Below are positions 1-64,000 of a stretch of 64,000 nucleotides of DNA, piece after piece; the first letter of the stretch is position 1; each line of letters starts with the position of its first letter. A program made the translations under genes and the position numbers. The notes under the pieces are model-generated. The model was given only the letters and a program-made list of their open reading frames with translations, had not been told where the DNA came from and searched no databases. This DNA is from Buttiauxella izardii (GTDB lineage: Bacteria > Pseudomonadota > Gammaproteobacteria > Enterobacterales > Enterobacteriaceae): assembly GCF_003601925.1 (NCBI RefSeq), contig NZ_QZWH01000006.1, forward strand, positions 186,001-250,000, given 5' to 3'.

Positions 1-973
1 GCGAAAATTCAGCAGATTGCCAGCCGGAAAACGCGAGCGCATCGGGGAAAAGAGAAGGGTAAAACCAGCCGTCAGAAAACGACCACATCAGCAGCATCGC
101 TATTGCCGCAATGCCTGTCGCGGTCATTAAAAAGCCGATGCCGGAAGCTAGCGGCTGAATATCAACCTGATGGCGTCTACCGGAAAACTTCCCTGACGCG
201 CGGCTGAATAATTTCCACAACGTCCATCCAGTAACGATAAATATTCCCAGTAACACCAGCAATAAAAGCGAGGTCAACATGCCCATTAACACGCGCTGCG
301 GATCGGCGTCGTTCAGCCACTGCCAGGCTAAAACCGCGAGCGTTGGCGGGTTTGCCGGGCCAAGAATAATCGCCACATCTACTACCGAGAGGCTGTAAGC
401 CACGACGGCCATTAATGCCCATTTCAGGCGCGGCAAAAGCTGCGGAACCAACACCCGAACACGACATTGCAGTGGGCCATAACCCAGGCTTTGCGCCACG
501 GTAAGCTGTTGGGAAAGGGTTTGCTGGTTAAGCTGCGAGCTGGCAATCCATAACAAAAACCAGCTCTCTTTGAGTGCCAGTAAAAACCCCAGCCCCACGC
601 CAAATTCATCAAGATGGAAGGAGACACCGCACAATCGCGCCAGCCAGCCATTATCGGCGAATAACAGCAGAAAACCGCTGGCGAAGGCAACATGTGGCAA
701 CGCTAAAAGGAGTGGAAGTTGCGCGGTATAACGCTGCCAGCGCGCACCGGGCCACAAGCCGCAAAGAATCAATAAACAGAATGCCAACGCGCCTGCGACG
801 CTGATAACCGTGGAATTCAGCGTCGCCAGCAGCGCGAGCGGCCATTGGTTGTCAGCCCATAACGCCTGCCAGATTTCTGGCAGCAGCGCTGGTTTTGCCA
901 TCATCATCAAACCCGGCAACAGCGGGGCGAAAACGCAACCCACCGCCAGCCAGGCTAACAAACGACGACTCAT
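1..973 (-). CDS. ynjC: YnjC, ABC transporter permease (N-terminal part, runs off the window)
   Basis: Inner-membrane permease subunit of the YnjBCD ABC importer, whose substrate is not firmly established. An open frame of about 324 codons reads without a stop to the window edge. It starts with MSRRLLAWLAVGCVF and contains several hydrophobic segments (around residues 5-25, 45-70, 85-105, 125-145, 190-205, 230-250, 280-295), typical of a binding-protein-dependent permease; full-length family members are near 510 residues with two permease modules, so the C-terminal part is missing here. Its ATG overlaps the ynjB stop by an ATGA, which implies translational coupling downstream of ynjB. The identity rests on order (xthA-ydjX-ynjB-ynjC as in E. 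coli) and on the membrane profile. Confidence 0.88.
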   Translation of the reverse strand, partial: MSRRLLAWLAVGCVFAPLLPGLMMMAKPALLPEIWQALWADNQWPLALLATLNSTVISVAGALAFCLLILCGLWPGARWQRYTAQLPLLLALPHVAFASGFLLLFADNGWLARLCGVSFHLDEFGVGLGFLLALKESWFLLWIASSQLNQQTLSQQLTVAQSLGYGPLQCRVRVLVPQLLPRLKWALMAVVAYSLSVVDVAIILGPANPPTLAVLAWQWLNDADPQRVLMGMLTSLLLLVLLGIFIVTGWTLWKLFSRASGKFSGRRHQVDIQPLASGIGFLMTATGIAAIAMLLMWSFSDGWFYPSLFPDALAFSGWQSAEFS

Positions 974-2157
974 TTCGCCCCGTAACGTTGCAACCACTCT
1001 TTTTCCAGAGCATCAACCCAGGCAGCGTGCGGTTCGGGCAAATACGGCACCGCTTGCTGGTGGGCCGGTTTTTGCGCGTCGAGTTGTTCTTTTAACGTTG
1101 ACGGCAGCGTGGCGCTATCGAGCACCGTGGCATCGCCCCAGATTGCCGGAGTCGCCTTGCGGATTTGTGCTTCTGGTGACATCAGGAAGTTTGCCAGCAC
1201 CTGCGCGCCAGCCTGCGCATTTGCATTCGCCGGGATCGTCACAAAATGGACGTTGCCCAACATGCCTTGCTCAAAGCCAAAGGCCTGCGCCGTTTTCGGC
1301 AGTTGCTTGCGGTCGATTAAGTTATCGACGTGCGCGGGATTGAACGTCACGGAGAACAGCAACTCGCCATCGGCCAGCATTCTGTCCATACGCGCAGGGG
1401 ATGGCGGGAAGGTTTTGCCCTCGCGCCATAGCAGCGGGTGCAGCTTGTCCAGATAATTCCACAGTGGAGCGGTCACCTGTTGGAACGTTGCAGGATTTGG
1501 TGCGCTGCGCAGCGCTTGCGGATCCGCTGTCAGCACAATCAACAATTGTTCGATAAACGCGGTGCCGGTGAAATCAGGCGGGCGAGGGTAGCTGAGTTTG
1601 CCGGGGTTTTCTTTGGCAAATGCCAGTAATTCTGCGGCATTACGCGGGAATTTCACATCAGGTTGAATCTTACCAATCAACATCAATTGCGCGCTGCCCC
1701 ACGGCGCTTCGGCACCGTCAGTCGGCTGCGAGAAATCTTCGCGCACCGGTTTTTTCTGGTCAACGTAGCGCCAGTTCGGTAGTTCCCACGCCCAGCCTTC
1801 TTTCAGTAATCCGGCTTGTTTGAGCGTGCGGAAGTTCTCGCCGTTCACCCAAAGTAAATCCACGGAACCATTGGTTTTACGCCCGGCAGCCGCTTCGCTT
1901 TGAATGCGTTTTACCGCATCGCTGGCATCAGCCAGGCGCACGACTTTTACCGTCACGCCGTATTGCTGTTTCATCTCGCCCGCTACCCAGTCGAGATAGC
2001 TGTTGACCGCCGGGTCGCCGCCCCAGGCGTTGAAATACACCGTCTGACCTTCGGCCTGCTGGCGCAAAGTTTGCCAGTCGCTGCTGGCCGCAAACGAAGT
2101 TGTGCTGAGCAGTAGTGAGAATAAAACGGTGTAAACCAGGCAAATTAAGCCGCGCAA
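970..2157 (-). CDS. ynjB: YnjB, periplasmic solute-binding protein of the YnjBCD ABC importer
   Basis: Extracytoplasmic substrate-binding protein for the YnjC permease. The N-terminus has a hydrophobic signal sequence ending near TTSFAA-SSDW, followed by an extracellular solute-binding fold of about 370 residues. I chose a TTG start because an AAGGAG ribosome site lies six bases before it. A longer ATG frame beginning at 2187 would put ten extra residues in front of the signal peptide and overlap the end of ydjX, and it has no comparable ribosome site. The product is then 395 residues. The gene lies 10 bases downstream of ydjX and is coupled to ynjC by an ATGA overlap. The substrate is unknown, and the binding pocket cannot be read from sequence alone. 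Confidence 0.87.
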   Translation of the reverse strand: MRGLICLVYTVLFSLLLSTTSFAASSDWQTLRQQAEGQTVYFNAWGGDPAVNSYLDWVAGEMKQQYGVTVKVVRLADASDAVKRIQSEAAAGRKTNGSVDLLWVNGENFRTLKQAGLLKEGWAWELPNWRYVDQKKPVREDFSQPTDGAEAPWGSAQLMLIGKIQPDVKFPRNAAELLAFAKENPGKLSYPRPPDFTGTAFIEQLLIVLTADPQALRSAPNPATFQQVTAPLWNYLDKLHPLLWREGKTFPPSPARMDRMLADGELLFSVTFNPAHVDNLIDRKQLPKTAQAFGFEQGMLGNVHFVTIPANANAQAGAQVLANFLMSPEAQIRKATPAIWGDATVLDSATLPSTLKEQLDAQKPAHQQAVPYLPEPHAAWVDALEKEWLQRYGAK

Positions 2158-2167
2158 GAAAGACTCC

Positions 2168-2821
2168 TTAAAAAAAACGGGCGACAAGCCGACGCGAAAC
2201 CAGCGGCAACAACCCCAGCAAAATAAACATCAGCATCATACCTGGCGAAAGAATATCGCCCAGTGACCGAAGCTGGCTCAGTTCGCGCCCGGCGTTAAGA
2301 TAAACCACAATCGCCGGGAGCATCCCGACAAGGCTAACGGCAAAGTAACGCCAGGTGTTGACCGAAGTCAGACCCATTAGCAAATTGATCAAAAAGAACG
2401 GGAACACGGGCGTCAGGCGCAAAGCAAAAAGATAGTACAAACCTTCGCGTTCCATGCCGCGATTGATGGCCGACATCGGCGTGGCAAAGCGTTTTTGTAC
2501 CCAGTTACGCAGCAGGTAGCGGCTGATTAACATGGCAAAAGTTGCGCCGCTGGTCGCCGCCAGCGCCACCAGAACGGTGCCCTGAATCAAGCCAAATTGC
2601 GAGCCAGCCAGCAGCGTTAACAGCGTGGCGCCGGGAATCGAAAGGGTAGTGACCAGCACATAAATGGCGAAGAACAACACCGCCGTTTGTAGCGGATGTT
2701 GCTGATGCCAGGCGGAGAATTGCGCTTGATAGTGTTGCAGCGCCGCCAGGCTTCCCGGCGGCAAATAGACGATTAGCAGAACGAAAACCACAACCAGCGT
2801 GGCGAACAGTAACTTACGCAT
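2168..2821 (-). CDS. ydjX: YdjX/YdjZ family membrane protein (TVP38/TMEM64, VTT/DedA-like fold)
   Basis: Integral inner-membrane protein of 217 residues. Hydrophobic segments are visible around residues 5-22, 45-65, 75-100, 130-150, 160-180 and 192-210, and the central RLTPVFPFFLINLLMGLT stretch is the conserved TVP38/TMEM64 (SNARE-associated) signature. The molecular role of the family is poorly defined; relatives include DedA-type lipid scramblases. In E. coli two paralogues (ydjX and ydjZ) plus ydjY and ynjA lie between xthA and ynjB. Here one gene occupies the space and is followed directly by ynjB, so it could equally be the ydjZ orthologue. It starts 18 bases after the xthA stop and may be cotranscribed with it. 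Confidence 0.85.
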   Translation of the reverse strand: MRKLLFATLVVVFVLLIVYLPPGSLAALQHYQAQFSAWHQQHPLQTAVLFFAIYVLVTTLSIPGATLLTLLAGSQFGLIQGTVLVALAATSGATFAMLISRYLLRNWVQKRFATPMSAINRGMEREGLYYLFALRLTPVFPFFLINLLMGLTSVNTWRYFAVSLVGMLPAIVVYLNAGRELSQLRSLGDILSPGMMLMFILLGLLPLVSRRLVARFF

Positions 2822-2839
2822 CGGATGTGGTGTTTACCT

Positions 2840-3646
2840 TTAAAGCTTAAATTCTGCCCAAACCGGCGCATGGTCAGAAGGCTTTTCCATGCTACGAATC
2901 TCGTAATCAATGCCGGTTGCGACACAGCGTTCAGCCAGTGGTTGGCTTGCCAGCAGCAAATCGATACGCAGGCCACGGTTGTCATCAAAGCCTTTCGAGC
3001 GGTAATCAAACCATGAGAATTTGTCTTGCGCTTCCGGGTTAGCGTGGCGGAAAGTATCGACCAGGCCCCAGCTAATCAGGCGGTCCATCCACTCACGTTC
3101 TTCCGGCAGGAACGAACACTTGCCGGTGCGCAACCAACGCTTGCGGTTATCTTCACCAATGCCGATGTCCAAATCCGTTGGGCTGATATTCACATCACCC
3201 ATAATCAGCACCGGATTGTCTTTCTTAAGTTCAGTGTCCAGAAAGTTTTGCAGATCCTGGTAGAACTTCATTTTGGCCGGGAATTTGGTCGGATGGTCGC
3301 GGCTTTCGCCCTGCGGGAAGTAACCGTTAATCACCGTAAGGTTGCCTAATGGCGAAGGAATTTCCGCCATAATAAGGCGGCGCTGCGCTTCTTCATCGTC
3401 GCCGGGGAAACCACGACGCACCGAAATCGGCGTCTCTTTTGTTAATAACGCCACACCGTAATGGCCTTTCTGGCCATGATAAAAGACGTTGTAGCCCAGT
3501 TTCGCCACATCTTCGAGCGGGAACATATCATCGTGGACTTTCGTTTCCTGCAAACCGATAACGTCGGGCTGATGCTGTTCAACAATAGCTTGAAGTTGGT
3601 GCGGACGGGCGCGCAGGCCGTTGATATTAAAAGAGACGAATTTCAT
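2840..3646 (-). CDS. xthA: Exonuclease III, AP endonuclease
   Basis: Mg-dependent 3'-5' exonuclease and class II AP endonuclease of base-excision repair, cytosolic. The 268-residue length equals the E. coli protein. Catalytic landmarks are in place: NING near residue 7-10, Glu34 in GLQETK, the GDVNISPTD loop near residue 150 and the terminal [10 protein letters not shown] with His259. The gene is divergent from the ast operon across a 458-base region. E. coli xthA is sigma-S dependent in stationary phase; I cannot point to a convincing sigma-S promoter by eye here. Confidence 0.98.
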
Positions 3647-3781
3647 AAGTCGCTGCCGTGGTTACTTAACAATGTTGCAGGATGTTAGCAGAAAAAGCGC
3701 GGAAGTGCTGCGGCCGGTTTGTCGGATGGCTCTAACGCTTATCCAACCAACGCTTCCCACGTTTAACCCTATACAAAATCT

Positions 3782-3816
3782 GCACCAAAACACGCCGTAC
3801 CGCCCCGTTTTGGTGC
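3782..3816 (+). promoter_or_regulatory. Putative NtrC enhancer region upstream of astC
   Basis: GCACCAAAAC and GTTTTGGTGC form a perfect 10-base inverted repeat separated by 15 bases. The right arm belongs to GCCCCGTTTTGGTGC, which matches the NtrC site pattern GCACCA-N3-TGGTGC at 10 of 12 positions; the left arm supplies a second strong half-site. It lies about 230-260 bases upstream of the transcription start inferred from the sigma-54 promoter, a usual distance for an NtrC enhancer. Binding is inferred, not shown. Confidence 0.6.
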
Positions 3817-4016
3817 GTAAACACTGCGCAAATCCCATCATCGATCACAAATCCAGTATTAAATTTTACCACTGCATAATATTTCTTGTTTTCGTGCGGC
3901 GATCCATACGCCACCGTAAAACTATGCACTATTTATTCACAATAAGTGAATAGCGTAGATTTGTAACTCATTGAATTTCCTTTCTTAACCCTCCGCTATT
4001 CATTTATATCGCTGGC

Positions 4017-4032
4017 TGGCACGAACCCTGCA
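4017..4032 (+). promoter_or_regulatory. Sigma-54 promoter of the ast operon
   Basis: TGGCACGAACCCTGCA carries the invariant GG (-24) and GC (-12) with exactly 10 bases between them and matches the consensus TGGCACRNNNNTTGC closely. The predicted start of transcription is about 12 bases downstream of the GC, giving a leader near 60 bases before astC. This fits nitrogen-limitation control of arginine catabolism known from E. coli. Confidence 0.88.
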
Positions 4033-4104
4033 ATCTACATTTACAGCGCAAACACTCAATTATTTAACATATGAGTAACTTTTAATTTACCCGGAGAGGT
4101 TTCT

Positions 4105-5321
4105 ATGTCGCAGTCTATTACCCGCCAAAATTTCGACGAATGGATGATGCCCGTTTATGCCCCAGCTTCTTTTATTCCGGTGCGCGGTGAAGGGTCGACA
4201 TTGTGGGACCAGCAGGGCAAAGACTATATCGACTTTGCCGGTGGGATTGCGGTGAACGCCCTCGGGCACGCCAACCCGGAATTGCGCCAGGCACTGGAAG
4301 AGCAGGCGGGCAAATTCTGGCATACCGGCAACGGCTACACTAACGAGCCGATTTTGCGTCTGGCAAAACAGCTGATTGATGCCACCTTTGCCGACAAAGT
4401 GTTTTTCTGCAACTCAGGTGCGGAAGCTAACGAAGCTGCGCTAAAACTGGCGCGTAAATACGCTCACGATAACTTTGGCCCAGAGAAAAGCGGCATCGTT
4501 GCCTTCAAGAATGCGTTTCATGGCCGCACGTTATTTACCGTTTCGGCGGGCGGGCAACCGGCTTACTCGCAAGATTTCGCACCGCTGCCACCGCAAATCA
4601 GCCACGCCATTTATAACGATCTGCAATCTGCCAGCGAACTGATTAACGAAAATACCTGCGCGGTAATTGTTGAGCCAATGCAAGGCGAAGGCGGCGTGGT
4701 GCCAGCTGACCCAACCTTCCTGCAAGGTTTGCGCGAACTGTGCGACCGCCATAATGCGGTGCTGATTTTCGACGAAGTGCAAACCGGCGTGGGTCGTACA
4801 GGCGAGTTGTACGCCTACATGCATTACGGCATCACGCCGGACGTGCTTTCCACCGCTAAAGCGTTGGGCGGCGGCTTCCCGATTGGCGCGATGCTGACCA
4901 CCGATAAATTCTCCAAAGTGATGGTCGTCGGCACCCACGGCACCACTTACGGCGGCAATCCATTAGCGGGCGCGGTTGCCGGGCGCGTAATGGAAATTAT
5001 TAATACCCCGGAAGTGCTTAACGGCGTGAAACAGCGTCACCAATGGTTCGTCGAGCGCCTTAACAACATTAACCAGAAGCACCAACTGTTCAGCGAAGTG
5101 CGCGGTTTAGGGCTGTTAATTGGCTGTGTTTTACAGCCGCAATACGGCGGAAAAGCTAAACTTATCTTACAGGCCGCCGCTCAGGAAGGCTTGATGATGC
5201 TTATCGCCGGGGCCAATGTGGTTCGTTTCGCCCCTGCGTTAATCGTCAGCGAAGCGGAAGTGCAAAAAGGGATGGATCGTTTTGAGCGCGCCTGTGAACG
5301 CTTCTTAGCGGGAGAGCAATC

Positions 5322-5325
<4 letters not shown>
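4105..5325 (+). CDS. astC: Succinylornithine transaminase (AST pathway)
   Basis: PLP-dependent class III aminotransferase that converts N2-succinylornithine and 2-oxoglutarate to succinylglutamate semialdehyde and glutamate, step three of arginine succinyltransferase catabolism. Its 406 residues match the E. coli protein, with the N-terminal [13 protein letters not shown], the PLP-phosphate loop [12 protein letters not shown] near 109-120, the [12 protein letters not shown] aspartate region and the Schiff-base lysine in [15 protein letters not shown] (about 252). ATG follows a GGAGAGG ribosome site. It is the first gene of astCADBE and overlaps astA by four bases. The close paralogue ArgD is the main alternative, but operon context decides for AstC. 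Confidence 0.97.
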
Positions 5326-7825
<2,500 letters not shown>

Positions 7826-7827
7826 TC

Positions 7828-9156
7828 ATGAAAGCGCGTGAAGTCAATTTTGATGGACTGGTGGGCCTGACCCACCATTACGCCGGGCTTTCTTTCGGCA
7901 ATGAAGCGTCAACTAAACACCAGTTCCGCGTCTCGAATCCTAAGCTTGCCGCCAAACAAGGCTTGCTGAAGATGAAAGCACTGGCGGATGCGGGTTTTGC
8001 GCAGGGCGTGATCCCGCCGCAAGAACGGCCGAATGTTCCTTTATTGCGCCAGCTTGGGTTTAGTGGCAGCGACGAGCAGGTTGTTGAGCGCGCGGCAAAA
8101 CAAGCACCACAACTGCTTTCGGCGGTCAGTTCGGCTTCATCTATGTGGGTGGCGAATGCGGCGACGGTTTGCCCTTCGGCGGACAGCCTTGACGGCAAAA
8201 CTCACTTCACGGTGGCGAATCTTAACAACAAATTCCACCGGGCCAGTGAAGCGCCAACCACCGAAAACTTACTGCGCGCTATTTTCCGCGACCAGCAGGT
8301 TTTCTCGGTACATGGCGCATTGCCGCAGGTGGCGATGTTTGGTGATGAAGGCGCGGCAAACCATAACCGCCTCGGCGGTGCTTATGGCGAGCCATCCACA
8401 CAACTGTTTATTTACGGGCGCGAAGAGGCGAAAGCGGGGCTGGTTCCGGCGCGTTATCCCGCTCGCCAGACATTAGAAGCCAGCCAGGCCGTGGCGCGAC
8501 TTAACCAGGTCAACCCGGATTTGCTGGTGTTTGCGCAGCAAAACCCGACGGTTATCGACCAGGGCGTTTTCCATAATGACGTGATTGCGGTGTCCAACCG
8601 CCAGGTGCTGTTCTGCCACGAGCAGGCGTTTCTCCATCAACATGATCTTTATGCGCAACTGCGTGAAAAAGTTTCTGGTTTTACTGCCATTGAAGTGCCT
8701 GCGGATAAAGTGAGCGTCGCGGATGCCGTCGGAACCTATTTGTTTAACAGCCAGTTACTGAGCCGTGAAGATGGTAGTATGACGCTGGTCTTGCCCGAAG
8801 AGTCACGCCAGCACGCGGGAGTCTGGCGCTATCTCAATGAAGTTTTGGCGGCGGATAACCCAATCAGCGATTTGCAGGTGTACGACCTGCGAGAAAGTAT
8901 GGCGAACGGCGGCGGCCCGGCGTGTTTACGCTTGCGCGTGGTGCTCAACGAAGCAGAACAAAAAGCGGTAAACCCGGCAGTGATGATGAACGATAAGTTG
9001 TTCATCACGCTCAATAATTGGGTGGATCGTTGGTATCGCGACCAGTTAACTCAGGCTGATTTAGCCGACCCACAACTGTTGCGCGAAGGGCGCGAGGCGC
9101 TCGATGAACTAACGCATATACTAGACTTAGGTTCTGTTTATCCGTTTCAACGCTAA
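7828..9156 (+). CDS. astB: N-succinylarginine dihydrolase
   Basis: Guanidino-group modifying enzyme that converts succinylarginine to succinylornithine, CO2 and two ammonia, so it releases most of the nitrogen of the pathway. At 442 residues it is slightly shorter than the E. coli enzyme (447). The N-terminal [21 protein letters not shown] block and the catalytic cysteine in [13 protein letters not shown] near the C-terminus are present, as is [10 protein letters not shown] with a conserved histidine. ATG follows GAGAGGAAT. It is the fourth gene of the operon. Confidence 0.97.
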
Positions 9157-9190
9157 GAGCCTGCTTCGGCAGGCTGTATCTGGAGGCTCA

Positions 9191-10156
9191 ATGTTGGATT
9201 TTTTGGCGCAAACCCTGGCGGGTAAAGTGCCAACGCAGACCGCAGGGAAAAATCGTCATCTTCGCTGGCAGTGGTGGGACGAGGGGATTTTGACGCTCAC
9301 GCCCCCGCAAACTGTTGAAAAGACGCTGGTGTTGTCGGCTGGCGTCCACGGTAACGAAACCGCACCGGTAGAAATTCTGGCGCAGCTGGTGGATAGCCTG
9401 CTGGCCGGAGAGTTTAAGTTAGAGTGGCGAGTGCTGGTGATTCTCGGCAATCCGGCGGCATTGCGTAGCAATCAACGTTACCAGCATAGCGACATGAACC
9501 GCATGTTTAGCGGCGGCTGGCAGCAATTCCCGGAAAGCATTGAAACTCAGCGTGCCTGTCGTCTGGAGCACGCGCTGGATTTGTTCCTCGCAGAAAGCGA
9601 AGAGACGGTTTGCTGGCATCTCGATATGCACACCGCGATTCGGAGTTCGTACCATCCGCGCTTTGGCGTTTTACCTTCACGCCCGACGCCCTACGATGAG
9701 AGTTTCCTCTCGTGGCTCGGTTGCGCGGGCTTACAGGCGCTGGTGTTCCATCAATCGCCAGGCGGCACTTTTACCCATTTCAGCAGTGAACATTTCAATG
9801 CGTTGAGTTGCACGCTGGAATTAGGCAAAGCGCAGCCCTTTGGCGAGAACGATCTCAGCCAGTTTGAACAAACTAAGCAGGCGTTGCAGGCTTTACTGAG
9901 CGGCGAAACTGCGCCGCAAGCGCAAGGTGAACCGCTGCGTTACAAAGTCGCGCAACAAATCACGCGCCTTAGCGATGATTTTGTGTTGCATATGTCGGCT
10001 CAAACGCAGAACTTCACCGCCTTCCCGAAAGACACATTATTAGCGGAAGACGGGGATACGCGTTATGTGGTGAAAGAAGACGTCGAATATGTGTTATTCC
10101 CGAATCCTAATGTCGCGACAGGTTTGCGTGCGGGATTAATGCTGCGAGAAATATAA
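9191..10156 (+). CDS. astE: Succinylglutamate desuccinylase
   Basis: Zinc carboxypeptidase-like (M14/AstE) enzyme that hydrolyses N-succinylglutamate to glutamate and succinate, the last AST step. In 321 residues the zinc ligands are visible: His53 and Glu56 in [13 protein letters not shown], and the later histidine in [10 protein letters not shown]. The ATG follows TGGAGGCTCA, 34 bases after the astB stop. An imperfect terminator-like hairpin follows the gene. The product, glutamate, is also the product of the neighbouring hut genes. Confidence 0.97.
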
Positions 10157-10465
10157 TATCCGCTGGCCTCAGAAGTTGAGGCCAATAAATAATCACCATG
10201 CAAACAACAATATACAGATAAATCTTAATCAGCGGCTTTATCCCGTCGGCGTCTTACTATATACTCTCTACATAATTCCTTTAAAATCATCGCGTTGTTA
10301 TATCTTGTTGCAATTATCCTACGCTTTATCCTTATTCTCTTCATAATTGCTGCAAATTTGTTTTTTCCCCTTTCAATGCTTTACCGATGCGCACTATTCC
10401 TTGACGCTTAACCCCGTACACTTAATTTCGTCAACGCGGCAAACCCTGTCGTAATTATAAAATTA
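10157..10465. promoter_or_regulatory. astE-spy intergenic region with candidate envelope-stress sites
   Basis: AT-rich stretch without a supported gene. At 10164-10184 TGGCCTCA/TGAGGCCA forms an 8-base stem with a 5-base loop just after astE, but no T-run follows, so it is at best a weak terminator or a 3'-end stabiliser. E. coli spy is activated by BaeR and CpxR. Two stretches resemble the BaeR consensus TTTTTCTCCATDATTGGC: 10334-10351 (13 of 18 matches) and 10362-10379 (about 12 of 18). I could not assign a clear -10/-35 pair for spy. Confidence 0.4.
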
Positions 10466-10588
10466 TTGCCCTAGAGATTTTCTGTTATAGCAAGGCGGCG
10501 AGCAGAAGAGGCCTGGGAGCTTAGTGAACTAAGTGACCAGACGATGATGTGAAGCCAACGATGCTAGAGCAGAAAAGATGACGGGCAA
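10466..10588 (+). repeat. ERIC (IRU) element in the spy leader
   Basis: 123-base imperfect palindrome bounded by TTGCCC and GGGCAA. It has the ERIC layout of AGCAAGGCGGC near the left end, a central dyad GGGAGCTTAGTGAACTAAGTG and a GCCAACG...GATGACGGGC right end. It diverges from the standard core (CCCCAGGAGCTTAC...GTAAGTGACTGGGG), which suggests an old copy. It ends 15 bases before the spy ATG, leaving only the GAGGAA ribosome site between them, so any upstream spy transcript carries it as structured leader RNA. Confidence 0.85.
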
Positions 10589-10603
10589 AAGAGGAAATAC
10601 AAC

Positions 10604-11092
10604 ATGCGTAAACTAACTGCTCTATTTGTTGCTTCAACTCTGGCTCTGGGCGCGGCGAACCTGGCTCATGCAGCTGACACCACCACGACCACAGCGGCAA
10701 AAACCGACGCGCCGATGATGCACCATAAAGGCATGCGCGGCGGCCATCACGATATGATGTTTAAAGATTTGAATTTGACGGATGCGCAGAAACAGCAAGT
10801 GCGCGACATCATGAAAGAGCAGCGCGGTAAAATGGAGCGCCCATCAGTAGAAGAACGCCGTGCGGCCCATAACATTATCGCCAGCGACAGCTTCGATAAA
10901 GCCAAAGCCCAGGCGCAAGTGGATAAAATGGCCGAGCAGAACAAAGCTCGCATGATGGCTCATATGGAAACGCAGAATAAGATCTACAACATTCTGACGC
11001 CTGAGCAGAAAAAACAATTTAATGCCAATTTTGAGAAGCGTCTGACAGAACGTCCTCAGCATGAAGGTAAAATGCCTGCTGATCAGGAATAA
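10604..11092 (+). CDS. spy: Spy, periplasmic ATP-independent chaperone
   Basis: Small periplasmic chaperone of the Spy/CpxP family, induced by envelope stress and known to suppress aggregation. A 23-residue signal peptide (MRKLTALFV...AHA) precedes a Thr-rich and His/Met-rich segment, then the helical LTxxQ-type domain: LNLTDAQKQQVRDIMKEQ near 56-73 and its second repeat ILTPEQKKQFN near 132-142. At 162 residues it matches the usual size. It sits between the ast operon and the hut locus, flanked on both sides by ERIC elements, and ends in a strong terminator. Paralogue CpxP is excluded by the gene neighbourhood. Confidence 0.95.
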   Translation: MRKLTALFVASTLALGAANLAHAADTTTTTAAKTDAPMMHHKGMRGGHHDMMFKDLNLTDAQKQQVRDIMKEQRGKMERPSVEERRAAHNIIASDSFDKAKAQAQVDKMAEQNKARMMAHMETQNKIYNILTPEQKKQFNANFEKRLTERPQHEGKMPADQE

Positions 11093-11108
11093 CTGATCGA
11101 CTGACTTA

Positions 11109-11169
11109 AGACCGCCGGTCCTGTCCACAAAGCGTTATCGTTGTGGACAGGACCGGCGGTTTTCTTTTT
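11109..11169 (+). terminator. Strong intrinsic terminator of spy
   Basis: ACCGCCGGTCCTGTCCACAA pairs perfectly over 20 bases with its complement across a 10-base loop, followed by TTTCTTTTT. This is an unusually long perfect stem. The T-run merges into the terminal repeat of the adjacent ERIC element. Confidence 0.93.
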
Positions 11170-11294
11170 ACCCGTCATACTTCGAGCTGCAGGTGTGTTG
11201 GCTGCACTCACAAACCCCAGTCACTTACTTTAGTAAGCTCCTGGGGATTTGCTCCCTTGCCGCCTTCCTGCAACTCGAATTATTTAGGGTAAAA
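11166..11294 (-). repeat. ERIC (IRU) element between spy and hutG
   Basis: 129-base element with perfect 8-base terminal inverted repeats TTTTACCC/GGGTAAAA and the canonical core TTACTTTAGTAAGCTCCTGG, in inverse orientation to the copy upstream of spy. Its left end overlaps the T-run of the spy terminator. Confidence 0.93.
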
Positions 11295-11356
11295 TGTTGT
11301 TGATATTCGGGTTTTGTAGGGGGGATAAGCCGCAGGCGTCATCCACCAGTTTTCGC

Positions 11357-12154
11357 TCAGGCTATCTGCTGCGCACTGCTCAACATTGCGCGGATAAGCT
11401 GCTCCAGCAAGGGTTGTAACTGCGGGGCGTGCTTTTCCCGCCATGCAAACGGCGGTTGCTCATCCATATAATTACATTGAGCTAACTCTAGTTGTACCGC
11501 GTGAACCCCTTGCGACGGTTGCCCATAAGCGCGAGTGATATACCCGCCTTTAAAGCGCCCGTTTGCCACCCAGCTAAATTGCTTTTGCGACGCCGCACAC
11601 GCCACCAGATGTTCCTCAATCAGCTCGTCACAGCTTTTACCGCCGTTGGTGCCGAAGTTAAGATCCGGCAGTTTCCCTTCAAACAAACGTGGAATATGGC
11701 TGGCGATAGAATGCGCATCGAACAGCAGCGCGTAACCGTGTTCGGCTTTCAATCTTTCTAGTTCGCTCTGCAATTGCTGGTGGTAGGGCTGCCAGATATT
11801 ATCCAGCGCCGCTTTGCGCTGCTCTGCGTTCGGTTCTTTGCCCGGGGTAAACAACGGAGTGCCATCAAATAACGTATCGGGATACAGCCCCGTGGTGGCA
11901 GTGGTATAGAGCGGTTTGTCGTCGGCGGGGCGATTTAAATCAATCACCATCCGCGAATAGTTCCCGACGATCACGCTTGCGCCGAGCGCGTTAGCAAAAT
12001 CGTAAAGTTTTGGGATATGCCAGTCGGTATCTGGCAATGGGCGGGCCGCATCGCTCAGGGCCGACTCCACTTCCGGCGTAAGCGCGGTGCCTGCGTGGGG
12101 AATGCTGATCAGAAGCGGCAGTTTTCCACGGTTGAAATTAAAAGGTGCTGTCAC
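11357..12154 (-). CDS. hutG: N-formylglutamate deformylase (histidine degradation, step 5)
   Basis: Hydrolyses N-formyl-L-glutamate to formate and glutamate. Its 265 residues belong to the N-formylglutamate amidohydrolase family ([10 protein letters not shown] near 14-23, [12 protein letters not shown] near 41-52, LFDAHSI near 143-149, [11 protein letters not shown]), not the arginase-like formimidoylglutamase also called HutG in Klebsiella and Salmonella. Start is GTG, 17 bases inside the end of hutI, behind GGGAGAG, so it is translationally coupled to hutI. Together with HutF it forms the two-step branch from formiminoglutamate to glutamate. Confidence 0.95.
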
Positions 12155-13367
12155 GTTTCTCTCCCTGATAAATCACGGTGCAGGGCAATTGCCCCCCTAA
12201 CCAATAGACCAGTTCCGCAGGGCGCGCCACGGGCCAGTGCACAAAGTTGGCAACTTTCCCGCATTCAAGGCTGCCGTGGCTTTCACGAATGCCCAGCGCT
12301 TGTGCGGCGTTGAGCGTGACGCCAGCCAGCGCTTCTTCAGGCGTCAGCCCAAACAACGTACACGCCATATTCAACATTAAGCGCAACGACAACGCAGGCG
12401 AGGTGCCAGGGTTAGCATCGCTGGCAACCGCCATTGCCACGCCATATTTGCGGAAAGCAGCAACCGGCGGCTGTTGCTTTTCGCGCAGCAGATAAAAGGC
12501 TCCGGGCAGCAACACGGCTACGGTATCGGCAGCAGCCATCGCTTGTGCGTCGGCATCCGTAGCGTATTCAAGATGATCGGCAGATAACGCCTGGTAACGC
12601 GCCGCCAGGCTGCTGCCACCAAGGGCAGAAAGCTGTTCGGCATGGAGTTTTACCGGTAATCCTAAATCGCGGGCGGCGGCAAAAACCTTTTCGGTTTGCG
12701 CCGGGCTAAACGCCAGATGTTCGCAAAACGCGTCCACGGCATCGGCGAGCTTTTCTTGCACCACTCGCGGCAGCAACTGCTCGCAAACCACTTCAACCCA
12801 TTTATCGCCATCGCCGCTAAATTCTGGCGGAATAGCATGAGCCGCCAGGCAGGTAGAATAAACCTCAACCGGAAGCGTTTCGCCAAGCTGGCGAATCACG
12901 CGCAGCATTTTGATTTCGTTGTCGATATCCAGGCCGTAACCCGATTTAATTTCAACCGTGGTGACACCTTCTTTCAGCAGGTGATTTAAACGCTGGCGGG
13001 CGGAGTTCAGCAGTTCGTTTTCGTCGGCTTCGCGGGTGTGGCGAACGGTGGAAATAATCCCGCCGCCTTGTGCAGCAATGTCCGCGTAGCTCACGCCGTT
13101 TAAGCGCATTTCAAATTCGGCACTGCGATCGCCGCCAAAAACCAGATGCGTATGACAGTCGATAAAACCCGGCGTGACAATCCCGCCGTCAAAATGGTGG
13201 TGTTCCGTGGCGTTGATGTCGGGAAGTTCATCGCGCCCCCCAAGCCAGACGATTTTCCCCTGATGCACTGCGATAACGCCATCTTCAATCAGGTGGTAAA
13301 GACCGTCCTTCATGGTGACAAGGGTTGCGCCACTCCACAGGCTGTCGCAGGCGCGAGGATAAGTCAT
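12138..13367 (-). CDS. hutI: Imidazolonepropionase (histidine degradation, step 3)
   Basis: Metal-dependent amidohydrolase that opens 4-imidazolone-5-propionate to N-formimino-L-glutamate. The ATG ([11 protein letters not shown]) follows GTGGAGAAT, giving 409 residues; a TTG ten codons upstream would start inside the HutC operator and is rejected. The zinc motif [13 protein letters not shown] is near 75-87, and KSGYGLD and KLHAEQLS are in the family positions. It is first in the hutIG transcript, with an operator just upstream, and overlaps hutG by 17 bases. Confidence 0.96.
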
Positions 13368-13385
13368 GACATTCTCCACATCAGG

Positions 13386-13397
13386 TTGTATAGACAA
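13386..13397 (-). promoter_or_regulatory. HutC-type operator upstream of hutIG
   Basis: TTGTATAGACAA is a near-perfect dyad identical (as its complement, TTGTCTATACAA) to the site in front of hutH. It lies about 20 bases before the hutI ATG, well placed to repress hutIG. Binding by the locally encoded GntR-family HutC is inferred. Confidence 0.8.
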
Positions 13398-13456
13398 TTG
13401 ACTACAAGCTAGCGCAGCGTAGTTTATTCAGCAAGCCATCTGGCTGGAAGTTTGAC

Positions 13457-13469
13457 GCGTATAGACAAG
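13457..13469 (+). promoter_or_regulatory. HutC-type operator upstream of hutFD
   Basis: GCGTATAGACAAG shares GTATAGACAA with the other two operators, with a degenerate left edge (GC in place of TT). It lies about 75 bases before the hutF ATG on the other side of the divergent hutI-hutF region, so each hut transcript has its own site. Confidence 0.65.
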
Positions 13470-13541
13470 TTTAAAATTTGGTTTGCGTAAATTCGTTTTA
13501 GTCGCTAAATCATTGGCATCGCAAAAGAAGGAATCAAAATT

Positions 13542-14906
13542 ATGCCAGCATTTTTTGCACCGGTTGTGATGCTCCCGCAGGGCTGGGGACACAATGTGCG
13601 CATTACCGTCAATGAACAAGGGACAATCACTCATGTTGAGGCTGGCGCCACCGGCGAGGATGCCACGCTGCTGCCTGGCGTTGTGATTCCTTCCATCTCG
13701 AATTTGCACTCTCACGCCTTCCAGCGGGTGATGGCGGGGCTGACGGAAGTGGCGGGTAACCCGCAAGACAGCTTCTGGACGTGGCGCGACATGATGTACC
13801 GCATGGTGCAAAAGCTATCGCCTGAACAAGTCGGTGCCATTGCGACCCGTTTGTATATCGACATGCTCAAGGGCGGCTACACCCAGGTCGCAGAATTTCA
13901 CTATTTACATCATGACGTTAACGGAAAACCGTATGCGTCCGGTGATTTGATGCTACAGCAATTGGTGATGGCTGCCGATAACAGCGGAATAGGGCAAACG
14001 CTGTTGCCCGTGCTCTATAGCCATGCGGGATTTGGCGCGCAACCACCTGACGCCGGGCAAAAAAGATTTATTCAGGATGTCGACCGTTACTTGCGCCAGC
14101 AACACGCGCTGGCAACGGCGCTGAGGCGTTATCCGTTGATTAATCACGGCTTGTGTTTCCACTCGTTAAGAGCGGTGACGCAGGAGCAAATGGAAGATGT
14201 GCTGGAGGCGAGTGATTACCGCTTGCCGGTGCATATTCATATTGCTGAGCAGGAAAAAGAAGTCGATGACTGTGTGGCCTGGAGCGGTGAACGCCCGGTG
14301 GAATGGTTGTATAACCGCTTTGCAGTGGATGACCGCTGGTGCCTGGTTCACGCCACGCATTTGTCGCCGGAAGAGTTAACCCAAATTGTCGAAAGCCGCA
14401 CCGTGGCGGGGCTGTGCCCGACTACCGAGGCGAATCTCGGCGACGGTATTTTCCCAGCCACCAATTTCATCGCGCAGGGCGGGCACTGGGGAATTGGCTC
14501 CGACAGCCATGTGTCGGTGAATGCGCTGGAAGAGTTACGCTGGCTGGAATACGCTCAGCGCCTGCGCGACAAACGCCGCAACCGCATTGTGCTGCCGGAA
14601 CTTCCGCAGGTTGGCGAGGTGTTATGGCGCCAGGCGGCAGTGGGCGGTGCGCAAGCCTGTGGCGTCAACATGGGCATGATAGCGCCGGGGCAACGTGCCG
14701 ACTGGCTGGTGCTCGAACGTGATTCATGGCTTGCGCATATTGAAGATTACGCGTTGCTCAACCGCTGGATATTTGGCGGCAACCGCGAACAAATTAGAGA
14801 CGTGTGGGTGGCTGGAAAGCAGGTGATATCTGACAGGCAGCACCCGCTCGATGAACAAAGCAATACACAGTTTGCGCAGGTGATGCGTACCCTTCAGGAG
14901 TGGTGA
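13542..14906 (+). CDS. hutF: Formimidoylglutamate deiminase (histidine degradation, step 4)
   Basis: Amidohydrolase-superfamily enzyme that deaminates N-formimino-L-glutamate to N-formyl-L-glutamate and ammonia. Its 454 residues show the metal motif [13 protein letters not shown] near 53-65, [15 protein letters not shown] near 113-127, the VHIHIAEQ metal and substrate strand near 227-234, LVHATHL, and the SDSHVSVN aspartate region near 321-328. ATG follows GAAGGAAT. HutF marks the five-step Pseudomonas-type pathway, in contrast to the four-step route of Klebsiella. It is translationally coupled to hutD (TGATG). Confidence 0.95.
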
Positions 14907-15451
14907 TGGAATTTTTTGATATACGGAAAGTGCCTGTCAGCTTGTGGCGTAACGGGGCCGGAGAAACCCGAGAAATTTGCTGCTTTCCGCCTGCAACACG
15001 TGATTTTAACTGGCGTGCCAGTATCGCTTCAATCGCCAGTAGCGGCGAATTTTCGGCCTTCCCGCAGGTTGACCGCGTCATCACGTTACTCGAAGGGGGC
15101 GAAGTGGTGCTGGATGCGGGAAAGGCGTTTCGTCATACCTTAAAGCACTTTCAGCCGTTTGCTTTTGCCGGTGATTACACGGTGAAAGCGGAGCTGAAAC
15201 AGGGGATGTCGATGGATTTTAATATCATGACGCACCGTGACCGTTGCCGAGCCAAAGTGCGCGTTGCTGACCGCACATTCACCACCTTCGCACCGCGTGG
15301 CGGCATTATTTACGTGCTCAGCGGCGAATGGCAACTCGGCGACAAACTGCTGAAGCCGGAGCAGGGCGCATGGTGGCAAGAGGGTCGCCACACTTTGCGC
15401 CTGCTGAAAACAGAAGGGAAACTGCTGTTTAGCGAAATTACCTACTTGTAA
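14906..15451 (+). CDS. hutD: HutD/Ves family protein
   Basis: 181-residue cupin-type protein of the HutD family; in E. coli the homologue Ves lies at the equivalent chromosomal site. In Pseudomonas HutD is thought to limit hut operon activity, possibly by binding a pathway intermediate; the biochemical role is not settled. The start is the ATG overlapping the hutF stop, preceded by CAGGAG; a GTG two codons upstream is possible but less well placed. Family blocks visible are [16 protein letters not shown] near 10-25, [11 protein letters not shown] and [14 protein letters not shown]. It ends directly against hutC, which is convergent. Confidence 0.9.
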
Positions 15452-16198
15452 TTACTTTCCAGTAAAACTGCCCACTAACTGATAACGCGAGCCTGGATAC
15501 AACAGCCGGGCTACCGTCACCACCTGCGAATGGTGCCAGGTGCGGCGTTGAATCAACAAACAAGGCTGACTGGCAGTCACTTCCAGTAAACCTTGTTGCG
15601 TTTCATCAGCCAGCACCGCTTCCACAACATGTTCACCAGAGGTTAACGGCGCGACTTTGCTCAGATAATGGTGCGGCGTGAACAAGCGAAAATCCTGCTG
15701 TAAATAGTCTGCGGCGAGCGCGGGATTCACGTAGCGCGTTTCCAGTTGCACCGCCATATCGTTATCGTAATGAACCAGTTGTGAGTAAAACAGCGGTTCG
15801 CCAACATTCACCGAAAAGGCATGCGCCAGTTTTTCATCGGCGTTGATTTGGGTGAGCGCCACAACCTGATTGCGGTAATGATGGCCGCGCGCGGTAATTT
15901 CTTCGGCAATGCTCCCAACTTCCAGCATCGCGGTATGGCCTTTTTGCTCCGCAACAAATGTTCCCACGCCCTGCATCCGCACCAGCCAGCCTTCGCCTGT
16001 CAATTCGCGCAGCGCACGGTTAATCGTCATTCTGCTGACATTCAACTCATTCACCAGCTCAGTTTCTGAAGGGATGCGCTGGTGGGCGAGCCAGTTGCCG
16101 CTGCGGATTTGGCTGATAATTCCCTGCTTAACCCGTAAATAAATCGGCGCGGGCAAATCGCTGATTGCGGCGCGTAGCTGAGCCAGTGTGTCAGACAT
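15452..16198 (-). CDS. hutC: HutC, GntR-family repressor of histidine utilisation
   Basis: 248-residue GntR/HutC-family regulator. The N-terminal winged helix-turn-helix (PAPIYLRVKQGIISQIRSG, then IPSETELVNELNVSRMTINRALREL, residues 16-68) is followed by a UTRA ligand domain (about 90-240) that in characterised HutC proteins senses urocanate. It is divergent from hutHU, whose operator lies in the 161-base spacer. Three TTGTMTAKACAA-like sites in the locus are its probable targets. Confidence 0.94.
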   Translation of the reverse strand: MSDTLAQLRAAISDLPAPIYLRVKQGIISQIRSGNWLAHQRIPSETELVNELNVSRMTINRALRELTGEGWLVRMQGVGTFVAEQKGHTAMLEVGSIAEEITARGHHYRNQVVALTQINADEKLAHAFSVNVGEPLFYSQLVHYDNDMAVQLETRYVNPALAADYLQQDFRLFTPHHYLSKVAPLTSGEHVVEAVLADETQQGLLEVTASQPCLLIQRRTWHHSQVVTVARLLYPGSRYQLVGSFTGK

Positions 16199-16304
16199 AA
16201 GCTTGTTCCTTCATGGTTTCATTTTGCGCACAAAGCGCGATCCCGCTCACTGTTCAATAAAAATTACCTATGACGTACTGGCGGTCATTTGGGTTTATTA
16301 GTTA

Positions 16305-16320
16305 GGTTGTCTATACAACC
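16305..16320 (+). promoter_or_regulatory. HutC-type operator upstream of hutHU
   Basis: GGTTGTCTATACAACC is a 16-base dyad with perfect 6-base arms; its core TTGTCTATACAA is the exact reverse complement of the site before hutI. It lies 40 bases before the hutH ATG. Confidence 0.82.
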
Positions 16321-16359
16321 ATATACGTTCATATGAATTGATGCCATCAGGAACTCCTT

Positions 16360-17919
16360 ATGTCGATGCAAAAAGGGTCGCTGCAAAAGAAGCTTTGCTG
16401 TCTCACTCCAGGGCGCGTAACGCTCGCCACACTGCGTGAAATCTATCATGGAACCGTGACGCTGAGTCTGGATCCCCAGGCCATTGACGCGGTTGAAAAA
16501 GCGCAACAAACCGTTGAAGCCATCGTCAAACATGGCGATGTGGTTTACGGCATTAATACCGGGTTTGGCAAACTGGCGCAAACCACTATCGCCAATGACC
16601 ATCTGGCTGAATTGCAACGCAATCTGGTGCTTTCGCATAGCGTCGGCCTGGGTAAACCGCTGCCGGATGACGTGGTGCGCCTGGTGATGGCGAGCAAAAT
16701 TATCAGCCTCGCGCGCGGTCATTCTGGCGTGCGCATGAACGTTATCGACAGTTTGTTGAACCTGTTTAACGCCGGAGTGATGCCGGTAATTCCAGAAAAA
16801 GGTTCGGTAGGCGCATCGGGGGATTTAGCGCCGCTGGCGCATCTTTCCTTGATGCTGTTAGGCGAAGGCAATGTACGGATCAATGGCGAAGAAATTCCTG
16901 CGATTGCCGGGCTGAAAATTGCTGGCGTTGAGCCGTTGGTGCTGGGGCCAAAAGAAGGGCTGGCGTTATTAAACGGCACCCAGGTTTCTACCGCACTGGC
17001 GCTGCGCGGCCTGTTTGAAGGCGAAAAAGTCTTTGGCGCGGGGCTGGTGGCGGGGGCGTTGTCCCTTGAGGCCATTCAGGGTTCGGTGAAACCGTTCGAC
17101 GCCCGTATTCACGAAGCGCGTGGGCAAATCGGGCAAATTGACGTTGCGGCAGCGGTCAGAACCCTGCTGGAAGGCAGCGAAATCGTCAATTCCCATCAGC
17201 ATTGCGGGCGCGTGCAAGACCCGTATTCCATTCGTTGCGTGCCACAGGTAATGGGCGCATGTCTCGATAACCTGCGCCACGCGGCGCGTGTGCTGCAAAT
17301 CGAAGCCAACGCCGCTTCCGATAATCCGCTGGTGTTTAGCGAAACCGGTGAAGTGATTTCTGGCGGTAACTTCCATGCGGAACCGGTGGCGTTCGCCGCC
17401 GATATTCTGGCGCTGGCGATTGCCGAAATTGGCGCGATTTCCGAACGCCGTCTGGCGTTACTGCTCGATACCGGGCTTTCCGGCCTGCCGCCATTCCTGG
17501 TGAAAGAGGGCGGGATCAACTCCGGCTTTATGATTGCTCAAGTGACCGCCGCCGCTTTGGCCTCAGAGAACAAATCGCTGGCGCACCCAGGAAGTGTGGA
17601 TAGCCTGCCAACTTCTGCCAACCAGGAAGATCACGTTTCTATGGCGACCTACGCCGCTCGCCGCCTGGGCGACATGTGCTTTAACACCGCAGCGGTTGTG
17701 GGCATCGAAGCGATGGCTGCCGCTCAGGGTATTGAGTTTTCCCGCCCGTTACGCAGTTCGGCGCTGATGGAACAGGTGTTTAGTGGCGTGCGCGAGCGCG
17801 TGGCCTTCCTCGATAAAGACCGTTTACTGGCACCCGATATTGAAAGTATGCGCCAGTGGGGTTGTAGCGGCGATTTGCCAGCAGCGATTACTCAACTCTT
17901 TCCTTCTACATCGGCCTGA
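16360..17919 (+). CDS. hutH: Histidine ammonia-lyase (histidine degradation, step 1)
   Basis: Deaminates L-histidine to urocanate. The self-forming MIO cofactor motif Ala-Ser-Gly is at residues 152-154 in [21 protein letters not shown] near 66-72 and [18 protein letters not shown] are also conserved. At 519 residues it is about ten longer than common HutH, because of an N-terminal tail ([14 protein letters not shown]); the ATG chosen has AGGA eight bases upstream, and I see no better internal start. It is the first gene of hutHU. Confidence 0.97.
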
Positions 17920-17936
17920 TGCCGGGAGCCACGACA

Positions 17937-19622
17937 ATGACTGAATCTGTAAAACAGGCGGTAGCCCGCACGGTACGTGCTCCACATGGCAGCACGTTGC
18001 ATTGTGAAAACTGGCTGATCGAAGCAGCTTACCGCATGATCCAGAATAACCTCGACCCGGATGTTGCCGAGCGCCCGGAAGATCTGGTGGTGTACGGTGG
18101 GATCGGCAAAGCTGCGCGTAACTGGGAATGCTTCGAGCAGATCCTTTCCTCACTTCGTTCGCTTAAAGCGGACGAAACGTTGCTGGTGCAGTCCGGTAAA
18201 CCAGTGGGCATTTTCCGCACCCACGCTGACGCACCGCGCGTCTTAATCGCTAACTCCAACCTCGTTCCACACTGGGCTAACTGGGATCATTTCCACGAAC
18301 TCGATAAAGCCGGGTTGATGATGTACGGCCAGATGACCGCCGGTTCGTGGATTTACATCGGCGCGCAGGGCATTGTGCAGGGCACGTTTGAAACCTTCGC
18401 CGAAGCGGGACGCCAGCACTACAACGGCGATCTACGTGGCAAGTGGATCCTTACGGCGGGCTTAGGTGGAATGGGCGGTGCGCAGCCGTTGGCAGGCGTG
18501 CTTGCAGGCGCTTCGGTGCTGGCAATTGAATGCCAGGAATCACGCATTGATTTCCGTCTGCGTACCCGTTACCTCGATTACAAAGCGACAAGTCTCGATG
18601 AAGCGCTGGCGATGATCGAACAGGCGAATGCAGAGAAAAAAGCCATCTCCGTAGGCCTGCTGGGGAACGCCGCCGAGTTGTTGCCGGAACTGGTAAAACG
18701 CGCCAAAGCGGGCGGAATCAAGCCTGATATTGTCACCGACCAAACCTCCGCGCACGATCCGGTGAACGGTTACTTGCCGTTGGGCTGGAGCGTGGAGCGC
18801 TGGCAGAGTGAACGCACAACACAGCCGAAAGCGGTAGAAAAAGCGGCGCGTGAGTCAATGGCGGTGCATGTTCAGGCGATGCTCGATTTCTGGGAAATGG
18901 GCGTGCCGACGGTGGATTACGGCAACAATATTCGCCAGGTCGCATTTGATGAAGGCGTGGAAAATGCCTTTGATTTCCCGGGCTTTGTTCCGGCCTATAT
19001 TCGCCCGTTATTCTGCGAAGGCAAAGGGCCATTCCGCTGGGTGGCGCTGTCTGGCGACCCGGAAGATATCGCCAAAACCGACGCCAAACTCAAAGAACTC
19101 TTCCCGGATAACCATAACCTGCATCGCTGGCTGGATATGGCGCAAGAACGCATTGCGTTCCAGGGATTACCGGCGCGTATTTGCTGGCTGGGACTCGGCG
19201 AGCGTCATCTTGCCGGGCTGGCATTTAACGAAATGGTGCGCAACGGCGAGCTGAAAGCACCGATTGTTATCGGGCGCGATCATCTGGACTGCGGTTCGGT
19301 GGCGTCACCCAACCGTGAAACGGAATCCATGAAAGATGGTTCGGACGCGGTTTCTGACTGGCCGCTGCTTAACGCGCTGTTAAATACCGCGGGCGGCGCG
19401 ACGTGGGTGAGTTTGCATCACGGCGGCGGCGTTGGAATGGGCTTCTCACAACACGCGGGCGTGGTGATTGTGGCGGATGGTACGCCAGAAGCGGCGGTGC
19501 GCTTGGGTCGCGTATTGTGGAATGACCCGGCAACGGGCGTGATGCGCCACGCCGATGCGGGTTATGAAAGTGCCGTGGAATGCGCGAAAGAACATGAATT
19601 AAAACTGCCGATGATCAAATAA
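17937..19622 (+). CDS. hutU: Urocanate hydratase (histidine degradation, step 2)
   Basis: NAD-containing urocanase that hydrates urocanate to imidazolonepropionate. The ATG behind GGGAG (561 residues, MTESVKQ) is preferred over one six codons upstream that overlaps the hutH stop. Signature stretches are [35 protein letters not shown], the glycine-rich NAD loop [13 protein letters not shown], the active-site cysteine in [15 protein letters not shown] (near 409) and [13 protein letters not shown]. It lies 17 bases downstream of hutH and converges on yddG with four bases between stops. Confidence 0.97.
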
Positions 19623-19626
19623 CGCG

Positions 19627-20517
19627 TTAACTGTAGCGGCGGGTTGCAAACCAACATAAAAGCGATCCGCCGACTACCATCGCAACACCCTGCCAGAAAC
19701 CCCAGCCCGGATGTAAACCCAACCACAAACTCGCAATCAACGCCGAAAGCACCGGCGTAAAGTACGAGGCCGTCGCCAGCAACGTCATATTCCCGCGCTG
19801 AATGCCATGGTTCCAGGCCGAATAGGCTATCGCCGTGGAAGCGCCCATAAACAACAATTGCAGCGTTGAAGGCAGCGTGAAGTGAATCGGTGCTTCGCTA
19901 ACAAAGGCAAATTTCACCCATAACACGGCTGCGGTGGCGCAGAAGAACAGCGAAACGCCATTTGTGCCTGCGCTCCAGCGGCGGGTGATATTGCAATAAA
20001 GCGCCCAAATGAGGGCGGCGGCAAACGCCAGGCCGTAAGCTAATGGGTTATCGAGAATGTTGTGCCACATCTGCAACGGCGACCATTCACCGTCGCCTTT
20101 CATCACTTGAACGATCCCCGCCAGAGAAAGCGCCAGCCCCGGCCAGAGCCATAAATTGCTGCGTTGCTGGTTGATAAACAGCGCCAGCAGAATGGTCAAA
20201 CTCGGCCACAGGTAATTAATCATCCCCAGTTCTAATGACTGGCTGCGGCTATGGGCAAGGCCAATGGCTAAGGCGAGAAATATTTCGTAAGTGACAAATA
20301 ACGCCCCGCCCACCCACAGATAGCGCGGCGGTATTTCACGGATTTTCGGTAAACCCCGCGCAACGCACAAGCAAATTGCGCTGACGGTGTAAATCAGTGC
20401 GGCACCGCCCACCGGGCCAAAATGCTCGCTGATACTGCGCAGTAAACCGACCGAGGTGCTCCAGAGGAGAATTGCCAGCAGGCCAAAAGCCGTGGCGCGT
20501 TTTGCAGAGGTGTCCAT
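19627..20517 (-). CDS. yddG: YddG-type aromatic amino-acid exporter (DMT family)
   Basis: Ten-helix drug/metabolite transporter of 296 residues that resembles YddG of E. coli along its length: LLAILLWSTSVGLLRSISEHFGPVGGAA near 14-41, GMINYLWPSLTILLA near 97-111, TASYFTPVLSA and GGSLLCWFATRR at the C-terminus. YddG exports aromatic amino acids; here it could also act on other amino acids or on a hut intermediate, which sequence cannot tell. In E. coli yddG lies elsewhere, so its position next to hutU and nadE is a rearrangement or insertion. A REP pair lies upstream. Confidence 0.82.
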   Translation of the reverse strand: MDTSAKRATAFGLLAILLWSTSVGLLRSISEHFGPVGGAALIYTVSAICLCVARGLPKIREIPPRYLWVGGALFVTYEIFLALAIGLAHSRSQSLELGMINYLWPSLTILLALFINQQRSNLWLWPGLALSLAGIVQVMKGDGEWSPLQMWHNILDNPLAYGLAFAAALIWALYCNITRRWSAGTNGVSLFFCATAAVLWVKFAFVSEAPIHFTLPSTLQLLFMGASTAIAYSAWNHGIQRGNMTLLATASYFTPVLSALIASLWLGLHPGWGFWQGVAMVVGGSLLCWFATRRYS

Positions 20518-20535
20518 GTATTTCCAGAGCGGTAT

Positions 20536-20611
20536 TGTCGGATGACGCTGTTGTACGACCTACACGCGAGAACGGGTTTTCGTAGGTCGGATAAGCGCAG
20601 CGTCATCCGAC
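20536..20611. repeat. REP pair (BIME-like) between yddG and nadE
   Basis: Two inverted REP units: TGTCGGATGACGCTGTTG...CGACCTAC and GTAGGTCGG...GCGTCATCCGAC, separated by an 18-base linker. They fill the space between the yddG start and the nadE stop and probably also shape the nadE mRNA 3' end. Confidence 0.85.
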
Positions 20612-20628
20612 GCTATTTTCAGAAAGGG

Positions 20629-21453
20629 TTATTTCCAGAAATCATCAAACACGGTAATCGGCGTGCGACGTTTGTGTTCGGTTTTCAGATACCAGCCTTC
20701 GATGATTTTGCTGGTGCCTTCATCAAGGGTTTTGCCTTCAAGGTAATCGTCAATCTGCTCGTAAGTCACACCCAGCGCGGCTTCGTCCGGCAGAGAAGGG
20801 CGATCGTCTTCAAGATCCGCCGTCGGCGCTTTCTGGTACAAATGCTCCGGGCAGCCCAACGTTTTCAGCAGCGCTTTGCCCTGGCGCTTGTTCAGGCGAA
20901 AGATTGGGTTGATGTCGGTGCCGCCATCGCCGTATTTGGTGAAGAAGCCGGTTACTGCCTCTGCGCCGTGGTCAGTTCCGACCACCACGCCTTTAGTCAT
21001 TCCGGCAATGCTGTATTGCGCTTTCATACGTTCGCGGGCTTTTTCGTTGCCGCGAATAAAATCGCTCAGTTCAATTCCCGCTTCGCGCAGCGCTTGCTCG
21101 CTCGCCAATACCGCACCTTTGATATTCACGGTTAATACGCGGTCGGGTTGGATAAAGGTGATGGCGTCCTGGCAGTCTTGCTCATCGGCCTGCACGCCAA
21201 ACGGTAAGCGCACGGCAATAAACTGGTAGCTGCTATCGCCGGTTTCTTCGCGCAGTTCGTTTATCGCAGTCTGGCAAAGTTTGCCGGTCAAAGTGGAGTC
21301 CTGGCCGCCGCTGATGCCCAGCACCAGAGACTTAATGAAGGGATATTTTTGTAGGTACGACTTTAAAAAATCGACGCTGACACGAATCTCGTGTGCCGGT
21401 TCGATCTGTGGTTTAACCCCCAAAGCCTGAATAATCTCTTGTTGCAGAGCCAT
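20629..21453 (-). CDS. nadE: NH3-dependent NAD+ synthetase
   Basis: Adenylates nicotinic acid adenine dinucleotide and amidates it with ammonia to NAD. In 274 residues (E. coli 275) the ATP pyrophosphatase loop SGGQDS is at 48-53; [25 protein letters not shown] near 158-182 and [17 protein letters not shown] near 208-224 are the family motifs. The glutaminase domain of the longer NadE class is absent, so the enzyme uses free ammonia. It is divergent from osmE. Confidence 0.98.
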
Positions 21454-21709
21454 TTAACCCCTCCGATTGAAATTCACCTGCGCGCGCAGGCATATAGATT
21501 AAAACTAACCTTTTGTAGGTAAAACGACAAGACTCATGCGGGAACATGGGAACCATTTGGCGCGATTTAGAGCGATTCGACGCTAACCTGGTGTTTTGTA
21601 TAATAATCCTAAAATTTGTTCATTTGGTCTGCTTAGTTGAAAAAAGCGCTTTTATATTCCAGGCTTATCTAACACGCATGAGCAATACCCTGAAAAACGA
21701 GGATAAAAT

Positions 21710-22048
21710 ATGAACAAGACTTTCGCAGGAATTTTAGGTGCAGCAGCGGTAATGACTATGTTGGCGGGTTGTACGGCCTATGATCGCACAAAAGATCAGG
21801 TTGCGACCCCAGTTGTAAAAGACGTGAAAAAAGGCATGAGCCGTGAGCAAGTGCAGCAAGTTGCCGGTAAGCCTTCTTCTGAAATCACCATGGTTCACGC
21901 ACGCGGCACTTGCCAGACTTATATTCTTGGCCAGCGTGATGGCAAAACCGAAACTTATTTCGTCGCCCTTGATGAAACCGGTCATGTGATGAATTCCGGT
22001 TATCAGACTTGTGCCGAGTACGACACTGATCCACAAACCAAAAAATAA
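21710..22048 (+). CDS. osmE: OsmE, osmotically inducible lipoprotein
   Basis: 112-residue SmpA/OmlA-fold lipoprotein. The lipobox is LAGC with Cys21 as the predicted lipidated residue; the mature part contains [19 protein letters not shown] (BamE-like repeat) and a pair of cysteines (GTCQTY, YQTCAEY). It is annotated in E. coli as osmotically and stationary-phase induced, and its molecular function is not known. ATG follows ACGAGGATAAA. The 256-base gap before it must hold its promoter. A bidirectional terminator separates it from katE. Confidence 0.95.
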
Positions 22049-22063
22049 ATTCCCGTTATAAAT

Positions 22064-22096
22064 AAAAAAGCCGTCACAGATGTGACGGCTTTTTTG
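22064..22096. terminator. Bidirectional terminator between osmE and katE
   Basis: AAAAAGCCGTCACA and its exact complement are separated by only GA, with A-runs and T-runs on both sides, so it can stop transcription of osmE (plus) and katE (minus). Confidence 0.92.
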
Positions 22097-22100
22097 TGGG

Positions 22101-24359
22101 TTACGCCGGGATATGCGCGATTTTGTTATGTCGCGACCAGACGCGGTGAGCGGCTAACAGTTTCAGGAAATCATCGGTAAATGCTGTTGTGACAGTGTCA
22201 CCTTCAACAATGCCTTCCTCGCCTTGTGCATCAATGCCCAGTTTAGATTTGAACTGTCGGGCATCGCCAGACAGGCCAATAACTTTCAAATGTTTATAAG
22301 CTTCCAGTAAATAATAAGCGGCATCGCCATTATCAAGAATGGAACTCAAGTCGCCGCCAGGCACAATGACCGCATCCACCGTTACGGAAGGTGAACCCGC
22401 AAAGGTGGCGGCAACAGGAAGTTGCGAACCATCGTTGGCGGTAATTTCCCCGAGTCGGGCAAACAGCAGTTTGGTATGCACGCCCTGAGCCTTCAGCGCT
22501 TTCATGGTCACCAGCACATCTGCCGCATTGGCTTTTTCACTAAGCAAAATCGCCACCACGCGACCTTTCACGGTGCCGCTCGGCACGGCATACAGACTCA
22601 GGCTTGGATCTTTCTTCAGGCCGTTGACGTCTTTCGGTGGCGCGATATGCATTTGCTCATCAGAAAGCTCAATTCCGAGATTTTCTGCCACCGGATTGGC
22701 GAGAGAAATATCAATATGAATCAGATGATCCACCACTCTTTCGCGGATATAAGGCCGTGCGACCTTCGATAATTCAAAACTAAAAGCGCTGATAATGTGC
22801 TGCTGTTCAACTGGCGTCTGGCTCTGCCAGAACAGGCGCGGTTGCGAGTAATATTCGCCAAACGATGGGCTACGCTCGCGGACTTTATGCCCTTCGATGC
22901 GTTCCTGATAACTTTCAAAACCGCCGCGTTTCGGGCCGGGCGGTGTTTCACGCGGCCAGTTATCGTTAATGGAATTCGGCTCGTAGTTCGCCGGATTATT
23001 GTCGATATCCATGCGGTGCATGCCGTCGCGCTGGAAGTTGTGATACGGGCAAGTTGGGCGATTAATCGGGATTTCGTGGAAGTTTGGCCCACCCAGACGA
23101 CTGATTTGCGTGTCGGTATACGAGAACAAACGCCCCTGCAACAGCGGATCGTTACTGAAATCCAGCCCTGGAACGATATGGCCGGGGTGGAATGCCGCCT
23201 GTTCGTTTTCGGCAAAGAAGTTATCCGGGTTGCGATTGAGCGTCATTTTGCCCACCAGATGAACCGGCACCAGCTCTTCCGGGATCAGCTTGGTCGGGTC
23301 GAGCAGGTCAAAGTCATACTTAAATTCGTCCTCTTCTGGAATTAATTGCAGCCCCAGTTCGTATTCCGGGAAGTCACCGGCTTCAATAGATTCCCAAAGG
23401 TCACGGCGGTGGAAATCCGGGTCACGGCCCGTCAGTTTTTGCGATTCGTCCCAGATTAGCGAGGCTTTACCGGCGACAGGTTTCCAGTGGAAGCGCACGA
23501 ACGTCGCTTTGCCTTCGGCATTAATCAGGCGGAAGGTGTGAATGCCAAAACCTTCCATGGTGCGATAACTGCGCGGCAGGCCACGGTCAGACATCGCCCA
23601 CATGACGTTGTGCAGGGTTTCGGGCTGGAGCGAAACATAGTCCCAGAAGGTGTCATGCGCGCTGCCGCCTTGTGGAATCGCCCAGTGTGGCTCGGGTTTG
23701 ACGGCGTGGACAAAGTCCGGGAATTTATGCGCGTCCTGAATGAAGAACACCGGCGTATTGTTGCCGACTAAATCGAAAATCCCTTCTTCGGTATAAAACT
23801 TCGTCGCAAAACCGCGGATGTCACGCACCGTGTCGGCAGACCCCGCGCCGCCTTGCACGGTAGAGAATCGTACAAATACCGGAGTGATTTTGTCCGGGTC
23901 AGACAAGAAGTCGGCTTTGGTCACATCGGACATATTTTTGTACGGCTGGAAATAGCCATGAGCCGCAGAACCACGGGCATGGACGATACGCTCGGGAATA
24001 CGCTCATGGTCAAAATGGGTGATTTTTTCCCGCAGGATAAAATCTTCCAGGAGTGTAGGCCCGCGCGTACCGGCGCGTAACGAGTTTTGGTCATCGGCAA
24101 TGCGCACGCCCTGATTGGTGGTGAGTGGGAAGTTTTCACCATCTTTGCGATGCACATCGAGGGATTTCAGTTTTTCGTTGGAGGTATCCGGGCTTTTAAC
24201 GCTGCCAGGGGCGGTGGGTTGTGCGCCGGGTGGAGTGGGTTCAGCAGAAGGGCGGTGTGAGCCATCCTCGGGTGCCAGTGAGTCCATTCCGGGTTTAGAT
24301 TCATTGGCGTCATGTATCGGTGCGTTGTGGCTTAGCGGATGTTTATCGTTCGTCGACAT
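22101..24359 (-). CDS. katE: Catalase HPII (large-subunit catalase)
   Basis: Cytosolic heme catalase of stationary phase. The best start is the second of two close ATGs, nine bases after AGGAG; the other abuts the AGGAG directly. This gives 752 residues against 753 in E. coli. Features are the disordered Pro-rich N-terminus, the distal heme histidine His127 in [23 protein letters not shown], the proximal tyrosine in [14 protein letters not shown], and a C-terminal flavodoxin/DJ-1-like domain from about residue 600. In E. coli katE is strongly sigma-S dependent. The gene is divergent from cedA. Confidence 0.98.
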
Positions 24360-24516
24360 TGAACTCATCTCCTGATTTAGTCTTGTTATAAGGGTGCTTT
24401 GTATGATCAAAACACCTTTAACTATAGAACAAGGTCATCTCAACGCGAGACGAGGAGGGCAGTTCTCCGCTATCATAGTGAAGTTGTTCATCAATTTAGT
24501 TTCGATTCCATAGCCT

Positions 24517-24756
24517 ATGAAACCTTTGCGCCAACCCAATACTCGTCCCGTTCTTACATACCAACCGCGTGTTGAACCCGCGCCACCGGCCCATGCATGG
24601 CGTGTCGAAGGGTTCAAGGATGTGTGGATGCTACGCAATCGCTATGTGGCATTTGTGCTGGTGGGGAATGCGTTCCGCCAGTCGCCGCCGTTTACGTTAC
24701 CGGAGGCCGCGCAACGTTGGGCGACGCAGGTCAGAAATGAAAATGAGATTTCCTGA
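24517..24756 (+). CDS. cedA: CedA, cell division modulator
   Basis: 79-residue basic protein matching E. coli CedA over its core (KPLRQPNTRPVLTYQPRVEPAPP, then FKDVWMLRNRYVAFVLVG, then PEAAQRWATQ). E. coli CedA binds DNA and RNA polymerase and was found as an activator of cell division that counters DnaA(cos) overinitiation. The short 38-base gap from the putative 5' leader side and the divergent katE match the E. coli layout. Confidence 0.92.
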   Translation: MKPLRQPNTRPVLTYQPRVEPAPPAHAWRVEGFKDVWMLRNRYVAFVLVGNAFRQSPPFTLPEAAQRWATQVRNENEIS

Positions 24757-24769
24757 AGGGAACGGCGGT

Positions 24770-25456
24770 TTACCCGCCGTTACTGATTCGTTCGAACTCT
24801 TCGCAGCCGGTATCAAAACCTTCTGTGCAGCTTAAATTTAGCCACTGCAACGCGCGTTGTTTGTTGGCGGTAATAAATCCTTTCTCACCATTCAAAAACA
24901 GCATGCCCGCCCAGTACTCGGCGTAACCGGTGCGGGACAGTGTCGAGCTGCGTTTGAACCAGAATGTTGCTTTGTCATCATCCTGGGCGATGCCGACGCC
25001 GTTGGCGTACAGCAAGCCTAAGAACATTTGTGCATCTACCGCTGAGTCACTTTCTATATCTTGCGAAGCGCTTTCCAGTAATTTCACGGCGGCCGGGTAA
25101 TCCGGATTGCCCGCCTGGGTATTCACCAGAATCCGCGCCAGCGTGACTTCGCCTGTTTTACTTCCGCGCTGAACGGCCTGTTCAGCTAATGATTTGGCTT
25201 TTTGGTAATCAGCTGCGTCCGGGTTTTGAATTTTTAATTGCGCCAAAAGGGCGAGCGCATCAGCATCTCCCTGAGCCGCTGATTTCGCCGCCCACTCTTC
25301 GGCTTGCTGATATTCGCCTGCGCTAAAAAGGGTATCGGCCAGGTAAAACTGGGCACGGCTGTCACCCGTTTGCGCTTGTTTCAGGTAAGGGCTATCGGGC
25401 GTTTCGGCCCAGGCGGTGGATATACACAACAAAAGCAGAATGCAGAATCGTGTCAT
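24770..25456 (-). CDS. Exported Sel1-repeat protein
   Basis: 228 residues with a cleavable signal peptide (MTRFCILLLLCISTAWA) followed by TPR-like Sel1 repeats: GDSRAQFYLADTLFSAGEYQQAEEWAAKSAAQGDADALALLAQLK near 32-76, a second set near 105-140 and AQMFLGLLYANGVGIAQDDDKATFWFKRS near 143-171. A cysteine pair near the C-terminus (SCTEGFDTGCEEF) probably forms a disulfide, consistent with a periplasmic location. Sel1 proteins act as scaffolds; no partner is evident. Convergent with cedA: a hairpin AACGGCGG/CCCGCCGTT overlaps its stop codon. In E. coli this position is taken by the unrelated ydjO. Confidence 0.82.
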   Translation of the reverse strand: MTRFCILLLLCISTAWAETPDSPYLKQAQTGDSRAQFYLADTLFSAGEYQQAEEWAAKSAAQGDADALALLAQLKIQNPDAADYQKAKSLAEQAVQRGSKTGEVTLARILVNTQAGNPDYPAAVKLLESASQDIESDSAVDAQMFLGLLYANGVGIAQDDDKATFWFKRSSTLSRTGYAEYWAGMLFLNGEKGFITANKQRALQWLNLSCTEGFDTGCEEFERISNGG

Positions 25457-25523
25457 GACTGTAGTGGTCCGTAGAATGCGAGAATGTTTTGGGGCCCTGT
25501 CGCGGGCTCTAAGTTATCAATAA

Positions 25524-25553
25524 AAAACGGCTCCCTGTTACAGGAGCCGTTTT
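25524..25553 (-). terminator. Terminator downstream of tcyP or upstream of the Sel1 gene
   Basis: AAAACGGCTCC and GGAGCCGTTTT form an 11-base perfect stem with an 8-base loop, with A-rich left and T-rich right flanks. On the minus strand it lies 35 bases after the tcyP stop, so it ends the tcyP transcript. Confidence 0.88.
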
Positions 25554-25587
25554 ATTGTCGCAGATAATACAGTCGTTTTGCTAATGT

Positions 25588-26979
25588 TTAGCGATGCGCC
25601 AGTTCCGCTTCTTCGTCGCTATTAAGCACTTCTTTATCGGTCTGTTTCATCAACTGGCTGGTGATAGTACCGGCAGTCATGGAGCCGCTAACGTTCAGAG
25701 CGGTACGGCCCATGTCGATAAGCGGTTCAACAGAAATCAGCAGCGCGACCAGAGTCACCGGCAAGCCCATGGCTGGCAGAACAATCAGCGCGGCGAATGT
25801 GGCACCGCCACCGACACCGGCAACGCCTGCGGAGCTAACGGTCACGATTCCGACCAGAGTAGCAATCCATACCGGGTCAAGCGGGTTAATGCCGACAGTA
25901 GGAGCGACCATCACCGCCAGCATGGCAGGGTACAGACCCGCACAACCGTTCTGGCCGATGGTGGCACCGAAGGACGCCGCAAAGCTGGCGATGGACTCAG
26001 GCACGCCCAGACGACGCGTTTGCGCTTCCACGTTCAATGGAATACTTGCAGCGCTGGAGCGGCTGGTGAAGGCAAAGGTCAGTACCGGCCATACTTTGCG
26101 GAAGTATTTCAGCGGGCTAACGCCGTTGACTGTCAGCAGGATGGCGTGCACGCCGAACATAATTGCCAGGCCCAGGTAAGAAGCAACCACGAAGCTGCCC
26201 AATTTGATGATGTCTTGCAAGTTAGAACCGGCAACGACTTTGGTCATCAGAGCCAGCACGCCGTATGGCGTCAGTTGCATCACCAGACGAACCAGTTTCA
26301 TCACCCAGCTTTGCAGGGTATCAATGGCAACCAGAACGCGTTCACCTTTTGGTGCATCGTCTTTCAACAATTTCAGGGCAGCGACACCGAGGAAGGCCGC
26401 GAAAATCACCACGCTGATGATTGACGTTGGGTTGGCACCGGTCAGGTCGGCAAACGGGTTTTTCGGCACGAAGGAGAGAATCAGCTGCGGCACGTTCAGG
26501 TCAGCCACTTTACCCACGTAGGTGGATTGGATGGTGCTCAGACGTGCAGTTTCCGCAGTCCCTTGCACCAGGCCTTCGGCAGTCAAACCAAACAGGTTGG
26601 TGACTAATACGCCGACGAGGGCTGAAATCAAAGTGGTGAACAGCAAGGTGCCGATGGTCAGCACGCTGATTTTACCCAACGATGATGCATTATGCAGTCG
26701 GGCAACCGCGCTCAGAATTGAGGCGAAGACCAATGGCATGACGATCATTTGCAGCAGTTGAACATAGCCGTTACCGACGATGTTGAACCATTGAATAGAT
26801 TGCTTCAGTACCGGGCTGTCTTCACCGTAAATGGTATGCAGAGCAAGACCAAATACCACGCCGATAACCAAACCAAGCAGCACTTTTTTCGCCAGACTCC
26901 ACTGTTTATGGCGAGTTTGCGCCAGTAACAGCAGCAGAATAACGAACACAATAACGTTCGCTATAAGTGGAAAATTCAT
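25588..26979 (-). CDS. tcyP: TcyP, sodium/L-cystine symporter
   Basis: 463-residue DAACS-family (SLC1-like) transporter that matches E. coli YdjN/TcyP, a high-capacity L-cystine importer. Landmarks are the multiple N-terminal helices, [21 protein letters not shown] near 75-95, the hairpin [13 protein letters not shown] near 310 (serine-rich HP1) and [18 protein letters not shown] near 345, with a charged C-terminal tail. ATG follows AGGAGATACGGG. E. coli tcyP is under CysB control; no CysB site can be read reliably by eye. Confidence 0.95.
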
Positions 26980-27112
26980 CCCGTATCTCCTGAGTGTTTT
27001 GTAAGCAGGTAGACTTAATTGCTACCTTTATTCGGTAAATCGTACCAGAAGCTTATAGCGAGGCTTATATTCAAAAGGAATTGATTATTACAAAATGATT
27101 AGTTTTGTACGA

Positions 27113-27703
27113 TTATTGTACCCGGTGGTTATTTAAAAAACGATCGAAGGACGTTTGCAGCGAAATTATCATGTGCGATGACCACCGCACTGCACTGTTT
27201 TCGGGCACACCCTGCGGCATCCACACCGCCAGACCAAAAAACACCATGCATAAAGCACGCTCAAGTTGGTTACCTTTTTGCGGTCTGATGATCGGGAAAC
27301 GAAAACGCCAGCGGCATGGCCACAGCAGCGGAACGCCAGCCGGGGTCAGCATATCTGCCAGAATATGACTCAAATAACCCAGCACCATTCCCTGCAACGC
27401 ATCGGCGGGAATCAGCCAGGTTTCTGGCACCTTGAGGTAGAACAGCGCGAGACTGGCGAACACGGCAAATAAGCTATGGGTAAAGCCCCGATGGCCGCAG
27501 GCGCGGGCAATGGGTTTAGAAATCCACGGCAAACGCTGGCCGAGAAAAGACTTAGGATGGTCAATATCCGGTAATAAGCAGGTCAGAATGGCTGAAGGCA
27601 CGATATGCCACCAGTCGCCCTGAGCGAGCACTGGCGTCAGTTCGGCATTTTTAGCAAAAACTGCACAGGCAATGGAAAAAAGAAGGTGGCCTTCCGCCGT
27701 CAT
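27113..27703 (-). CDS. ydjM: YdjM, LexA-regulated inner-membrane DUF457 protein
   Basis: 196-residue membrane-bound metal-dependent hydrolase (YdjM/DUF457 family). Conserved motifs are MTAEGHLLFSIA, LLPDIDHPKS near 43-52 and HRGFTHSLF near 72-80, which carry the putative metal ligands, within several transmembrane helices. The biochemical function is unknown, but the gene belongs to the E. coli SOS regulon, in line with the LexA box in its promoter. Confidence 0.93.
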   Translation of the reverse strand: MTAEGHLLFSIACAVFAKNAELTPVLAQGDWWHIVPSAILTCLLPDIDHPKSFLGQRLPWISKPIARACGHRGFTHSLFAVFASLALFYLKVPETWLIPADALQGMVLGYLSHILADMLTPAGVPLLWPCRWRFRFPIIRPQKGNQLERALCMVFFGLAVWMPQGVPENSAVRWSSHMIISLQTSFDRFLNNHRVQ

Positions 27704-27721
27704 GATACTACCTGGATGAAA

Positions 27722-27739
27722 ACTGTCGATTCATACAGT
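27722..27739 (-). promoter_or_regulatory. LexA box of ydjM
   Basis: ACTGTCGATTCATACAGT has the invariant CTG-N10-CAG spacing and A/T at the flanks. It lies 19 bases upstream of the ydjM ATG, overlapping the expected start of transcription, with a TATACT -10-like hexamer directly upstream. Confidence 0.88.
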
Positions 27740-27816
27740 ATAGGGTTTTTATACAGTGGACGGAAGAGGTGACGGCGTAACATTTTGCAACCGCCAGTTG
27801 CCCGGCGGCGGCGTGT

Positions 27817-28578
27817 TTAGCGGGCTAGCCAGCCGCCATCGACGGCAACGGTGTAACCGTTGACGTAATCAGAAGCGCTCGAAGCGAGAAAGACAATCGG
27901 CCCTTGCAGATCGGACGGCAGCCCCCAACGACCCGCCGGAATGCGGTCGAGGATTTCCTGACTGCGCTGTTCGTCATCCCGGAGTTGCTGCGTGTTATTT
28001 GTCGCCATGTATCCCGGCGCGATAGCATTCACATTGATGTTGTGTTGCGCCCATTCGTTCGCCAGCAGGCGGGTGACGCCGAGTACTGCACTTTTCGATG
28101 CCGTATAAGAAGGGACGCGAATGCCGCCCTGGAACGAAAGCATCGAGGCGATGTTGATAATTTTGCCGCCGCTTCCTTGCTTGATGAACTGCTTTGCCAC
28201 CGCCTGTGACAGAAAGAACACGGATTTAATATTCAGGTTCATCACGTCGTCCCAATTCTTCTCGCTGAATTCCAGGGCATCTTCGCGGCGAATGGTTCCG
28301 GCGTTGTTCACCAGGATGTCGATTTTCCCCATCCCGGCGACGGCTTGATCCACGATGCTGGCGATGGCGTCCTGCTGGCTTAAATCTGCCTGAATCGCCA
28401 TAAAGCGCCGCCCAAGCGCCTGCACTTTTTGCGCTGTCTCTTGCGGAACTTTGCGGTTCACGCTGACGATGTCACAGCCAGCTTCCGCCAGGCCAATCGC
28501 CATTCCCTGACCCAATCCAGTGTCACAACCCGTGACGATAGCGACTTTGCCATGCAGATTAAAAGCATCGAGAATCAT
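27817..28578 (-). CDS. kduD: KduD, 2-dehydro-3-deoxy-D-gluconate 5-dehydrogenase
   Basis: Short-chain dehydrogenase of 253 residues, collinear with E. coli KduD. The NAD loop TGCDTGLGQG is near 16-25, NNAGTIRREDALEFSE near 91-106, catalytic Ser in IASMLSFQGG and Tyr-Lys in YTASK near 157-161, and the C-terminus is YVNGYTVAVDGGWLAR. It interconverts 3-deoxy-D-glycero-2,5-hexodiulosonate and KDG in pectin/hexuronate catabolism. It stands alone here without kduI, in an interval where E. coli has no gene (ydjM-hxpB). A palindrome upstream resembles the KdgR operator. Confidence 0.92.
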   Translation of the reverse strand: MILDAFNLHGKVAIVTGCDTGLGQGMAIGLAEAGCDIVSVNRKVPQETAQKVQALGRRFMAIQADLSQQDAIASIVDQAVAGMGKIDILVNNAGTIRREDALEFSEKNWDDVMNLNIKSVFFLSQAVAKQFIKQGSGGKIINIASMLSFQGGIRVPSYTASKSAVLGVTRLLANEWAQHNINVNAIAPGYMATNNTQQLRDDEQRSQEILDRIPAGRWGLPSDLQGPIVFLASSASDYVNGYTVAVDGGWLAR

Positions 28579-28656
28579 AGTTACCCCGGTATCCGGAAAT
28601 GCGCACTTGCGCGTGTGAATAAAGGATAGGTAGGGGATGAGGTAAATTCAAACTTA

Positions 28657-28675
28657 ATTGAAATGACGTTTCAAT
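28657..28675 (-). promoter_or_regulatory. Putative KdgR operator of kduD
   Basis: ATTGAAATGACGTTTCAAT is a 19-base dyad with 8-base arms (ATTGAAAT/CGTTTCAAT, one central mismatch). It resembles the KdgR consensus AATGAAACATTGTTTCATT and lies about 80 bases upstream of the kduD ATG. Confidence 0.65.
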
Positions 28676-28702
28676 AAATTTGACGCAGGTAGGGTTTTGA
28701 GA

Positions 28703-28726
28703 AAGATGCGGGGAACCCCGCATCTT
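28703..28726 (-). terminator. Terminator downstream of hxpB
   Basis: AAGATGCGGGG and CCCCGCATCTT form an 11-base perfect stem with a two-base loop, six bases after the hxpB stop. The following T-run is short (TTTC), so termination may be partial. Confidence 0.75.
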
Positions 28727-28732
28727 AAAATA

Positions 28733-29401
28733 TTAGCCAATCAGGTGTTCAGGACGTAACTCAGTGAGCGAAGCGAGTTTCACATTCGCCAGGCACCAGC
28801 GTTCGTCGTGACGGTTTTCTTCTGCCGGAACCACAATCGAACGCATACGCGCGGCTTTGGTAGCAATCATGCCGTTCACCGAATCTTCAAGGGTTACGCA
28901 GGTGAGTGGATCAACACCCAGTTTGGCGGCGGCATCGAGATAAACTTGCGGATGCGGTTTGCTGTACGGCAGGCGTTCTGCGGAAGCAATGGCGTCAAAC
29001 TGGTCGCGCAGGTCAAACATTTCCAGCACGCGCTCAAGCATATGCAAAGGTGAGGCTGATGCCAGACCGACTTTCAGACCCTGTGCTTTACATAATGCCA
29101 CGGCCTCGCGAACACCCGGTAAAATAGGGCGTTTCTCTTCTACCAGCGTAATGGCGCGAGTGATAACGCGCTGGGTGACTTCTTCACGCGATGGGCCATT
29201 CCAGGGTTGCTGGGCAAACCATAAATCCACCACCAGGTCGATACGCAGACCGAGCGTGTCAGGCAGTTCGGAGCGGCGCGAAATATCCACTCCCAGGCTT
29301 GCCATGACTTCCAGCTCGGCCTCGTCCCATAATGGTTCTGAATCAATCAGCAAACCGTCCATATCAAAAATTGCAGCTAAAATCTGGCGAGTTACAGCCA
29401 T
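28733..29401 (-). CDS. hxpB: HxpB, hexitol/2-deoxyhexose phosphatase (HAD family)
   Basis: 222-residue HAD-like hydrolase. Motif I is DMDGLLIDSE near 13-22, motif II the serine in GLASASPLHM near 110, motif III a lysine in YSKPHPQVY near 142-150 and motif IV TLEDSVNGM near 169-177; the segment between I and II is the helical cap. E. coli HxpB (YniC) dephosphorylates 2-deoxyglucose-6-P and hexitol phosphates. It is divergent from yniB. Confidence 0.95.
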   Translation of the reverse strand: MAVTRQILAAIFDMDGLLIDSEPLWDEAELEVMASLGVDISRRSELPDTLGLRIDLVVDLWFAQQPWNGPSREEVTQRVITRAITLVEEKRPILPGVREAVALCKAQGLKVGLASASPLHMLERVLEMFDLRDQFDAIASAERLPYSKPHPQVYLDAAAKLGVDPLTCVTLEDSVNGMIATKAARMRSIVVPAEENRHDERWCLANVKLASLTELRPEHLIG

Positions 29402-29568
29402 TTATCGACTCCTGTCTGTGTGCATTACCAATAAGATGCCTTATGAATAGCTGGAATCGGCGCATGTTGCCACCGCTTTGTGAAAATCGCCCGCAAAGCT
29501 CAGGCGAAATCACATCAGACGAGGTAAACTTTGTGCCAACAAGTTACGTCTCAACCAAAGGGGAACGA

Positions 29569-30105
29569 ATGACGTATCAACAAGCTGGACGCATTGCCGT
29601 GCTCAAACGTGTGGCTGGCTGGGTGATTTTCATCCCGGCGGTGATTTCAACACTGATTTCAATTTTGAAGTTCATGTACGAACATAGCGAAAAACAAGCG
29701 GGCATTAATGCCGTGATGCTGGATTTCGCGCACGTGATGATTGAGATGATGCGTTTTAATACGCCGTTTTTAAATTTCTTTTGGTACAACTCGCCGCAAC
29801 CTGAATTCCATCAACAAGCTAACGTGCTGTTTTGGGTGATCTACGCGCTGATATTTATTGGTTTAGCTTTACAAGCTTCGGGCGCACGCATGAGTCGCCA
29901 GGCAAAGTTTCTGCGCGAAGGTGTGCAGGATCAATTGATTCTGGAGCAGGCAAAGGGGCCGGAAGGGTTAACGAAAGAACAAATCGACGCGAAGATTGTG
30001 GTGCCGCGACATACCATTTTCCTGCAAATTTTCCCGCTCTATATTTTACCCGTCATTATTATCGTTATCGGTTACTTCTTCTTTTCACTTTTGGGTTTTA
30101 TCTAG
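29569..30105 (+). CDS. yniB: YniB family inner-membrane protein
   Basis: 178-residue protein with about three to four hydrophobic segments (near 14-32, 82-102 and 150-178); E. coli YniB is the same size. The start MTYQQAGRIAVLKR has GGGGAA at proper distance; a frame extended far upstream overlaps hxpB and is rejected. The function is unknown. The C-terminus is extremely hydrophobic (ILPVIIIVIGYFFFSLLGF). Confidence 0.9.
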   Translation: MTYQQAGRIAVLKRVAGWVIFIPAVISTLISILKFMYEHSEKQAGINAVMLDFAHVMIEMMRFNTPFLNFFWYNSPQPEFHQQANVLFWVIYALIFIGLALQASGARMSRQAKFLREGVQDQLILEQAKGPEGLTKEQIDAKIVVPRHTIFLQIFPLYILPVIIIVIGYFFFSLLGFI

Positions 30106-30110
30106 AAAAA

Positions 30111-30140
30111 CGCCACTCCGGTTTGGGAGTGGCGAGGTTT
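30111..30140. terminator. Terminator between yniB and yniA
   Basis: CGCCACTCC/GGGAGTGGCG stem with a GGTTT loop, A-run before it and GGTTTTT after it; it can serve both convergent genes. Confidence 0.88.
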
Positions 30141-31001
30141 TTACGCGGCTAAAACTCTATCAAGCGCTTTCTGCGCGACCACTAAGTGCTGGCCGCCAAA
30201 TAAAATGGCGCGGTTGAGCAGGGTGTAGAGTTGATAAATCGGCTGACGTAACAGGAAATCGGCGGGGAGCGGGGAAACTGACTGGTATCCGTCATAAATT
30301 TGCGGTGGTTGATCCGGATGTAATGGCAGCATGGCTAAATCGCACTCTCTGTCTCCCCAGTAACAGGCCGGATCGTAAATGAACGGCCCGTCCGGCCCCA
30401 TCGCGCAATTCCCTGACCACAAATCGCCATGTAATAAAGAAGGTTGCGGCTGGTGAGAGGCGAGGGCTTGATGGACAAACTCGACGATTAAGTCGATGTC
30501 ACCAAACTGAATACCCTTTTCAGCGGCAAGTTCCAGTTGCCAGCCGATGCGTTGTTCGGCAAAGAAGGTTGACCAGCGCCGTTGCCAGGCGTTGGGCTGC
30601 GGCGTAGTAGAAAGGTCGTTATCAAAATCGAGCCCGAACTGCGGCTGGTCGCTCCACTCATGCAAACGCGCTAGCTGCTGCCCGAGCAAAAAGGCATTGT
30701 GCGCATCCAGCGGTTTCGCAGGCAGGTATTCGAGTAGCAGGAAGCTGTAATCACGATCGCTACCGAGCGCCCAAACTTTTGGGACGCGCACCGTATGACT
30801 GCGCGAGAGCAATTCAAGTTGATCGGCTTCGGCGGTGAAAATGGGCAACATCTCGCGAGCATCGCTTTTGACAAAAATCTCATGACCGGCATAGTGAATA
30901 CGCCAGGCGGCGTGGATTTCTCCACCGGGTAATTCCGTGCGTTGTTCAATTTCTGCTGTGCCGAGTTGTTCACTTAACAGACGACTAATGGCTTGCCACA
31001 T
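30141..31001 (-). CDS. yniA: YniA, fructosamine kinase-like protein
   Basis: 286-residue member of the fructosamine/ketosamine-3-kinase family (aminoglycoside phosphotransferase fold). Landmarks are LPGGEIHAAWRI near 24-35, the phosphate-binding FVKSD, the catalytic loop LLHGDLWSGN near 189-198 and the metal aspartate in FIYDPACYWGDRECDLAM. The substrate is probably a glycated amine or protein; this is family knowledge. It is convergent with yniB. Confidence 0.93.
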   Translation of the reverse strand: MWQAISRLLSEQLGTAEIEQRTELPGGEIHAAWRIHYAGHEIFVKSDAREMLPIFTAEADQLELLSRSHTVRVPKVWALGSDRDYSFLLLEYLPAKPLDAHNAFLLGQQLARLHEWSDQPQFGLDFDNDLSTTPQPNAWQRRWSTFFAEQRIGWQLELAAEKGIQFGDIDLIVEFVHQALASHQPQPSLLHGDLWSGNCAMGPDGPFIYDPACYWGDRECDLAMLPLHPDQPPQIYDGYQSVSPLPADFLLRQPIYQLYTLLNRAILFGGQHLVVAQKALDRVLAA

Positions 31002-31104
31002 GATACTTCTCCCCAGGTTTTCTGGTAGATCATTAGCTTATCGCTGTTAACCGGGTCAAACTTCGAACTAACGCACATCCCCGGTCATGATATTTGAAAC
31101 AATG

Positions 31105-31395
31105 CTATTTACTGTCTTGCTGCCAGGTGTCCCAGGTGGTGACTGAAACTTCTGGTTCGGTTCCCAGGGCTAGAGTGCCAAGGCTGCGGGCGAGTTCTTC
31201 AACTTCCTGCGGGCTGAGGGGGCTTATCAAGCCGAAAGTGTTAATACCCAATTCATGGATTTTCCCTTCTTCGTCGGACATCGTCAGTAAAAAACCGCCG
31301 CGCGTCAGATGGTTATTTAACTCGTTCAGCTCCGTGAGGTTGTGTTCCTGAAATTTTAATGTGACGACATAGCGCTCGATGTCTCCGTTACTCAT
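31105..31395 (-). CDS. ydiZ: YdiZ family protein
   Basis: 96-residue cytosolic protein equal in length to E. coli YdiZ, which is related to the endoribonuclease antitoxin GhoS. It begins MSNGDIERYVVTLKFQEHNL and is acidic. The ferredoxin-like betaalpha pattern is only inferred. No GhoT-like small membrane toxin gene is visible next to it, so an antitoxin role is not supported. It lies 103 bases upstream of yniA, with a possible shared transcript. Confidence 0.85.
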   Translation of the reverse strand: MSNGDIERYVVTLKFQEHNLTELNELNNHLTRGGFLLTMSDEEGKIHELGINTFGLISPLSPQEVEELARSLGTLALGTEPEVSVTTWDTWQQDSK

Positions 31396-31637
31396 GATTC
31401 ACCTCGTTGTTATCCCGAAGGTTTTAGCATAGTCCTTCTGCGAAAAATGGCGACTTTTGGCGAAACGATAGTGTGGCTTGCAAACGCACGTTGCAGAATC
31501 TTCTTGTTCAAACGTCCGGCAACAATCATCTAAAGTCACTCTCTCTTGTGTAGTTTATTTTTAAATTTGATAAACTGCGCGTCGTTAAATGGTCGGGTCT
31601 AACCACAAACCCGCGACACGTACTTTAGAGAATTGAA

Positions 31638-32396
31638 ATGAATTTTGTTAAGACAGTACCGGCTGCAATTTTGCTGACCGGAAGTGCGCTTTTAAGTCAC
31701 TTTGCAATTGCAGATAATTCGGTTTTCACTGTCATGGATGACCCAGCTACTGCTAAAAAGCCTTTCGAAGGTAACCTGAATGCGGGCTATTTGGCTCAAT
31801 CAGGTAACACCACGAGTTCCTCGCTGACGGCGAACACCAACATGACCTGGTATAACACCTCTACCGCATGGTCAATATGGGGTAATGCGAACAACACTTC
31901 TGCGAACGATCAGCGCTCTTCTGAGACTTACGCAGCGGGTGGTCGTAGCCGTTACAATATGACAGACAGTGATTATCTGTTTGGCCAGGCAAGCTGGTTG
32001 ACTGACCGCTTCAACGGCTATCAAGCTCGTGACGTACTCACCGCGGGTTATGGTCGCCAGTTCCTGAGCGGGCCGGTGCACAGTCTGCGTGTGGAATTTG
32101 GTCCGGGTGTTCGTTATGACGAGTACACTGACGGTGAGCATAAAACTCAGGCTCTGGGTTATGCGTCCGGTATCTACAACTGGCAGTTGACTGATAACGC
32201 CAAATTTATCCAGGGCGTTTCTGTGCTGGGTAGTGAAGATACAACCGTGAACTCCGAAACGGCGCTCGAAGTGGCAATTAATGAGCACTTTGGTTTACGT
32301 GTTGGCTATAACGTCACCTGGAACTCCAATCCGCCAGATTCTGCTCCGGAACATACAGACCGCCGTACCGCGATTACTCTTGGCTATAAGATGTAA
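31638..32396 (+). CDS. ydiY: YdiY, acid-inducible outer-membrane-type DUF481 protein
   Basis: 252 residues with a signal peptide ending near HFAIA-DNSVF, followed by a beta-rich DUF481 domain (alternating aromatic strands: EGNLNAGYLAQSGNTTSSSL near 48-67, YLFGQASWLTDRFNGYQARD, HFGLRVGYNVTWNSNP) and a terminal YKM. The family is predicted to be outer-membrane beta-barrel-like; the function is unknown. The E. coli neighbour pfkB that should precede it is missing: the 242-base gap upstream contains no coding remnant I can recognise. Confidence 0.92.
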   Translation: MNFVKTVPAAILLTGSALLSHFAIADNSVFTVMDDPATAKKPFEGNLNAGYLAQSGNTTSSSLTANTNMTWYNTSTAWSIWGNANNTSANDQRSSETYAAGGRSRYNMTDSDYLFGQASWLTDRFNGYQARDVLTAGYGRQFLSGPVHSLRVEFGPGVRYDEYTDGEHKTQALGYASGIYNWQLTDNAKFIQGVSVLGSEDTTVNSETALEVAINEHFGLRVGYNVTWNSNPPDSAPEHTDRRTAITLGYKM

Positions 32397-32403
32397 TTGG
32401 CTA

Positions 32404-32430
32404 AGCCGGGGAATACCCGGCTTTATTGTT
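32404..32430 (+). terminator. Terminator of ydiY
   Basis: AGCCGGG/CCCGGCT stem with a GAATA loop followed by TTATTGTTTT, seven bases after the ydiY stop. Confidence 0.85.
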
Positions 32431-32664
32431 TTATATTACCATTACGTGCTAATATAATTATGGCCCGCGGTTTTATTTTAATTAAAAATGAAATCCAAAA
32501 CACTTTCTCCATAATTTCTCCTTAATCAGTGTTTTAGTCATATCTTCTGTATATTTGACACGAATTGATAAATAAACACCCTTGTCAAAAGTGTGATCTG
32601 GATCTACTCTTGTTTTGTGGCGAGTTAATAACTTGCTGGTCCACTAAATAAGAGAATAAAGAAT

Positions 32665-32895
32665 ATGAAAAATATTAAATATGCTACTATAGCCGTTGCC
32701 CTTTCGGTGCTTTCATTTGGTGCATTTGCTGCAGCACCTACAGCTACCACTACAACAGAAACTGCTCCATCCTCCGTATGGCATGCGGCAGATATCGAAG
32801 CCGGCTCAAATATTCAGCCTGGCGCGCAATCTACAGGTCAATCTATGGATGATGCGTTCAATGTCCATACCCTGGTAGCAGGTGATTGGTCATAA
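32665..32895 (+). CDS. Small exported protein of unknown function
   Basis: 76 residues. MKNIKYATIAVALSVLSFG is a typical Sec signal with cleavage near AFA-AAPT, leaving about 53 residues: a Thr/Ala-rich linker (APTATTTTETAPS) and an acidic, Gln/Gly/Ser-rich tail ending HTLVAGDWS. No cysteines occur. The signal resembles that of small YhcN/DUF1471 proteins, but the rest does not match that fold, so I do not assign it. ATG follows AGAGAATAAAGA, and the gene has its own terminator. The upstream DNA is AT-rich, and TGTGATCTGGATC at 32592 resembles the left half of a CRP site. There is no counterpart in the E. coli order. Confidence 0.72.
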   Translation: MKNIKYATIAVALSVLSFGAFAAAPTATTTTETAPSSVWHAADIEAGSNIQPGAQSTGQSMDDAFNVHTLVAGDWS

Positions 32896-32967
32896 TTGCA
32901 CTAAATTTTATTATCCTCGTATGCGGTAAAGATAATTGATCGCTCAATTTAAGTGACGCATAAAATA

Positions 32968-32998
32968 AAAAGCCGAGCATGAAGCCCGGCTTTTTTAC
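32968..32998 (+). terminator. Terminator of the small exported-protein gene
   Basis: AAAAAGCCGAGC and GCCCGGCTTTTTT form a stem with one internal mismatch and an ATGAA loop, ending in a six-T run. Confidence 0.85.
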
Positions 32999-33009
32999 GT
33001 CTTATTATT

Positions 33010-33366
33010 TGTGCCACTATCCAGATTGGTATTTAGTTGAAACTTTAGGGGAGCTTATTAATAGTGACTATTGTGTCAGCGTTTTAATTAATAAGGATGA
33101 CTAACCAGTGCTATTAAAGTAGTGATAAAACAGGTGGTTATTCTTATTGTCAGATAATGCATTGCCATTGCAAGGCGCGACAATCCCTCCCGAAAGTGAT
33201 AGTATTCTCAACCGTCGCGAAGCAGTGAACGACACGCTCGCGCATAAATTGTGCAATCGGCCTTGCAATTGTAGGTGAGATGACTGCACAACCAATTGAA
33301 ACTAAAGCAAAATAAACGTTGCATGTGATCTTACGTGTGGGTCACCACTGCAAATAAGGACTTATA
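33010..33366 (+). promoter_or_regulatory. thrS promoter and translational operator
   Basis: The stretch before thrS has no gene. Its last 60 bases closely match the E. coli thrS operator: GTGATC-TTACGTG-TGGGTCAC (33325-33345) is a hairpin with CGT in the loop, a mimic of the tRNA-Thr anticodon arm that ThrS binds to repress its own translation. AAGGA precedes the ATG by six bases. A TAGTATTCT near 33200 could be the -10 box. The part before about 33150 shows nothing I can assign. Confidence 0.75.
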
Positions 33367-35842
<2,476 letters not shown>

Positions 35843-35939
35843 GGCCTTCCAAGTAACAGCTCTCGCGAGGTTTCGGCCTCGTGAGATTTGTTCGCCTTCT
35901 GGTTCGTTTTATTAACAATGCGAAGTGGAAAGTTATTAA

Positions 35940-36137
<198 letters not shown>

Positions 36138-36168
36138 GTAGCACTTTTTTAATTAATTCAGAATATAG

Positions 36169-36540
<372 letters not shown>

Positions 36541-36550
36541 GCCAGTTATG

Positions 36551-36575
36551 AGAGGGAGCTTGTCTCCCTCTTTTA
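36551..36575 (+). terminator. Terminator after rplT
   Basis: AGAGGGAG/CTCCCTCT stem with a CTTGT loop followed by TTTT. It separates the thrS-rplT part from the pheM promoter region, probably with partial readthrough. Confidence 0.8.
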
Positions 36576-36622
36576 ATTTCTAACGGCAATGTTTAACACT
36601 GATCAATAAGGTAACTGCAAGC

Positions 36623-36667
36623 ATGAATGCTGCTATTTTCCGTTTCTTTTTTTACTTTAGCACCTGA
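36623..36667 (+). CDS. pheM: pheST leader peptide
   Basis: 14-residue leader [14 protein letters not shown], the same as E. coli PheM, with five Phe codons. Ribosome stalling at these codons under Phe-tRNA shortage relieves the attenuator downstream. Preceded by a weak ribosome site (AAGGTAACTGCAAGC). Confidence 0.95.
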
Positions 36668-36688
36668 ATCAGGGGGCTTTGCGCGTAA

Positions 36689-37780
<1,092 letters not shown>

Positions 37781-37794
37781 GGGCGGGATATCCA

Positions 37795-40182
37795 ATGAAA
37801 TTCAGTGAACTCTGGTTACGCGAATGGGTAAATCCAGCCAACAGCAGTGAAGAGCTTTCCAGCCAAATCACTATGGCTGGTCTGGAAGTTGATGGTGTTG
37901 ATGCCGTTGCCGGTGCCTTCAATGGCGTCGTGGTGGGTGAAGTGGTTGAGTGCGGCCAACATCCAAATGCAGACAAACTGCGTGTAACGAAGGTCAATGT
38001 CGGTGGCGATCGTCTGTTAGACATCGTTTGTGGCGCACCAAACTGCCGTCAAGGCCTGAAAGTTGCTGTGGCAACGGTTGGCGCTGTACTGCCAGGTGAT
38101 TTTAAAATTAAAGCGGCGAAACTGCGTGGCGAACCTTCTGAAGGCATGCTGTGCTCTTTCTCAGAGCTGGGCATTTCCGACGATCACAACGGTATTATCG
38201 AGCTGCCGCTGGATGCGCCAATTGGCACTGACATCCGTGAATACCTGAAGCTTGACGACAACACTATCGAAATCAGCGTCACACCAAACCGTGCCGACTG
38301 CCTCGGAATTATCGGTGTTGCCCGCGATGTTGCGGTAGTGAACCAGTTGCCGTTGCACGAGCCAGAAATGCCAGCCGTGGCCGCGACAATTAACGATACG
38401 CTGCCAATTCGCGTTGATGCGCCAGAAGCGTGCCCACGTTACCTGGGCCGTGTGGTTAAAGGCATCAATGTTAAAGCGCCAACTCCGCTGTGGATGAAAG
38501 AGAAACTGCGTCGCTGCGGTATTCGTTCTATCGATGCTGTGGTTGATGTCACGAACTACGTTCTGCTTGAGTTGGGCCAGCCGATGCACGCGTTCGATCT
38601 GAACCGCATCGAAGGTGGCATCGTGGTACGCATGGCGGAAGAGGGCGAAACCCTGACGCTGCTGGACGGCAACGAAGCGAAGCTGAATGCAGATACGCTG
38701 ATTATCGCTGACCACAACAAAGCACTGGCAATGGGCGGTATCTTTGGTGGCGAACATTCTGGCGTAAATGATGAAACTCAAGACGTGCTGCTGGAATGTG
38801 CATTCTTCAGCCCGCTGTCCATCACCGGTCGTGCGCGTCGCCATGGCCTGCATACCGATGCTTCTCATCGTTATGAGCGTGGTGTGGATTCAGCTCTGCA
38901 ATATAAAGCCATGGAGCGTGCAACTCGCCTGTTGACTGATATCTGCGGTGGTGAAGTCGGTCCGGTTATTGACGTGACTAACGAAGCACATCTGCCAAAA
39001 GCTGCCACAATTACTCTGCGTCGCAGCAAACTGGATCGTCTGATCGGTCATCACATTGAAGATGCACAGGTTAGCGATATCCTGCGCCGCTTAGGTTGTG
39101 AAGTGACTGAAGGTGACAACCAGTGGACGGCAGTCGCACCAAGCTGGCGCTTCGATATGCAGATTGAAGAAGATCTGGTTGAAGAAGTGGCGCGTGTATA
39201 TGGCTACAACAGCATCCCAAATGAGCCTGTGCAAGCGGGTCTGATCATGGGCAGCCATCGCGAAGCAGACTTGTCGCTCAAGCGTGTGAAAACCATGCTG
39301 GTCGATAAAGGCTACCAGGAAGTGATCACTTACAGCTTTGTTGATCCTAAAGTTCAACAACTGCTGCATCCGGGTGAAGAAAATCTGATTCTGCCAAGCC
39401 CAATTTCCAGCGAAATGTCAGCAATGCGTTTATCCTTGCTGACAGGCCTGCTCAATACGGTGGTCTATAACCAAAACCGCCAGCAGGCACGCGTGCGTAT
39501 CTTTGAATCAGGCTTGCGCTTTGTTCCTGATACTCAGGCAGACCTGGGTATCCGTCAGGATCTTATGCTGGCTGGCGCGATTTGTGGTAACCGCTACGAA
39601 GAGCATTGGGATCTGGCGCGTAACGGCGTCGACTTCTATGATCTGAAGGGCGATCTGGAAGCGGTATTGGATCTTACTGGTAAGCTTTCTGACATCGAAT
39701 TTAAAGCTGCAACCAACCCTGCGTTGCATCCAGGCCAAAGTGCTGCAATTTATTTACGCGGCGAATACGTTGGTTTCATTGGTGTTGTGCATCCAGAACT
39801 CGAACGCAAGCTGTCACTCAATGGCCGTACTCTGGTGTTCGAAGTGCTGTGGAACAAGCTCGCAGACCGCGCTGTGCCTGAATCGGCTGAAATTTCGCGC
39901 TACCCTGCGAACCGTCGCGACATCGCTGTTGTGGTCGCTGAAAACGTTCCCGCAGCAGATATTTTGGTCGAGTGTAAGAAAGTTGGCGCAAATCAGGTAG
40001 TTGGCGTAAACTTATTTGATGTGTACCGTGGCAAAGGCGTAGCCGAAGGCTATAAGAGCCTTGCCATAAGCCTTATCCTGCAGGATACGGGCCGTACACT
40101 CGAAGAAGAGGAGATTGCCGCTACCGTTGCAAAATGCGTAGAGGCATTAAAAGAGCGATTCCAGGCATCATTGAGGGATTGA
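37795..40182 (+). CDS. pheT: Phenylalanyl-tRNA synthetase beta subunit
   Basis: 795 residues, as in E. coli. An EMAP-like tRNA-binding domain lies near 39-148 ([22 protein letters not shown]), then B3/B4 editing domain, B5 ([13 protein letters not shown]), a pseudo-catalytic core and the C-terminal ferredoxin-fold anticodon domain ([14 protein letters not shown] onward). Its stop is four bases before ihfA. Confidence 0.99.
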
Positions 40183-40186
40183 ACGT

Positions 40187-40486
40187 ATGGCGCTTACAAA
40201 AGCTGAAATGTCAGAATATCTGTTTGATAAGCTAGGGCTTAGCAAACGTGATGCTAAAGAGTTGGTAGAGCTGTTTTTCGAAGAGATCCGTCGCGCTCTG
40301 GAAAACGGTGAGCAGGTTAAGCTATCAGGCTTTGGTAATTTTGACTTACGCGATAAAAACCAACGTCCCGGGCGTAACCCGAAGACTGGTGAAGATATTC
40401 CTATCACGGCTCGCCGTGTTGTGACTTTCCGACCTGGTCAGAAGTTGAAAAGTAGGGTTGAAAACGCGTCGCCAAAAGACGAGTAA
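40187..40486 (+). CDS. ihfA: Integration host factor alpha subunit
   Basis: 99-residue DNA-bending protein ([37 protein letters not shown]..., beta-arm tip with [14 protein letters not shown] near 60-73). It heterodimerises with IhfB and supports sigma-54 promoters, recombination and nucleoid structure. It is the last gene of the superoperon, followed by a strong terminator. Confidence 0.99.
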
Positions 40487-40498
40487 CCTGAGTTAACC

Positions 40499-40530
40499 AA
40501 AAAGGCCGCTTCCAGCGGCCTTTTTCTTTT
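40499..40530 (+). terminator. Terminator after ihfA
   Basis: AAAGGCCGCT/AGCGGCCTTT stem with a TCC loop followed by TTCTTTTC; end of the thrS-ihfA superoperon. Confidence 0.92.
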
Positions 40531-40604
40531 CTTCTTGTCCTGCACGGAAATTCCCCCGTAAAATCAATTTTATGAAATGTTACTAATTGGATCTTATTAT
40601 CCAG

Positions 40605-41585
40605 ATGCACACTTTTGTTGCGCGACAACGCTCTCTCGAACGCCGTTGGCTACTCGCATTATTTGCCACAATGTTGGGAATGGTAGTGCTGAGTTTGAGT
40701 GCCGGGGATCAATGGTTTGCCCCTCAACACTGGATGCGCGAGGATGCGCAACTGTTTATCTGGCAAATTCGCCTGCCACGCACATTAGCGGTTTTGCTGG
40801 TGGGCGCAGCACTGGCGATTTCTGGCACCATCATGCAAGCGCTTTTTGAAAACCCCCTGGCAGAGCCCGGACTATTAGGTGTCTCCAATGGGGCGGGTGT
40901 CGCATTGGTGGCGGCGGTACTACTCGGGCAAGGCATGTTGCCGAGTTGGGTGTTGGGTATTTGTGCGATTGCTGGCGCGCTGATTATCACATTTATCCTG
41001 CTGCGCTTTTCGCGGCGCCATCTTTCTAATAGCCGTTTGCTGCTTGCCGGTGTGGCGCTGGGGATCATTTGTAGCGCACTCATGACCTGGGCCATTTATT
41101 TCAGCAGTAGCCTCGATTTGCGCCAGTTAATGTACTGGATGATGGGCGGATTTGGCGGCGTGGATTGGCGGCAGTGGTGGCTAATGATCACTTTATTGCC
41201 TGTGATGCTATGGTTATGCCGCAACTACGCGCCACTCAATTTAATGGCATTGGGCGAAATATCCGCCCGACAGCTAGGTTTACCCGTCTGGATGTGGCGC
41301 AATATTTTGGTGATTGCCACCGGCTGGCTGGTGGGAGTGAGCGTGGCGCTTGCCGGGGCGATTGGTTTTATCGGCCTGGTCATTCCCCATATGCTGCGCC
41401 TCAAAGGCTTAACCGATCACCGTATTTTACTGCCCACTAGCGCGCTGGCAGGTGCTACCGTGTTATTGGGTGCCGATGTGATTGCGCGTCTGGCACTGGC
41501 TTCCGCAGAATTACCGATAGGCGTCGTGACCGCAACTTTAGGCGCACCTGTATTTATCTGGCTATTATTAAAGGCTGGGAAATAA
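40605..41585 (+). CDS. btuC: Vitamin B12 ABC transporter permease BtuC
   Basis: FecCD-family permease of 326 residues, E. coli length, about ten membrane helices. Motifs are [42 protein letters not shown] near 59-100, [11 protein letters not shown] near 218-228 (contact with BtuD) and [12 protein letters not shown] near 259-270. I take the ATG; an in-frame TTG six codons earlier has no better ribosome site. Partners are BtuD here and BtuF elsewhere. Confidence 0.97.
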
Positions 41586-41613
41586 TCAATGTAGTTCAAT
41601 TCAGGGGTAAACA

Positions 41614-42162
41614 ATGCAAGACATTCTGAACACTCAAGTTACGACCATTGATGGTGAAACGACCACGCTCGAAAACTGGAAAGGGAAAGTGCTGCTGGTG
41701 GTGAACGTTGCCTCTAAATGTGGCCTGACCGTGCAATACGAACAATTGGAAAACCTGCAAAAAGAGCTCGAGCACGATGGTTTTACCGTTTTGGGCTTCC
41801 CTTGCAACCAGTTCCTGGGGCAGGAACCGGGTAGCGAAGAAGATATTAAAACGTTTTGCAGCACCACTTACGGTGTGACCTTCCCGATGTTCAGCAAGGT
41901 GGATGTTAACGGCGAAAACCGCCATCCACTCTATGCAAAACTGACTGCAGCAGCGCCGCAAGCGACTGCGCCAGAAGGCAGTGGTTTCCTGGAAAAAATC
42001 AGCGGCAAAGGATTGGCTCCAGCTCAGACTGGCGACATTCTGTGGAATTTCGAAAAATTCCTGATTGGCCGCGATGGTCAGGTGATTCAACGTTTTGCTC
42101 CAGATATGAAACCTGAAGATCCGATTGTTGTGAGTGCGATTAAGTCGGCGTTGGCCAGATAA
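41614..42162 (+). CDS. btuE: BtuE, glutathione/thioredoxin peroxidase
   Basis: 182-residue non-selenium glutathione peroxidase. The peroxidatic Cys36 is in NVASKCGLT, with GFPCNQF near 68-74 and [12 protein letters not shown] near 147-158. Despite its name it is not required for B12 transport in E. coli; it takes part in oxidative stress defence. Its stop overlaps the btuD ATG by one base. Confidence 0.97.
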
Positions 42163-42908
42163 TGCCGTTGTTGCAACTTAATGAAATAGCGGTGGCGGAG
42201 CGGCTTGGGCCGATTTCCGCCACGGTTCAGGCTGGCGAACTGGTGCATTTAGTGGGGCCAAACGGAGCCGGGAAAAGTACTTTGCTCACGCGTGCTGCGG
42301 GTTTAAGTTCAGGTGCCGGGAAAATTACCTTCCTTGAGCGTGAACTGAATGACTGGCAGCCGACGCAACTGGCACGCCACCGCGCTTATCTGTCTCAGCA
42401 ACAGATGCCGCCGTTTTCTATGCCGGTCTGGCACTATCTACAGCTTCATCAAACGCTCGGCCCAACAGACACGGTAATGCTCAACCTGGTGGAAACGCTC
42501 GGTCTGGCCGACAAACTCACCCGCAGCGTGAATCAGCTTTCGGGCGGGGAGTGGCAGCGCGTTCGTCTGGCCGCCGTCGTTCTGCAAATTCACCCTGAAA
42601 TTAATCCGCAAGGGCGTCTACTTTTATTAGACGAGCCGATGAATAGCCTGGATGTCGCTCAACAAACCGCGCTGGATAGAATCCTGGTGGCGTTGTGTGA
42701 AGCGGGCATTGCAGTGGTGATGAGCAGCCATGATTTGAACCACAGTTTGCGTCATGCGCACACCGTCTGGTTATTGCGGGCAGGTAAAATGATTGCGCAG
42801 GGAAGTCGGGATGAAGTGCTGTCACCGCAACATTTAGCGACAGCTTATAACATGCACTTCCGCCGATTGCAGATTGAAGGGCACAGTATGCTAATAGCCC
42901 CGCTTTAA
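42162..42908 (+). CDS. btuD: Vitamin B12 ABC transporter ATPase BtuD
   Basis: 248-residue ABC ATPase: Walker [10 protein letters not shown] near 33-41, signature LSGGEWQR near 127-134, Walker [13 protein letters not shown] and the H-loop SSHDLNHS. It powers the BtuC permease. The ATG overlaps the btuE stop (TAATG), so the three btu genes form one transcript, probably continuing into nlpC. Confidence 0.98.
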
Positions 42909-42986
42909 TGATGGTAAAAACTTGCACCAAATCATAGGTAAGCGCTAAATTACTGGAAATTATAAACGGGTGAGGATTAGCCTGAA

Positions 42987-43448
42987 ATGCGTGTGTGGAT
43001 TCTTCTTGTAGCATGTCTGGTACTTGCAGGGTGTAGCCATCATGCGCCGCCGCCAAATTCTCGTCTCTCGGACTCGATAACGGTCATTGCGACACTTAAT
43101 GATCAACTAAGCGGATGGCATGGAACACCGTATCGTTATGGTGGAATGAGTCGTCGTGGCGTTGATTGCTCCGGCTTTGTGTCAATTACTTTCCGCGACC
43201 GGTTCGAGCTACAATTGCCGCGTGAAACAAAGCAGCAAGCGAAGATTGGAACTGAAATCGATAAAGACGATCTGCTTCCGGGCGACCTGGTATTCTTCAA
43301 AACGGGGTCTGGCGAAAGTGGCTTGCACGTCGGTATTTACGATACTGATAACCAATTTATTCATGCCTCGACCAGCCGTGGCGTTATGCGTTCGTCGTTA
43401 GATAACGTCTACTGGAGCAAAAAATTCTGGCAGGCTCGCCGCATCTAG
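42987..43448 (+). CDS. nlpC: NlpC/P60 family lipoprotein
   Basis: 153-residue envelope lipoprotein with lipobox LAGC (Cys16). The papain-like catalytic set is complete: Cys61 in GVDCSGF, His114 in GLHVGIY and His126 in FIHAST. It is predicted to be a DL-endopeptidase on murein stem peptides, although the E. coli protein has no firmly shown role. It lies 78 bases after btuD, as in E. coli. Confidence 0.96.
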   Translation: MRVWILLVACLVLAGCSHHAPPPNSRLSDSITVIATLNDQLSGWHGTPYRYGGMSRRGVDCSGFVSITFRDRFELQLPRETKQQAKIGTEIDKDDLLPGDLVFFKTGSGESGLHVGIYDTDNQFIHASTSRGVMRSSLDNVYWSKKFWQARRI

Positions 43449-43470
43449 CCTCTCCTTGAAAGGACAGTTC

Positions 43471-44445
43471 ATGGTTACTCTGGAAGATGTTGCCGCCAGT
43501 GCAGGTGTATCCCGGGCAACCGTTTCACGCGTGGTGAATGGCGATACTAAAGTCAGATCCCAGACGCGAGTCAAAGTTGAAGCTGCCATTATTGAACTGG
43601 GTTATTCCCCTAATCCTGCCGCTCGCGCGTTAGCCTCCAGCCAAAGTCATACTCTCGGTTTAGTAACCACGTCATATCGCGGAGGTTTCTTCGGTGCCTT
43701 AATGGACACCGTGCAAAGTGAAGCGGAGCTACACGGTAAACAGTTACTGGTGACGCAAGGGCGGGACACGGCCGAGAAAGAACTCAATGCGATTTCGCGG
43801 CTTTTCAATCTGCGCTGCGATGGGCTGGTATTACACGTCCGTGCCATCAGTGATGAAACACTTAACCAACTGGCCGAGCGAGAAAAAAAATTTATCGTAT
43901 TAGATCGGGATGTTCCCGGCCTCGAACAGCGTTGCGTCGTGTTTGATCATCGTGCTGCGAGTGCGCTCGCGACTCAGGTTTTTATTGATGCAGGCCATAC
44001 AGAAATTGCCTGTTTGCACGGGCCGAATACGCGTTCCTCAAGCATGTTGCGCAGGCAGGGGTTTATTGATGCCATGGCGCGGGCAAAATTAGAACCCGTG
44101 GCAGTTTTGGGTGGTGAGTATGATATGCCCAGTGGCTATGAACTGGCCGCACAACTGCTTGAAAATACGCGCCCGACGGCTATTTATTGTTGTAACGAAG
44201 AACTGGCGATTGGAGCCATGCTGGCTATCACCGAACGTGGGCTGCGAATTCCCCAGGATATCTCGCTTATTTGTTATGATAGTGGGGAGCGTGCCGCATT
44301 TGTGCGTCCGGCAATGACCAGTGTGCATTTCCCGATAAGTGAAATGGCTCGTTTCGCTATCCGGAAATTATTGGATAATGATTGTGAGAATGAATCTTTT
44401 TCTCCCGAGATAATCTCTCGTGAATCGGTTCGAGTTATTCGCTAA
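43471..44445 (+). CDS. LacI-family transcriptional regulator
   Basis: 324 residues. The N-terminal helix-turn-helix and hinge (MVTLEDVAASAGVSRATVSRVVNG..., hinge NPAARALA near 50-57) are followed by a periplasmic-binding-protein fold (LGLVTTSYRGGFFGALMDTV near 65-84, FIVLDRDVPGLEQRCVVFDH near 143-162, YDMPSGYELA). ATG follows AAAGGAC; an upstream TTG five codons earlier is less likely. It is similar in style to GalR/AscG-type repressors, so a sugar or nucleoside effector is likely, but no target operon adjoins it. It is absent from this position in E. coli (nlpC is next to ydiV). Confidence 0.88.
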   Translation: MVTLEDVAASAGVSRATVSRVVNGDTKVRSQTRVKVEAAIIELGYSPNPAARALASSQSHTLGLVTTSYRGGFFGALMDTVQSEAELHGKQLLVTQGRDTAEKELNAISRLFNLRCDGLVLHVRAISDETLNQLAEREKKFIVLDRDVPGLEQRCVVFDHRAASALATQVFIDAGHTEIACLHGPNTRSSSMLRRQGFIDAMARAKLEPVAVLGGEYDMPSGYELAAQLLENTRPTAIYCCNEELAIGAMLAITERGLRIPQDISLICYDSGERAAFVRPAMTSVHFPISEMARFAIRKLLDNDCENESFSPEIISRESVRVIR

Positions 44446-44613
44446 AACTGGCGATAGTAAGATAACCAGGATAATATAAAATAAATTCAAAAATAATTCT
44501 GATAAAGACTCAGGGATGAACTTGCGCTTAATACTTTTAAAATCAATCCAGTTAATGCTGGATGTTCATTGTGCTGCGATACCCTCCACCCCTTTTGATA
44601 CACGGCTGGCACC

Positions 44614-45339
44614 ATGATCCTGGAACTTGAAACACAATATCGTTCAGATTTTTACTTTCAGCCAGTTTACTTGCCGGGTGATGAGGTTTTAGGCATTGAA
44701 TTATTAGTTAATTTTGTTGGGATTGATGCGCCAGTACGTATTCCAACAGAATTAGTCACAACAGTAATTACGCCCGATCAGCAATTAATATTATTCAAAG
44801 AACAAATAGAATTACTCGAAAACTATCAAGAGTTCTTTAAGGCTGAAAGAATAGTTGTGTGGGTTAATATAAGCGTGGTAATTGTTGACGCGATTTTAGC
44901 CAGTACCGAGCTGCTTTCCCAGCTGGTGCAGCTTTCTTTCATTGAATTTTCAATCAATGAGAACTTTCCCGAACTTAATCTTGGCAATGAAAATGCCCGG
45001 CTAATGGCAATGATTAAGCATTATCCATTAGCGCTGGCTAATTTTGGTGCCGGCATTGCGACCACCAAACCGATTTTCGACGGCTTATTTAAACGTGTTT
45101 TTTTGGATAAAGTATTTATTCACAAACAAATTAAACAACGTTCTTTTGAGCCTTTTATGATGGCTTTGCTGGCACAGCTTTCACCGTTTTGCCAGACTCT
45201 GGTGATTAACGGTATTGAAGATGCCGCCGCTCGCCAAACAGTGCTGAAATTATCGGACTTCGCAATGCAGGGTAATTACTGGCCTGGCATTCCCTCAAAT
45301 GCACTGATCGACTGGCTTCATCCTTATTCTCTGCATTAA
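44614..45339 (+). CDS. ydiV: YdiV/RflP, degenerate EAL-domain anti-FlhDC factor
   Basis: 241 residues aligned over most of the length with E. coli YdiV (RIPTELVTTVITPDQQLILFKEQIELLENYQEFF; FSINENFPELN; GAGIATTKPIFDGLFKRVFLDKVFI; RSFEPFM). The EAL triad is replaced by ELL in GIELLVNF and other metal ligands are missing, so no cyclic-di-GMP phosphodiesterase activity is expected. YdiV binds FlhD and directs FlhD4C2 to ClpXP, repressing motility under nutrient limitation. The gene is clearly more AT-rich than its neighbours. Confidence 0.92.
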   Translation: MILELETQYRSDFYFQPVYLPGDEVLGIELLVNFVGIDAPVRIPTELVTTVITPDQQLILFKEQIELLENYQEFFKAERIVVWVNISVVIVDAILASTELLSQLVQLSFIEFSINENFPELNLGNENARLMAMIKHYPLALANFGAGIATTKPIFDGLFKRVFLDKVFIHKQIKQRSFEPFMMALLAQLSPFCQTLVINGIEDAAARQTVLKLSDFAMQGNYWPGIPSNALIDWLHPYSLH

Positions 45340-45408
45340 TGGAATACCCCTGCCAATGTGCCGTGTTTAAAACTTCACACAAGCACTACACTATCGGCAG
45401 GAGGATCC

Positions 45409-46854
45409 ATGACCCATAAACCTGTATTCAATAATAGCTGGCACGATGAATTGTCCGGCTTCTATACGGCTCTTAAGCCAACGCCGCTGCATAATGCGCG
45501 CTTGTTTTACCATAACCGTCCGCTGGCCGATGACCTTGGGCTTGATGACTCGCTGTTTGATGAAACTCACAGCGGTATCTGGAGTGGCGAAACGCTGCTG
45601 CCGGGAATGCAGCCCCTCGCGCAAGTTTATAGCGGGCATCAGTTTGGTGTCTGGGCAGGGCAACTGGGCGACGGGCGCGGAATTTTGCTTGGTGAACAAC
45701 AACTGGCAGACGGGCGTAAATTCGACTGGCACCTGAAAGGGGCGGGGCTCACGCCATATTCACGTATGGGCGATGGGCGCGCGGTGTTGCGTTCAACGAT
45801 TCGTGAATTTCTCGCCAGTGAAGCGATGCACGGTTTGGGCGTTCCCACCACTCGCGCGCTCACGATTGTTACCAGCGACACGCCAGTGCAACGTGAAACC
45901 ACCGAGCAAGGTGCGATGCTGATTCGCATTGCGCAAAGCCATGTTCGCTTCGGTCACTTTGAGCATTTTTACTATCGCCGTGAACCGCAAAAAGTCCAGC
46001 AACTGGCGGATTACGTGATTGCTCATCACTGGCCGCATCTGGTTGATGAAGCAGACAAATATCAGCTTTGGTTCCGTGATGTTGTTGAGCGCACCGCGCA
46101 GATGATTGCCCACTGGCAAACAGTTGGCTTCGCCCATGGCGTGATGAACACTGACAATATGTCGATTCTCGGACTGACGATGGATTACGGCCCCTACGGT
46201 TTCCTCGACGATTACCAGCCTGATTTTATCTGCAACCATTCTGACCATCAGGGGCGCTACGCTTTTGATAATCAACCCGCCGTGGGATTGTGGAACCTGC
46301 AACGCCTGGCGCAAACTTTGTCACCGTTTATTTCGGTGGAGTGGCTCAACGAATTGCTCGACCATTATCAATTCGCATTGATGAAAGCCTTCGGGGAATT
46401 GATGCGCGGGAAATTGGGTCTGTTAACCGAGCAAACGGCGGACAACGAAATACTGACTGAAATGTTCGGGCTGATGGCAAAAGAGGGGAGTGACTACACG
46501 CGCACCTTCCGCATGCTAAGCCTGACCGAACAGAACTCGGCAAGCTCGCCGCTGCGCGATGAATTTATTGACCGCGCCAGTTTCGATAGCTGGTTTACCC
46601 GTTATCGCGACCGTTTGCAGACTGAGCAAATTAGCGACGAGCAACGGCAGCAGACGATGAAAGCTGCCAATCCATCGGTAGTGTTGCGTAACTGGCTGGC
46701 GCAGCGGGCAATTGATGCTGCCGAACGAGGTGATGTTAGTGTTCTTGCGCAGTTGCATGAAGTATTACAAAACCCGTTCGCCGATCATTCAAGTGATTTA
46801 ACCCAGCGCCCACCTGACTGGGGCAAACGTCTCGAAGTGAGTTGTTCGAGTTAA
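45409..46854 (+). CDS. selO: SelO (YdiU), protein AMP/UMP-ylating pseudokinase
   Basis: 481 residues. The start [11 protein letters not shown] follows GGAGGATCC; a longer frame upstream is rejected. SelO has an inverted protein-kinase active site that transfers AMP (or UMP) to proteins. Conserved stretches are [18 protein letters not shown] near 80-97, the lysine in [28 protein letters not shown] near 113-140 and [20 protein letters not shown] near 243-262. The C-terminal Cys-Ser-Ser replaces the selenocysteine of animal homologues. It is convergent with hmuV (five bases between stops). Confidence 0.97.
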
Positions 46855-46859
46855 CGCGA

Positions 46860-47639
46860 TTACTGCTGCAACCAAACCTGTGGCACCGGGTGTTCGGGAT
46901 GATTGAACACCCGTAAATCGGCCTGATACCAATGCTGCAATACTGATTCGTTCAGCACTTCTTGTGGCGAACCACTGGCAACCAGACGCCCTTCATGTAA
47001 CAACACAATCCGGTCGGCCCATAGTGCGGCCAGATTTAAATCATGCAGCACTACGCAAACTGATAACGTCCCCATCAGCGATAAGCGGCGCAATAAACGC
47101 AGAATATGTTGCTGATGATAGAGATCGAGTGCGGAAGTGGGTTCATCTAAAAACAGCCAGCCGTGCGGTTGCCCGTTCTGCCATAACTGAGCCAGTGCGC
47201 GAGCAAGTTGCACTCGTTGTTGCTCGCCGCCAGAAAGCTGGCAAAAATCCCGTCCGGCGAGGGAGTCGCAACCCGTCAACGCCATCACTTCCTGAACGAT
47301 TGCTTTGGTATCCTTTTCGGGCCACGGCGCTCGCCCCATGGCAATCACATCTTCCACCGCCCAACTAAATGCCATGCCGCTGCGCTGGCGCATCACTGCA
47401 CGTTTAAGTGATAGCGCCTCGCCAGACCACTCTTGTAGCGGGTGCCCGGCAAGGGAAATCGCGCCGCTTTCGGGCAACTGAAATCCCGTAAGCACTCGCA
47501 GCAAAGTGGATTTCCCGGCACCGTTCGGGCCGATTAATGCCACCACTTCGCCCGTAGCCAGCGTCAGATTAATATCATCGAGCAACTTTCGTTCGCCACT
47601 GCGCAGCGTGACGTTTCTCGCCAGGAGTAAATCAGCCAT
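46860..47639 (-). CDS. hmuV: Heme ABC importer ATPase HmuV
   Basis: 259-residue ABC ATPase with Walker [13 protein letters not shown] near 37-48, signature LSGGEQQRVQLAR near 134-146, Walker B WLFLDEPTSALD and H-loop VVLHDLNLA. It drives heme import across the inner membrane through HmuU. Start ATG follows GGAGAGAAACGG and overlaps the end of hmuU by eight bases. It is the last gene of hemP-hmuRSTUV. Confidence 0.96.
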   Translation of the reverse strand: MADLLLARNVTLRSGERKLLDDINLTLATGEVVALIGPNGAGKSTLLRVLTGFQLPESGAISLAGHPLQEWSGEALSLKRAVMRQRSGMAFSWAVEDVIAMGRAPWPEKDTKAIVQEVMALTGCDSLAGRDFCQLSGGEQQRVQLARALAQLWQNGQPHGWLFLDEPTSALDLYHQQHILRLLRRLSLMGTLSVCVVLHDLNLAALWADRIVLLHEGRLVASGSPQEVLNESVLQHWYQADLRVFNHPEHPVPQVWLQQ

Positions 47640-48630
47640 CCGTTTCTCTCCGTTGACGGAAAATGAGTGCTAAAAACCACGGGCCACCGAGCAGGCTGGT
47701 CAGCAAGCCGACGGGCATTTCCGCAGGAGCAACCAGCGTGCGGGCGAGGGTGTCGGCAACCAGCAATAACATCGCCCCAGCCAGTACCGAGCCTGGAATC
47801 AGCCAGCGATGATCGGCACCGAGCCACATCCGCACCAGGTGCGGAACCACCAGACCCACGAAACCAATCACGCCACTGACGGCAACTGCTGCCGCCACTA
47901 AAAGCGCGCTGAGAATCAGTAATTGCCGCTGAGTTTTTTTGACATCAACGCCAAGGTAATGCGCCTCTTCGTCGCCAAGCTGCAAAAGGTTAAGGCGTCT
48001 GGATGCAAACGCGATAGCCACTGATGCCGGAACAATAAACGAAGCGGTAGCCAGTAACGTTGACCACTGCGCCTGCCCGAGGCTGCCCATTCCCCACAGC
48101 GATAACTGGCGCAACTGCGCGTCGTTGCTGATCCACGAAAGCACACCCACCGCCGCACCGCATAACGCGTTAATCGCGATACCGACTAACAGCAGCCGCG
48201 AAAGGCTGTTATTGCCCTGGCGGCTCAGGAAGAAAATCACCAGCGTGACGGCAATACTGCCCAAAAATGCGGCCAGCATCGGAACGTACAACGCCAACAC
48301 CACGGGCAAGGCGATCGGCAGAACCACCGAAAACCCAACCGCCAGCGCCGCACCGCTGCTGATCCCGAGCAAACCCGGATCAGCAAGCGGATTGCGAAAC
48401 AGCCCCTGCATCACGCACCCTGAAAGCGCCAGCGCACCGCCCACCAATGTGGCGAGGAGCACACGCGGCAGGCGAATGTTGAGCCAAATATGGCGTAAGG
48501 CTTCATCCTGCGCTTGCCACAAAACGGCAATAGAAAGCCGCATCGCACCTAAATTGGCGGCAACCAAAGAAAGTGCTAACAACGCCAGAACCATGGCGAA
48601 CAGGGCGCGTTGAGGCAAGGGGCGACGCAT
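47632..48630 (-). CDS. hmuU: Heme ABC importer permease HmuU
   Basis: FecCD-family permease, 332 residues, about ten helices. Motifs are LPRVLLATLVGGALALSGCVMQGLFRNPLADPGLLGISSGAA near 54-95, GDEEAHYLGVDVKKTQRQL near 219-237 (ATPase contact) and GFIGLVVPHLVRMW near 260-273. The ATG shares its A with the hmuT TGA (TGATG), so I prefer it to a TTG one codon earlier. It is the same family as btuC in this window. Confidence 0.95.
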   Translation of the reverse strand: MRRPLPQRALFAMVLALLALSLVAANLGAMRLSIAVLWQAQDEALRHIWLNIRLPRVLLATLVGGALALSGCVMQGLFRNPLADPGLLGISSGAALAVGFSVVLPIALPVVLALYVPMLAAFLGSIAVTLVIFFLSRQGNNSLSRLLLVGIAINALCGAAVGVLSWISNDAQLRQLSLWGMGSLGQAQWSTLLATASFIVPASVAIAFASRRLNLLQLGDEEAHYLGVDVKKTQRQLLILSALLVAAAVAVSGVIGFVGLVVPHLVRMWLGADHRWLIPGSVLAGAMLLLVADTLARTLVAPAEMPVGLLTSLLGGPWFLALIFRQRRETDG

Positions 48631-49445
48631 CAAGGCAATTGCTCCGCTTTATGACGTAGTGCAAGAATCGCATCCGGCGTTTGCAGGCCAAAACCCAACA
48701 GCGCCATATCATCGACAACTAACAGCTGGCGATTTTTCCCGGCGGGTGTTTGTGCAAGCCCTGGCAAATTCCAGACGTTGTCTTCACCGCCCAGGGTTTT
48801 CACGCCATCGGCAGTCACCAAAACCAGTTGTGGTTGGCTGGCAATCACGCCTTCCTGCGACATCGGCTGGTAACGTTTGAAACCTTGCATTGCATTTTGC
48901 AAACCTGCGGCATGAATCGCGGCGTCCGCTGCCGTTTCTTGTCCGGCTGCCATCGCAGTCATGCCGCCGTGACTCATGATAAACAGCACTTTAACCGGCA
49001 GCGGTTTATCAGGAATCGCTGCCAGTTTTTCATGCACTTGCTTGCGCAAAGTTTCACCCTGAGCGGCTTTCCCCATCGCCTGCGCGACGGCATCAATCTT
49101 GTCATCAATGCCATCCAGCGAATTGGTTGCCGGAATAGTGACGACTTTGACGTGGCTGCTCGCGACTTGTTCAAGCGCCAGCGACGGTTTGGCCTGAGCG
49201 CTCGCCAGCACCAGCGTCGGGCGCATTGCCAGAATCCCTTCGGCATTGAGCTGACGCATATAGCCCACATCGGGCAGTTGAGTGGCCGCCGCCGGATGCA
49301 AACTGGTGCTGTCGCGAGCGACTAACTGGTCGCTCGCGCCTAACGCAAAGGCAATTTCTGTCACGTCACCGCCAATCGCCACCACGCGTTCACTGGCGGT
49401 GGCAACTGCTGGCAATGCAAGCAGGGCAATTAACCAGCGTGTCAT
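48630..49445 (-). CDS. hmuT: Periplasmic heme-binding protein HmuT
   Basis: 271 residues with a signal peptide ([19 protein letters not shown]) and a class III binding-protein fold (TroA/BtuF type): [26 protein letters not shown] near 25-50 containing the proposed heme tyrosine-region motif, [24 protein letters not shown] near 59-82, and a C-terminal [20 protein letters not shown]. It delivers heme from the receptor to HmuUV. Four-base ATGA overlap with hmuS. Confidence 0.95.
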
Positions 49446-50473
49446 GCGGCAAGCCCTTTGTTGACCAGCGCTTCAAGCTGGGTGCGCCACTGTTGTTGCT
49501 CTGGTTCACCTTCAGTACGTTGGCCGTAAAGCTGGGCGATTTGCGTGCCATCGGCGGCAAACAGTTCCAGGCTGGTGACGTAACCGTCACCGCTGGGTTT
49601 GCGGGTTACCCAGCTTTCAGCGATGGTGTCAGCCAGCAAATGCAGCGTAAATTGCGGGTTAAAGATGTTAATCCAGTTGTCCATCGGCACCACTTTTTCA
49701 ACGGTGCCAGTGAAAATCTGCACGCTGCCACGGTTGCCTACAAACACCATGATTTCGTTTTTGTCTTGTTTAGCCATCGCCAACAGTTGTGCCAGCGCGC
49801 TGTTATCCACCTGGCAGGCAAGATCTTCAGCAACCAGACGGAACGCCTGTTGGCGCGTGAGCTGGTGGCGTTTGAGCAGGCCAAAGAACTGATGCACGTC
49901 ACGCATGGCACGCCATTCAGCTTCAATTTCTTTGCCATCAACGGCTGGCGTCATCACACTTTCTTCCGGGGCTTGCAGCTCAAGCTCCGGGTTATCGGCA
50001 TAAATATAGGTCGCCAGAACCTGACCCCAGGCCGCGAAATCCGTGTTGTCGGTGGTATACACCTTCAGCAGCGCATCACCCTGATGATCAAAGAACTGAA
50101 TACTTTGACGCTCGCCGCGCGCGGTTTCTTCACGAACATGGAAGGCGAAAGCCCATTGATTCAGGAACAGACGCAAATCCAGCGCGCGCGGGTTCAGCAC
50201 CAGCCCGGCATGGCCGTGCAGTTGCTGGTTTTCAAAACGCCCGATGTGTTCATGCACCGCATATTCGTTACGGCAAATGGACTTGATTTCGCCGACGCTT
50301 TCCAGCGACGTCAGAATGTCGCGCACTTCACCTTTTAAACGCCAGGCATCATGCCCCACGCGGGCATGAGTCAGTTCGGCTTCGCTGATATTCATCAGAC
50401 GAGCGATGTCGCGAGCATATTTTTTAGGGTTCTCTTTTTTGAGCTGCAACCAGTTTTCATAACGCTGAGTCAT
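49442..50473 (-). CDS. hmuS: Cytoplasmic heme-handling protein HmuS
   Basis: 343-residue HemS/ChuS-type protein made of two tandem repeats (about 1-170 and 180-343), each a split beta-barrel half. ChuS of E. coli degrades or traffics imported heme. Conserved parts are [26 protein letters not shown] near 15-40, [36 protein letters not shown] near 242-277 and [20 protein letters not shown]. It begins nine bases after hmuR. Confidence 0.95.
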
Positions 50474-50482
50474 TTTGCTTCC

Positions 50483-52459
50483 TTACCATTGATAACTAAC
50501 GAAGATTTTGCCGTTACGGCCATCTTGTGGGAGCCCCTGTGGTGACCAGTATTCCTTATCAAAGGCGTTACCCAGTACCAGGGAAGTGGTTAGCCCGCGC
50601 AGTTGCTGCTGGCCGGTATAACTGATGTAGAAATCGTTCACGCCGTAGCCCGGCTGCGCGCTGTAGCTGCTGCTGATGTGCGTTGAACGCTCGGCAAATG
50701 TGCCGACCCAGCCCACTGAGAAGCCGCTTTGTGCTACGGGAACATCCAGAATGCTGGTGACAGTGTCCGGGTTCAGGCTTGAAATCCAGTCGCCGGTATC
50801 GGTGTCTTTCCCACGGGTACGGTTGTACGCCAGGTCCAGGCTAAACCATGTGCTGGTATATTTCGCCGTCATATCCCAACCCCAGATTTTGGCATTCGGG
50901 ACGTTGTAGGACATGGTGGTCGCTTTGGCGAAATCGACGGTGGTGGAAATGTAGTCTTTCGCGTTGGTATCGAAGTAGCTGGCTTTAAACTCGATGCCGT
51001 CGTCAGCCAACATTAAATCGTCGAAGCGCAGGCCAAAACCGTATTCCTGGGTTTCGTTAGTTTCCGGGCGCAGGTTCGGGTTCGGCACCCAATAGTTGGT
51101 GTAACGCGTGCCAATCGAGAAGTGTTTCGCGTCGTTATACATCTCGCCCATTGTTGGGGCGCGGAAGGCTTGCGCGTAAGAGCCGAACAACATCAGCCAG
51201 TCGGTTGGCGTAATAGAAAGTGCACCACGAGATGACCATTGGTCGGCATTCACATCTTCATAGCCGTCGCTGCTGCCGCTGTAATCGTCGTAACGCGTGC
51301 CCGCAAGAATCGACACCGGCAGGTCGCGCAGAGTGATTTCATCCTGCAACCAGCCAGAACCGAAGTCGATATTGGCCTGTGGGAAGCCGGTGGTATTGCC
51401 GCCCGGTTTTTGATCCTGGCGATAATATTCACCGCCGTAAGTCAGCAAATGCCCGGCGAAGCTGTCGGTAAACAAGTGGCTGCGGTTTTCAAGTTTGCCG
51501 CCAGTGGTGGTTTGTTTGCGGAATTCAGCGCCGTCCGTTTGGCCTTGTGCGTTGATACGCGCCTCAGACCAGTAAGCGGTAGCGTCGGCATTCAGCCAGT
51601 CGCTTTGGTCAGGGCCGATATGGTATTTCAACTGCGCGTCACGCTGAATCGTTGAGCGATCCACCATCGGATTGCTTGGATCTGCCGTGGTGACCTGCGG
51701 GTTTTTCGGTTCCTGAGCGGCGTTATTGTAGTAACGCAGAGAGCCGCCCAAAGATTGCGCCGGGTCGATATACCAGGTGCCTTTGGTCAGGAAGTTACTG
51801 ATGTTTTCATCGTTGGGTGCTGTTTCGCCATCGCTCTGACGAATATCCCCACGGTCACGGCTTGACCAGGCGACAAGGCCATCAAGATTGTCAGTGCGGC
51901 CAAAGGCGCTGGCACCCATTCCCACACTATGATCGCCCGTTGCGCCAGTGCCGAAAACGCGGAAACCACTGTTCTGGCCTTCATACAACAAATCGCTGGC
52001 ATCGGCGGTTTCGTAAGAAATCACACCGCCCAACGCACCGCTGCCGTACAACAAAGCGCCGGGGCCACGTACCACTTCGATACGTTTGATTAACGCCGGG
52101 TCGATAAATGTGCTGTTAAGGTGCCCGGTGTCAGTCCCCTGGCGAACGCCGTCAACCAGCATCAATACGCCACGGCGGTCGTAACCACGCATATTGATAT
52201 CCTGGCCGTTGGTACGCCCAGAGCCGGAAGCGGTAATCCCCGGCACTTTACGCAACATATCGGCGGCGGAAGAAGAGGTCTGGCCTTCAGGGGTATCGCC
52301 ATCAATGACGGTGACCATCATCGGCGCTTCAAAAGTGCTGCGTTGGTTGCCGGTGGCGACGACGGTCATTTGATCATCTTTGGCACTGGCAGGCAGGGCA
52401 GAAAAAACCGCAACAGTCAGTAATGACAGACGGAAGCCGACTGTGTGTAAAGCAGGCAT
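50483..52459 (-). CDS. hmuR: TonB-dependent heme/hemoglobin receptor HmuR (ChuA-like)
   Basis: 658-residue outer-membrane receptor. The ATG (MPALHTVG) has GGAG eight bases upstream; a TTG two codons earlier is too close to that site. Signal peptide to ALPASA, TonB box DDQMTVVATG near 28-37, plug domain to about 170 (VPGITASGSGRTNGQDINMRGYDRRGVLMLVDGVRQ), FRAP motif in SYAQAFRAPTMGEMYND near 400, NPNLRPETNETQEYG (NPNL motif), and a terminal phenylalanine-type strand ending SYQW. It aligns along its length with E. coli O157 ChuA and Yersinia HemR/HmuR. It transports heme with TonB-ExbBD energy. Confidence 0.96.
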   Translation of the reverse strand: MPALHTVGFRLSLLTVAVFSALPASAKDDQMTVVATGNQRSTFEAPMMVTVIDGDTPEGQTSSSAADMLRKVPGITASGSGRTNGQDINMRGYDRRGVLMLVDGVRQGTDTGHLNSTFIDPALIKRIEVVRGPGALLYGSGALGGVISYETADASDLLYEGQNSGFRVFGTGATGDHSVGMGASAFGRTDNLDGLVAWSSRDRGDIRQSDGETAPNDENISNFLTKGTWYIDPAQSLGGSLRYYNNAAQEPKNPQVTTADPSNPMVDRSTIQRDAQLKYHIGPDQSDWLNADATAYWSEARINAQGQTDGAEFRKQTTTGGKLENRSHLFTDSFAGHLLTYGGEYYRQDQKPGGNTTGFPQANIDFGSGWLQDEITLRDLPVSILAGTRYDDYSGSSDGYEDVNADQWSSRGALSITPTDWLMLFGSYAQAFRAPTMGEMYNDAKHFSIGTRYTNYWVPNPNLRPETNETQEYGFGLRFDDLMLADDGIEFKASYFDTNAKDYISTTVDFAKATTMSYNVPNAKIWGWDMTAKYTSTWFSLDLAYNRTRGKDTDTGDWISSLNPDTVTSILDVPVAQSGFSVGWVGTFAERSTHISSSYSAQPGYGVNDFYISYTGQQQLRGLTTSLVLGNAFDKEYWSPQGLPQDGRNGKIFVSYQW

Positions 52460-52540
52460 GCGCAAATCTCCATAGGAAAAATTAAAAGCGCTGGCTGCCT
52501 GGGATAACCTGGGTGGCTTGCGGAACTGATTATTTAGGGT

Positions 52541-52705
52541 TTATTTGGTCAGGATTAACTTTCCTGCCTGGGTCTGACGTAATTGATATTGTTGGCCTTC
52601 GTGGACAATCACCACGCGTCCGTCAGGGCCGAGCAGAAGTTTACTGTCTATCTGACGGGGAACAGCCGCAGATTGCGAATTCGTAGGGGCGAATGTTTTA
52701 TCCAT
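52541..52705 (-). CDS. hemP: HemP/HmuP family small protein
   Basis: 54-residue protein [20 protein letters not shown] followed by the HemP signature [26 protein letters not shown] and ending KLILTK. It corresponds to E. coli YdiE and Yersinia HemP. In some bacteria HmuP is a coactivator needed for heme-receptor expression; the enterobacterial role is not settled. It lies between the Fur box and hmuR, so it is the first gene of the heme operon. Confidence 0.93.
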
Positions 52706-52742
52706 GTTTCACTCTGTATACAAATGACAATCGATGTAACAA

Positions 52743-52757
52743 TGATAATCATTATCA
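52743..52757 (-). promoter_or_regulatory. Fur box of the hemP-hmuRSTUV operon
   Basis: TGATAATCATTATCA is an exact match to the 7-1-7 Fur motif TGATAATNATTATCA, 37 bases before the hemP ATG; the wider AATGATAATCATTATCAAT also fits the 19-base consensus. No second Fur box lies in front of hmuR, supporting a single iron-regulated transcript. Confidence 0.93.
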
Positions 52758-52847
52758 ATAAACTGTGTTTCGTCATCAAGTGTTATTTGTAAGAAATTTG
52801 TGAATGGATCAATTTTGAGTAAATCGGGGAAGTAAGGGGCGCGCAAA

Positions 52848-52933
52848 CCCCCTCTCCCTAAGGGAGAGGGCTGGGGTGAGGGTGGCTTCAAAATGAGACA
52901 CCCTCATCCCAACCTTCTCCCCAGGAGAAGGAG
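52848..52933. repeat. Pair of palindromic CCCTCTCCC-type intergenic repeats
   Basis: CCCCTCTCCCTAAGGGAGAG plus GGCTGGGGTGAGGG, then after 18 bases an inverted, degraded copy (ACCCTCATCCCAACCTTCTCC, CCAGGAGAAGGAG). This is a widespread enterobacterial intergenic repeat. It lies just downstream of aroH and upstream of the hemP promoter and could act as an aroH 3' hairpin. Confidence 0.8.
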
Positions 52934-52941
52934 CTCAAAAA

Positions 52942-53988
52942 TCAGAAGCGGCTGTCCGTCGCGTCTGCCAGCATATCCAGCAGCGTTTCAGTGTCTTCCC
53001 AGTTCAGGCAAGGGTCGGTAATCGACTGGCCGTAAACCAGCGGTTGCCCGGCGACAATCTTCTGTGTGCCTTCGCGGATAAAACTTTCTGCCATCACGCC
53101 TGCAATGGCGCGTGAGCCGTTGCGAATCTGGTTACAGACGTTTTCGCACACTTCTAACTGGAGACGATGCTGCTTCTGGCAGTTGCCGTGGCTGAAATCA
53201 ATCACCAGTTGTTCTGGTAAATCAAATTCATGCAGGCTGTCGCAAGCGGCGGCGATATCGGCTGCGTGGTAGTTAGGCTGTTTGCCACCGCGCATAATAA
53301 TATGGCCGTACGGATTGCCGCTGGTCTGGTAAATCGTCATCTGGCCGTGCTTGTCCGGCGAGAGGAACATATGGCTGGCGCGAGCGGCGCGAATCGCATC
53401 AACCGCAATACGCGTATTGCCGTCGGTGCCATTTTTGAAGCCGACCGGGCAGGAAAGGGCTGATGCCATTTCGCGGTGGATCTGGCTTTCCGTAGTACGT
53501 GCGCCAATCGCGCCCCAACTGATTAAATCGGCAATGTACTGACCCGTCACCATATCGAGAAATTCAGTGGCGGTCGGAACGCCCAGCTCGTTCACCTGCA
53601 ACAGCAAGCGACGAGCCTGCTCAATGCCGTGATTCACACGATAGCTACCGTTTAAATCCGGATCTGAAATTAACCCTTTCCAGCCGACAACAGTGCGCGG
53701 CTTCTCGAAATAAGTGCGCATCACAATCTCAAGGCGATGTTGGTGCTTTTCACGCGCCGTTTGCAGGCGATGGGCATAATCCATGGCTGCATCCAGGTCA
53801 TGAATTGAGCAAGGGCCAACAATAACCAACAAGCGATTGTCTTCGCCATTGAGGATTTTTTCGATACGACGACGTGCGGCAGTTACGTTTTGCGCAACTT
53901 CCTGCGAAACGGTCAGGCGCTGGGCCAGTTCCGCAGGTGTAACCAGACTGTCGATGCGCGCGGTGCGCAATTCATCTGTTTTATTCAT
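52942..53988 (-). CDS. aroH: DAHP synthase, Trp-sensitive
   Basis: 3-deoxy-D-arabino-heptulosonate-7-phosphate synthase, 348 residues like E. coli AroH. It condenses PEP with erythrose 4-phosphate at the head of the shikimate pathway. Motifs are VGPCSIHDLDAAMDYA near 57-72, MRTYFEKPRTVVGWKGL near 92-108, GVPTATEFLD, GARTTESQIHREMASALSCPVGFKNGTDG near 163-191 and VIDFSHGN near 266-273. The choice of AroH over AroF/AroG follows from the gene neighbourhood and the TrpR operator upstream. Confidence 0.97.
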   Translation of the reverse strand: MNKTDELRTARIDSLVTPAELAQRLTVSQEVAQNVTAARRRIEKILNGEDNRLLVIVGPCSIHDLDAAMDYAHRLQTAREKHQHRLEIVMRTYFEKPRTVVGWKGLISDPDLNGSYRVNHGIEQARRLLLQVNELGVPTATEFLDMVTGQYIADLISWGAIGARTTESQIHREMASALSCPVGFKNGTDGNTRIAVDAIRAARASHMFLSPDKHGQMTIYQTSGNPYGHIIMRGGKQPNYHAADIAAACDSLHEFDLPEQLVIDFSHGNCQKQHRLQLEVCENVCNQIRNGSRAIAGVMAESFIREGTQKIVAGQPLVYGQSITDPCLNWEDTETLLDMLADATDSRF

Positions 53989-54136
53989 TGGGTGTCTCAG
54001 AAAATTTTGTCTTCAGCTCGGCAGGAATACCGGGAAGTGATGGCAGTCACGATAAACCAATTTATGTTGAATTCAACCGTAAAACTGAATCGTTACCACC
54101 AGATTGCGTACACCCTACCATACAAAATTGCACCTT

Positions 54137-54158
54137 TGAACTAGTTTGTTAGTACATG
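54137..54158 (-). promoter_or_regulatory. TrpR operator of aroH
   Basis: TGAACTAGTTTGTTAGTACATG matches the trp operator pattern GAACTAGTT-AAC-TAGTACG at 16 of 19 positions. It straddles the stop codon and last codons of ppsR. A TATGGT hexamer about 20 bases further towards aroH can serve as -10, so the operator covers the -35 region, the same arrangement as in E. coli. Confidence 0.8.
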
Positions 54159-54982
54159 CGGCGATTCAGACCCATGATATCGAGGATCTTAGTCGCCATC
54201 TCTTCAACGGAATAATTGGTGCTGTTGAGGTAACGAATTTGGTTCTTGCGAAACAGCGCTTCCACTTCCGCCACTTCAAGGCGGCACTGGCGCATTGACG
54301 CATAACGGCTGTTTTCGCGACGTTCTTCGCGGATGGCGGCGAGGCGTTCTGGGTTGATCGTCAGGCCAAACAGTTTGTGTTGCAGCGGTTTGAGCACCGC
54401 AGGCAGTTGAATATTGTCCATATCATCGGCAATAAACGGGTAGTTTGCGGCACGGATCCCAAACTGCATCGCCAGATACAAACTGGTTGGCGTTTTCCCG
54501 CAGCGCGACACGCCGAGCAAAATCACCTGCGCCTGGTCGAGATTACGCATTGAAATGCCGTCATCATGCGCCAGCGTGTAATCAATGGCGGCGATACGCG
54601 CATCATATTTGATTAAGTTGCCTGGATTCAGGCCATGAGTTCGGTGGGCAATCGGCGTTGGCTCAAGCTTCAATTCTTGCTGCAAAGGCGCAACCAGCGC
54701 TTGCACGATATCCTGACAAAAACCTTCACTTTGCAAAATAATGTCGCGAATTTCCGGTAAAACGATGGAGTAGAACACCAGCGGACGCACGCCAGATTGC
54801 TGGTAAATAGCATTAATTTGCTCTTTCACCGCATTGGCCCGACTTTCGTTTTCGACAAACGGCAAGGTAATACTGTTTATCGCCACTGGGAACTGCGACA
54901 TCACCGCGTGACCGAGCACTTCAGCGGTAATCGCGGTGCCGTCGGAAATATAAAAAACCTGTCTATCTACAGAGTTATCCAT
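54149..54982 (-). CDS. ppsR: PpsR, PEP synthase regulatory kinase/pyrophosphorylase
   Basis: 277-residue DUF299 enzyme that inactivates PEP synthase by ADP-dependent phosphorylation and reactivates it by phosphorolysis. Visible are [22 protein letters not shown] near 10-31, the P-loop [15 protein letters not shown] near 155-169 and the C-terminal [16 protein letters not shown]. It is divergent from its target ppsA. Its last codons overlap the aroH operator. Confidence 0.97.
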
Positions 54983-55301
54983 TTTTCAATCCTGAAAGTT
55001 TCGACCTTCGCTGAAGCATAAATTAAAACTTAGCCTGATGGATCATTCTCATTTCATTTTTAAAAGTGAAACGTGGTTTTTATTTTTAATGAAATCACTG
55101 GTTCATTTTTATAATTGCATTAACCCCTTATTAAAATAGGGATTAAATTAAGAATCAATGGGTTATGCAAAAGGTAAATATATCTGAAAATTTCAAATTT
55201 TTATTTTGCTTGAACGATTCACCCGTTTCACTACGCCCTACAAATATGCCAATCTAAAAGAGATGTAATACCCATTCATCTATCACAAAAGGATTGTTTC
55301 G
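54983..55301. promoter_or_regulatory. ppsR-ppsA divergent promoter region
   Basis: AT-rich gene-free spacer. The one assignable element is the Cra site described separately. The remainder holds runs such as TTTTTATTTTTAATG that cannot be assigned. Confidence 0.6.
55209..55223 (+). promoter_or_regulatory. Cra (FruR) binding site of ppsA
   Basis: CTTGAACGATTCACC; its complement GGTGAATCGTTCAAG matches the Cra consensus around TGAATCGNTTNA and the activating site known at E. coli ppsA. It lies about 80 bases before the ATG, upstream of a TACAAATAT -10-like stretch, consistent with activation during gluconeogenesis. Confidence 0.8.
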
Positions 55302-57674
55302 ATGTCCAACTCGTCACCGCTGGTGCTTTGGTACAACCAACTCGGCATGAATGATGTAGACAGGGTCGGGGGCAAAAATGCCTCTTTGGGTGAAATGATT
55401 ACTAACCTTTCAGGCATGGGTGTTTCCGTGCCGAATGGTTTTGCCACCACGGCCGAAGCGTTTAACTTGTTTCTTGACCAAAGTGGCGTGAACCAGCGTA
55501 TCTATGAGCTGCTGGATAAAACGGATATTGATGACGTGACTCAGCTTGCAAAAGCGGGCGCGCAAATCCGTCAATGGATAATCGATACGCCATTCCAGCC
55601 TGAGCTGGAAAAGGCCATTCACGACGCCTACGAACAACTTTCCTCAGACGATGCTGATGCTTCCTTCGCTGTGCGTTCCTCCGCCACCGCCGAAGACATG
55701 CCGGATGCGTCGTTTGCCGGACAACAAGAAACTTTCCTCAATGTGCAAGGTTATGACGCGGTATTGATTGCCGTGAAACACGTCTTTGCGTCCTTGTTTA
55801 ACGACCGCGCTATTTCTTATCGCGTTCACCAGGGTTATGACCACCGTGGCGTTGCGCTCTCTGCGGGCGTGCAGCGTATGGTGCGTTCGGATCTTGCTTC
55901 TTCCGGCGTACTGTTCTCCATCGACACCGAATCTGGTTTCGACCAGGTGGTGTTTATCACCTCCGCTTATGGCCTGGGCGAAATGGTGGTGCAGGGCGCG
56001 GTCAACCCGGACGAATTCTACGTTCACAAGCCAACGCTTGCGGCGGGTAAACCGTCGATTGTGCGCCGTAATATGGGTTCTAAAAAAATCCGTATGGTGT
56101 ACGCGCCAAGTCAGGAACACGGTAAGCAAGTGCGCATCGAAGATGTGCCGCAGGCCGACCGCGATAAATTCTCTATCACGCCGGAAGAAGTGCAGGAACT
56201 GGCGAAACAAGCGGTACAAATCGAGAAACACTATGGCCGCCCGATGGATATCGAGTGGGCGAAAGACGGGCATACGGGCAAGTTGTTTATTGTTCAGGCG
56301 CGTCCGGAAACCGTGCGTTCGCAAGGCCAGGTGATGGAGCGTTACCAGCTGCATTCTCAGGGCAAAATCATTGCTGAAGGGCGTGCCATCGGTCATCGCA
56401 TTGGCGCGGGGCCGGTGAAAGTGATTCACGACATCAGTGAAATGAACCGCATTCAGCCGGGCGACGTGTTAGTCACCGACATGACCGACCCGGACTGGGA
56501 ACCGATCATGAAAAAGGCGGCGGCTATTGTCACGAACCGTGGTGGACGTACTTGCCATGCGGCGATTATCGCCCGTGAACTGGGTATTCCGGCAGTGGTC
56601 GGCTGCGGCGACGCCACCGAACGCATGACGGATGACCAGAATGTGACGGTTTCTTGCGCCGAAGGCGACACCGGTTATGTCTACCAGGAACTGCTGGATT
56701 TCAGCATCAAGAGTTCCACCGTCGATACCATGCCGGATCTGCCGCTCAAAATCATGATGAACGTCGGCAACCCGGACCGCGCCTTTGATTTCGCTTGTTT
56801 ACCGAACGAAGGTGTGGGGCTGGCGCGTCTGGAATTCATCATCAACCGCATGATTGGCGTACACCCGCGTGCGTTGTTGGAGTTTGATCAGCAAGAGCCT
56901 CAGATTCAAAACGAAATCCGCGAAATGATGAAGGGTTATGACGACCCGGTTGAGTTTTATGTTGGCCGCCTGACGGAAGGGATCGCCACACTCGGCGCGG
57001 CCTTCTGGCCGAAGCGAGTGATCGTGCGTCTTTCTGATTTCAAATCTAACGAATACGCCAACCTGGTCGGCGGCGAGCGTTATGAGCCGGAAGAAGAAAA
57101 CCCGATGCTCGGCTTCCGTGGCGCGGGGCGTTATGTTGCTGATAGCTTCCGCGACTGCTTCGCGCTGGAATGTGCGGCGATGAAACGCGTGCGTAACGAA
57201 ATGGGCCTGACCAACGTCGAAGTGATGGTGCCGTTTGTCCGTACCGTGGCGCAAGCCAAAGCTGTGGTTGAAGAACTGGAACGTCAGGGGCTGAAACGCG
57301 GTGAAAACGGCCTGAAAATCATCATGATGTGCGAGATCCCATCGAATGCCTTATTGGCCGATGAGTTCCTGCAATACTTCGATGGTTTCTCAATCGGTTC
57401 TAACGATATGACTCAGTTGACGCTGGGGCTGGATCGCGATTCTGGCGTGGTTTCTGAACTGTTTGACGAGCGCAACGATGCGGTGAAGGCACTGTTATCG
57501 ATGGCGATTAAAGCGGCGAAGAAACAGGGTAAATACGTTGGGATTTGTGGTCAGGGTCCGTCCGACCATGAAGATTTTGCCGTGTGGTTGATGGAAGAGG
57601 GGATTGATAGTCTTTCTCTGAACCCGGATACCGTGGTGCAAACCTGGTTGAGCCTCGCAGAAACGAATAAGTAA
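55302..57674 (+). CDS. ppsA: Phosphoenolpyruvate synthase
   Basis: Converts pyruvate and ATP to PEP, AMP and phosphate in gluconeogenesis. In 790 residues: N-terminal ATP-grasp domain ([11 protein letters not shown] near 24-34, [27 protein letters not shown] near 116-142), the swivelling phosphohistidine domain with the catalytic His in [23 protein letters not shown] near 416-438, and a C-terminal PEP/pyruvate barrel ([18 protein letters not shown]). Controlled by Cra at transcription and PpsR post-translationally. Confidence 0.99.
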
Positions 57675-57679
57675 AAAAA

Positions 57680-57706
57680 AGCTCCTCATTGTGAGGAGCT
57701 TTATTA
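57680..57706 (+). terminator. Terminator of ppsA
   Basis: AGCTCCTCA/TGAGGAGCT stem with a TTG loop, A-run before and TTATT after. Confidence 0.88.
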
Positions 57707-57710
57707 TCTC

Positions 57711-57740
57711 GTAGGTCGGATAAGCGCTTGCCCGACCTAC
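57711..57740. repeat. REP unit downstream of ppsA
   Basis: GTAGGTCGGATAAGCGCTTG followed by CCCGACCTAC: single palindromic REP unit between the convergent ppsA and symporter genes. Confidence 0.85.
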
Positions 57741-57750
57741 CATACATTTA

Positions 57751-59148
57751 TTACAAGGTTCCTGGCGTCATCACTCCAGTGACTTCGCTCTCGCTCTGGA
57801 ATCTTCCTTCGCGAAGGTCGCTCACCACCACGTTCATTCTCTCTTCGGTCAGTTTGTAATAACGAATCGAGATAGCGGTAATCAAGTAGAAAATAGCGGG
57901 CAGTACGGTAAACAGAATCAACACACCCTGCACAGCTTCGGCAGATTGCTGTTCAACGCCAGCCTGATAACCAAATGCCGCCAGACCCCAACCGGTTAAT
58001 GCACCACCAATCGCGACACCTAATTTAATAATGAAGATATTTGCTGCGACGTTCATACCGGTAATACGGCGCTGGGTTTTCCATTCGCCATAGTTATTGG
58101 CATCGGTAATCATTGACCATTGCAGCGGGGCGTTAATGCCTTGCAGTATATTCAGGAATATATGCACCAGGAATGCGGGAATCCAATAATTGGTTGGCAG
58201 TACGAGGAATAATAATCCGACTAATGCGCTCAGTACGTTAATCCAAATAGAGGCGCGGATTTTACACATCCAGCCACCGAGATGTTTGGCAAACAAACTA
58301 CCAAATACGGCGGCAATCGTTGTGGCAAGCATAAACATCGAAATAATGCCACTACCTTGATTGAGGATATATTGCACAAAGTAAACTAACAGGCTGCCAC
58401 GAACCACCACACCGCACAGCATCGCCAGGTTATAAACCGACAAAATACGCCACTGATCGTTTTTTAATAATACTTTCACGTCACGCATTATATTCAGGTT
58501 TTCTTCTTTCACTGGCGTAATACGTTCGCGAGTAGTAAGGAAACAGATCAGGAACATGATGCAGCCAATCACGCCAAAGAGGCCCATCGCCCATTGCATA
58601 CCGGCAGCTCTGTCGCCTGGCGAGATAAAATCAGCCAACGGCAGAATCAATGCTGTACCCATCGCACCGCCAATAGGCGCTATAGCGAAACGCCAGGATT
58701 GCAAAGACAAGTTTTCTTTTGGGTCAGAAGTAATAGCGGCACCCAGCGAGCAATAAGGGATATTAATCGCCGTGTACATTAGCGTCATGAATATATAAGC
58801 GAGGACGGCATAAACAATTTTACCGGTTTGCTCAAAGTCTGGCGTTGAATAAACCAGCACACAACTTACAGCAAAGGGAACGCAGATAATCAATAACCAT
58901 GGGCGGAAACGACCCCAACGGCTTTTAGTCTGGTCGGCAATTGCACCCATAATCGGGTCGGTAATCGCATCCAATACCCGGACAACTAAAAACAGTGTCC
59001 CCATTACGGCTGGGGGTAAGCCATAAATGTTGGTGTAAAAATAAGCCAGAATAGCGACGGAGGAATCAAAAACGATGTGGCTTGCCGCATCGCCAAGGCC
59101 AAAGCCCAGTTTTTCTTTGTTGGTAATTTTTTCAGTAAGCACGGACAT
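57751..59148 (-). CDS. GPH-family glycoside/cation symporter
   Basis: 465-residue MFS protein of the glycoside-pentoside-hexuronide family (MelB/XylP/YicJ type), twelve helices. The N-terminal signature GFGLGDAASHIVFDSSVAILAYFYTNIYGLP near 15-45 carries the cation-site aspartates, followed by DPIMGAIADQTKSRWGRFRPWLL near 62-84; a second charged loop is WSMITDANNYGEWKTQRRITGM near 345-366. ATG follows AGGTGGATGC. It is divergent from a GH3 glycosidase and probably imports its substrate, a beta-glucoside or beta-xyloside. E. coli has no counterpart here. Confidence 0.9.
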   Translation of the reverse strand: MSVLTEKITNKEKLGFGLGDAASHIVFDSSVAILAYFYTNIYGLPPAVMGTLFLVVRVLDAITDPIMGAIADQTKSRWGRFRPWLLIICVPFAVSCVLVYSTPDFEQTGKIVYAVLAYIFMTLMYTAINIPYCSLGAAITSDPKENLSLQSWRFAIAPIGGAMGTALILPLADFISPGDRAAGMQWAMGLFGVIGCIMFLICFLTTRERITPVKEENLNIMRDVKVLLKNDQWRILSVYNLAMLCGVVVRGSLLVYFVQYILNQGSGIISMFMLATTIAAVFGSLFAKHLGGWMCKIRASIWINVLSALVGLLFLVLPTNYWIPAFLVHIFLNILQGINAPLQWSMITDANNYGEWKTQRRITGMNVAANIFIIKLGVAIGGALTGWGLAAFGYQAGVEQQSAEAVQGVLILFTVLPAIFYLITAISIRYYKLTEERMNVVVSDLREGRFQSESEVTGVMTPGTL

Positions 59149-59457
59149 GCATCCACCTTTATTAAAATCACGAATATGGCACTAGTTATATGTTGTGAAT
59201 GTTAATTGGAGTATTGTAATTTTTCATTTGTGTTTTATGTTTCTTATCAAATGTGACGGAGTTATCTCTAAATCCATTTTCTTTGTACAGAAAAGTCCTG
59301 ATTCCCTGTCTATTTTTGAATCCCGTCACACTTATGGCTAAAAACCAAAAAACGTAATCTCACTGGTTATTCTGGCAATTGTTCCCCGCGCTATACATCA
59401 CTCATATTGATGATTGGATCTCATCTTTGCGAACGCCTGAATTGAAAAGGGGAATAT
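59149..59457. promoter_or_regulatory. Divergent promoter region of the symporter and GH3 genes
   Basis: Gene-free AT-rich spacer. TTTGA-ATCCCG-TCACA at 59315-59330 matches the CRP consensus TGTGA-N6-TCACA at 9 of 10 half-site positions, fitting catabolite control of a sugar locus. AAATGTGACGGAG at 59249 is a weaker half-site. No dedicated regulator gene adjoins, and I could not identify an operator dyad. Confidence 0.5.
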
Positions 59458-61830
59458 ATGTCTGCCATTTACCAGGATGCTCACCGCCCAATAAACGAAA
59501 GAGTCGTTGATTTACTCACCCGTATGACGCCGGAAGAAAAATTTGCCCAAATGCATGCCTACTGGCTGATTTTATCCAGCGACGGCAACCACCGGGAACG
59601 CACCGATTTGAGCGATGAGTTTTCCGGCGTCACCGAACAGGCAGCACTTTCGGAGCGTTTAAAGCTGGGCATCGGTCAAATCACCAGGCCGTTAGGCACG
59701 CATATTGTGGATGCAAAAGAGGGCGTTCGTGCCGCTAACCGCTTACAGAAAACGCTGGTGGAAGAAACCCGACTCGGCATTCCTGCCTTGTTCCATGAAG
59801 AGTGTTTAGTCGGATTGTTATGCAAAGACGCCACGCTGTTCCCGTCCTCGCTTAACTACGGTTCCACCTGGGATTTGGAACTGATTGAGAAAGCCGCCGC
59901 CGCGATTGGCGAAGAAGCTCGTTCGACGGGTTGCCACCAGGGTTTGGCACCGGTTCTTGATGTATCGCGTGATGTGCGATGGGGGCGCACCGAAGAAACA
60001 TTCGGTGAAGATCCGTGGCTGGTGGGCATGATGGCGACGCATTACGTCAAAGGTTTGCAGGGCAAAAACCGTGACTTATTAGCCACTCTCAAGCATTACG
60101 TCGGCCACTCGTTTAGCGAAGGCGCACGTAATCACGCCCCGGTTCATCTGGGCTTTTGCGAATTAAACGATACCTTCCTGCTGCCATTTGAAATGGCGGT
60201 AAAACTGGCGAACGCCGGTTCAGTGATGCCCGCTTACCACGATATTGATAACCAGCCGGGGCATTCGGACGAATTCCTGATGACCACCGTTTTGCGCGAG
60301 CAATGGGGCTTTGACGGGCTGATTGTGGCGGATTACGGCGGCGTGAGTTTGTTGCATCAGCACCACGGAATTTCACACGATGCGGCTGAGTCCGCGGCGC
60401 TGGCGTTTAACGCCGGGCTGGATGTGGAATTGCCAAAAGATGATTGCGCCCGTCATTTGGCTGAAGCCGTGGAACGCGGTTTGATTTCAATGGCAAAGGT
60501 CGATGAAATCGTCAGCCGTGTATTAAAGGAAAAATTCCGCCTTGGACTGTTTGAACATCCTTATCGCGACGAAAATGGCATTGTTTTGCAAAGCGAATCG
60601 ACCAAACAAATCGCCCGCGACGTGGCGACGCGTTCAATAACGCTGCTGGAAAACCACGGCATTCTGCCCCTGCAAGGCAAACCTCGCGTGGCGGTAATCG
60701 GCCCGACGGCGGACGATCCTCTGGCGTTATTGAGCGGTTATAGCTTCCCGGTACATCTCATCATCAGCGACATGCTGGAACAAACCTCGCAAGTCACCAC
60801 GCCTTTGGAAGCCCTGCGCGAGCAACTGGGCAGCGACAACGTTCGTTACAGCAAAGGCTGTCACATTATCGAAAAACGTATGGCGGGCGCACCGGTATTC
60901 CCCGGCGATAGCGGCGGAAAACCAATGCAGTCATCGCCTGTTTCACGCGATATTTCTCTGATTCCTGACGCCATAAAAACAGCTGAACAAAGCGATGTGG
61001 TGGTGCTGTGCGTCGGTGATTTATCCGGCCTGTTCCAGAGCGGCACCGTGGGCGAAGGCTCCGATACCGACAGCCTGGAATTGCCTGGCGTACAGCAACA
61101 ATTGCTTGATGAATTAGTCGCGACCGGGAAACCCGTAATCGTGGTGATGACCGGAGGGCGACCTTACAATTTAGGCGGCCAGGAAGATAAAGTCGCCGCA
61201 TTACTGATGGCTTGGGCTCCGGGACAAGAGGGCGGATATGCTATTGCCGATGTGCTGACCGGACGCGCAGAACCTGGCGGACGGCTGGTGGTTTCCATGC
61301 CGAAAAGCGCGGGTGCCGTACCGTATTACTACAACCACAAACTGAAAAGTGGCGGCACGCCGTTTGCTTTCCATTTTGGCTCGCGTTACCCGTTTGGCTA
61401 CGGCAAAACCTGGACCGAGTTCGACTACAGCCCTCTGCAAGTTGAAAGCGACAGTGTTCCCAACGACAACGGCGTGGTGAGTGTCAGCGTCATCGTTCGC
61501 AACAGCGGAACCGCAGCTTGCAGCGAAGTAGTGCAGGTTTATGTTCACGACAAAGTGGCATCAATGGTGCGCCCGGTGCAGGAATTAAAAGCCTTCCAGC
61601 GCGTGCATCTTGAACCCGACGCCAGCGCGAAACTCACCTTTAACATCCCCACCGATATGCTGAACTTCACTCGCCGAAATGGTGAGCGCGTCGTGGAACC
61701 GGGCGAGTTTGAAATTCGCATCGGTGCATCGAGTGCTGATATCAGAAGTGTTGGAGTCGTCAAGGTTACGGGCGAAACGCGAGTGATTAACGGAAATTGG
61801 CGCATGGTAAGTGATTGTAAGGTTTTATAA
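59458..61830 (+). CDS. Glycoside hydrolase family 3 (beta-glucosidase/beta-xylosidase)
   Basis: 790 residues without a signal peptide, so cytosolic. N-terminal TIM barrel with TRMTPEEKFAQM near 21-32, the KH motif Lys212-His213 in ATLKHYVGHS, and nucleophile Asp292 in GLIVADYGGVSLL. The alpha/beta sandwich domain from about 390 carries the probable acid/base Glu533 in GTVGEGSDTDSLELPG. A C-terminal fibronectin-III-like domain starts near 690 (SGTAACSEVVQVYV). It probably splits a disaccharide imported by the divergent symporter. Glucosidase versus xylosidase cannot be told by eye. An ERIC element follows the stop. Confidence 0.93.
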   Translation: MSAIYQDAHRPINERVVDLLTRMTPEEKFAQMHAYWLILSSDGNHRERTDLSDEFSGVTEQAALSERLKLGIGQITRPLGTHIVDAKEGVRAANRLQKTLVEETRLGIPALFHEECLVGLLCKDATLFPSSLNYGSTWDLELIEKAAAAIGEEARSTGCHQGLAPVLDVSRDVRWGRTEETFGEDPWLVGMMATHYVKGLQGKNRDLLATLKHYVGHSFSEGARNHAPVHLGFCELNDTFLLPFEMAVKLANAGSVMPAYHDIDNQPGHSDEFLMTTVLREQWGFDGLIVADYGGVSLLHQHHGISHDAAESAALAFNAGLDVELPKDDCARHLAEAVERGLISMAKVDEIVSRVLKEKFRLGLFEHPYRDENGIVLQSESTKQIARDVATRSITLLENHGILPLQGKPRVAVIGPTADDPLALLSGYSFPVHLIISDMLEQTSQVTTPLEALREQLGSDNVRYSKGCHIIEKRMAGAPVFPGDSGGKPMQSSPVSRDISLIPDAIKTAEQSDVVVLCVGDLSGLFQSGTVGEGSDTDSLELPGVQQQLLDELVATGKPVIVVMTGGRPYNLGGQEDKVAALLMAWAPGQEGGYAIADVLTGRAEPGGRLVVSMPKSAGAVPYYYNHKLKSGGTPFAFHFGSRYPFGYGKTWTEFDYSPLQVESDSVPNDNGVVSVSVIVRNSGTAACSEVVQVYVHDKVASMVRPVQELKAFQRVHLEPDASAKLTFNIPTDMLNFTRRNGERVVEPGEFEIRIGASSADIRSVGVVKVTGETRVINGNWRMVSDCKVL

Positions 61831-61846
61831 TCACGAATTTAATGCG

Positions 61847-61969
61847 TGCCCTAAATAATTCGAGTTACAGCAAGGCGGCAAAGGAACTCATCCCCAGGAG
61901 CTTACTCAAGTAAGTGACTGGGGTGAGTGAGTGCAGCCAACGCCGCTGTAGCGCGAAGTATGACGGGCA
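61847..61969 (+). repeat. ERIC (IRU) element between the GH3 gene and rprA
   Basis: 123-base element from TGCCCTAAATAATTCGAG to TATGACGGGCA with the textbook core CCCCAGGAGCTTACTCAAG and TAAGTGACTGGGGTGAG. It lies 16 bases after the GH3 stop and 10 bases from the rprA terminator; readthrough transcripts would end in a large hairpin. Confidence 0.95.
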
Positions 61970-61979
61970 AACGATATGC

Positions 61980-62082
61980 AAAAAAAAGCCCATCAGTGAT
62001 GGGCAAAGACTACACACAGCAATTCGTTGTTTCACTCAGGGGATTTCCATGCTTATAAATCAATGTGTTGATTCATAGCCAT
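61980..62082 (-). ncRNA. rprA: RprA small regulatory RNA
   Basis: About 103 nt. On the minus strand ATTGATTTATAAGCATGGAA, ATCCCCTGAGTGAAACAACG, AATTGCTGTGTGTAGTCTTT and the terminator hairpin GCCCATCACTGATGGGC plus T-run match E. coli RprA; only the 5' stem and terminator loop differ. RprA is an Hfq-bound RNA that pairs with the rpoS leader to activate its translation. Adjacent ydiK gives the same synteny as E. coli. Confidence 0.95.
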
Positions 62083-62088
62083 GGACTA

Positions 62089-62131
62089 ATAGTAGGCATC
62101 TCGACTTTGAGCGTCACTCGGATTCGTCTCA
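62089..62131 (-). promoter_or_regulatory. rprA promoter with RcsB box
   Basis: TACTAT (62089-62094 on the minus strand) is the -10, seven bases before the predicted RprA start. TGAGACGAATCCGAGTG (62115-62131) corresponds to the RcsB-binding stretch at E. coli rprA, placing it just upstream of the -35 region. Confidence 0.75.
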
Positions 62132-62241
62132 ATAGTTAATAAGAAGTTAACGGTTGAGATCACATTACGGCATGTTTGTAGAATCAAAGGGTTAAACAGA
62201 AGATTAAAAGCGGGGGATTGATAAGCTTTGTTAATCAGTTT

Positions 62242-62278
62242 GCCTGTATTGCTCCCCATCCGGGCGAGCAACACAGGC
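62242..62278 (-). terminator. Hairpin downstream of ydiK
   Basis: GCCTGTATTGCTC and GAGCAACACAGGC pair over 12 of 13 positions with an 11-base loop, 18 bases after the ydiK stop. No clear T-run follows on the ydiK strand, so it may be a mRNA-stabilising hairpin or a weak terminator that protects the rprA promoter. The rest of the spacer up to the rprA promoter shows nothing else. Confidence 0.6.
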
Positions 62279-62295
62279 TTTAACGTCTTTTATTC

Positions 62296-63390
62296 TTATC
62301 CTTCGAGAATTTCTACCACTTCATTTGGGTCATCTTGTGGCGGTGGGGCTTCGTGCATCCATACCGAAATTAAACGATAAGAGACTGCCAACAGAACTGG
62401 GCCGATAAACAGGCCAATCATGCCAAAGGCAATCAAACCACCGATAACGCCAGACAGAATCAGGATCATCGGCAAATCGGCACCCATGCGAATCAGCACA
62501 GGGCGGATAAAGTTATCCATCGTCCCGACCACACAACTCCACACCAGCAACACCGTGCCCCAGGTGGTATCACCGGTCCAGTACAACCAGGCAATAGAAG
62601 GAACCAACACCAGCAACGGGCCGATTTGCACCAGGCAACACAGCATCATCACTACGGTTAACAGCGTGGCATTCGGAATACCTGCAATGGCTAAACCCAC
62701 ACCACCAAGTACCGACTGAACCAACGCGGTAACAACCACGCCCAGCGCAACGGCGCGAATCGCTTGCCCTGCCAGTAGCACCGCAGCATCACCACGTTTA
62801 CCCGCCAGACGGAATGCAAAGTGACGAATACCATTACCCAGCGTTTCACCTTTGGCATACAGCAGCACGCTGAACAGCAACATCAGGCCGCAATGCATCA
62901 GGAAGCTTCCAACGTGGATTGCCTGGCCGAGGAACCAGGTTGTCGTGGTGCCAATATAAGGGCGAATTTTCGCCATAATGGCGCTGCCGCCGCTATCAAC
63001 CAGCGCATTCCAGCCGGCATAAAGTTTGTCGCCTACCAATGGAATGGTATTAAGCCAATCAAACTTCGGCAGTTCCATATTGCCTTTGGTCGCCCAATCA
63101 ATAACCGGGCCGCTGTTATCCACCAGACTATTCACCAACAGAGCAACGGGGATCACGAATAACATCAATAGCAACAGCGTCATCACCAGAACGGCAAGCG
63201 AGCGTTTGCCCCATAGCAATTTCTGAAATTTGAGCATCAGCGGCCAGGTGGCGATAACGATCGTGCCAGCCCAGGCAAAACCAAGCACAAAGGGGCGGAC
63301 TATCCACAAACAGGCGATGATCATCACCGAGATAAACAACACCGACAGCAGGATTTGTAGCAGATCCTTTGGCTGAGTCACTTTAACCAT
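62296..63390 (-). CDS. ydiK: YdiK, AI-2E family transporter
   Basis: 364-residue inner-membrane protein of the AI-2 exporter/PerM family. Hydrophobic helices near 12-50, 60-85, 155-180, 205-245, 250-275 and 305-340 with the family segment GIPNATLLTVVMMLCCLVQIGPLLVLVPS near 238-266 and GGLIAFGMIGLFIGPVLLAVSYRL near 319-342. The tail is acidic (DDPNEVVEILEG). The substrate is unknown. It is divergent from ydiJ. Confidence 0.94.
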   Translation of the reverse strand: MVKVTQPKDLLQILLSVLFISVMIIACLWIVRPFVLGFAWAGTIVIATWPLMLKFQKLLWGKRSLAVLVMTLLLLMLFVIPVALLVNSLVDNSGPVIDWATKGNMELPKFDWLNTIPLVGDKLYAGWNALVDSGGSAIMAKIRPYIGTTTTWFLGQAIHVGSFLMHCGLMLLFSVLLYAKGETLGNGIRHFAFRLAGKRGDAAVLLAGQAIRAVALGVVVTALVQSVLGGVGLAIAGIPNATLLTVVMMLCCLVQIGPLLVLVPSIAWLYWTGDTTWGTVLLVWSCVVGTMDNFIRPVLIRMGADLPMILILSGVIGGLIAFGMIGLFIGPVLLAVSYRLISVWMHEAPPPQDDPNEVVEILEG

Positions 63391-63593
63391 AGATAAAATC
63401 CCTTAATTACTGATAACGGGCAAAACGCCACGTTAAAACCGCGAAGCGGATGGGTTAATGATGATGTATTTCCTCGATTTTGGACAGGGACAAAACAGAC
63501 GGGATTGTCTGAATAAAATGTGTTAAAAAATAAATGGAAGCAAACGCAAACGATAACTCACAACTTATAACGTCAGGCAGGGTCGACCCACTA

Positions 63594-64000
63594 ATGATCC
63601 CACAAATTTCTCAGGCACCTGGACTCGTTCAATTGGTGCTCAATTTTTTGCAGGCACTGGAACAACAAGGTTTCACCGGCGATACCGCCACCAGCTACGC
63701 TGACCGGCTGACAATGGCCACTGATAACAGCATTTATCAACTGTTGCCGGATGCCGTGTTATTCCCCCGTTCAACAGCCGATGTCGCGCTACTAACAAGG
63801 CTCGCCTCGGAAGATCGTTTCAAATCTCTGGTCTTTACGCCAAGAGGCGGCGGCACTGGCACCAACGGCCAGGCGCTGAACAAAGGCATCGTCGTCGACA
63901 TGTCGCGCTACATGAACCGCATCATCGAAATCAACCCTGAGCAGGGTTGGGTGCGCGTCGAAGCGGGCGTGATCAAAGATCAGCTCAATCAATATCTCAA
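63594..64000 (+). CDS. ydiJ: YdiJ, FAD/Fe-S D-2-hydroxyglutarate dehydrogenase (N-terminal part, runs off the window)
   Basis: First 135 codons of a gene whose E. coli product is near 1000 residues. The start MIPQISQAPGLVQLVLNFLQ and the FAD-binding p-loop TPRGGGTGTNGQALNKG near 83-99 match E. coli YdiJ closely. Full-length YdiJ combines an FAD-binding oxidase domain with a 4Fe-4S domain and oxidises D-2-hydroxyglutarate. The cofactor-binding and Fe-S parts lie beyond the window. Confidence 0.95.
   Translation, partial: MIPQISQAPGLVQLVLNFLQALEQQGFTGDTATSYADRLTMATDNSIYQLLPDAVLFPRSTADVALLTRLASEDRFKSLVFTPRGGGTGTNGQALNKGIVVDMSRYMNRIIEINPEQGWVRVEAGVIKDQLNQYL

Follow-up and report, generated by a model that had tools for sequence, protein, structure and literature searches.

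The window, a stretch of 64,000 nucleotides from a Buttiauxella izardii contig (NZ_QZWH01000006.1, positions 186,001 to 250,000), carries a small gene at 32665-32895 between ydiY and thrS. The upstream neighbor ydiY (31638-32396; DUF481, Pfam 5.9e-57) was named from synteny and annotated records, and thrS starts downstream at 33367. The following features were assigned to the interval.

32403-32423: terminator-like hairpin after ydiY, between ydiY and the small gene (from a scan)
32506-32525, plus strand: BaeR-type tandem repeat TCTCCATAA-TT-TCTCCTTAA in 11-bp phase, ending 139 bp before the start codon
32554-32574, plus strand: second conserved block, TTTGACAC...TAAATA (10-base averages of majority frequency of 0.79-0.91 against a regional mean of 0.71, 35 rows)
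32582-32610, plus strand: putative core promoter, with -35 TTGTCA (32582-32587), a 17-bp spacer and -10 TACTCT (32605-32610)
32592-32607, plus strand: CRP/FNR-like imperfect inverted repeat TGTGATCTGGATCTAC in the promoter spacer (from the sequence and its conservation in 35 rows)
32650-32656, plus strand: Shine-Dalgarno-like AAGAGAA (from the sequence; conservation 0.90 over 32650-32659)
32665-32895, plus strand: coding sequence, 76 aa, ATG start, predicted exported peptide (homologues and purifying selection)
32665-32730, plus strand: Sec-type signal peptide, residues 1-22, YbiJ/BhsA-like (AFA-A by eye; NCBIfam and hhalign)
32731-32790, plus strand: variable Thr/Ala/Pro linker (length changes in alignment A1; Buttiauxella pN/pS)
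32791-32892, plus strand: conserved acidic tail, residues 43-76 (invariant residues, pN/pS, low pLDDT)
32967-32995, no strand assigned: intrinsic terminator hairpin usable on both strands (scan, folding and a 32-row downstream alignment inspected by eye)

The product is MKNIKYATIAVALSVLSFGAFA|AAPTATTTTETAPSSVWHAADIEAGSNIQPGAQSTGQSMDDAFNVHTLVAGDWS, where the bar marks the cleavage point suggested by the AFA-A end of the signal peptide (residues 20-23, by eye). The mature form would have 54 residues, with a computed pI of 4.05 and mass of 5473 Da. A Thr/Ala-rich linker is followed by an acidic tail with Gly, Ser and Gln, and all three parts described earlier in a sequence-only reading of the locus (Sec signal, linker and tail) are present in the frame.

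Homologues were found at 29 distinct named loci in nine genera (Buttiauxella, Dryocola, Kluyvera, Siccibacter, Pseudocitrobacter, Pseudenterobacter, Raoultella, Enterobacter and Klebsiella), with 58-88% identity, and the K. pneumoniae homologue WP_002910028.1 is annotated as 'hypothetical protein'; the gene is thus not the unrecognised orphan it had been taken for. The alignment of 30 proteins (A1) contains 24 invariant columns, 18 of which fall in the 34-residue tail (D43, E45-N49, P52, G53, T57, G58, D63-F65, L70-G73 and W75), and length changes are confined to the linker. Among 11 Buttiauxella coding sequences, pN/pS was 0.20 for the whole gene, 0.29 for the signal peptide, 0.39 for the linker (residues 24-41) and 0.08 for residues 42-76, indicating that purifying selection is strongest in the tail. 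The values for 34 distinct coding sequences, many pairs of which are synonymously saturated, were 0.31 overall and 0.14 for residues 42-76. Both pN/pS sets were compiled without L038-L041 and L044 (start uncertain). The former four, with tails ending in WY, are also absent from the YdiY synteny, the upstream alignment and the repeat scoring; three are repeat genomes present as L004, L006 and L007, and the fourth (G005) is covered in the Buttiauxella genome repeat count. A chance frame, the case that the sequence-only reading named as refuting it, is ruled out by the homologues and the pN/pS values. Judged by sequence comparison, 32665-32895 is a genuine, strongly conserved small gene with an exported-type product.

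Of 392 genomes sampled from the family, 234 matched the A1 profile somewhere, mostly at the N-terminus only and in YbiJ/BhsA-type proteins. Full-length matches, defined as beginning at position 7 or before and ending at 76-77, occurred in at least 53 of the 392, one per genome, and in 21 of 154 genera; at most 14 candidates were scored per genome, and the true number may be slightly higher. Among 295 genomes sampled across the order, six carried full-length matches, all within the same family. Seven additional matches, at E up to 10, came from the search for paralogues in the window's genome; each was N-terminal, and none reached past position 50. As had been noted earlier, the gene has no counterpart in the E. 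coli order: in K-12, yniD and a frameshifted pseudogene occupy the interval from ydiY to thrS. An intergenic query matched 5,375 of 5,426 E. coli genomes, through the thrS leader part only among the matches listed (20 and 60), and a Pseudocitrobacter query had no match in the same 5,426 genomes. The Salmonella ydiY-thrS interval is described, in a passage of PMC5122947, as an island with lpxR. Passages of a Klebsiella outer-membrane and exoprotein study report detection of YdiY and do not name the small gene (PMC4404324). A literature search with the accession, tail peptides and a guessed tag found no paper. Phage cargo was rejected, with 0 matches in 50,697 phage records. A small RNA was rejected as well; Rfam returned seven matches at E up to 1 over 32390-33370 and none at the gathering score (best 25.9 bits vs. 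40), and only the hairpin is conserved downstream (by eye).

The earlier statement that the protein fits no family holds for the tail and fails for the signal peptide. The NCBIfam models YbiJ (5.7e-7) and BhsA (5.8e-7) matched residues 1-31 and 1-33, scoring 30 bits where the cut-offs are 110 and 90, and genome profile matches of this N-terminal type extend to position 43. An hhalign comparison with 17 YbiJ/BhsA-type proteins gave a probability of 98.2% for the whole length, where confidence was high no further than roughly position 31, and 0.1% for residues 30-76 taken by themselves. PF07338 (YdgH_BhsA-like) did not match the 76-aa protein at E up to 10; three of the YbiJ/BhsA-type proteins, the controls L045, L047 and L057, matched it at about 1e-17 (63-65 bits). 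The protein shares with the YbiJ/BhsA/YhcN family (DUF1471; PF07338) a closely similar signal peptide, the length class and the character of a small exported protein, but lacks both the PF07338 match and any profile similarity from residue 30 onward. It plainly combines a signal peptide typical of one family with a conserved tail unrelated to it. Nothing convincing was found for the tail in Pfam, NCBIfam, PHROGs, PADLOC or PDB sequences. AlphaFold2 on A1 gave a mean pLDDT of 52.8 and a pTM of 0.15 with no confident fold, in agreement with the earlier impression of none; such a model fits disorder or folding on a partner and proves neither. Asr and the YbgS-type small periplasmic proteins are presumably likewise small, exported, of low complexity and linked to stress. 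Asr differs in matching weakly over residues 2-43 only (E 0.33, NCBIfam) and in being basic, whereas the 76-aa protein is acidic. With Spy it shares a signal peptide and a Thr/Ala-rich N-terminal segment (by eye), but it is missed by the Spy family model, is half the length of Spy and has no confident fold.

Three blocks are conserved upstream, the first being the repeat at 32506-32525. For the second (32554-32574), a MarA/SoxS/Rob box was considered and rejected, the best match to the consensus lying elsewhere in many rows. The putative core promoter at 32582-32610 was not listed by a sigma-70 consensus scan. Of the 35 rows, 33 have TCTAnnCT no more than 110 bp upstream (TCTACTCT in the window), with a degenerate -35. 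The motif looks like a -10 of sigma-S promoters, whose extended -10 is of the KCTAYACT type, and the earlier guess of stationary-phase expression would agree with it. TGTGA...TCTA, kept in 33 of the 35 rows, is the most conserved upstream stretch (0.86-0.95). A half CRP-like site had been pointed out here, and TGTGA does occupy 32592-32596 as the left arm of TGTGATCTGGATCTAC; its position between -35 and -10 is nevertheless unsuited to activation. Tested against TGTGA-N6-TCACA, the left half is perfect and the right half agrees at 2/5 positions (by eye), with the center between the putative -35 and -10; TGTGATCTGGATCTAC agrees by eye at 7/10 positions with a CRP site and at 8/10 with an FNR site. 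Activation by CRP is unlikely, because a protein bound in the spacer would block polymerase.

The strong terminator reported earlier was confirmed. For the plus strand, the RNA from 32955 to 33000 has a folding energy of -13.7 kcal/mol (z -3.77), equalled by 0 of 200 shuffles, and it ends in a T run. The terminator scan lists the symmetrical hairpin at 32967-32995 on the minus strand only; given the fold and the T run of the plus-strand RNA, it can serve both strands. The picture of a real exported-type gene with its own promoter-like sequence and terminator is borne out by the sequence.

The most informative regulatory feature, on sequence grounds, is the repeat at 32506-32525, which lies outside the coordinates given in the sequence-only reading. 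PMC3799227 quotes two BaeR consensus sequences, TTTTTCTCCATDATTGGC from Nishino 2005 and TCTNCANAA from Yamamoto 2008. The repeat has one mismatch to TCTNCANAA-N2-TCTNCANAA; when the intergenic region was shuffled by dinucleotides, 0 of 400 versions were equally good. It was scored in 35 distinct orthologous upstream regions (the repeat genomes L031, L033 and L035-L037 were not counted), always on the plus strand and 137-160 bp before the ATG; 31 were within two mismatches (4 perfect, 17 with one, 10 with two), 3 had three and 1 had four. E. coli spy, a classic target of BaeSR that encodes a periplasmic chaperone, served as the positive control; its upstream region holds the tandem without any mismatch, which 0 of 400 shuffles equalled. 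A tandem 11-bp BaeR-type repeat arranged as upstream of spy is, by this comparison, the new finding here. The best tandem match upstream of E. coli mdtA, a known BaeR target, had five mismatches, and 272 of 400 shuffles were as good. Scored against the Nishino 18-mer box, the small gene reached 13/18, the window's spy 13, E. coli spy 18 and E. coli mdtA 17. The window's spy (10604-11092; NCBIfam 2.2e-79) is about 22 kb from the small gene. Two tandem copies stand upstream of it, at 10267-10286 and 10338-10357, 71 bp apart and with two mismatches each (1 of 400 shuffles as good).

In the window's genome, 31 places were within two mismatches, compared to 30 for the reversed control, which is no enrichment; within one mismatch there were two, one of them the repeat at 32506-32525, compared to none. 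Across 12 Buttiauxella genomes, 27 places were found within one mismatch and 6 for the control. Two promoters explain 12 of the 27, because 9 precede the small gene (by coordinates) and 3 precede spy (by tblastn); the remaining 15 are without a gene assignment. L132 (G038:C41:22811-22852), from a different family of this order, has TCTACATAA four times without mismatch and in 11-bp phase upstream of an aminotransferase-like ORF (by eye), an array that by its layout is of the OmpR-family type.

The published record leaves room for such a gene. According to PMC3799227, BaeR also shifts the Salmonella sodA promoter, where the matches are looser. The published E. coli BaeR list is short, with eight genes (PMC7657598). 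In K. pneumoniae, an activating baeS mutation raised 41 genes, with spy and mdtA named, and activated bamK, according to PMC13059784; the regulon can therefore exceed the E. coli list. bamK of Klebsiella offers a parallel, being newly placed in the BaeSR regulon by that paper, but it encodes a BamA paralogue and its regulation is backed by RNA-seq, qRT-PCR and GFP fusions, whereas that of the small gene is predicted.

With middling confidence, we propose that the locus is a single-gene transcription unit for a small exported envelope-stress peptide, controlled by BaeSR and stationary phase, whose tail binds one partner; the gene may be a missed part of the BaeSR-type envelope-stress response. 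We infer BaeR binding, sigma-S use, a periplasmic location and partner binding as follows. BaeR-P, the response regulator of BaeSR, would bind the tandem repeat at 32506-32525 and, together with the sigma-S-type core promoter at 32582-32610, would raise transcription when the envelope is damaged and in stationary phase. From a CRP/FNR-family protein bound in the promoter spacer, repression would be more likely than activation. The 76-aa product would pass through Sec, lose 22 residues and become an acidic, disordered periplasmic peptide of about 54 aa. Its 34-residue tail would most likely fold on binding one specific partner, either an envelope protein or a misfolded client, a role guessed from conservation, and the peptide would work beside Spy to help the cell through envelope stress. 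What the sequence itself shows is a conserved gene under purifying selection, its signal peptide and conserved tail, a conserved spy-like tandem repeat and the lack of a confident predicted fold; the homologues in synteny, the selection on the tail and the restriction of length changes to the linker count in its favor. Against the BaeR part count the missing enrichment at two mismatches, mdtA without a tandem pair, the 13/18 Nishino box, the 15 of 27 places without a gene assignment, the 4 of 35 regions with three or four mismatches and the promoter missed by the scan. The repeat also lies about 100 bp upstream of the putative transcription start. Such a distance is far for an OmpR-family activator without help.

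If the proposal is true, E. coli K-12, on which this response has been modeled, lacks an envelope-stress effector found in Klebsiella and its relatives. The effector would be a short peptide, open to testing, whose tail is nearly fixed, and the response it belongs to is linked to efflux pumps and, in Klebsiella, also to BamK, the backup foldase of the outer membrane. A more specific version, speculative and unlikely to hold in full, makes the tail a ligand of the envelope-stress circuit: a BaeR-induced disordered peptide would undergo coupled folding with one conserved envelope partner, be it a sensor, a protease of quality control or the BAM machinery, and tune the response in Klebsiella and relatives; E. 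coli and Salmonella would have lost the gene when foreign DNA replaced it between ydiY and thrS.

It is possible, though rather doubtful, that the peptide serves stationary phase or general stress under sigma-S, perhaps with a CRP/FNR-family protein and without BaeR, the repeat belonging to another OmpR-family regulator. TCTAnnCT in 33 of 35 rows and the spacer block as the most conserved upstream sequence speak for sigma-S. A tandem 11-bp phase is also common to OmpR/PhoB-family sites in general. However, the units of the repeat agree with the BaeR consensus, and spy has this arrangement upstream in E. coli and three relatives. A secreted or cell-surface signaling or public-good peptide, rather than a periplasmic one, is unlikely. 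The small size, acidity, lack of a confident fold and conserved C-terminal stretch after a variable linker would suit it, but the annotated K. pneumoniae neighborhood, where ydiY and thrS are the neighbors, contains no exporter, receptor or processing gene, and the tail is nearly identical across genera, unlike specificity-determining peptides.

It is still less probable that the peptide is a partner or regulator of the neighboring outer-membrane protein YdiY (DUF481). YdiY is upstream in 28 of the 29 named loci, including those with foreign-looking genes after the small gene; the exception, L021, is too near a contig end, and the YdiY match in L013 is split into three pieces. E. coli nevertheless has ydiY without the gene, the terminator-like hairpin at 32403-32423 separates the two, and their adjacency may reflect plain inheritance. 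A decayed YbiJ/BhsA-type (DUF1471) gene with a kept signal peptide and out-of-frame debris as its tail is hardly credible, for all the matches of the first 31-33 residues to the YbiJ and BhsA models and the profile matches up to position 43, given the 18 of 34 invariant tail residues, the pN/pS of 0.08 that contradicts debris and the absence of profile similarity over residues 30-76.

Downstream, the first 200 residues of ThrS were present in the flank examined at 24 of the 29 loci; they were not in that of L010, L014, L016, L021 and L029, the contig of L014 ending soon after the gene. Foreign-looking ORFs were seen by eye at several loci, porin-like in L003 and flagellin-like in L026, both then followed by thrS, and integrase-like in L029 and transporter-like in L032, where the flank examined ends before thrS. 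Because these differing ORFs follow the gene, the ydiY-thrS interval is probably an insertion hot spot before thrS, with the gene staying with ydiY. Plasmid cargo was rejected: the six matching plasmid records are all Klebsiella, and the two inspected show the chromosomal neighborhood, one being 5.4 Mb long. A 128-kb K. pneumoniae record labeled 'plasmid p3' (L087, NZ_CP132641.1) carries the core chromosomal block cls, tonB, pfkB, ydiY, the gene, thrS, infC, pheST and ihfA, and is either a piece cut out of the chromosome or a matter of how the record was assembled. In the window, infC has an apparent ATT start at 35300-35302, as the E. coli gene presumably does too, and for this reason ORF lists restricted to common start codons place infC too far downstream, at 35426.
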